Below the pieces are notes generated by a model. The model was not told the origin of the DNA, did not search any database, and saw nothing but the letters and a program-made list of their open reading frames with translations. From a virus, in IMG/VR virus record IMGVR_UViG_3300044622_000057, positions 1 to 21,754 of that record: DNA of 21,754 bases. One strand, 5' to 3'. Of this stretch, positions 1 to 21,754 are shown in pieces. Numbering within the stretch: position 1 is the stretch's first letter; the number at the start of each line of letters is the position of its first letter. Both the position numbers and the translations under genes were made by a program.

Positions 1-34
1 TGCTCAATACGTCTGATGGCTTTTCGTCACTCAT
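1..34 (-). CDS. Partial gene running off the left edge
   Basis: An ATG at 34 opens a reading frame that continues leftward out of the window; only eleven residues (MSDEKPSDVLS) are visible. Its start overlaps the stop codon of the preceding 49-residue gene in an ATGA arrangement, the coupling style used repeatedly in this late operon, which is the main reason to think it is real. Too little is visible to suggest a function. By position it follows two small membrane-type genes, so a lysis or accessory late protein is possible, but that is a guess. Confidence 0.5.
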   Translation of the reverse strand, partial: MSDEKPSDVLS

Positions 35-180
35 AGACCAAACACCCCAAGTATTTTGTTCACAATCTTGTCAGACAGATCGTCTGGCAGGAATTTAAGA
101 AACCCAAGCACCCACCACGCCACACACAGCCTGACAAAGACTTTAAGGAAGAGGTCAAACTGTTTCTGGTACTCATTCAC
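31..180 (-). CDS. Small hydrophobic protein, 49 residues, GTG start
   Basis: This frame starts at GTG (180-178), whose bases overlap the TGA stop of the upstream 166-residue gene (GTGA), and ends in a TGA that overlaps the next ATG (ATGA). The product begins VNEYQKQFDLFLKVFVRL and has a hydrophobic stretch at about residues 14-31 (containing AWWVLGFLKFL), then a charged segment and a second hydrophobic tail, so a small membrane protein is likely. Tight overlap on both sides supports translation by coupling. The ATG frame starting 2 bases downstream gives a Ser/Cys-rich peptide without this character and was not chosen. The location at the end of the late operon with one or two membrane segments is compatible with a holin-like or spanin-like lysis role, but no family was recognised. 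Confidence 0.55.
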   Translation of the reverse strand: MNEYQKQFDLFLKVFVRLCVAWWVLGFLKFLPDDLSDKIVNKILGVFGL

Positions 181-677
181 CGACCACACCTTGTCTTGGC
201 ACACAGTTCAGCCATCTCGTTAAGCCCCCAGCCAACTGCACCTAAGAGCATCACGATCACGACAATTCCAACTGCCCACTCCATCTGTTCCTGCTCGGCT
301 TCCTTGCGCTTCTTCTCTTCAGCCTTTAACTCTGCCATTTCTCTGGCATCATCTCTATCCATCTCAGCTTGCCGAGCCTTGGTGGCGTTCCAAACGTCTA
401 TGCGGCCAGCCTGCATGAACAGCATCTTTAGCTGTTCTTCAAACCGCTTGGCTTCATCCAAGGCCATCTCAATCTGTAGCGCCGCGCCTAGGTTGGATTT
501 ACCACCTGTACGCTTTGCTTGAAGCATCGCCTTGGTAGCGGTGCTCTTAGCATCAAACATCTTAGCGATAGATGGAGCCAATCCAGCCAGATCACTTGCG
601 ACCTTGCTTGCCTTTTTGACTACGCTGATTGCAGTCTGTAGTCCTTCTAACGCTGTTATCGGGTCTATTGGAATCAT
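177..677 (-). CDS. Conserved phage protein with coiled coil and C-terminal membrane segment
   Basis: The 166-residue product opens MIPIDPITALEGLQTAI. An Ala/Lys-rich helical N-terminal half is followed by a strongly charged helix at about residues 95-130 (rich in E, K, R and A, likely coiled coil) and a single hydrophobic segment at about 133-152 (VGIVVIVMLLGAVGW), then a short tail with two Cys. The topology suggests an inner-membrane protein with a large soluble N-terminal domain. I recall the MIPIDPI-type start from other uncultured phage contigs, without a known function. It sits in the late operon 61 bp after the 75-residue gene and overlaps the next gene by four bases. A lysis-related or virion membrane role is possible; neither is shown. 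No strong Shine-Dalgarno sequence precedes the ATG. Confidence 0.75.
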   Translation of the reverse strand: MIPIDPITALEGLQTAISVVKKASKVASDLAGLAPSIAKMFDAKSTATKAMLQAKRTGGKSNLGAALQIEMALDEAKRFEEQLKMLFMQAGRIDVWNATKARQAEMDRDDAREMAELKAEEKKRKEAEQEQMEWAVGIVVIVMLLGAVGWGLNEMAELCAKTRCGR

Positions 678-714
678 AGGTACAACTCAAAACAAATTCC
701 AGTAACCAAACAGC

Positions 715-730
715 GGGGGCCGAAGCCCCC
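715..730 (-). terminator. UUCG-loop hairpin between two late genes
   Basis: On the minus strand this reads GGGGGC, TTCG, GCCCCC: a perfect six-pair GC stem closed by a stable UUCG tetraloop. It lies just after the stop of the 75-residue gene. The following bases (GCTGTTTGGTT) form only a weak U tract, so it may be a partial terminator or a transcript-stabilising or processing stem rather than a full stop. Confidence 0.5.
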
Positions 731-738
731 AGACAAGG

Positions 739-966
739 TTACTTAGGTTCTACGTCAGACACCTTGGGTTCGGCCAGAGCTTGCTTCAGTAACTCAAAGA
801 AGGCATTGCGGCCCACTTGGAGTTGATCTACGTTGAATCTTGCTGAGTCTAGTTTGCGATCCAAATCTGCGACATGGTTCAACAGCGCTTGCTGCTGGGG
901 TGTCAGGTCTTCAAACTGGTGCTCAACGCCATCGATTGTCACAGGGGTCTTTTCATTTTTTCCCAT
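739..966 (-). CDS. Small conserved protein, DUF6447-like
   Basis: The 75-residue product has an N-terminal VTIDGVEHQFEDLTPQQQ element followed by a long helix (about residues 26-62) containing LDRKLDSARFNVDQLQVGRNAF. A short 'valine-threonine-isoleucine-aspartate-glycine' strand plus a coiled helix ending in a GRNAF/ARNAY-type motif is the pattern I associate with DUF6447-type small proteins, which occur in phages and proteobacteria and have no defined function. The start is supported by AAAGGA seven bases before the ATG. The gene stands between fibre genes and the membrane-type genes of the late operon. The DUF assignment is from memory and should be taken as probable only. Confidence 0.75.
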   Translation of the reverse strand: MGKNEKTPVTIDGVEHQFEDLTPQQQALLNHVADLDRKLDSARFNVDQLQVGRNAFFELLKQALAEPKVSDVEPK

Positions 967-983
967 GATGTTTCCTTTAATGC

Positions 984-1005
984 GCCACCAAGGTCGGGTG
1001 GTGGC
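984..1005. other. Hairpin in the spacer between two small late genes
   Basis: GCCACCA at 984-990 pairs perfectly with TGGTGGC at 999-1005 around an eight-base loop. It fills the short spacer between the 73-residue and 75-residue genes, lying in the leader of the latter. There is no U tract on either strand, so a transcript-processing or stability role is more likely than termination. Confidence 0.4.
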
Positions 1006-1011
1006 TTCCCG

Positions 1012-1233
1012 TTATGCTGATGCGGCTTGCAGTGGCGCTAAGTCTTCTGATGTCCAGAAATCTTTAGCCAGCATGATCTTGAGATGCTCTTTGTTACGAG
1101 CAACAGTGTCAGCCCAATCTTCAGCAGTCATGCCTTCTGGCTGTCCTGCGTTAATCAGGTTTACTGAGTCCATTGCGGCACTGTAGTGACGAGCAATTTC
1201 TTCTGCGGTTGGGGTTTGTGTTTCAATAGTCAT
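1012..1233 (-). CDS. Small hypothetical late protein, 73 residues
   Basis: The product is acidic and helical, with the pattern PTAEEIARHYSAAMDSVNLI near the N terminus, a central GMTAEDWADTVARN and a C-terminal FWTSEDLAPLQAA. It is immediately downstream of the long tail fibre gene, 17 bases away, with AAAGGA upstream of its ATG, so it is co-transcribed and probably co-translated with the fibre. Genes in this position are often fibre-assembly chaperones or phage-specific accessory proteins; I do not recognise a family with a proven role, and the fibre already carries its own S74 chaperone. Length and codon use match its neighbours. Confidence 0.75.
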   Translation of the reverse strand: MTIETQTPTAEEIARHYSAAMDSVNLINAGQPEGMTAEDWADTVARNKEHLKIMLAKDFWTSEDLAPLQAASA

Positions 1234-1250
1234 GATTTTCCTTTCAGGGG

Positions 1251-4200
1251 TTAAAGTGCGGCAATTACAAATGCCAATAGTTCTTCATAGCGCAATCCAA
1301 GTCGTGTAACTTTTATTGCATTTGGCGTGTCTTCTGTGTAATGCACAAGGTCTATTCCTTTAGCCTTACCGTCAACCTCATACCAAGTGTCAGAGCAGAA
1401 TAAAGCATATCGTGCTGGGTCTAAGCCTTCTGCAACAAAAGCGGCTTGTACTTCTTGAGCAACAGCACCAACGTGAATACGGGCGGCATCACCTTTTTTA
1501 GCAACAGCATCTTTAAAACGATATTTCTTGATGAGAGACTTAATTGCGACAGCCACACGCTTTTCAGCGTCATCAAGTGAAGCGATGTCTTGCTTTTGAT
1601 TTACATCTGATGTGTTAATTGTGCCTGTTGTAGCGTAAACAGTTGTCCAACGATATGAAGCCGCACCTAGTCCCATTGCATTGTCAGTGCCCGGAATAAA
1701 TTGAACACCATCATTTTGAACAAATCTACCACTGGTTGCCGAGCCGTTTGCAATAAAACCAATTTGTCCATCCCCATCAGACAGCACGATGTGGTTGCTT
1801 GCTGTGCGAATGTCTAAGCCACTTTGGTTGCCGCTGTAAGCACCTAGGATGGTGTTCTTAGAACCTGTTGTAACTAACCACCCCGCACCATATCCAGACT
1901 GACCAGAACCCACAAAGGTGTTGTTACTGCCTGTTGTTAAATAATATCCAGCAACAACACCAAGCAATGTGTTTGAACTCCCAGTGGTAATGCTATAGCC
2001 TGATTGCGCCCCTGCAATTACATTGTTAGTAGCCGTTGTTCCGGTATACCCAGCTTGCCATCCAACTGCGGTGTTGTTATTTGCTGTGGTGTTGGCGTAC
2101 AAGGCTTCTTTACCAACAGCTACGCTACCACTACCAGTTGTGTTGAACACTAAAGCATCGTGACCAACACCTGTATTGTTACTTGCTGTGGTGTTATTGC
2201 GTAGTGCGTTTAAACCGATTGCAGTTACGCTTGAACCCGTTGTGTTTGAATAAGCCGCACCATAGCCCACTGCCGTATTGTTGTTCGCTGTAGTGTTGTT
2301 CCGAAGTGCCGCCATGCCAATGGCTACGTTGTACGAACCAGTTGTGTTAGCGGCAAAAGTAGCTTGGCTTGCGGCATCATTACCACCCATAGCCACGTTG
2401 TGTTGACCAGACGTTGTAGCGCTTGCTACGCCATATCCAACAGCAGTATTGTTGTTAGTTTGTACATTAGCCAAAGCTGAATAGCCAACAGCAGTATTGT
2501 TGGCGATAACGCCAGAGTTTACGAATACTTGGAAACCAACCCCCGTGTTATAGCTACCAGTTGTGGCGTTTTGAGCCACAATGCCACCAAGGTAGGTATT
2601 TTGAGTACCAGTCGTGTTGGCGTACCCCGCTTGATAACCTACAGCAGTATTGTTATTTGCTGTGGTGTTAAAAGACAAAGCCCCAGAGCCAACTGCCGTG
2701 TTTTGTGAACCAGTTGTATTGGTTCCCATTGTGGATTGACCACCAGAATCAGGGCCACCAATTGCGGTGTTGTAAGAGCCTGTAGTAGTGCTGTATAAAG
2801 AAGTTTTGCCTAAAACAGTATTGCTAGTTCCAGTCGTGCCGCTATAACCCGCCTGATATCCTACAGCAGTGTTGTTAGATGCTGTGGTGTTGGCTTGTAG
2901 GGCATCGTTTCCAATGGCAACGTTTGATGAACCGCTGGTCAGGTTTCTGAGCGCAAATGCACCAATAGCGTTATTGAAGTTGCCAGATACAGCACCTGAA
3001 AACATTGGTCGATCACCAATTGCTACGTTCTGTGCCCCTGTGGTGTGACTGTAACCAGCTTGGTATCCAAGAAATACTGAGCTATTTCCTGTAGTATTAC
3101 TGTAAGCAGATTGATAGCCTACAGCAGTGTTGTTAGATGCTGTGGTGTTGGAGTTAAGCGCTTGACGACCAATAGCTGTGTTATTTGAACCTGTTGTGTT
3201 TATATAAAAAGCGTTGTCACCAATAGCAACGTTTAGCGTACCAGTTGTGTTGCTAAATGCGGCAGCCGTTCCTACAGCCGTATTTGATGCACCTGTAGTG
3301 TTACTAGCTAAAGCAAATGAACCAACCGCTGTTGTCTGTGCCGCAGTATTGGCGTATCCCGCCTGATAACCCACGGCAGTGCTATTTGATGCTGTGGTGT
3401 TAGAAAACAAAGCACGATAACCTTGCGCTGTGTTGTTTGCGCCTGTTGTATTAGCAAAAAGCGTTTGCTGACCACTGCCAGAGTTATAAGATGCAGTCGT
3501 ATTGAGTTGCAAAGAACCTAGACCAAAAGCCGAGTTGTATTGACCAGTTGTATTTGAAAACAAAGCCTTCCAACCCATAGCAGTGTTTTCTGCACCAGTT
3601 GTATTAGCAAATCCCGCTTGATAGCCAACTGCCGTGTTGTTTGACGCTGTGGTGTTAAGAGTGAGTGCTTGATAACCTACAGCAGTGTTTTCTGATGCTG
3701 TGGTGTTGGCTTGGAGTGCAAAAGTACCAACACTGGTATTTGCCGCACCGCTTGTGTTGTTGATTAACGCCTCGCTACCAACTCCCGTGTTGTTGCTTGC
3801 GGTGCTGGAGTAAAGCGCCCGTCGACCCAGAGCAGTGTTGTCGTTGCCTGTAATGTTTGTAAGTAGCGCCTGCTGTCCCAAGGCAACATTTGCCCCACCA
3901 GTCGTATTAGCCGCCAAAGCACTAGCACCCACCGCAGTATTGGTAGACACAGCACCTGCACCACGGCCTACTGTTAGACCATAAACAGTCAGGTCAGTAC
4001 CAGAGTACAACAGGTTAGCCGAATCAACCAACGCACCACCGCTACTTGCGTAAACCACACGACCCGAAGTCAAGCCCGAATCAGCAAGGTCAGCAACCGT
4101 CAAGCGTGTGCCGTTGAATGTCATGTTGGCAGAGTCAACTAACAAACCGCTGGTGCTTGCGTATGGAACTCGCGTAGCGGTCAAAGAGTTAACGGTCAAA

Positions 4201-4646
4201 TTGCCCGTCACTGTCAGGTTTGTAAATGTGCCCGAGCCAGAAGTGTTACTCACCTTCACAAAGTCAGAACCATTCCACGCACAAACAGCAGACTCACCAG
4301 CAACAATGGTCACACCAGTCGTTGGGCCAGCACCTACCAACTTAACAGAGAAGCCGCCTGTGGTGGCGTTGATAACCGTATAAATCTTTGACTGCGCTGG
4401 CGCTGTAACCGTACGCAATGCCGTACGCGCACCTGAGAACAAGAGAATCGCTTGACGAGCCGTATTTGCAGCGCCCGTGGTTGTGGTCAGTGTGACATCA
4501 GTATCAGTACTAACGTTGGTTGTACCCGCAACAGAGGTGTCCAGAAGAGATGTAATGCTGTTGTTTACAGTGTCACCCCAAGTGCCGCTCAATTCGCCTG
4601 TGACTGGAAGGGCCAGACCCAAGAGTGATGTATATGCTGTAGTCAT
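1251..4646 (-). CDS. Long repeat-rich tail fibre with S74 self-cleaving chaperone domain
   Basis: This 1131-residue protein is a receptor-binding tail fibre or spike. Residues 1-130 form the N-terminal module seen on many phage fibres (YTSLLGLALPVTGELSGTWGD, then VNNSITSLLD), probably the virion attachment part. Residues about 140-230 are a linker with two LVDSAN-type repeats. Residues about 235-950 hold roughly 41 copies of a 17-residue repeat with consensus NTAVGYQAL..NTTGS, resembling the YadA-type trimeric adhesin head and predicted to form a long beta-structured trimeric shaft. Residues about 1005-1131 match the peptidase S74 intramolecular chaperone: the Ser-Asp at 1013-1014 (TSDVNQKQDI) fits the autocleavage site, followed by the HVGAVAQEVQ and LRYEELLAFVIAAL segments. 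In the S74 family the domain trimerises the fibre and is then cut off. AGGAG lies seven bases before the ATG. Confidence 0.93.
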   Translation of the reverse strand: MTTAYTSLLGLALPVTGELSGTWGDTVNNSITSLLDTSVAGTTNVSTDTDVTLTTTTGAANTARQAILLFSGARTALRTVTAPAQSKIYTVINATTGGFSVKLVGAGPTTGVTIVAGESAVCAWNGSDFVKVSNTSGSGTFTNLTVTGNLTVNSLTATRVPYASTSGLLVDSANMTFNGTRLTVADLADSGLTSGRVVYASSGGALVDSANLLYSGTDLTVYGLTVGRGAGAVSTNTAVGASALAANTTGGANVALGQQALLTNITGNDNTALGRRALYSSTASNNTGVGSEALINNTSGAANTSVGTFALQANTTASENTAVGYQALTLNTTASNNTAVGYQAGFANTTGAENTAMGWKALFSNTTGQYNSAFGLGSLQLNTTASYNSGSGQQTLFANTTGANNTAQGYRALFSNTTASNSTAVGYQAGYANTAAQTTAVGSFALASNTTGASNTAVGTAAAFSNTTGTLNVAIGDNAFYINTTGSNNTAIGRQALNSNTTASNNTAVGYQSAYSNTTGNSSVFLGYQAGYSHTTGAQNVAIGDRPMFSGAVSGNFNNAIGAFALRNLTSGSSNVAIGNDALQANTTASNNTAVGYQAGYSGTTGTSNTVLGKTSLYSTTTGSYNTAIGGPDSGGQSTMGTNTTGSQNTAVGSGALSFNTTANNNTAVGYQAGYANTTGTQNTYLGGIVAQNATTGSYNTGVGFQVFVNSGVIANNTAVGYSALANVQTNNNTAVGYGVASATTSGQHNVAMGGNDAASQATFAANTTGSYNVAIGMAALRNNTTANNNTAVGYGAAYSNTTGSSVTAIGLNALRNNTTASNNTGVGHDALVFNTTGSGSVAVGKEALYANTTANNNTAVGWQAGYTGTTATNNVIAGAQSGYSITTGSSNTLLGVVAGYYLTTGSNNTFVGSGQSGYGAGWLVTTGSKNTILGAYSGNQSGLDIRTASNHIVLSDGDGQIGFIANGSATSGRFVQNDGVQFIPGTDNAMGLGAASYRWTTVYATTGTINTSDVNQKQDIASLDDAEKRVAVAIKSLIKKYRFKDAVAKKGDAARIHVGAVAQEVQAAFVAEGLDPARYALFCSDTWYEVDGKAKGIDLVHYTEDTPNAIKVTRLGLRYEELLAFVIAAL
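1790..3945 (-). repeat. About 41 tandem 51-bp repeats encoding the fibre shaft
   Basis: The coding sequence repeats with a 51-base period (17 residues), with occasional units of 16 or of 19 to 23 residues. Units have diverged, but blocks stay nearly identical: the 33 bases at 2861-2893 and at 3119-3151 are the same. Units ending in TAS or TAN are usually followed by one beginning NNTAVGYQ, giving a higher-order pattern that suggests past recombination between units. Confidence 0.85.
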
Positions 4647-4655
4647 TCAATGCTC

Positions 4656-5438
4656 CTAATTTGTGTCGATTTGATTCCACCCAGCGCTTTGAGTGTTGTC
4701 AATCTGTGCCCAGCCCGAAGACTGCACGTTGTTAATATTTTGCCAGTTTGCGGTCTGCGTGTCATCAATAATTTCCCACAAAGGCCGCCCAACTATCAAA
4801 TCCGATATCGTTGCCAGCTCCACAACCGAAGCCCTAAACAAAGCCAGCGCCGCCGCTACATCAGCTCCTGTTGCAGTCTCATTGATTGTCGCCCCGTATG
4901 TCGGGATGGAACTAACCACATCACTTCCACTGGCCGACTCACTGACCGATGCATTAACAGCAAAATTGCTCGATATCGCATCAGATCCAGTTGCACTCTC
5001 AACAATATACGCTAAGAATGTGAACGCTGATGCAGTCGCATCTGTACCCGTTGCGCTCTCAAGAATCGTTCCCAAGAAGTTGGCAAACGCCGCATCCGCA
5101 TCAGACCCAGTAGCCGTTTCAGAAACAGACACCCCATACGTTGGGATAGCACTAATCGCATCCGATCCCGTACTTGACTCACTTACCGCAGACCTAAATG
5201 TGGCCGTTGCACTTATTGCGTCTGAGCCTGTACTTGTCTCGCTGACTGCCACACCAAATGTAGCCAATGCGCTAATAGCATCTGATCCCGTGGCAGTCTC
5301 ACCAACCGCAGAAACTAAACTAACAACTGATGAATCGGCATCCGCTCCTGTCGCAGTTTCAGCAACATCCCGGTCATATACTGAATTACCCCACCCAGCT
5401 TGACCCCATGTGCCTGAACCCCAGCCGCCATCAGACAT
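4656..5438 (-). CDS. Repeat-rich tail or fibre-associated structural protein
   Basis: The 260-residue product has three parts. Residues 1-22 are Gly/Trp-rich (GGWGSGTWGQAGWGNS), a type of N terminus I associate with phage tail-surface proteins. Residues about 25-215 contain ten degenerate copies of a roughly 20-residue repeat built on V.ETATGSDAISA, with alternating Ser/Thr/Gly turns and Ala/Val strands, compatible with a beta-solenoid or fibrous fold. The last 32 residues contain three short Trp repeats (NWQNINNVQSSGW, then AQIDNTQSAGW and NQIDT). No enzyme motif is visible. It starts two bases after the 192-residue gene and is followed nine bases later by the long fibre, so a tail-fibre, fibre-adaptor or adhesion role is inferred from structure and position. 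Confidence 0.8.
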   Translation of the reverse strand: MSDGGWGSGTWGQAGWGNSVYDRDVAETATGADADSSVVSLVSAVGETATGSDAISALATFGVAVSETSTGSDAISATATFRSAVSESSTGSDAISAIPTYGVSVSETATGSDADAAFANFLGTILESATGTDATASAFTFLAYIVESATGSDAISSNFAVNASVSESASGSDVVSSIPTYGATINETATGADVAAALALFRASVVELATISDLIVGRPLWEIIDDTQTANWQNINNVQSSGWAQIDNTQSAGWNQIDTN

Positions 5439-5439
5439 T

Positions 5440-6018
5440 TCAAGCTGCTAAGCTAAATGTGTAAGTTACAGAGATGATGTCACCAGACACAACCGAACGA
5501 TCACCGGGCGCACTAAAGTCAGCCGCTGAGAACAATGTGCCAGTCGTGCCATTCTTAGTGCTATCGCTTGTCAGGAACGCGCCACCAACAGTAGAAGTCG
5601 CATTGATGTTAAACGTAGCTGGAGAAGCCGCATTAGTCACCACAGAAGGGTTCGCTGTCGTAGCTGTTACAAACGTAGCGGCCACACGGGTTGCATTGCT
5701 GTAAGGAACAACTTCAGTCCAGCCAGCGTGAGAAGCCATCGTGTCACCAGCCGCAGGCGTATTGGACGCACCAGAACCATACAGGCCAATGTACCAAGTT
5801 GTGATCTGGGTTACTGAAGTCAAAGCGGTACCGGCCATGTAAGCCAAACCAGCATTAACCACCAAGTTCTTTGTGTCAGCAGACCACTTCAAGTTACCAT
5901 CTTTATCGTGGCACTCAATGTGGTAAACACCTGTAGCTTTAGCTTCTTCGCCCGATTTAGTACCGGCAATAAAACCGCTAGAAATGTGATCGGTTACTTT
6001 GAGTTTTTCTGTGGTCAT
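5440..6018 (-). CDS. Conserved phage virion-type protein, 192 residues
   Basis: Recognisable elements are GVYHIECHDKDGNLKW at about residues 30-45, NLVVNAGLAYMAG at about 51-63 and TTWYIGLYGSG at about 73-83, followed by a Ser/Thr/Ala-rich beta-type C-terminal half ending SVTYTFSLAA. This pattern recurs from memory in environmental phage genomes, always among tail and fibre genes, without an assigned biochemical role. There is no transmembrane segment or signal peptide. TAAGGA lies just before the start. It probably forms part of the tail surface or a small fibre-like component; a decoration protein is the main alternative. The following 260-residue gene starts two bases after its stop. Confidence 0.8.
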   Translation of the reverse strand: MTTEKLKVTDHISSGFIAGTKSGEEAKATGVYHIECHDKDGNLKWSADTKNLVVNAGLAYMAGTALTSVTQITTWYIGLYGSGASNTPAAGDTMASHAGWTEVVPYSNATRVAATFVTATTANPSVVTNAASPATFNINATSTVGGAFLTSDSTKNGTTGTLFSAADFSAPGDRSVVSGDIISVTYTFSLAA

Positions 6019-6027
6019 GGTGTGTCC

Positions 6028-6474
6028 TTAAGAGATGCGCACAATGGCGCTGTTTGAGTTGGCTATTGGGAATTCAATGGTGAATGCCGTGCCGTTGACT
6101 GTCTTGTCAGAGCCAAAGTCAAGGATGGCCACAGACTTGTTGCCCTGTGTGGCGTTGTAAATTAGCGCGGCTCTAGCCGTAAACGAAGCTGCTGCCCACG
6201 ATGTGTTGGCAAACGAGATGAAAGCCGTTGGGATGCTATAGCTGTTGTCGCTTGCCGTAGGCGAGACGCTGATAACCAAAGTGTTGCCGCCTGCCGTATA
6301 CCCCGTGCCTACGACTTCATTTAGTGTTGTGTACACCGTGGTCGTAGCGTTCAGATCAGCCGCGGCTGTGTACAGCGCAATCTTAAAAGTGTTGGGCGAT
6401 GTAGGGCCAAAGTTGTGAACCGCCTGCAATAGCTCGGTCTTAAACGATGTGGTGGCGGTCTGAACAATACTCAT
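6028..6474 (-). CDS. Conserved phage tail-surface or structural protein, 148 residues
   Basis: The product begins SIVQTATTSFKTELLQAVHNF and contains NTFKIALYTAAADLN at about residues 28-42, NEVVGTGYTAGGNTL at about 52-66 and AALIYNATQGNKSVAILDFGSDK as its core, ending in a strand-rich FTIEFPIANSNSAIVRIS. The 'FKxxLYTAxAxL ... GTGYTxGG ... DFG' layout is one I recall from uncultured phage contigs, located between the adaptor gene and the fibres. It is beta-rich with no enzyme motif. The ATG overlaps the stop of the adaptor gene by four bases, so the two are translationally coupled. Function is inferred only as a virion component. Confidence 0.8.
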   Translation of the reverse strand: MSIVQTATTSFKTELLQAVHNFGPTSPNTFKIALYTAAADLNATTTVYTTLNEVVGTGYTAGGNTLVISVSPTASDNSYSIPTAFISFANTSWAAASFTARAALIYNATQGNKSVAILDFGSDKTVNGTAFTIEFPIANSNSAIVRIS

Positions 6475-7163
6475 ACCACTCCTCTATTCTGAGGTAGCGG
6501 TGCCACACGAGACTGTCCACTTCTGTAGCTGTCGGAACGCTCCAGACCATCACCCAAACGTTTAGCCATTTGAAGGGCTTCTTTGTACTTGCCATCATAC
6601 AACTGCATCATGTCGGTCTCACCCTTCATGAATGTGTACGCTTCTACCAGTGTGCCGTACAGCAACACCGAATCAAAGTTATCGCCAAGCCACGAAGTGC
6701 CTGCAGTCACGATAGACTCTGGGTAGTAGTAATAGTGCAGTTCAACGTAATACTGCGCATCAGGTGTTGGGCCAAGAATAAAAGACAACTCTGTCTCGTC
6801 ATCAGAGCGTGGGCCAAACAGTGCGTAGTACTTGGGGGTGCCTGTATCATTTGGGGTGGGGTACGCTTGACGGATAAAGTTAACGTCTTTATTAAGCAAA
6901 TACTCGTACGTACCAGTGTTTATATCCCCGCCTGTCACATCTGTAACAACAGCCATAGAGTACACCGCCAAAAAGTCTGATGGGCACTGCAGATATTTAT
7001 TGCTTGTTGTTGTCTGACCAGTCACGTTCTTGCGAATGGAAGGGAACTGAACCGAGTTGTAAATGCGCTGCTCAGCCTGCTCGATGAACGTGTTCATCTC
7101 AGAGGTCTCAAACGTATTCTCCGTGTAATCGGAGACCGCAGTTACAAGCTCAGTGTAGTTCAT
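6471..7163 (-). CDS. Head-tail adaptor protein, SU10 adaptor-like
   Basis: The 230-residue product has an N-terminal helical half starting MNYTELVTAVSDYTEN, with FIEQAEQRIYNSVQFPSIRKN at about residues 26-46, then a beta region (LQCPSDFLAVYSMAVV, later ELSFILGPTPDAQYYVELHYYYYPE) and a closing helix LVEAYTFMKGETDMMQLYDGKYKEAL. The 'Y..LV.AV.DYTEN', 'EQRIY' and 'YV..HYYYYPE' elements fit the family of the phage SU10 adaptor, which binds under the portal and connects it to the tail in short-tailed phages. Length is normal for such adaptors. The gene is followed by the 148-residue structural gene with a four-base overlap. The family call is from recall, and the connector role is supported by the absence of any other head-tail joining gene of this shape. 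Confidence 0.8.
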   Translation of the reverse strand: MNYTELVTAVSDYTENTFETSEMNTFIEQAEQRIYNSVQFPSIRKNVTGQTTTSNKYLQCPSDFLAVYSMAVVTDVTGGDINTGTYEYLLNKDVNFIRQAYPTPNDTGTPKYYALFGPRSDDETELSFILGPTPDAQYYVELHYYYYPESIVTAGTSWLGDNFDSVLLYGTLVEAYTFMKGETDMMQLYDGKYKEALQMAKRLGDGLERSDSYRSGQSRVAPLPQNRGVV

Positions 7164-7166
7164 GTT

Positions 7167-7364
7167 TTACGCCATTGGGCCACGGGCCATCACGCCTTTG
7201 GTGGCGCATCCAGTACCGCGAATTTTAATGCCAGAAGTTTTAGTACCCTCGTAAGGGTTGCTACGCTCATTGGCCAACGATTGGTTAGCTTTCAAAGCTT
7301 GCTTGACAGGCATCTCACCAACGACGACGTTGGCAACTTTTGTGGGTTGCTTGTATGTGGCCAT
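7167..7364 (-). CDS. Tiny basic phage protein with RGTG..TKG..ARGPMA tail
   Basis: The 65-residue product is basic and Gly/Ala-rich. A first half (VANVVVGEMPVKQALKANQS) is followed by NPYEGTKTSGIKIRGTGCATKG and the terminal ARGPMA. I have seen this ending in small proteins of environmental phages, always in the late gene block. The GIKIRGTGCATKG segment resembles the DGIA.RGKT.G motif of two other genes in this window. No domain with a known role is visible; nucleic-acid binding or a minor virion component is possible given its charge. It is separated by two bases from its upstream neighbour and by two from the adaptor gene, and is clearly part of the operon. Confidence 0.75.
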   Translation of the reverse strand: MATYKQPTKVANVVVGEMPVKQALKANQSLANERSNPYEGTKTSGIKIRGTGCATKGVMARGPMA

Positions 7365-7366
7365 GA

Positions 7367-7558
7367 TTAGCCTCCACGACCAACAGAGCGCTGGTTCATA
7401 ACCTTGGCCATGTTGCGACCGTATTTCAGCATATCGCTGTTGGTCTTGCCGCCAGCTTTAAGCTTTGTAGGCTTTTTGCCGGGGTGCATGTTTTTCTCAT
7501 GCTTACCCACAGCAGACTTAATCATCTTCTTGTCTTGGGCTAAATCTTTTTTGTCCAT
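7367..7558 (-). CDS. Tiny lysine-rich conserved phage protein
   Basis: Of 63 residues, about a third are Lys, Arg or His. The visible pattern is KHEKNMHPGKKPTKLKAGGKT at about residues 19-39 followed by MLKYGRNMAKVMNQR. I recall the 'HEK..H.GK..TKL..GGKT...M..YGRNMA..MNQR' layout from many uncultured phages, without a function. The charge suggests contact with nucleic acid or another acidic partner, which is inference only. The gene follows the zinc-ribbon gene by nine bases with AGGAG in its leader. Confidence 0.75.
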   Translation of the reverse strand: MDKKDLAQDKKMIKSAVGKHEKNMHPGKKPTKLKAGGKTNSDMLKYGRNMAKVMNQRSVGRGG

Positions 7559-7567
7559 TTCAGGCTC

Positions 7568-7957
7568 CTATGAAATCGCTATCGTTACTGTACCAACTTG
7601 CACCGCTAATGCCAAGTAGTTTGGCGTTAGTCCATTGTCAAAATTTCTTGATCCACCAACAGGGTTCCAGCCCCACTGAATGTCTCGTGAACCACCCGTC
7701 AAAGAACCTTGCGAGTTCGGGCCAGCGGTTACATACGTTGTGTCCCGCCGAGGATTACGCACTGCTTGGGGGTCATCTACTGGATACATACCCAACTGCA
7801 ACTGCGGCTGATCTGGATCCCAACACGTAGGGCACACAAGCAAATTGTAAAGCTTTGTCTTGAGAACTTCTTTCTTCAAGGCAGTTAACTTGAACTGAAA
7901 ACCACAGCGATCGCACATGGCGATACTGTTTTTCCCAGAAGCAAACCGATTGCCCAT
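7568..7957 (-). CDS. Zinc-ribbon protein in the virion operon
   Basis: The 129-residue product has a four-cysteine zinc ribbon at its N terminus: CDRC at residues 15-18 and CPTC at 42-45, joined by a basic linker of about 23 residues. After it come QPQLQLGMYPVDDPQAVRNPR and a Gly-rich segment DIQWGWNPVGGSRNF, then a hydrophobic strand LALAVQVGTVTIAIS at the end. I recall this arrangement (zinc ribbon, then a PVDDPQA segment, then GWNPVGG) in environmental phage contigs; a structural virion role is likely because the Gly/Trp-rich tail resembles tail proteins, but a regulatory DNA-binding role cannot be excluded. Its ATG directly follows the stop of the 309-residue gene. Confidence 0.8.
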   Translation of the reverse strand: MGNRFASGKNSIAMCDRCGFQFKLTALKKEVLKTKLYNLLVCPTCWDPDQPQLQLGMYPVDDPQAVRNPRRDTTYVTAGPNSQGSLTGGSRDIQWGWNPVGGSRNFDNGLTPNYLALAVQVGTVTIAIS

Positions 7958-8887
7958 TTACGTACCGCTTCCAATGAACATCTGACGAGGCACAAAACGA
8001 ACAGCCGCCTTCTCGCGGTCTTCATCAGACGCCAACTGCCAAGCCTCATCGTACTGAGCTTTCAAGACATCAAGGCGCTGCGCCCCATCGGGAATCTTCA
8101 AAGCCAAGTAGTACGCCAAACCTGCCACCATGCAGTTCAAGAATCTAAACGGCACATCCATTGTGTTCACGCCGCCACCAGCGTCATCAATACGGCGCAT
8201 GCGCCAGTACACAAGTTGGTACGTCTGGCTGTTGTCTGGGGTTGGCCACACAGTAACAGAGGGCAGGTTCTGTGCGTACACAGGTGCGCCTGCAGTATGA
8301 GCTGCTGCCGTTGTTCCTGCCTGACCGCGTGTGCAGTACAGCAGTTGGTTGCCGCTGACGGAGCCGTAGTTGATGGTCTCTGTCCCAATAAGCACAAAGC
8401 CTGTGGTTGCCAAACCCGCAGTAGAAGCTACTGTGATGGTCGTGTCTGTTGATGTGATGGTAGACGACAGGGTTGTACCGATGGCCGAACGCTGGCCATC
8501 CAAGCGCTGAAACCACAACTGAATGGGGCGAGCTTGCTGAAGCTTGTTTGGGATCGTGGCGTACGTAGAAACACTGATACGTGTGATGGTCAAGTCAGCT
8601 TGGGTAGACGCGCTACCGGCTCCTGTACGAATCACATGCTCCAGCAAATCCACTGTGTCTGTTGGCAAAGCGTAGGTAGCTAAGCCCGGAGTCAGGTTGA
8701 TCGTGCCCTGCTCAAATGTCCACATGTTGATACCGCGGTTTGCCCAATCAGCAAACATCAAGTTCAAGGAACGACGAGCCGTGCGCAGGTCATAGCCCGT
8801 GCGCAACTCACTGCCGCAACGCTCAAACGCTTCTTCTACGATCTCAGAAAGATCAAGGTTAAAGTTTGCTGTTCCTGAGATGGTCAT
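7958..8887 (-). CDS. Tail/connector structural protein with an inserted beta domain
   Basis: The 309-residue product starts TISGTANFNLDLSEIVEEAF and has FERCGSELRTGYDLRTARRSLNLMFADWANRG at about residues 21-52, a helical front half typical of a connector or tail-hub family in podovirus-like environmental phages. Residues about 100-125 (IPNKLQQARPIQLWFQRL) and about 210-230 (LPSVTVWPTPD, then YQLVYWRMRRIDDAG) form one beta fold that is split by about 80 residues (130-210) with strand-rich sequence: TTITVASTAGLATTG, ETINYGSVSGNQLLYCTRG and TTAAAHTAGAPVYA. Such T.I.V.ST.G..G..IG.E.I.Y..V repeats occur as add-on domains in phage surface proteins. It ends with a helical segment. The ATG overlaps the stop of the upstream gene by four bases. 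Confidence 0.8.
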   Translation of the reverse strand: MTISGTANFNLDLSEIVEEAFERCGSELRTGYDLRTARRSLNLMFADWANRGINMWTFEQGTINLTPGLATYALPTDTVDLLEHVIRTGAGSASTQADLTITRISVSTYATIPNKLQQARPIQLWFQRLDGQRSAIGTTLSSTITSTDTTITVASTAGLATTGFVLIGTETINYGSVSGNQLLYCTRGQAGTTAAAHTAGAPVYAQNLPSVTVWPTPDNSQTYQLVYWRMRRIDDAGGGVNTMDVPFRFLNCMVAGLAYYLALKIPDGAQRLDVLKAQYDEAWQLASDEDREKAAVRFVPRQMFIGSGT

Positions 8888-9117
8888 CTAAAGCCTGCCG
8901 TTTTCTTTGCGATCGTTTTAGGTTGCGCTACGAATTGTTTTCCGGCTTTTTTTCCGGCTCTTTTGGCTTTGGTAGTTGCAGCGTACTCCGCAGGGCTGAG
9001 AGATTTGATCGCAGCTTCTGGAAGGTATCGCTCACCAGTTTTACTAGACGGTTTACCACTTTTGGTTCTCCATTTCTGGTCGCCCCAGTCCTTCAATGAT
9101 TTTTGAGGCGCTTTCAA
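8884..9117 (-). CDS. Small basic conserved phage protein, TTG start
   Basis: The 77-residue product has KSLKDWGDQKWRTKSGKPSS near the N terminus, then GERYLPEAAIKSLSPAEYAAT at about residues 27-47 and a Lys/Ala-rich tail (KRAGKKAGKQFVAQPKTIAKK). This 'SLK.W..QKWRTKSGKPS ... GERYLP..AI..LS..EYAATT.AKR' pattern is well conserved in aquatic phages, by recall, and has no known function. No ATG is available near the N terminus: the frame opens with TTG at 9117, whose bases overlap the TGA of the upstream gene, which argues for coupled translation. The stop overlaps the next ATG by four bases. Charge and size match its small basic neighbours. Confidence 0.75.
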   Translation of the reverse strand: MKAPQKSLKDWGDQKWRTKSGKPSSKTGERYLPEAAIKSLSPAEYAATTKAKRAGKKAGKQFVAQPKTIAKKTAGFR

Positions 9118-9389
9118 TCTCGGTAACCCCCGCCAGCCGCCTTGTACTTCTTGGCAACGAGCTGAGCTTTACGAGCCGACCACTGACCTGCACCAGTGCC
9201 ATGAGTTGCTGCGGCTTTTACTTGAGACACAATCTTCTTGCGAAGACCGGGCTTTGTGTAATTGCCAGCAGCATTGACTTTACCACCCTCTTTGTACTGG
9301 GTAAAGTCAGTGTCATCACGGCGAGCCTTACGCTTGCCGCTTGGCATTTTAGAGGGGGAAATATCCCCCATACCGCGGCTTGCCATCAT
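9114..9389 (-). CDS. Small protein with C-terminal DUF5872-like segment
   Basis: I place the start at 9389 (MMASRGMGDISPSKMP, 91 residues) rather than at 9443, because the longer form would overlap the preceding gene by 50 bases and adds a sequence unlike the family; the chosen start lies just after that gene's stop at 9394. An ATG at 9386 is equally possible. Residues about 48-90 read GLRKKIVSQVKAAATHGTGAG followed by QWSARKAQLVAKKYKAAGGGY. The 'GQWSARKAQL..K.YK..GGGY' ending is the signature I associate with DUF5872, a short basic domain of unknown role found in phages, algal viruses and bacteria. It belongs to the run of small basic genes. No strong Shine-Dalgarno sequence is visible, so reinitiation is likely. 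Confidence 0.78.
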   Translation of the reverse strand: MMASRGMGDISPSKMPSGKRKARRDDTDFTQYKEGGKVNAAGNYTKPGLRKKIVSQVKAAATHGTGAGQWSARKAQLVAKKYKAAGGGYRD

Positions 9390-9393
9390 GACA

Positions 9394-9840
9394 TTAGCAG
9401 GTCTTGCCGCGTGTTTTACCACGCTGAGCAATACCGTCACCACGGCTAGAAGCCTTGGAAGTCATGCCACCAGAAGCCATTTTCTTGACTTTACCGCCAC
9501 GCTTATACGTCATGTCGGAAACATCCGTGTTTTCATAACGGACGTTAGTGCCGGGCTTGTTTGGTTCCGCCAACGGTTCTGGCTCACGTTCTGTGTCAAA
9601 AGACTTCTGGCCACTGCGAACATACTCGTCACGCGGCTTGGCATTTTTAGACGTCATGATCTCGCCCCTGCGCGTGTATGAATCACGAGGGACGGATGCG
9701 CCCATCTTAGGCTTGCCGCCAAGAGATTTTTGCTCTTCAGGAGCCATCTCTGTGGTGTACTTCTTGCCGTTGAAGGTAAAAGTTTTATTGCCCGATGCAC
9801 GGGCTTCACGGAACGCTTTTCCAAATGCACTAGTAGCCAT
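9394..9840 (-). CDS. Conserved basic phage protein ending in a DGIAQRGKTRGKTC motif
   Basis: The 148-residue product begins with AFGKAFREARASGNKTFTFNG and KKYTTE, a 'AF..AR..G..TF..NGK.YTT' element that recurs in environmental phage small proteins. The middle is polar and low in complexity (MTSKNAKPRDEYVRSGQKSF). The C terminus carries RGGKVKKMASGGMTSKASSRG followed by DGIAQRGKTRGKTC. The last motif is nearly repeated in the next gene (DGIASKGKTKG and a final GKTC), and the two genes share short identical DNA stretches there. A good AAGGAG lies before the ATG. Function unknown; virion-associated or nucleic-acid-binding is a reasonable inference from charge and location. Confidence 0.8.
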   Translation of the reverse strand: MATSAFGKAFREARASGNKTFTFNGKKYTTEMAPEEQKSLGGKPKMGASVPRDSYTRRGEIMTSKNAKPRDEYVRSGQKSFDTEREPEPLAEPNKPGTNVRYENTDVSDMTYKRGGKVKKMASGGMTSKASSRGDGIAQRGKTRGKTC

Positions 9841-9849
9841 GTTGACTCC

Positions 9850-10251
9850 TTAGCAGGTCTTGCCGCCCATGTTCATCTTCTTGGTCATGCCGCCCTTTTT
9901 CATGCCCAAGGGCGTAGAACCGGACATCTTAACCATAGTGCCTTTGGTTTTGCCTTTAGAAGCAATACCGTCTTTGCTAGGAGCCGCAGTGCGAACTGAG
10001 CCCATTTTGGCAGTTGTAATGCCGCCATTAGCCATTTTAGTTGCGCCTTTTTTCTTGGCCATCATTGCCATAAAACCGGGATTCATTTTGGAAGCCATAG
10101 TATCACCACCTTTAGAAAATTTACGGCCTTTGTCGGCCTCATTAAAGTCTTTTCCCACAGACTGCGGGACTCCTACTTTCTTAGCAAACTTTGGACTATT
10201 GGCCACAGCCGCCATGAAATTGTGTTGCTTCTTGCTTGTACTCGGCATCAT
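9850..10251 (-). CDS. Small basic phage protein, MPSTSKKQ family, ending GKTC
   Basis: The 133-residue product starts MPSTSKKQHNFMAAVANSP, then KFAKKVGVPQSVGKDFNEADKG. This 'MPS.SKKQ.NFM' opening resembles DUF3008-type small proteins, which begin with a similar 'MP..S..Q...M' pattern. The remainder is low in complexity: Met/Lys/Gly-rich stretches (MNPGFMAMMAKKKGATKMANGG), the motif DGIASKGKTKG, and GMKKGGMTKKMNMGGKTC at the end. Two adjacent ATGs at 10251 and 10248 overlap the stop of the upstream gene, so either could be the start. The Met content (about 14 per cent) is unusual compared with the head genes. Role unknown. Confidence 0.78.
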   Translation of the reverse strand: MMPSTSKKQHNFMAAVANSPKFAKKVGVPQSVGKDFNEADKGRKFSKGGDTMASKMNPGFMAMMAKKKGATKMANGGITTAKMGSVRTAAPSKDGIASKGKTKGTMVKMSGSTPLGMKKGGMTKKMNMGGKTC

Positions 10252-10493
10252 TTACCGCCTGCGTACCAATTAACAAGCTGAACCAAACCTGCGCCTACAA
10301 CGCTACTAGCTCCGCCAACTAGCATTAAAACTTTCCAGCCACCTTTGGCTTCAGACAGTGTTTTGTCAATAGCCGCTAGTGTTGCCTGAATAGTTTTCAT
10401 GTTCTCCAACATCTTGTCCATATCATCTTGCAAGTGCTTGATGTCAGACGCATGCGTGGCTAACTCTCTGGCGGTTTGAATAGCGTCGCTCAT
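10248..10493 (-). CDS. Coiled-coil membrane protein, XhlA/holin-like
   Basis: The 81-residue product has an N-terminal amphipathic coiled coil (about residues 5-50, DIKHLQDDMDKMLENMKTI and neighbouring heptads), a short Gly/Trp hinge, and one hydrophobic segment at about 54-77 (VLMLVGGASSVVGAGLVQLV) followed by a short basic end. This layout is that of XhlA-type haemolysin or holin-associated proteins and of several small phage membrane proteins. Members act at the inner membrane, often in lysis. The location in the middle of the structural operon is unusual for a holin but common for this type of gene in podovirus-like contigs. I regard a lysis role as plausible and unproven. Confidence 0.75.
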   Translation of the reverse strand: MSDAIQTARELATHASDIKHLQDDMDKMLENMKTIQATLAAIDKTLSEAKGGWKVLMLVGGASSVVGAGLVQLVNWYAGGK

Positions 10494-10494
10494 A

Positions 10495-10749
10495 TCAGCA
10501 GTTCCAAGCCCGAAGGCTTTTGTTTATGCGGGAGTTCGGGTCTTTCTTGGCCTTCTCTCCGGTCAGCTTCTTCTTCATCCCTTCCATGCGGGCGCAGAAA
10601 GAGTCGCGGCGTTTGCCGCCCTCTGGTTGAGGACGCTTCAAGCCCGGCTTGCCGGGGTTTGCCTTGTTGTACGAGGCCCGTCCCTTGGCGTTCAAGCCGC
10701 CCTTCTCGGACTTGCCCTCTTTGCGTTGCCATGCTGGTGACTTAGCCAT
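10495..10749 (-). CDS. Small basic protein, DUF6321-like
   Basis: I use the ATG at 10749 (84 residues, MAKSPAWQRKEGKSEKGG). The frame could extend to 10770, but those extra residues lie within the end of the upstream gene and the family starts at MAKSPAW. The pattern KSPAWQRKEGKSEKGGLNAKG, then RASY, then DSFCARMEGMKKKL and SLRAW matches what I know as DUF6321, small basic proteins found in cyanophages and other aquatic viruses. No role is established. The chosen start overlaps the upstream stop by eight bases, and the stop lies one base before the next gene. The C-terminal residue is Cys, as in two other small proteins of this block. Confidence 0.82.
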   Translation of the reverse strand: MAKSPAWQRKEGKSEKGGLNAKGRASYNKANPGKPGLKRPQPEGGKRRDSFCARMEGMKKKLTGEKAKKDPNSRINKSLRAWNC

Positions 10750-11257
10750 AGTAAATCTGCGCCCCGTCAATAGAACTCATGTAGGCATAAATTCCATTCA
10801 ATGCCAATACGCCTTCGCCGGGGATAAGGGGGGCATTCTGAAACTCGTCTGTTGCGTGCGTCTCATAAGTCATCAGCCAACGACTTGCGCCACTGACATA
10901 AAGCGCTGCTGGAGAACCTGTAATAGTTCCAGTATTGATGTCCGTAAGCGTAAACGTGTCAGCGCCTGTCCTAGTAATTGTGTAGTTACCATCTGTGGCA
11001 GCTCCGCCTGAACCAGCAACAAAGTGAATACCAACAACAGCGCCCGTAGACAAGCCGTGAGCAGTTTTAGTCACAGTTACAGTCGTACCACTACGGCCAT
11101 AAGTTACGCTTGAAGTTACTGGGGCTACGGTTGTGTCAAACAAAACTAAAGTTCCGCCACCACCATAAAAAGAAACGCCTTTTACGCGATTTCGCCCAAG
11201 TACAAAAAAACCGCTTTGGTTTAAATGCGCTTGCTTAACGTCATATTGCATCGTCAT
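10742..11257 (-). CDS. Small virion protein carrying an inserted Ig-like/beta domain
   Basis: The 171-residue product has an outer part (GFFVLGRNRVKGVSFYGGGG at the start; APLIPGEGVLALNGIYAYMSS and IDGAQIYYG at the end) that matches a family of roughly 90-100-residue proteins I recall from aquatic phages, ending in PGEG..F.....A.L.....V..FYG. Between them, residues about 50-115 are a separate beta domain: VTYGRSGTTVTVTKTAHGLS, then GNYTITRTGADTFTLTD. That 'Y.R.GTTVTVT...HG...G' domain also occurs elsewhere in phage surface proteins. GGAG lies seven bases before the ATG at 11257, which is why I prefer it over the ATG at 11251. It overlaps the upstream 56-residue gene by 17 bases. Confidence 0.78.
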   Translation of the reverse strand: MTMQYDVKQAHLNQSGFFVLGRNRVKGVSFYGGGGTLVLFDTTVAPVTSSVTYGRSGTTVTVTKTAHGLSTGAVVGIHFVAGSGGAATDGNYTITRTGADTFTLTDINTGTITGSPAALYVSGASRWLMTYETHATDEFQNAPLIPGEGVLALNGIYAYMSSIDGAQIYYG

Positions 11258-11411
11258 GTTGTTGCTCCGGTTCTGGTGCGTCTAACCTGTTTATAAGCAT
11301 CTTGTACGCTTGGATTGTGGCTTGAGCCTGAGTCAAAAAGGTTTGGGCCTTATGTGCTTCAGTCTCAAGTTCACTAATCTCAGACTCCAAGAATTCCTTG
11401 GTGATCTGCAT
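11241..11411 (-). CDS. Small helical protein, 56 residues
   Basis: This short gene fills what would otherwise be a 153-bp gap. Its ATG at 11411 shares one base with the TAA of the upstream gene (TAATG). The product begins MQITKEFLESEISELETEA and continues as one long helix with HKAQTFLTQAQATIQAYKMLI, ending RLDAPEPEQQHDDAI. The 'L..E...LE.EA..A...L..A...I..Y..LI.RLD.PEP' pattern is one I recall in environmental phages, next to the same head-surface gene. The helix probably makes coiled coils. It overlaps the next gene by 17 bases. Function unknown. Confidence 0.75.
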   Translation of the reverse strand: MQITKEFLESEISELETEAHKAQTFLTQAQATIQAYKMLINRLDAPEPEQQHDDAI

Positions 11412-12010
11412 TATGCAAAGGTCGAGTACGCAGGAACGTAGTACACAGTGCCGCCAATCATCACTTTGATTGCTTTGGCTACAGTAGTAACGCTGGTTGC
11501 TGTAGGCGCAATCGTAGCAGCAGGGGCTGTTTCAATGTTCATCAACAAAGGAATCTCACCTGTGTTTGCGCCGCTGTCAGACACGCGAATGAACGAAGCT
11601 GTGCCGGGCAAAGTAGCGTTAACAGAATAATCTGTGTCCAACTGCAGAACAGCCAAAGTACCGCCGGGAGAAGCTACGGAGCCTCCCAAGGTTGCACGAA
11701 TAGCGTTAGCCGCACCAGAGATTGTGCCGCCTGTGTTGATTGAAGTGGAGATATGAGCACCGTTGATTGTGCCGCCTGTAGCGCCGCCAGTGCCTGTTAC
11801 TCGGGTTAAAGCACGAAATGTTTCACCTGAACCTGTAGAGGTAAAGGTCAGTCTGTTGTAGCTAAGCCGTGTATCGCCAGTGGAAGCTGAAGTTGTAGCA
11901 AATGCAGCGTTAATGTTTTCTGCTGTAGTTACTGCAAGAGGAGAAGCAGAAGTGCCCGTTTCAAAGCCGTTGTTAGATACGACTGGGCCGGAGAACGTGG
12001 TGGTTGCCAT
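11411..12010 (-). CDS. Probable head-surface or decoration protein
   Basis: The 199-residue product begins TTTFSGPVVSNNGFETG. The central part has GDTRLSYNRLTFTSTGSG, GGTINGAHISTSINTGG and GTLAVLQLDTDYSVN elements, and the C terminus KVMIGGTVYYVPAYSTF. The 'F.GPV.S..GF ... GGTI.GAHIS ... G.VYYIP.Y' pattern recurs, from memory, in environmental podoviruses right after the major capsid gene. It is beta-rich and has no enzyme motif. It is the first gene after the terminator that follows the capsid gene and has its own candidate promoter and a hairpin in its 85-120-base leader; AAGGA precedes the ATG. A capsid decoration or head-fibre function is inferred from position and composition. Confidence 0.78.
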   Translation of the reverse strand: MATTTFSGPVVSNNGFETGTSASPLAVTTAENINAAFATTSASTGDTRLSYNRLTFTSTGSGETFRALTRVTGTGGATGGTINGAHISTSINTGGTISGAANAIRATLGGSVASPGGTLAVLQLDTDYSVNATLPGTASFIRVSDSGANTGEIPLLMNIETAPAATIAPTATSVTTVAKAIKVMIGGTVYYVPAYSTFA

Positions 12011-12034
12011 GATTTTTCCTTACATACAAGTGAA

Positions 12035-12077
12035 GTGCATTAGTCTGTATGTCGTCAGCCGGGACTGTCTAATGCAC
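12035..12077 (-). promoter_or_regulatory. Inverted repeat in the leader of the head-surface gene
   Basis: GTGCATTAG at 12035-12043 is perfectly complementary to CTAATGCAC at 12069-12077, with a 25-base loop. On the minus strand it lies between the candidate promoter and the start of the gene at 12010, about 25 bases upstream of the ATG. It could stabilise the transcript, act as a processing site, or control translation. There is no U tract, so it is not a simple terminator. Confidence 0.5.
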
Positions 12078-12099
12078 CGGATAAGCCCGGATTGATTGC

Positions 12100-12128
12100 A
12101 ATATACACCAAATAAAAAACACATGCAA
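12100..12128 (-). promoter_or_regulatory. Candidate sigma-70 promoter for the genes left of the capsid gene
   Basis: Reading the minus strand, TTGCAT (12128-12123) is separated by 17 bases from TATATT (12105-12100). The -10 matches five of six consensus bases, the -35 only three. It lies directly behind the capsid terminator and in front of the 199-residue gene, which is where a restart of transcription would be expected. Confidence 0.45.
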
Positions 12129-12133
12129 CAAAT

Positions 12134-12158
12134 AAAAAAGCCCCCGAAGGAGCTTTTT
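12134..12158 (-). terminator. Intrinsic terminator with UUCG loop after the capsid gene
   Basis: On the minus strand AAAAAGCTCC, TTCG, GGGGCTTTTT form a ten-pair stem (one G-T pair) closed by a C(UUCG)G tetraloop, followed by T6ATTT. This is a textbook rho-independent terminator. It would end or attenuate the packaging/head transcript after the major capsid gene. The plus strand could also form the stem, preceded by A-rich sequence, so weak action in the other direction is possible. Confidence 0.85.
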
Positions 12159-12160
12159 AG

Positions 12161-12233
12161 TGGCGTTGTCTGGGATTCAAACCCAGCATCCTAGTCTTGT
12201 CGATCTGTGTGTACTCACCACACCGCCAACGCC
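12161..12233 (-). other. 73-nt tRNA-like element, degenerate
   Basis: On the minus strand the element starts GGCGTTG and ends CAACGCC plus A, a perfect seven-pair acceptor-type stem enclosing exactly the length of a tRNA (72 plus discriminator). The 3' part has a five-pair arm CTGGG/CCCAG with loop TTTGAAT, differing from the usual TTCGAAT at one base. The 5' part contains a hairpin GTGTG/CACAC with a seven-base loop GTGAGTA. However, no arm in the right place forms an anticodon stem with U33, an extra A separates the T-arm from the acceptor stem, and the usual D-arm bases are missing. It starts eight bases after the capsid gene and runs straight into the terminator. A decayed tRNA or tRNA-mimicking structure fits better than a working tRNA. 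Confidence 0.35.
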
Positions 12234-12240
12234 TTACGCA

Positions 12241-13170
12241 TTAAGCGCCTGCAGAACCCCACATGCCGAGGGGATCAGACCAGCCGAAGCTGTAACGCTC
12301 ACGAGCCTTGTAACGAACGTTACCAGTATCGAAGTCTCCGTCCATTGAGTTAGCCAAAGGCATACGCTCAAAGTGCTTCATGCCGTTTGGCACGTCGGTA
12401 ATCAAATACCAGCCGTTGCTGTCGGTCAAGAAGTGGTTAACGGTGTAGCCTTCTGGGATTGCACCCATCTGCTTCAACGCGTTGATATCGTTGTCAGCAG
12501 TAGAAACACGCAACTCGGTGTCAAGCAAACGCTTAGCAACGAACATCAGTGCTGGAGGAATCACCATCTTACGGGGCTTGGCGGCGATCAACAGACCGCG
12601 CTCATCAGTCCATGCAGCGATTTGAATCACAGCATTTTCCAAAGAGGTTTCGTTCAAGTCAACGCCAGTTGTAGGGCTGTTGAAGTTCACACCACCGTTA
12701 ACGAGTGGGTGACCAACGCGAGTGCTAGAACTGTTGTTACCAAACAAAGTGACGCCATCACCGCCCAAGTATGAACCGTTGAAACCGTTGTTGATAACGG
12801 AAGCGGCTTTAACTTGCTTGGTGTAAGACATGGCGCGGGCCAAAGCTTTGGTGTAACGAGCAGACAAAGAGTCATACAAGTTATCTTCCACAGCTTCTTC
12901 AGTGATACTGAAGCCCAGAGCGATAGTCTCGTGGTTGTAGCGTGCAGTGAAGGCTTCCTGCGCATTGTCATAAGCAATGGAAGAACCCTCATTCTTGACG
13001 GGAGCAGAACCAAAGCCAGCAAGCTTTGTCTCTTCTTCGAAGCTACGCTCAGATTTCTCTGTTTCGTAGATTTCTTTGTGCTCTTCGCCGTAGCGAGCGT
13101 ACTCTAAACCGAACAATGCGTTCAGGCCGGGGAGCAACTCTTTAAGTAGTTGTGCGCGTGAAATTGCCAT
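12241..13170 (-). CDS. Major capsid protein (HK97-like fold expected)
   Basis: The 309-residue product is the main shell subunit. It starts MAISRAQLLKELLPGLNALF, followed by EEHKEIYETEKSERSFEEET at about residues 29-48, then GFGSAPVKNEGSSIAYDNAQ and the conserved stretch FTARYNHETIALGFSITEEA at about 73-92, followed by VEDNLYD. The middle contains long alternating strands and helices (PRKMVIPPALMFVAKRLLDT at about 199-218) and the C terminus has ERYSFGWSDPLGMWGS. The 'YETEKSERSFEEE...GFG.AP.K.EG ... ARY.HETIALGF.ITEEA.EDNLYD' layout is typical of the capsid proteins of environmental podoviruses. No N-terminal prohead protease or delta domain is fused to it; a separate scaffold is encoded upstream. 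GTAAGGAG precedes the ATG, the best ribosome-binding site in the operon, and an intrinsic terminator follows. Confidence 0.92.
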   Translation of the reverse strand: MAISRAQLLKELLPGLNALFGLEYARYGEEHKEIYETEKSERSFEEETKLAGFGSAPVKNEGSSIAYDNAQEAFTARYNHETIALGFSITEEAVEDNLYDSLSARYTKALARAMSYTKQVKAASVINNGFNGSYLGGDGVTLFGNNSSSTRVGHPLVNGGVNFNSPTTGVDLNETSLENAVIQIAAWTDERGLLIAAKPRKMVIPPALMFVAKRLLDTELRVSTADNDINALKQMGAIPEGYTVNHFLTDSNGWYLITDVPNGMKHFERMPLANSMDGDFDTGNVRYKARERYSFGWSDPLGMWGSAGA

Positions 13171-13181
13171 GGTTTAACTCC

Positions 13182-13799
13182 TTACAGGCCTACGTTGTTT
13201 AAATACGAGTGGGCACTGGGGTTGAATTTAACAAACACATCAGTGTACGCATCGCCAATTTCTGAGAAGCCTTCCAGCTCAACAAAACCCACAATACGGA
13301 AAGCCGCAGCAGTGGTAACCACGGTGGACTCCAAAGCGCTAGTTGAGTTACCAGTTGTGGTGGAACCAGTGCTGGTGCTCTGCACAGCGGCAAAGAAGGT
13401 GTTAGTGCCCAATGCGGATTGAGTGGCAGAACCATCAAGCTGCGCTTGGAAAGTAACAAACGGGTCAGTAATAACTTTAGCTGTTACCACGCCGGTTGTG
13501 CCGGAAGGGTAGTACTGAGAGTTAATCACTTGGCCTTGTGCATTGACATACTCACAACCAACGAAAACGCCGATTGCACCTATGCCGTTACCACCAAGGT
13601 TGTTGGTGGTGATGTCAGCACCAGTAGCGGTCGAAATGGCTAGATAGCCGTCCGAGCCAATGATGACTACTTGACCATAGAAAATGTTGGTGGCTTCGCC
13701 AGCAGGATCAATCAGAAAAGTCTGAGTTGCGCCTGCATAGGGCATGCCATCAACGCGGTTTACGGGGCGAAGCCCGTAGGGAGAAGCGGTAGATGCCAT
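13182..13799 (-). CDS. Head decoration-type protein next to the capsid gene
   Basis: The 205-residue product begins MASTASPYGLRPVNRVDGMP, with YAGATQTFLIDPAGEATNIF and YGQVVIIGSDGYLA following. Core elements include GIGAIGVFVGCEYVNAQGQV, QYYPSGTTG and a C-terminal VGFVELEGFSEIGDAYTDVF. The 'SPYGL.PVN..G..YAGAT..F.I......NIFYG..V' start is one I recall in proteins encoded next to the capsid gene in environmental podoviruses. It is beta-rich, and by position and family it probably binds the outer shell or stabilises capsomers. AGGAG lies nine bases before the ATG. The capsid gene follows 11 bases after the stop, so both are made together. No direct evidence of the binding site is visible. Confidence 0.82.
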   Translation of the reverse strand: MASTASPYGLRPVNRVDGMPYAGATQTFLIDPAGEATNIFYGQVVIIGSDGYLAISTATGADITTNNLGGNGIGAIGVFVGCEYVNAQGQVINSQYYPSGTTGVVTAKVITDPFVTFQAQLDGSATQSALGTNTFFAAVQSTSTGSTTTGNSTSALESTVVTTAAAFRIVGFVELEGFSEIGDAYTDVFVKFNPSAHSYLNNVGL

Positions 13800-13815
13800 T
13801 TAAGGACTCCTAAAT

Positions 13816-14265
13816 TTATTTAGAACCAGAACCAAACCCACCACGCGTTGAAGACGACTTGCGTTCGGCAAACAACGGCATACGTGAGTCATTTTGTCGC
13901 ATGAAGCTATTGTCAACTGACTCCATCTGGTTTTGAGCTTGTTGGTTGTAATAATCGTCACGGGCTTCCGCTTTTTCTTTGGCGATCTTGCAGAGCATGA
14001 GGCCACCGATTTCCACGTTCCCAGTCTTTTCATTACCCAACAGCATCAATTCTGGATGGTCAGCTGCCTTCACCGGCTCCCAACCTTCACGCATTCTGCG
14101 TGATACGTTGGTCACTTCCGACTGTCCCAGCACATGTGTCGCTACCCAGCGATACACGTAGCCCGGTTCAGGCGTTGGATCAGGCAAGTTTGTCGGCGGT
14201 ACGTATACAGCACGAGCAGATTTTTCGCGTGACACCAAGTCACGATTTGTACGGTTTTCAGCCAT
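13816..14265 (-). CDS. Conserved phage protein between scaffold and capsid genes
   Basis: The 149-residue product has YVPPTNLPDPTPEPGYVYRW followed by VATHVLGQSEVTNVSRRMRE at about residues 21-60, then GWEPVKAADHPELMLLGNEK and TGNVEIGGLMLCKIAKEKAE. The C-terminal part is polar with a Gln/Arg-rich helix (DDYYNQQAQNQMESVDNSFM) and a Ser/Gly tail. The 'Y.PP..LPDP.P..G...RW ... REGWEPV.A.DHPEL ... GNVE.GGL.LCK' pattern is strongly conserved in environmental podoviruses by recall, always upstream of the capsid gene. A role in capsid assembly is likely from position. Its start overlaps the scaffold stop by eight bases with GGAG before it. Confidence 0.82.
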   Translation of the reverse strand: MAENRTNRDLVSREKSARAVYVPPTNLPDPTPEPGYVYRWVATHVLGQSEVTNVSRRMREGWEPVKAADHPELMLLGNEKTGNVEIGGLMLCKIAKEKAEARDDYYNQQAQNQMESVDNSFMRQNDSRMPLFAERKSSSTRGGFGSGSK

Positions 14266-15202
14266 TCGATTTCTCCATTTTTACCAATTCAGCAGCATAT
14301 TGCTGCGGGGTTAAGCCAAACTTTTTTGCCAACGAAACTTGCGTTGGACTTAGTTGGACTCTTTTTGCTCCTGTCGAACGAGTCGCAGAGGCAACAACCG
14401 TGGAAGGCTTTCTGGAGCCATCGCCGGACTTCGGCCTGCCTTGTCCACCGAAAACATCAGGGAACGTAGCTTTCATGCGAGCATCAATACGCTCGAAATA
14501 TTCGTCAGAGCGGGGGTCTATTCCCGAGTTCACTAGTTTTTGATGCAGCCCTAGTGAAAAGCTGGTGAGTTCCTCGTACCCGGGTGATCCAAACCACTGG
14601 TTTCTTGCCTGCCAGCGCAGTGTTTTATCGTCCGGTTGGGCCGCTTCGGGTACTTGTTGACTAGTTTGTACTACATCAGAATCGTATTGTAAAGGGGTCG
14701 GCTTGAAATTTTTTGCGGCTGTTGCACGCATCTTCGCATCGGCCAACTCCTCTTGAGCCGCAATGATCGCATCTGTGTCAAATGCTTCATGGGCTTCTTT
14801 AAGCTTTCTACGGGCCATAGCCAGTTCAGCTTCTGTAGCAGTTTGAATCGTGGCGGCATACTGTTGCTCGCCATTATTCACGTATTGTTTAAGCTTGTTG
14901 TTCTCAGCCAGTAAGTGCTGAGCCACTCTCTCAAGCTCTTGTTTTTCGCGCATTGTCGCTTCTTTGACACGGCGCTCATCGTGACGGGCATGAGTGAGTT
15001 CCTTGATGCGCTTTTTAACGCCTTCAGAGTAGTTCTCAATTTCGTCATCGGTTGGATCGGCGACTTCGCGGTCTAGGGGCTTGCGGCCTCTATCACGTTC
15101 AGGCGTATCGTCTACGATCTCTATTTCGACGTCTACTTCGGACGATCCCACGGGTGCGGGGGTGTCGTCAAGCTCGTCGGGGAACTTGTATTGTTCAGCC
15201 AT
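14258..15202 (-). CDS. Scaffolding protein
   Basis: The 314-residue product has the composition of a phage scaffold: an acidic N terminus (VGSSEVDVEIEIVDDTPERD), long charged helices with coiled-coil potential at about residues 55-155 (ENYSEGVKKRIKELTHARHD, then KLKQYVNNGEQQYAATIQ and EAHEAFDTDAIIAAQEELAD), a more compact region NQWFGSPGYEELTSFSLGLH at about 205-224, and a C-terminal helical hook starting RVQLSPTQVSLAKKFGLTPQ and ending QYAAELVKMEKSNG. The short 'LS.TQV.LAKK.GL.P.QYA' end is a feature of this scaffold family and is the probable capsid-binding segment. It assists prohead assembly and leaves before packaging. Position just upstream of decoration and capsid genes supports the call. 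AAAGGA lies before the start. Confidence 0.88.
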   Translation of the reverse strand: MAEQYKFPDELDDTPAPVGSSEVDVEIEIVDDTPERDRGRKPLDREVADPTDDEIENYSEGVKKRIKELTHARHDERRVKEATMREKQELERVAQHLLAENNKLKQYVNNGEQQYAATIQTATEAELAMARRKLKEAHEAFDTDAIIAAQEELADAKMRATAAKNFKPTPLQYDSDVVQTSQQVPEAAQPDDKTLRWQARNQWFGSPGYEELTSFSLGLHQKLVNSGIDPRSDEYFERIDARMKATFPDVFGGQGRPKSGDGSRKPSTVVASATRSTGAKRVQLSPTQVSLAKKFGLTPQQYAAELVKMEKSNG

Positions 15203-15212
15203 TTCTTTCCTT

Positions 15213-15653
15213 TCAAGCGCGGGTTAAACCGCGGGGGTCTTGCACAACAGCATCAATTTGGTCATCATTGATGAGACGGAACTCCTTGCCAAAGATTTTG
15301 AATCTTGTGCCGGAGTAAGTACGTACCAAGACGAAGTCGCCTTCTTTACACCATGCGCCTGTGGGGAACTTGGTGGTGTCTTTGTACGCATCGGGGCCTA
15401 CACGCAATACAAACAGCACCGTGGTGGCTGTCTCTTCTTGGCGCATGAACTCCGTTGGTTTATACAGGTTTGACCCTGCAATCTTTTCGTCTGCTTCTGG
15501 AACAACGCACAGCAACTTCCAACCTGTGGGGGTCGGCAGTGCACCTGCTTTTGTTTCACTGTCAGCGCCTTCTTCTGGCGAATCCATTTGCTGGATATGC
15601 TTTGGTAAGACGATGTTTGGCGGCAGGATTAATCCTGATTCAGTTTCAATCAT
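15213..15653 (-). CDS. Phage GroES-like co-chaperonin
   Basis: The start at 15653 (MIETESGLILPPNIVLP, 146 residues) is preferred over an in-frame ATG at 15701 because the longer form would overlap the preceding gene by 56 bases. Residues about 42-138 match the GroES/Cpn10 fold: GWKLLCVVPEADEKIAGSNL with the beta-barrel start, a segment at about 56-76 in the position of the GroEL-binding mobile loop, VLRVGPDAYKD at about 82-92, then FPTGAWCKEGDFVLVRTYSG, KEFRLINDDQIDAVV and a final DP. GroES-type factors form a seven-membered lid on GroEL; phage versions, such as T4 gp31, replace the host lid to fold the capsid protein. Here the gene lies between portal and scaffold, which suggests the same job. 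It overlaps the 64-residue gene by eight bases. Confidence 0.88.
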   Translation of the reverse strand: MIETESGLILPPNIVLPKHIQQMDSPEEGADSETKAGALPTPTGWKLLCVVPEADEKIAGSNLYKPTEFMRQEETATTVLFVLRVGPDAYKDTTKFPTGAWCKEGDFVLVRTYSGTRFKIFGKEFRLINDDQIDAVVQDPRGLTRA

Positions 15654-15840
15654 CTGATTGTTCAACTTTCTGTAGCAGGTCGAGGAGATAACGCTCTGCA
15701 AGGGCTAGACCCGAAATAATCCCGCAGAGTTTTTGGTAATCATCAAATGTTCGACACGATCCCGCAGCCAAGTCATCTGCGTAGTTGTTCATGTCAGTAC
15801 GTATTTTGTCGCGCAATACGGATGCGAATTCTTGGATCAT
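15646..15840 (-). CDS. Small helical conserved phage protein, 64 residues
   Basis: The product is helical: MIQEFASVLRDKIRTDMNNY and ADDLAAGSCRTFDDYQKLCG, then IISGLALAERYLLDLLQKVEQ. The pattern '..L......L..GS...F.DY..L.G.I.GLA.AE..L.DLL...E' is familiar from environmental phage contigs and always sits next to the portal gene. No function is known. It lies nine bases downstream of the portal and overlaps the co-chaperonin by eight bases; a chaperone-like or portal-associated role is possible, given its position, but not shown. The length matches its relatives as I recall them. Confidence 0.78.
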   Translation of the reverse strand: MIQEFASVLRDKIRTDMNNYADDLAAGSCRTFDDYQKLCGIISGLALAERYLLDLLQKVEQSDD

Positions 15841-15849
15841 TTGGAAGGT

Positions 15850-18387
15850 TTACCTTTTGGTTGGTCTTGGGTTTGCCGTCTGTTGACGGCTCTTAGCAAT
15901 GTCAACCCCTAACCGAACGCCCTCGCGTTCTTGTTCTGCCTCCAAGCGTTGTTCAGCTTGGCGGGATTGTTGTCCAGCTTTAAAACCTTCGAGCTGGTAC
16001 TTACCTTGCATCTCTTCTTCCTTGAGCCTGAGCTCATCGGCTTTAGTGGCAGCGTCGATCTGCGTCTTTTGCTGCTTGTTCTGCATATCTTGCTGTTTAA
16101 GAGCAAGCTCGGCTTGAGCCAACTGCATATCGGCCTGCGCCTTTTGCTGTTTAATCTGCAACTCTTGTTGCTTGATCTGCAACTCTTGCTGTTGCATCTG
16201 AAGCACAGGGTCTTGCGCTTGTTGCTGGGCTTGTTGCTGAGCCGCCTGCGCTTGGTTCTGCTGAGTCACTTGCTGAGCCGCTTGAGCCATCATGCCCGAC
16301 AAAGCCACCTCCAACTGAGGCGGGAGCTTCTCGTCTTCTGGCGGCAAAGACATGCCAAGCTGCTGCTCAATCTTCTGACGCATCATGAACCCAACGTGCT
16401 CTGCAACGTGCGCCATAAGCTCGGCCTGCATCTGCGGGGCTTTGGGGTTCTGACCAATCAACTGGGCAATTGTCGGGTCTTGGATCATCGCTGTGTGTAC
16501 AGTGATGTGAGACTGATGGTCTTGGTGCAAGAACGCCTTGACAGGTGAGAGCTTCAGAATGTTCTGGTTCTCAGTCACAGGGTCGGTTGGCCGCATGTCC
16601 TCTTCAAGCGGGATAAGCTTGTCTGCGTTCTTGATACCCAACACCTCCAACATGTTGCGGTGCAACTGCGGCAGGTCATAGATATCTGGAGCCATCTGCG
16701 CCATCTGAATAACGGCTTGGTACTGCACCACACGCTGTGACATGGTGGCCGCATTGGGATCAGACACGGGGATAACGTCTACATGCGCGTAGTCCGACTT
16801 CTTAGCGCGTGGGCCGTCGTCGCCTTCTGGCTCGTATGAGTATGTGTCATCTGTGTAGTCACGGATGATGTCACGCAGAAGCTGCAACTCTTGCTTTAGC
16901 GCGTAGTGCACACGGGCCTGCACAGCCGTCATCACTTTAAGCTGGCGCTCAAGGATGGCAAGCGTAGTTCCCACAGGAGCCTGCGCAGACATGTCGGACA
17001 CTTTCATATCCGCAGTCGCTGCAAAGCGACGGCCTTCGTCTACGATCTTGTCAAGCAGTGCGGCAAGAACCGCTGATGGCTCTTTATATGGCAGGGGCAG
17101 GATGCTGTCACGGATGGTGCCAGAGCCGATGTCTACGTCACGGAATTCACCCGGAGCGATTGGCGTGTCATCTCCCTTGATGCGCAGTCCTCTGGACTTG
17201 AGGCCACCGGGCAAGTTGGACAATGTTCCTGCATCGATGAGCTGGCGCATGATGCTTGTAGCGGATTTAGCAAAGCCTCCGATAAGATGGAACAGCCCGA
17301 AGCCATAAGCTCCAAAGCCCGGAATATACTGGTAGTGCACGAAGTGCTGGCGCTTGAGTTTGAGTGGATCATCTTCGTTCCAATTACGGCGAATAGCCAA
17401 AACATCGTTTGTGCCGCGAATGATTGTCACCACGTACGGAAGCGCGATGCCTGTCGGCTCGTCATCGTCGTCCAAGTCTTCGTGACCCTTGATATCCAAG
17501 TCAACGTGGCACTCAAGGAGCGTGAACCTGTCATCGTTCAGATCACTAAAGCCCGTCTCTTTGTCCTTGGCTTTCTGAATATCACCAACAACTTTGTCTG
17601 GCTCACCCAGTTCTACTTCACAGTAAAACCCTGCTTGCTGCAGTTTCAAAATTTCGTTCTTGGTCTTGCGCATTACGTGCGTGACGCGATAGCAAGTCTG
17701 AATGTCCGATGTGCCGTATGGCAGGATCATGTCTTCCGCAGGAATAAAGATCGATACTTGGCGGCCAAGCGCTGGGTCGTAGTACACCTTCTTAAATGCG
17801 GAGCCTGTGGCTGGCAGTGACCACAGCATGCGCTCATGCTCAGGACGGAACTCAACCATCTTCTCAGTAAGCTGATAGTTCATATCCGCTTCTACACGAG
17901 TAGCCGCTTCTTGCTTTTGCGGTGTCTCTTTACCAAGAATTTTGGTACGCACAGGGCCTTGTGCTGGGAATGTCTCGGTGATTGTCTCTGACTGGAAGCG
18001 CACAACAGCTTCTGTAATCATTGGGTGGAACACACCAGAGGCTCCGTTCCAAGGCTCGGTGCGCTCTTCCATCTGCAAACCCAAGAGCTTTAAGCCTTCT
18101 GTATAGGCTTTCTCCCAGTCCTTGCGGGAGCTCTTATCTTGCTCAATGTCGCTTGCCAAGTCGCTGGCCAGCGTCTCCATAGCACTCTCGTCCATGTACT
18201 CAGCCAAGTTAGCGTCAAAGTCTTCAGCAGACGGCTCGGCTGGCTCAATCTCAATCTCCATACCATCAATGCCAATCTTGACAGCTTCAGGATCAACGAT
18301 CTCGATCTCAATGGCAGACTCGTCCTGCGCCAGTTCTTCAAGTCCTTTTGGCTGTTGGTACAGCGCTTTGTCAATGTTCGTTGCCAT
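15850..18387 (-). CDS. Portal protein with Gln-rich helical C terminus
   Basis: The 845-residue product is the dodecameric portal through which DNA enters and leaves the head. An acidic N terminus (residues about 20-75) is followed by the P22-type portal core: SSRKDWEKAYTEGLKLLG with EERTEPWNGASGVFHPMI at about 85-125, RFQSETITETFPAQGPVRTK at about 130-150 and MLWSLPATGSAFKKVYYDPA at about 185-205. FVHYQYIPGFGAYGFGLFHL lies near 345-365, followed by GGFAKSATSIMRQLIDAGTL and LPGGLKSRGLRIKGDDTPIA. Residues about 690-845 are an unusually Gln/Ala-rich long helix (LQMQQQELQIKQQELQIKQQ and similar heptads), corresponding to the barrel that extends into the head in P22-like portals. AGGAA precedes the ATG. 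The size is within the range of large portals of podoviruses. Confidence 0.93.
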   Translation of the reverse strand: MATNIDKALYQQPKGLEELAQDESAIEIEIVDPEAVKIGIDGMEIEIEPAEPSAEDFDANLAEYMDESAMETLASDLASDIEQDKSSRKDWEKAYTEGLKLLGLQMEERTEPWNGASGVFHPMITEAVVRFQSETITETFPAQGPVRTKILGKETPQKQEAATRVEADMNYQLTEKMVEFRPEHERMLWSLPATGSAFKKVYYDPALGRQVSIFIPAEDMILPYGTSDIQTCYRVTHVMRKTKNEILKLQQAGFYCEVELGEPDKVVGDIQKAKDKETGFSDLNDDRFTLLECHVDLDIKGHEDLDDDDEPTGIALPYVVTIIRGTNDVLAIRRNWNEDDPLKLKRQHFVHYQYIPGFGAYGFGLFHLIGGFAKSATSIMRQLIDAGTLSNLPGGLKSRGLRIKGDDTPIAPGEFRDVDIGSGTIRDSILPLPYKEPSAVLAALLDKIVDEGRRFAATADMKVSDMSAQAPVGTTLAILERQLKVMTAVQARVHYALKQELQLLRDIIRDYTDDTYSYEPEGDDGPRAKKSDYAHVDVIPVSDPNAATMSQRVVQYQAVIQMAQMAPDIYDLPQLHRNMLEVLGIKNADKLIPLEEDMRPTDPVTENQNILKLSPVKAFLHQDHQSHITVHTAMIQDPTIAQLIGQNPKAPQMQAELMAHVAEHVGFMMRQKIEQQLGMSLPPEDEKLPPQLEVALSGMMAQAAQQVTQQNQAQAAQQQAQQQAQDPVLQMQQQELQIKQQELQIKQQKAQADMQLAQAELALKQQDMQNKQQKTQIDAATKADELRLKEEEMQGKYQLEGFKAGQQSRQAEQRLEAEQEREGVRLGVDIAKSRQQTANPRPTKR

Positions 18388-18395
18388 GTGTGTTC

Positions 18396-19937
18396 CTAAT
18401 AGTATGCGTACGACTTGCGGCGGAAGTAGTCAGGGTCATCCTTCGCATCCGTGTTCAAAGTGATAAAACCGCCTTGCCTAAAGCGTAGCAGTGCTTGTGT
18501 GGTCGTGTCCACGAAGTCATCGTGCTCCCCAACTGGGAAAGCCGCCATCTCTTCGATCACTTCTCGTGCCCAGCGTGTGTCTGGTGCCCAGACCATGCCA
18601 GAGGCAAACAAATCAGCCACTGCGTTTAATCGTACCATCTTGTCGTTGCCGCGGCTAGGATTTGTTTCCTGCACGGGGATGTCCATGGCCCGCAGTTCTT
18701 GGATCAGCGGAGCGCCTGCGGCCTTCTTCTCCACGATGAACGCATCTGGCTCCCACTCCTTGTAGTGCTTAAGCGCAACTTCTTTAAGTTCAGGGAACGT
18801 CATGCGGTCTTTAAACGCATCGAGCAAGATAATCTGCGTCGCGTCCTTCTCTTCTTCGTTGAAGAACACGCCCCATGTGGTGCAGGCTGAATAGTCTGAG
18901 TTGTTTTTGGTCTCAAACGCGGTATCCCACGATTGAATGACGTAATCGCACTGCGGTGGGTCTTCAGACTCCCATATTCGCCACATCTTGCGCCCAACGA
19001 TGGCTGAGTTCTCGCTTGTGGGCTGCTGCATGTACTGCGCGTTCCAATATCTAGGCTCAATAGACGCTTTGGTAGCTTTGAGCGCTTCAAGTGGCCACTG
19101 CTCTGGCCACAAGGACTTCTCCGTGTCCTGATCTTCGTTAAGAATGGCTGGAAGCTCCACAATTTCCCATGGAATGGCTTCTGGGTTGCGAGCTTGGTAG
19201 TCAATCAAGCGCCCAGTCAGGTCTAAGAGCGACCATCTGGTCATAATCACAATGATCGCACCACCGGGCATCAAGCGTTGCAAGGGGCCAGTCTGAAACC
19301 AAGACCATGCAGTGTCAAAAGCAAGCCGTGAGTTGGCTTTTACGTCTTGTTCCGAGTGTGGATCGTCAATAACGAACAGATCAGCACCACGACCAGCAAG
19401 AGCGCCCCCGACACCAGCAGCATAGTACTGACCGCCAGCGCTTGTAGACCATTTACCAGCCGCCTTTTGGTCATCTGCCACCATTGTTTGGGGGAAAACT
19501 TCACGATACTCCTCCGATTCAATCAAATTACGCACTCTACGGCCAAAGTCTTCAGACAAACCAGCGGTGTGGGTGCCCATGATGATCTTCTTATTAGGGT
19601 ATTTACCTAGGAAGTACGCAGGGAACAGGTAAGAGCTGAACTCAGACTTACCCATACGTGGCGCGATGTTGATAATCACGCGCTTTTTCTTGCCCTCGAC
19701 CACATCTGTGAAGATTTTGGCCAGCTTCCTGTGGTGCGGCCCAATCTTAAAGCCCGGATAGACGCTCTGAGCGAACCCCAACATGTTTGTTTTGGCCGCC
19801 TGCAAGCTGGCGCGGGCTTCACGCATCTCCAAGTCTTGGAAGAGCTCCATCTTTTCTGCCAACGTCATGTGCGGCAGTGCCTTGGCCATTGCTTCTAGCT
19901 CAAGTTTGCTAAGAGTTGTGAACTTTTTAGTCTTCAT
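18396..19937 (-). CDS. terL: Terminase large subunit
   Basis: This is the packaging ATPase and nuclease. I start it at ATG 19937 (513 residues, MKTKKFTTLSKLELEAMAKA), 11 bases inside the end of the small-subunit gene; an in-frame ATG at 19970 would overlap that gene by 44 bases and adds an unlikely peptide. The Walker A-like motif is NIAPRMGKSE at residues 90-99 with Lys97, Walker B is LFVIDD at 187-192, and the coupling motif MTRW is at 232-235. The C-terminal RNase H-like nuclease has SWDTA at 336-340 (Asp338), IVEKKAAG at 401-408 (Glu403) and EHDDFVD at 471-477. TerL docks on the portal and translocates, then cuts, the DNA. The protein ends FRRKSYAYY. Complete and intact. Confidence 0.95.
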   Translation of the reverse strand: MKTKKFTTLSKLELEAMAKALPHMTLAEKMELFQDLEMREARASLQAAKTNMLGFAQSVYPGFKIGPHHRKLAKIFTDVVEGKKKRVIINIAPRMGKSEFSSYLFPAYFLGKYPNKKIIMGTHTAGLSEDFGRRVRNLIESEEYREVFPQTMVADDQKAAGKWSTSAGGQYYAAGVGGALAGRGADLFVIDDPHSEQDVKANSRLAFDTAWSWFQTGPLQRLMPGGAIIVIMTRWSLLDLTGRLIDYQARNPEAIPWEIVELPAILNEDQDTEKSLWPEQWPLEALKATKASIEPRYWNAQYMQQPTSENSAIVGRKMWRIWESEDPPQCDYVIQSWDTAFETKNNSDYSACTTWGVFFNEEEKDATQIILLDAFKDRMTFPELKEVALKHYKEWEPDAFIVEKKAAGAPLIQELRAMDIPVQETNPSRGNDKMVRLNAVADLFASGMVWAPDTRWAREVIEEMAAFPVGEHDDFVDTTTQALLRFRQGGFITLNTDAKDDPDYFRRKSYAYY

Positions 19938-20505
19938 CTGACTTTTCTTCAGACACATCGACCACATCAATCACGCCCATGAACCTATTGAGCTTGTCTT
20001 TGATCCGTGCTTCAAGCTCTACGTCCGTCATCTCAGTCTTCTTGACCTCGACTCGCTCCGTGAACAGCGCAACTTCCGTGACTTTGCCCAGCATGTCTAG
20101 CGCTTTGAGCCGTATGCGCGCGTCTGGGTGTTTGACTTCTTCAAGAATCTTAGCTACGGCAAAACCGCGCAGTTCTTTGGCCTGCTCCACAAACGCCCAG
20201 TCGTAGGCTGTAAGCATTCCCACCAGATGCTGGACTGCCGCTGGGGTTTTTAAATTAGTTAGCGCTTGTTGTGTATTGCCAACAGGCTGGCCGGTTACAA
20301 GAGATGCAAACGATTTACGAGCCGCGTCTTGTTCCGCCTTGGTCTCAATCGCTTCGTCTTCCAGTTCTAGATTCTTTAGCCACTCAGCCGTTTTGACTTT
20401 GGCGTCGATTATTGTGGTTGGGTCTGCTTTTTCAAAAGACAGTACCTCCGCTGTGGCGTCGACCACCTCTGGATGAAACTCGCCGTGAATAAGATGTTCT
20501 AGCAT
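19927..20505 (-). CDS. terS: Probable terminase small subunit
   Basis: The 192-residue product has an N-terminal helical part (MLEHLIHGEFHPEVVDATAE), a central region AEWLKNLELEDEAIETKAEQ, and a conserved C-terminal half AKILEEVKHPDARIRLKALD followed by MLGKVTEVALFTERVEVKKT and a closing acidic helix. The 'LLE..KHPDA..RLKAL..LGK...V.LFTERVEV' segment is what I recall for small terminase subunits of environmental podoviruses, and the gene lies directly before TerL with an 11-base overlap, the usual terminase pair. The small subunit recognises packaging DNA. The ATG at 20505 has no strong Shine-Dalgarno sequence. It is the first gene of the leftward operon, with a candidate promoter about 50-75 bases upstream. 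Confidence 0.78.
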   Translation of the reverse strand: MLEHLIHGEFHPEVVDATAEVLSFEKADPTTIIDAKVKTAEWLKNLELEDEAIETKAEQDAARKSFASLVTGQPVGNTQQALTNLKTPAAVQHLVGMLTAYDWAFVEQAKELRGFAVAKILEEVKHPDARIRLKALDMLGKVTEVALFTERVEVKKTEMTDVELEARIKDKLNRFMGVIDVVDVSEEKSDED

Positions 20506-20533
20506 TTTGCGTAGGTTAGTGCTGGCGTCGCAC

Positions 20534-20562
20534 TTGTTGCCTCGTTGCAGTTAGTGTACACT
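20534..20562 (+). promoter_or_regulatory. Candidate rightward promoter sharing the palindromic -10
   Basis: TTGTTG (20534-20539) is followed after 17 bases by TACACT (20557-20562). The -10 lies in the palindrome AGTGTACACT, the same element used by the leftward candidate, so the two would compete. A transcript from here would start near 20569 and meet a terminator at 20627-20655. Confidence 0.3.
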
Positions 20563-20582
20563 TCTTTTCGGCAATGGTGCAA
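20553..20582 (-). promoter_or_regulatory. Candidate leftward promoter of the late operon
   Basis: Reading the minus strand, TTGCAC (20582-20577) stands 18 bases from TACACT (20558-20553), with start of transcription expected near 20546, about 40 bases before the small-terminase ATG. Matches to consensus are modest (three of six and four of six). The placement at the head of the operon is the best argument. Confidence 0.4.
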
Positions 20583-20655
20583 ATTTTTTGTTCTGTTGCT
20601 TCTCCTTGAGGATTAGTCCTCCTTGCGCCCCGGCTAAACACCGGGGCTCTTTTTT
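20569..20655 (+). ncRNA. Candidate small RNA complementary to ribosome-binding sites
   Basis: The interval is bounded by a candidate promoter and a clear terminator and holds no open reading frame of note. It includes TTCTCCTTGAG (20600-20610), whose last nine bases are the exact complement of CTCAAGGAG, the leader sequence of all three plus-strand genes to the right (20954-20962, 21473-21481, 21648-21656); the third gene pairs over 11 bases. A hairpin GAGGA/TCCTC follows at about 20608-20621, then the terminator stem. An A/T-rich run sits near the 5' end. The competing reading is that the minus strand carries a stranded ribosome-binding site, but no start codon lies at the right distance. 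Existence is unproven. Confidence 0.3.
20627..20655 (+). terminator. Intrinsic terminator, plus strand
   Basis: GCCCCGG (20627-20633) and CCGGGGC (20641-20647) form a seven-pair GC stem around a seven-base loop CTAAACA, followed by TCTTTTTT. This is a strong rho-independent terminator for rightward transcription. On the minus strand no U tract follows the stem. It is noteworthy because no plus-strand gene lies upstream of it. Confidence 0.85.
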
Positions 20656-20662
20656 ATTGGCC

Positions 20663-20680
20663 ATGTCAAACGTTGGACAT
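20663..20680. promoter_or_regulatory. 18-bp near-perfect palindrome, possible operator
   Basis: ATGTC, A, AACGTT, G, GACAT is self-complementary except for one mismatched pair. Such dyads are typical binding sites for dimeric regulators. It covers the possible -35 TTGGAC (20673-20678) of a weak rightward promoter whose -10 would be TATAGT (20698-20703), although that spacing (19 bases) is long. Confidence 0.4.
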
Positions 20681-20929
20681 TGGTCTTTGAAATTTTTTAT
20701 AGTGGGGTGGGGGGTGGCGTTTTGGCTTTGAGATTTTGAAAAATTGGATTTGCGGGTGAGGAACAGTGTTTATGTCCTACCCATTGTGTCGCTCTATTTT
20801 GGGGGTATGGGGGTATGGTGGGGTCAACGCCATAGCCATTCTGCAGACTTTATTGAAGTTTATTTTCCCCCATACTTTGTAAACTAGAGTTGTCAATGAG
20901 GGAGATCGCCCTCGGAGACACAACAACCA

Positions 20930-20946
20930 ATCGGGGACAAGTCCCC
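20930..20946. repeat. Left copy of a 17-bp inverted repeat, itself palindromic
   Basis: ATCGGGGACAAGTCCCC is repeated in inverted orientation at 21395-21411. Its core GGGGAC/GTCCCC pairs around AA. The bases GGGAGATCG at 20900-20908 also recur in inverted form next to the right copy. It precedes the ribosome-binding site of the 138-residue gene. Confidence 0.75.
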
Positions 20947-20969
20947 AATCAAACTCAAGGAGAGTTACT

Positions 20970-21386
20970 ATGTCAGTATCAACTAGAAGTCATGTCATCG
21001 CCATCAAGTCAGAGAGTGACGCATCTGCGAAAGCGGAGATTGCACGCATTGCGCTTAAGAAGCAACATGGTCGCAAGTCGCACGAGAGTGTTCGTGCATT
21101 GCTTCTGCCTGTGTTCGCTAGCGTGTGGTCAATAGAGCTTGTTGCGGGCGAAGGCTCAGGCTCAGGCAAGCAAGTGCTCGACTCAAGTGCAAGCGGATAT
21201 GAGGCTTGTCGCAAGGCACTTGGTCGCACAGTCACATTCATCTGTGGTGCTCGTGAGAGTAACGCCGTTGAAGTTCCACCCAAGCTGGTCAAGAAGCTCA
21301 CCAACGAGATTATTGACGCAGGCTTAACACAGAAGCAGTTCAATGCATTGCTCACGCAACTGCGTGCATCGGTTTCGTTTCAATAA
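20970..21386 (+). CDS. Hypothetical phage protein of the rightward gene set, 138 residues
   Basis: The product starts MSVSTRSHVIAIKSESDASA, with a basic helical region (AKAEIARIALKKQHGRKSHE) and ALLLPVFASVWSIELVAGEG at about residues 43-62, then a Gly/Ser loop, YEACRKALGRTVTFICGARE at about 76-95 and a C-terminal helix AGLTQKQFNALLTQLRASVSF. The 'VRALLLPVF..VW...V..G ... GYEACRKAL' layout resembles small early-region proteins I recall from environmental phages, with no known function. It is soluble with no enzyme motif. The ATG is preceded by CTCAAGGAG with a seven-base gap. It is bracketed by the two copies of an inverted repeat and is the first gene on the plus strand. The opposite strand also reads open but without a ribosome-binding site. 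Confidence 0.8.
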   Translation: MSVSTRSHVIAIKSESDASAKAEIARIALKKQHGRKSHESVRALLLPVFASVWSIELVAGEGSGSGKQVLDSSASGYEACRKALGRTVTFICGARESNAVEVPPKLVKKLTNEIIDAGLTQKQFNALLTQLRASVSFQ

Positions 21387-21394
21387 TCTCATTC

Positions 21395-21411
21395 GGGGAC
21401 TTGTCCCCGAT
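21395..21411. repeat. Right copy of the 17-bp inverted repeat
   Basis: GGGGACTTGTCCCCGAT is the exact reverse complement of 20930-20946. With its flanks (TCGGGGAC/GTCCCCGA, 21393-21410) it forms a palindrome, and continues into CTCCC so that CGATCTCCC (21408-21416) is the reverse complement of 20900-20908. It begins only six bases after the stop of the 138-residue gene. Confidence 0.75.
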
Positions 21412-21420
21412 CTCCCAGTT

Positions 21421-21447
21421 CACCGCAAGGGCGAGGCTCTTGCGGTG
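21421..21447 (+). terminator. Hairpin after the 138-residue gene, weak terminator or processing site
   Basis: CACCGCAAG (21421-21429) pairs perfectly with CTTGCGGTG (21439-21447) around nine bases (GGCGAGGCT). The sequence after it, TTTCATTCTTTG, is T-rich but interrupted, so termination would be partial. It stands between the 138- and 32-residue genes. Confidence 0.5.
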
Positions 21448-21487
21448 TTTCATTCTTTGTCCAATCAATAATCTCAAGGAGTTCATC

Positions 21488-21586
21488 ATGAGCAAAAGCA
21501 AACTTAATCTCATCAGACAAATCATGTTCCACGCATATCGTGAGGCGTGCCGTAACAAACGCCCCATGTCAATAATCATACGCTAA
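21488..21586 (+). CDS. Tiny basic protein, 32 residues
   Basis: The frame is open from 21401, but I start it at ATG 21488 because CTCAAGGAG lies six bases before it and the upstream part of the frame runs through two hairpins. The 32-residue product reads MSKSKLNLIRQIMFHAYREA then CRNKRPMSIIIR: a basic amphipathic helix with an Arg/Lys-rich end. Such micro-proteins are frequent in phage early regions and may bind host proteins or nucleic acid; no family was recognised. The strong ribosome-binding site, shared with both neighbours, is the best evidence that it is translated. Confidence 0.6.
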   Translation: MSKSKLNLIRQIMFHAYREACRNKRPMSIIIR

Positions 21587-21597
21587 GAGGCAACTCT

Positions 21598-21621
21598 GTA
21601 AGCACAGCGTGCTGTGCTTAC
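21598..21621. other. Perfect 24-bp hairpin between tiny genes
   Basis: GTAAGCACAGC (21598-21608) is the exact reverse complement of GCTGTGCTTAC (21611-21621), separated by two bases, so a ten-pair stem with a four-base loop forms. No U tract follows. A second small stem, GGGC/GCCC, lies at about 21623-21636. A transcript-processing or stability element, or a regulator-binding dyad, is likely. Confidence 0.6.
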
Positions 21622-21661
21622 GGGGCGATCCTGCCCATACAACAACTCTCAAGGAGAAACC

Positions 21662-21754
21662 ATGACACCAACCAAAGTCATCTCACACATCGTGTGCTCA
21701 ATCGCACTCGTCACATCCATCATCGTGGGTTTGTGGTGCATGAACGAATACGGC
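21662..21754 (+). CDS. Partial small membrane protein at the right edge
   Basis: An ATG at 21662 opens a frame that leaves the window after 31 residues. The visible part, MTPTKVISHIVCSIALVTSI then IVGLWCMNEYG, has a short polar start and one hydrophobic segment at about residues 7-26, so an N-terminal membrane anchor or signal sequence is probable. CTCAAGGAG lies five bases before the ATG. The frame remains open at the edge, so its length and function cannot be told. It belongs to the same gene set as the two upstream plus-strand genes. Confidence 0.6.
   Translation, partial: MTPTKVISHIVCSIALVTSIIVGLWCMNEYG

Follow-up and report, generated by a model that had tools for sequence, protein, structure and literature searches.

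Conserved DNA blocks at the ends and in the interior of a phage tail fibre shaft as candidate joints for the exchange of fibre parts

Fibres largely determine which hosts a tailed phage can infect, and a fibre gene with a long repeat array raises the question of how such a shaft comes to differ between related phages. The gene considered here lies in a window of 21,754 nucleotides (the whole stretch of viral DNA that was analysed), and its relatives are all metagenomic contigs, with no clone or isolate among them showing exchange. We regard the gene product as the tail fibre with which an uncultured tailed phage binds its receptor, and consider its variation best explained by homology-directed exchange, at conserved DNA blocks, of anchors, tips and pieces of the shaft; jointly, we give these two statements a probability of about 0.7.

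The gene runs through an anchor, a linker, a shaft of 41 coils, a short tip and an S74 chaperone (Table 1). Alignment A1 of 32 fibres has almost invariant columns to about residue 133, with many similarity breaks directly after, and the linker has pLDDT values mostly below 50 in an AlphaFold2 model. The Pfam Peptidase_S74 model matched residues 1013–1074 at 33.7 bits, above the family cut-off of 22, which places the C-terminus in that family; in the single-chain model, most of it stays under a pLDDT of 50. The T5 L-shaped tail fibre pb1, the K1F endosialidase and the GA-1 neck appendage likewise carry a C-terminal S74 intramolecular chaperone, and an alignment with S74 fibres, T5 pb1 among them, covers the mature tip region. 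The catalytic residues of T5 pb1, whose roles are given in the available part of PMC4690869, are present at the same spacing (D988, R999, T1012/S1013 and K1018): the distance from Ser to Lys is five residues in both, and the Asp, Arg and Thr that the mechanism proposed there invokes also keep the spacing of T5 pb1. From these conserved residues, self-cleavage is predicted at T1012/S1013; the "self-cleaving S74 end" of an earlier note on this DNA thus holds for the domain and its residues, with the cleavage itself a prediction. In T5 pb1 a receptor domain shaped like a bullet precedes the chaperone, whereas only about 52 residues separate the end of the shaft from the predicted cut in the window fibre.

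Table 1. Features of the fibre locus, in window coordinates.
Feature	Position	Strand	Basis or remark
Tail fibre gene, 1131 aa	1251..4646	-	ORF; Pfam and PHROG matches
N-terminal anchor, aa 1-134, common to related phages	4245..4646	-	
Variable linker, aa 135-226, anchor to shaft	3969..4244	-	
Start box GRGAGAVSTNTAVG	3927..3968	-	Synonymous positions kept between fibres whose upstream parts do not match
Shaft, 41 coils, aa 236-951	1794..3941	-	Hand register; predicted strand-rich repeats
TA-YQ block 1, aa 314-328	3663..3707	-	Sequence
TA-YQ block 2, aa 331-345	3612..3656	-	Sequence
TA-YQ block 3, aa 416-430	3357..3401	-	Sequence
TA-YQ block 4, aa 500-514	3105..3149	-	Overlaps one copy of the 34-bp repeat
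TA-YQ block 5, aa 586-600	2847..2891	-	Overlaps the other copy of the 34-bp repeat
TA-YQ block 6, aa 660-674	2625..2669	-	Sequence
End box ILGxxxGNQSGLDIRTASNHIVLSDGDG	1767..1850	-	Codons kept between fibres with unmatched tips
Mature tip, aa 961-1012, would remain at fibre end if chaperone is cut off	1611..1766	-	
S74 intramolecular chaperone, aa 1013-1131 and stop	1251..1610	-	Pfam, PDB relatives, S1013, K1018
73-aa gene 3' of fibre	1012..1233	-	L186 similarity runs through tip and ends inside this gene

The earlier note counted about 41 seventeen-residue repeats, and the register bears this out: 33 of the 41 coils are exactly 17 residues long, the others having 16 (three coils), 18, 21, 22 and 23 residues (two coils). 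An anchor-chain coil finder calibrated on the window recovered all 41 plus two extra (43 for the window's 41), and found at most five coils in any of 200 shuffled copies of the protein; Tandem Repeats Finder, run on the window, did not report the array. AlphaFold2 models of the whole fibre and of 14 coils (mean pLDDT 62.9 and 64.4, respectively) suggest that the shaft is a solenoid with one coil per 17 residues, at a confidence that leaves handedness and trimer unsettled. With models of this quality, the VIA fold rows were mostly parallel beta-helix proteins and tailspikes (best row in one search Z 19.8, rmsd 3.4, 295 residues aligned; in the other 11.6, 2.6 and 154), Foldseek gave no match at E 0.001 with these models, and we treat the leucine-rich repeat, pentapeptide and beta-helix rows as a common arrangement. 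The YadA-like heads of trimeric autotransporter adhesins are built of short beta coils with conserved small residues, as the shaft may be, with about 14 residues per coil against 17 here. Such heads were missing from the fold lists, an absence that does not exclude them, and the Pfam YadA and Hep_Hag head-repeat models had no match to the fibre at E up to 1.

Shaft length, which by the earlier note might set reach or binding avidity, varies widely among relatives, as that note had supposed. The 28 complete fibres with homologous anchors (anchor match of at least 120 bits, coil tract and stop) have 18–65 coils; 26 of them are distinct, since loci L187, L188 and L191 hold one fibre but for 2 bases, and one of the two 18-coil fibres (L174) has an ORF stopped in frame inside the shaft. 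Of the 240 other loci, 12 matched the window on both sides of the fibre at an identity of at least 85%, along about 404 bp of the anchor on one side and at least 150 bp 3' of the gene on the other. Tip DNA of the window had no blastn match (E 1e-5) in any of these 12, and their best shaft pieces matched the window over 138–381 bp at 64–76%. The outcome that the earlier note had set against its idea of repeat shuffling by recombination, the same repeat number and order in all relatives, did not occur, because coil numbers differ and the shafts of the 12 loci align only piecewise; these piecewise matches, with an exact repeat above codon expectation described below, support the idea. The relatives differ by whole replaced segments, not by unit number alone, and anchor and tip are swapped too. 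Against GenBank phages, the whole fibre matched 375 records, the best places all below 60% identity and none covering 80%.

Could ordinary vertical divergence, with slippage and point mutation in the array and boxes kept by protein constraint only, account for this pattern? Coil number does differ among relatives' shafts, and the boxes at the two ends of the shaft are both conserved as protein, as such a history would have it. The tips and upstream parts that flank the boxes, however, fall into separate clusters that lack a blastp match at E 1e-4, and protein constraint does not hold synonymous codons as high as is seen in the boxes, as judged by simulation and by a portal control in which runs of at least 10 identical residues had a codon identity of 0.48 among pairs of the 70% protein-identity band and of 0.74 among those of the 90% band. 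We consider vertical divergence alone very unlikely.

The start box, at the first coil of the shaft and present in a single copy in the window, had a codon identity of 0.822 among 13 upstream-cluster representatives, one per cluster, against 0.287 in simulations drawing on each gene's own codons, none of which (0/500) reached the observed value. Six of the 13 clusters are open at a contig end or have no start, so that the unmatched part there may be linker and not anchor; in the seven clusters with a closed 5' end the identity was 0.837 against 0.300 (0/300). It falls to background from 34 codons on, and a weak excess precedes the box (positions -20 to -1, 0.33–0.40 against 0.24–0.30); because this excess extends beyond the boxes, some loci share more than the start box. 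A DNA motif that rises above its surroundings across different anchors thus lies at the anchor end, as in receptor-binding proteins with recombination motifs.

At and just past the last coil lies the end box, with a codon identity of 0.68–0.78 against 0.34–0.39 expected in 890 between-cluster pairs; with one tip for each of seven clusters, the values were 0.767 and 0.773 against 0.381 and 0.342 (0/300). Similarity ends show a small excess there (3/15 left, 4/15 right). One locus, L186, is 92.4% identical to the window over positions 1039–1877, that is, the tip and part of the 73-residue gene, starting at the end box. It is otherwise unlike the window: only an adaptor match of 25% was found among seven window proteins tested, and its anchor matched the window's at E 0.027 only.

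Within the shaft, the TAS/TAN-TAVGYQ coil is a third DNA-conserved block, with a codon identity between loci of 0.66 against 0.36 expected, compared with 0.37–0.38 against 0.34–0.35, near expectation, for TTG coils. The rule that TAVGYQ follows TAS or TAN holds in one direction: all six xTAVGYQ coils are so preceded, and none stands at the 29 other junctions (Fisher p 1.2e-4), but only 6 of the 11 TAS/TAN coils are followed by one. Across 184 fibre ORFs, GYQ follows TA in 441/1028 instances and TG in 92/2208. Exact DNA identities of 33 bp between distant coils, described in the plural in the earlier note, reduce to one pair of 34 bp at residues 499 and 585. After it, the shaft's exact repeats drop to 20 bp (three repeats) and 18 bp (one), and the exact 30-, 27- and 24-mer pairs (5, 8 and 11) all derive from the single 34-bp repeat. 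Its length was reached in 0/500 synonymous-codon shuffles, where the longest repeat was 28. Around block 5, positions 2779–2900 match locus L169 at 94% in DNA.

Similarity breaks are in excess at the start box and the internal blocks. Interior ends fall at TA-YQ blocks in 36/113 cases against 13.7% by chance (p 6e-7). For the start box, 24/84 pairs have their right end at +40 to +79, and 8/22 pairs with left ends away from the gene start have them in the 40 bp before it. In all these break counts the pairs share loci and are not independent, and the conserved box pulls nearby alignment ends to its far edge. The boxes are not the sole break zones, because many ends fall in the linker (47/84 right ends, bins -380 to -140 upstream of the start box, more than at the box) and near the gene start (33/55 left ends, bins -760 to -540). 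In the listed alignments (E 1e-30), loci L308 and L310 have 82 bp in common, at the box, and L289 follows L308 on the upstream side (96% over 4506 bp) and L310 on the downstream side, where the match (98.9% over 271 bp) lasts until L310 ends. Polymorphic site pairs in and beside the box show all four combinations in 34/36 cases, with r2 below 0.2 in 32/36, an absence of linkage of which recurrent mutation could be the source.

Breaks of this kind might also arise in assembly, if contigs of different phages were fused at conserved stretches, and the exact 63-bp run that L308 and L310 share in the box could mislead short-k-mer assembly. Yet the codon conservation of the boxes is present within each contig alone, and for the 12 loci that keep both flanks of one phage type around a different fibre an artefact would require two wrong joins. 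The fibre shared by L187, L188 and L191 was moreover recovered under three metagenome numbers (2964 bp, two identical and the third with 2 differences). An assembly artefact is accordingly a highly improbable source of the pattern.

The start box shows one feature that shared exchange alone does not explain. In the 123 loci with this box, third positions 14, 17, 35 and 41 are nearly fixed (117–120/123) while 8 and 29 are free, as might be expected if the boxes were selected nucleic-acid elements, for instance targets of a dedicated recombinase or nuclease or signals in regulation, and not mere shared homology. The usual single copy per genome record points the same way (16/17 records with a copy, the other having two on one strand; records may be fragments). 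Among loci holding any copy, 144/146 have one and the remaining two have two copies on one strand; an invertible, phase-variable fibre switch was rejected, no second, inverted copy lying nearby in these 146 loci and 17 records. The lack of a second copy in almost all loci and records also counts against a selected element, and no RNA structure stood out clearly from mononucleotide shuffles (mean z of -0.56 and -0.32 over 13 representatives). An overlapping gene in another frame was likewise rejected, the five other frames being closed in 61/65 frame-by-representative cases, and Rfam at gathering scores had no match in window positions 800–5000. We therefore rate a selected element as unlikely. 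One pattern of the box had 0 exact matches in bacterial and archaeal genomes, and 2 of 50,697 GenBank phage records held the box (blastn, E 0.01), both from Manatee Spring.

Homology-directed exchange would work as follows. The N-terminal 134 residues would attach the fibre to the virion, the variable linker leading into the shaft of 41 beta coils and then the short tip; the S74 chaperone would presumably aid trimerisation of the chains, then free itself by a cut at T1012/S1013. The gene would be a mosaic of exchangeable modules, its start box, end box and internal block copies near-constant as DNA though the sequences outside them show no relation. Phages that co-occur in one cell may recombine by homology at these stretches, with in-frame exchange of anchors, tips and segments of the shaft and a change in coil number and order. 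We infer that recombination at the boxes drives the exchange, that the fibre forms a trimer, cleaves itself and binds, and that binding specificity would change with the exchanged parts. As to enzymes, a phage annealase of the ERF type was found in 3/20 records, with RecT and RecA in 0/20, all of these records possibly being fragments. A broader idea, that different uncultured phages share a pool of fibre parts via DNA adapters at shaft ends and interior, selected as DNA for exchangeability and perhaps acted on by an enzyme, seems to us doubtful.

In T-even phages, the distal tail fibre locus has conserved motifs, and recombination between them reportedly swaps adhesin specificity (Tetart, in 1998). 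The T-even adhesin is a different protein, one not known to have a long coil shaft. Recombination motifs in receptor-binding proteins are already known, and blocks in coding sequence at both ends of a shaft and within it differ from those. Receptor-binding proteins of lytic phages of E. coli carry conserved DNA motifs with average identities of 63, 69 and 81%, according to the available text of PMC10408124; there the downstream motif lies in a noncoding region 3' of the gene, whereas the blocks of the window fibre all lie within coding sequence, at both shaft ends and in the interior, with codon identities of about 0.66–0.84. Pelagiphage metaviromic islands have variable tail fibres, and the available part of PMC3909814 describes no conserved DNA joints, in contrast to the candidate joints seen here. 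At most mosaic boundaries, no conserved boundary sequence can be recognised, according to the available portion of PMC3029335. Among the matches listed from open-licence PubMed Central, the accessible text held no description of these boxes or of shaft exchange in this fibre class.

In-frame exchange of fibre parts between phages is seldom seen at the joint, and in the present gene sequences that are candidate joints stand out both within the shaft and at either end of it. The exchange idea is open to direct test. If it is true, the boxes would allow repertoires of shafts and tips to be gathered from metagenomes by their joints.

The virus record (G000, 21,754 bases) encodes terminase, portal, capsid and tail proteins on its minus strand; the terminase is nearest, among the GenBank phage matches listed, to that of Pelagibacter phage HTVC027P (~52% identity over 87%). 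The fibre is a single ORF whose shaft, with the translation read in register, contains 41 repeat units (coils) at aa 236–951, 33 of them with 17 residues; the coil finder, calibrated on the window, recovers all 41 of them and two more, with no more than five in any of 200 shuffled copies. The fold of this shaft is predicted at only moderate confidence. The C-terminus is a Peptidase_S74 domain (Pfam), closest by sequence to the solved S74 fibres 7y5s, 6eu4, T5 pb1 (4uw8) and K1F (3gw6), and D988, R999, T1012, S1013 and K1018 match in spacing the residues that a study of T5 pb1 assigns to its mechanism (Asp1239, Arg1250, Thr1263, Ser1264 and Lys1269; PMC4690869). This set in that spacing is absent from all 27 other complete fibres that combine a homologous anchor with a coil tract; their C-termini are other S74-like ends or tips lacking the motif. 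The motif-less (non-S74) tips of five related IMG/VR loci (L191, L194, L181, L178 and L180) have PATQ.AS[SA][ND]ANTLDDYEEGT[WF]TP in common, followed by ~90–130 residues. Repeat-type fibres match PHROG 23837 and 6002 ('head and packaging') plus six PHROG families under 'tail'.

Table. Features of the window and of related loci (L) and records (G)
Feature	Positions	Strand	Remarks
73-aa gene	1012-1233	-	after the fibre gene
Stretch matching L186	1039-1877		92.4%; end box, tip and into next small gene
Fibre gene	1251-4646	-	1131 aa
End box	1767-1850		at last coil and directly after it
Start box	3927-3968		at first coil
Linker	~3969-4244		many right-hand alignment ends
260-aa protein	4656-5438	-	directly upstream of fibre; own short ETATGSDAISA-type repeats; 0 Pfam matches at E up to 1, 0 PHROG matches at E up to 0.01
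21-bp repeat unit	16144-16200		Q-rich C-terminal part of portal gene; sole tandem repeat from TRF
Interrupted fibre, L174	6001-7671		in-frame stop inside shaft; same frame resumes beyond
Two start boxes (or diverged form), L339	6415, 8622	one strand	perhaps two fibre genes
Two start boxes (or diverged form), L343	2615, 3799	one strand	perhaps two fibre genes
Two start boxes (or diverged form), G019	196, 37825	one strand	perhaps two fibre genes

Relatives were taken from 240 loci, the best 80 from each of three IMG/VR scans, of which 96, the window's own counted, match its first 200 residues; in one, L099, the anchor is homologous and there are no coil anchors. Coil counts among the 28 complete fibres (anchor match of at least 120 bits plus a coil tract, window included) run 18, 18, 24, 26 ... 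56, 56, 65. The fibre is flanked on both sides by at least 85% identity to the window in 12 loci, which represent 10 distinct fibres because those of L187, L188 and L191 are identical but for 2 bases. At E 1e-5 none of the 12 matches the window tip DNA, and their best shaft pieces match the window at 64–76% over 138–381 bp; their start boxes match at 82–100% in 11 of 12, and at 76% in L194. The tip stretch is instead found in L186, a locus with a 717-aa fibre and different structural genes (one of seven window proteins tested, the adaptor at 25%, finds it). The match between its anchor and that of the window is limited to 39 residues with 33% identity (E 0.027); single linkage nonetheless groups the two in the large anchor cluster. 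Outside the shared stretch, the window agrees on both sides with L163 and L191 rather than L186. Since the tip is shared with L186 and the outer sides with L163 and L191, the window is a mosaic, broken near the end box and inside the 73-aa gene.

The boxes are conserved at the level of codons. A degenerate pattern that fixed the protein GRGAGAVxTNTA(V/L)G and left third positions open returned at least 120 stretches, giving, with earlier loci, at least 123 distinct start boxes; single-linkage clustering at E 1e-4 sorts the 101 with enough upstream sequence into 13 clusters (78, 5, 5, 3, 2 and eight of 1). Between these clusters 70–78% of start-box codons agree, versus 28–31% expected. With one representative per cluster, some of these being open at the contig end, agreement is 0.822 versus 0.287 (sd 0.019; 0/500), reaching background from codon 20 on; in the seven closed clusters with a start it is 0.837 versus 0.300 (0/300), with codons 20–33 still at 0.433 versus 0.332 (13/300) and background beyond. 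The end box behaves similarly between tip clusters (0.68–0.78 versus 0.34–0.39; 67 closed tips in 7 clusters of 51, 10, 2 and four of 1), and with one tip per cluster reaches 0.767 and 0.773 versus 0.381 and 0.342 (0/300), near background from 20 codons on. A third class, the TA-YQ block within the shaft (the TAS/TAN-TAVGYQ coil), agrees between loci at 0.66 versus 0.36, compared with 0.37–0.38 versus 0.34–0.35 for TTG coils. Portal genes served as the control: within stretches of ten identical residues, codon agreement is 0.48 for pairs whose proteins fall in the 70% identity band and 0.74 for those in the 90% band.

Within the window, a TAS/TAN coil precedes all six xTAVGYQ coils, and xTAVGYQ occurs at none of the 29 other junctions (p 1.2e-4); the bias recurs in 184 fibre ORFs, where GYQ follows TA in 441 of 1028 cases and TG in 92 of 2208. 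Exact DNA repeats in the shaft reach 34 bp in a single pair (aa 499 and 585), with three 20-bp repeats and one 18-bp repeat next in length; when synonymous codons were shuffled among like residues, the maximum over 500 runs was 28 bp.

Breaks in similarity were surveyed by comparing 177 oriented loci all-against-all and taking the ends of alignments of at least 88% and 200 bp, 240 of which fall within fibres. Of 84 right-end pairs, 24 fall between +40 and +79 relative to the start box and 47 in the linker (bins -380 to -140), many clustering ~270–320 bp and 140–160 bp before the start box; given this clustering, the linker would be a further exchange zone. The start of the gene accounts for 33 of 55 left-end pairs (bins -760 to -540), and 8 of the remaining 22 fall no more than 40 bp ahead of the start box. 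Numbers at the end box are small: three of the 15 left ends fall in the 60 bp preceding it, and four of the 15 right ends between +60 and +99. Interior ends touch TA-YQ blocks in 36 of 113 cases versus 13.7% expected, a comparison whose p-value is optimistic because loci recur among pairs. The plainest chimera, L289, joins an L308-like part to an L310-like part in the start box; taken alone, it is possibly an assembly error, as L308 and L310 share an exact 63-bp run in the box. Polymorphic sites in or beside the start box, 1–45 bp apart, have r2 below 0.2 in 32 of 36 pairs and show all four combinations in 34 of 36, as expected if alleles were reassorted, with recurrent mutation a possible alternative source of these unlinked sites.

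We read this pattern as homology-directed exchange, in which phages would recombine at shared DNA blocks of the three classes, the linker and gene start being additional break zones. That the start box is usually present once, being single-copy in 16 of the 17 records with a copy and in 144 of 146 loci, disfavours both a switch by inversion and a local array of cassettes. ERF annealases are encoded in 3 of 20 records, and RecT and RecA in none of the 20, which may be fragments.

That fibres vary among marine phages is well established (PMC3909814), and tail fibres common to distant Alteromonas phages have been described (PMC10579305). For E. coli phages of six genera, conserved motifs around the tailspike receptor domain were proposed as recombination hotspots (PMC10408124). 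What is new relative to these earlier cases is that the blocks described here lie at both ends of a long coil shaft as well as inside it, belong to the coding sequence and are tightly conserved at synonymous positions.

Follow-up and report, generated by a model that had tools for sequence, protein, structure and literature searches.

A conserved phage small RNA with a seed complementary to ribosome-binding sites across the early gene block: a candidate translational switch

The DNA analysed here, referred to as the window, is a 21.75-kb virus fragment from IMG/VR. Its leftward block codes for terminase subunits, portal, and major head and tail proteins, and begins with a divergent terminase small subunit-like gene (19927-20505, minus strand; PHROG phrog_51, E = 6e-4), next to which lies the gene for the terminase large subunit. 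The rightward block starts at 20970, and the divergent region of about 20506-20970 forms the boundary between the two. In 60-kb relatives, the rightward block encodes a family A DNA polymerase, an SNF2-type helicase, an amidoligase-like protein and many small genes; in one of them (G002) a leftward protein of ~2,820 aa (41572-50037, minus strand) adjoins this replication block. We refer to rightward genes as early or replication genes and to leftward genes as late or structural genes, labels that derive from gene content and strand, not from expression. The phage family is uncultured and known from environmental DNA only. No near DNA match to the window was found among 50,697 phage records, and its terminase large subunit is at most ~52% identical to those of named phages. 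ARAGORN detected no tRNA in the window.

The divergent region carries on its plus strand a small RNA (sRNA) gene of ~88 nt that lacks an ORF of its own. The original prediction had placed a candidate RNA in a gene-free interval at 20569-20655; an RNA gene is indeed found there, and its extent is better set at ~20568-20656. The suspected promoter corresponds to a weak sigma-70-like element on the plus strand (20534-20562), consisting of TTGTTG (20534-20539), a 17-nt spacer and TACACT (20557-20562), which was missed by a consensus scanner and is conserved in relatives together with its spacing; in three of them (L023, L268 and L302) the -10 reads TACAAT. This -10 belongs to the palindrome AGTGTACACT (20553-20562), present as a single copy in all five genomes examined. 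It reads TACACT on either strand and may provide the sRNA and the terminase block with divergent promoters. At the other end, the anticipated terminator is clear: the stem GCCCCGG/CCGGGGC (20627-20647) is followed by a T run on the plus strand, together forming an intrinsic terminator at 20627-20655. Among relatives the stem has widely different sequences and is self-complementary in every one. A promoter-like element and an intrinsic terminator of its own, with no conserved ORF, are the features by which the gene would be classed as a trans-acting sRNA of the bacterial type.

Several neighbouring elements were also noticed. The rightward block has a promoter, TGGACA-N18-TATAGT (20664-20703, plus strand), which reads TTGACA-N17-TATAAT in some relatives. 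Its -35 is overlapped by the palindrome TGTCAAACGTTGGACA (20664-20679), which relatives conserve as TGTCCAACGTTTGACA together with TTGACA-N17-TATAAT; it resembles an operator at which a regulator from phage or host could bind. In the leader of the terminase small subunit gene (20506-20548, minus strand), GAGG lies ~35-40 nt upstream of the ATG and is separated from it by a hairpin (AGTGC/GCACT, or AGTAC/GTACT in relatives), as if the hairpin brought a distant Shine-Dalgarno (SD) sequence near a start codon without an SD of its own. Strong hairpins also precede or separate the first rightward genes, at 20933-20946, 21394-21409, 21421-21447 and 21598-21621 (GGGGACAAGTCCCC; CGGGGACTTGTCCCCG; CACCGCAAGGGCGAGGCTCTTGCGGTG; GTAAGCACAGCGTGCTGTGCTTAC), and are possible processing sites or attenuators. 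In L061 and L241 an extra hairpin is inserted within the loop of stem 1 of the sRNA with the seed untouched, and upstream of the promoter in L011, L014 and L017 a longer GC-rich hairpin replaces the terminase leader hairpin; these may be mobile palindromic inserts.

The predicted fold of 20567-20656 comprises three stem-loops (-32.6 kcal/mol, z = -4.26). In stem-loop 1 (20570-20600), positions 20570-20576 pair with 20594-20600. Stem-loop 2 (20608-20621) is closed by GAGGA/TCCTC, which in relatives is GAGG/CCTC or GATGG/CCATC; a base pair is gained or lost on both sides, and pairing is kept in 24/24 and 47/47 variants. Between two stem-loops UCUCCUU (20601-20607) is left unpaired. It forms part of the segment TTGCTTCTCCTTGA (20596-20609), the seed, which is identical in 71/71 distinct variants while stems and loops vary. 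The original prediction had assigned specificity to the GAG that flanks the CTCCTT core. This GAG is present; it lies within a stem, however, and is only partly conserved, relatives having TTGA-GG or TTGA-TGG at the flank, and the true invariant unit is therefore TTGCTTCTCCTTGA. The specific unit is TCAAGGAGAAGC(AATG), not merely CTCAAGGAG. A second CTCCTT at 20620-20625 was rejected as a seed, being present in only part of the GAGG-type relatives.

Relatives were collected via the adjacent terminase small subunit (80) and through a second query, and an additional set was fetched with a pattern confined to the promoter region, TTAGTGTACACTTNTTTNCGG, from which the seed was excluded. The sRNA is intact in every IMG/VR relative in which the region is covered, amounting to 71 distinct variants with stem 1 in one short and several long forms, and 20 further contigs checked have exactly one copy apiece. 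Conservation of the interval, which had been put forward as a check on the candidate, thus takes the form of a structured plus-strand RNA whose invariant seed is kept in all 71 variants. A covariance model recovered the sRNA in the window and the long relatives at E = 1.1e-17 or better; in six other phages, DSL-LC04 included, it gave weak matches only (E = 0.05 or worse) and no confident copy. Seven pattern matches in GTDB contigs (bacterial genomes) were dismissed as chance.

Substitutions in stem 1 identify the strand under conservation. Pairing holds in 493/497 cells on the plus strand versus 309/497 on the minus strand. The changes observed (C-G to U-G, A-U to G-U, U-A to U-G and G-C to G-U) maintain pairing in the plus-strand RNA and break it on the minus strand, and therefore it is the plus-strand RNA that is conserved. 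On a 21-sequence alignment, 98.0% of stem 1 cells pair, compared with 30-72% for slid versions. Column shuffles of the same alignment do not set the observed two-sided covariation of stem 1 apart. Such shuffling is uninformative here because the changes are one-sided wobbles, and strand asymmetry was used instead; the evidence for stem 1, read from the alignments, accordingly points to a maintained plus-strand helix, not to classical two-sided covariation.

This asymmetry bears on a reading in which the core is conserved for the minus strand, where TCAAGGAGAAGCAATG would serve as ribosome-binding site (RBS) and start codon for a small leader ORF running leftward, or for a terminase small subunit with an N-terminal extension, and the complement in early leaders would be the same RBS motif on the other strand. 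In 32/57 distinct variants the minus strand does read SD-AAGCA-ATG, an RBS-like TCAAGGAGAAGCAATG; in 13/57 (L020 among such loci) this frame is an open, in-frame N-terminal extension of the terminase small subunit, and in 9/57 it ends at codon 23, just before that gene. Yet 25/57 variants, the window included, have an exact seed without a minus-strand start codon, and 10 more are out of frame, which leaves no consistent frame across the 57 variants; we therefore rejected minus-strand coding as the cause of conservation. Leftward genes otherwise do not use TCAAGGAG, and the T run of the terminator, like the pairing in stem 1, belongs to the plus strand. We consider this reading very unlikely.

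The complementarity that had drawn attention to the interval was confirmed in full. CTCCTTGAG at 20602-20610 (plus strand) is the exact complement of CTCAAGGAG, which is present at the RBS of all three plus-strand genes. The predicted target sites are 20954-20962 for the gene at 20970-21386 (ATG 20970), 21473-21481 for the small gene at 21488-21586 (ATG 21488), and 21648-21656 for the gene whose ATG is at 21662, all on the plus strand; the complement extends to 10, 9 and 11 nt, respectively, the first and last values as originally claimed. CTCAAGGAGAG at the first of these sites is identical in 23 orthologous leaders. The window holds five copies of CTCAAGGAG, compared with 0.14 expected from dinucleotide shuffles: the three RBSs, the antisense of the sRNA interval itself, and one in the portal region, at 17512, which lies antisense inside the portal gene and was rejected as an RBS. 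Interaction prediction, another of the checks suggested, gave seed pairing energies of -18 to -20 kcal/mol for the three rightward leaders versus -5 to -14 kcal/mol for late leaders of the window.

Gene calling with a simple script covered the window and ten relatives, and the RNA of each phage was matched against that phage's leaders. The complement of the seed segment, TCAAGGAGAAGCAATG, tiles the RBSs of the rightward DNA-replication gene block: contiguous complements of at least 8, 9 and 10 nt occur in 93, 71 and 52 of 230 rightward leaders, with a maximum of 13, about two thirds of these leaders having no 9-base match. Among 226 leftward leaders the corresponding counts are 1, 0 and 0, leaving out two 'leaders' that are antisense of the sRNA itself. 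Part of every match is expected because the seed core is also the anti-SD core. Shuffling the flanks with the SD core fixed gave means of 32, 9.7 and 2.8 at the three thresholds and maxima of 49, 19 and 9. Since orthologues would otherwise count repeatedly, genomes were also tested one by one, and each of five long genomes exceeds 1000/1000 shuffles at both 9 and 10. No complement of at least 10 bases was found in 293 leaders of T7, P22, MinM2, HTVC027P (part), DSL-LC04 and 023Pt_psg01. Counted without reference to the RNA, the commonest early-leader 10-mer is TCAAGGAGAA, tied with CAAGGAGAAA, and TCAAGGAGAA is the exact complement of the invariant seed core UUCUCCUUGA; the commonest late-leader 8-mer is TAAGGAGT. 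In a family of ~690-aa amidoligase-like proteins, TCAAGGAGAA is identical in 29/29 leaders, with variable bases on both sides. A further group of leaders, that of a DNA helicase included, instead matches the remaining half of the seed segment, GGAGAAGCAATG; the helicase and 134-aa families show GGAGAAGCAA(TG) as their match. The complement in early leaders covers the SD sequence and sometimes the start codon. The conserved seed, unpaired in the predicted fold, is complementary to separately encoded mRNA initiation regions.

The RNA might instead be genuine and directed mainly at host mRNAs with strong SD sites, acting in host shut-off, while early leaders carry TCAAGGAGAA for another reason, for example strong initiation or the spread of one RBS cassette. 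The core UCUCCUU would pair with many purine-rich RBSs, and the RNA is weakly similar to further Rfam sRNA families that contain a CUCCU stretch. Set against this, the leader flanks that match the RNA (TC before, AAGCA after) are not those favoured by the 16S tail, one half of the 16-nt segment is matched by some leaders and the other half by others, and an RNA aimed at the host would, unless this is its purpose, interfere with early phage translation as well. The flanks are not patterned on the 16S tail: only 5/230 early leaders reach 8 bases of complementarity to the extended tail. A mainly host-directed role is thus unlikely.

Covariation between RNA and leaders, which had been proposed as a check, gave a divided answer. 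The variable contact position is the base just beyond the seed, within stem 2, where the RNA has GAGG or GATGG and the leader has C or A before TCAAGGAG. Over all leaders, GATGG-type RNAs face 51 A and 86 C, versus 11 A and 71 C for GAGG-type RNAs (raw p = 1.7e-4); in two gene families A is found in 21/27 versus 0/18 (raw p = 8e-8). The gene trees contain several switches of RNA type. Most independent pairs on them are in agreement or show no difference, and in two families there is a weak tendency in the opposite direction. With relatedness taken into account, the independent pairs are too few for significance and none reaches it. The leaders of the first genes downstream of the promoter are not associated with the RNA type. 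Compensatory change in the core cannot show up because the seed never varies. RNA-target covariation in these alignments is suggestive only.

On the basis of these results, we consider it likely that the phage sRNA pairs in trans with many early leaders and keeps ribosomes off them, while the leftward structural genes escape. The original proposal, in which an RNA acting in trans blocks ribosome binding on the rightward genes collectively, is supported by three comparisons: a structured plus-strand RNA with an invariant seed is conserved; the extended complement is restricted to rightward leaders across whole relatives; and it is absent from late leaders and from other phages. These are features of the sequence, from which we infer repression itself as well as transcription of the RNA, its trans action on many mRNAs and its production as late expression starts. 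Transcription would begin from the promoter-like element and end at the intrinsic terminator, exposing the anti-RBS seed between two stem-loops. The seed would then base-pair with the translation initiation regions of many rightward genes sharing the TCAAGGAGAAGCAATG-type leader and block ribosome binding on early mRNAs by occlusion, whereas the structural genes with their different leader, TAAGGAGT, would escape. The RNA might be made as late expression starts, possibly fired together with the divergent terminase block; this timing is suggested by the palindromic -10 AGTGTACACT, which may be shared with a divergent promoter of that block.

Pairing could have a different outcome, as sRNA-mRNA pairing can stabilise messages: the RNA might activate or stabilise early mRNAs, or act solely in cis, on the terminase leader to which it is antisense. 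A leftward transcript, if it started upstream of the sRNA gene, would have a 5' part perfectly antisense to the sRNA. Pairing here, however, spans the SD site itself and reaches the start codon in some leaders, an arrangement standard for repression, and the initiation region of the terminase gene itself holds no notable complement to the sRNA. We consider activation or a purely cis role very unlikely. Repression of early leaders in trans being the preferred reading, whether this one sRNA serves as a global early-to-late translational switch, with the whole early regulon tagged by an extended RBS and late genes untagged, is an evenly balanced question. If so, one RNA and a leader shared across a regulon would make a simple, RNA-only temporal switch, and the extended SD code would predict from sequence which genes of uncultured phages shut off together.

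In the stretches scanned, no Rfam family reached its gathering threshold. Three families of a size similar to the candidate sRNA scored far below theirs: the Betaproteobacteria toxic small RNA RF02278 (14.9 and 16.1 bits versus 50), PsrR1 (RF02701; 27.8 versus 42) and anti-hemB (RF02837; 16.6-22.1 versus 49.5). In the PsrR1 alignment the candidate is matched with a CUCCU stretch left unpaired and with a terminator hairpin. Most phage sRNAs described in the open-access literature are directed at a single phage gene or at host targets, and we found no report there of a phage sRNA that targets a shared early RBS. The P22 sar and P1/P7 c4 RNAs pair at the translation start of a phage gene and block its translation (PMC12197685). 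Their target is a single antirepressor gene in a temperate phage, whereas the candidate would act in trans on many genes through a conserved seed; no antirepressor was recognised here, and the complement is spread over many rightward leaders. The lambda PreS and VP882 VpdS RNAs resemble the candidate in being phage-encoded and trans-acting (PMC12197685). Both depend on Hfq use, and the targets described for them are host genes or sRNAs, or a mixture (PMC12197685); no shared RBS of the phage's own early regulon is reported there as a target of either. In T4, RegA occupies the translation initiation regions of ~30 mRNAs and so silences them, and RegB inactivates early messages at the SD sequence by cutting GGAG in their leaders (PMC3014915). 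RegA and RegB are proteins, whereas the factor proposed here is a base-pairing RNA with a regulon marked by a shared extended RBS. The likeness to RegA would lie in one phage factor acting on the initiation regions of many early mRNAs. The complement is present at 9 nt or more in 71 of the 230 rightward leaders, and the sRNA, if it represses them, would most likely be an RNA counterpart of T4 RegA.
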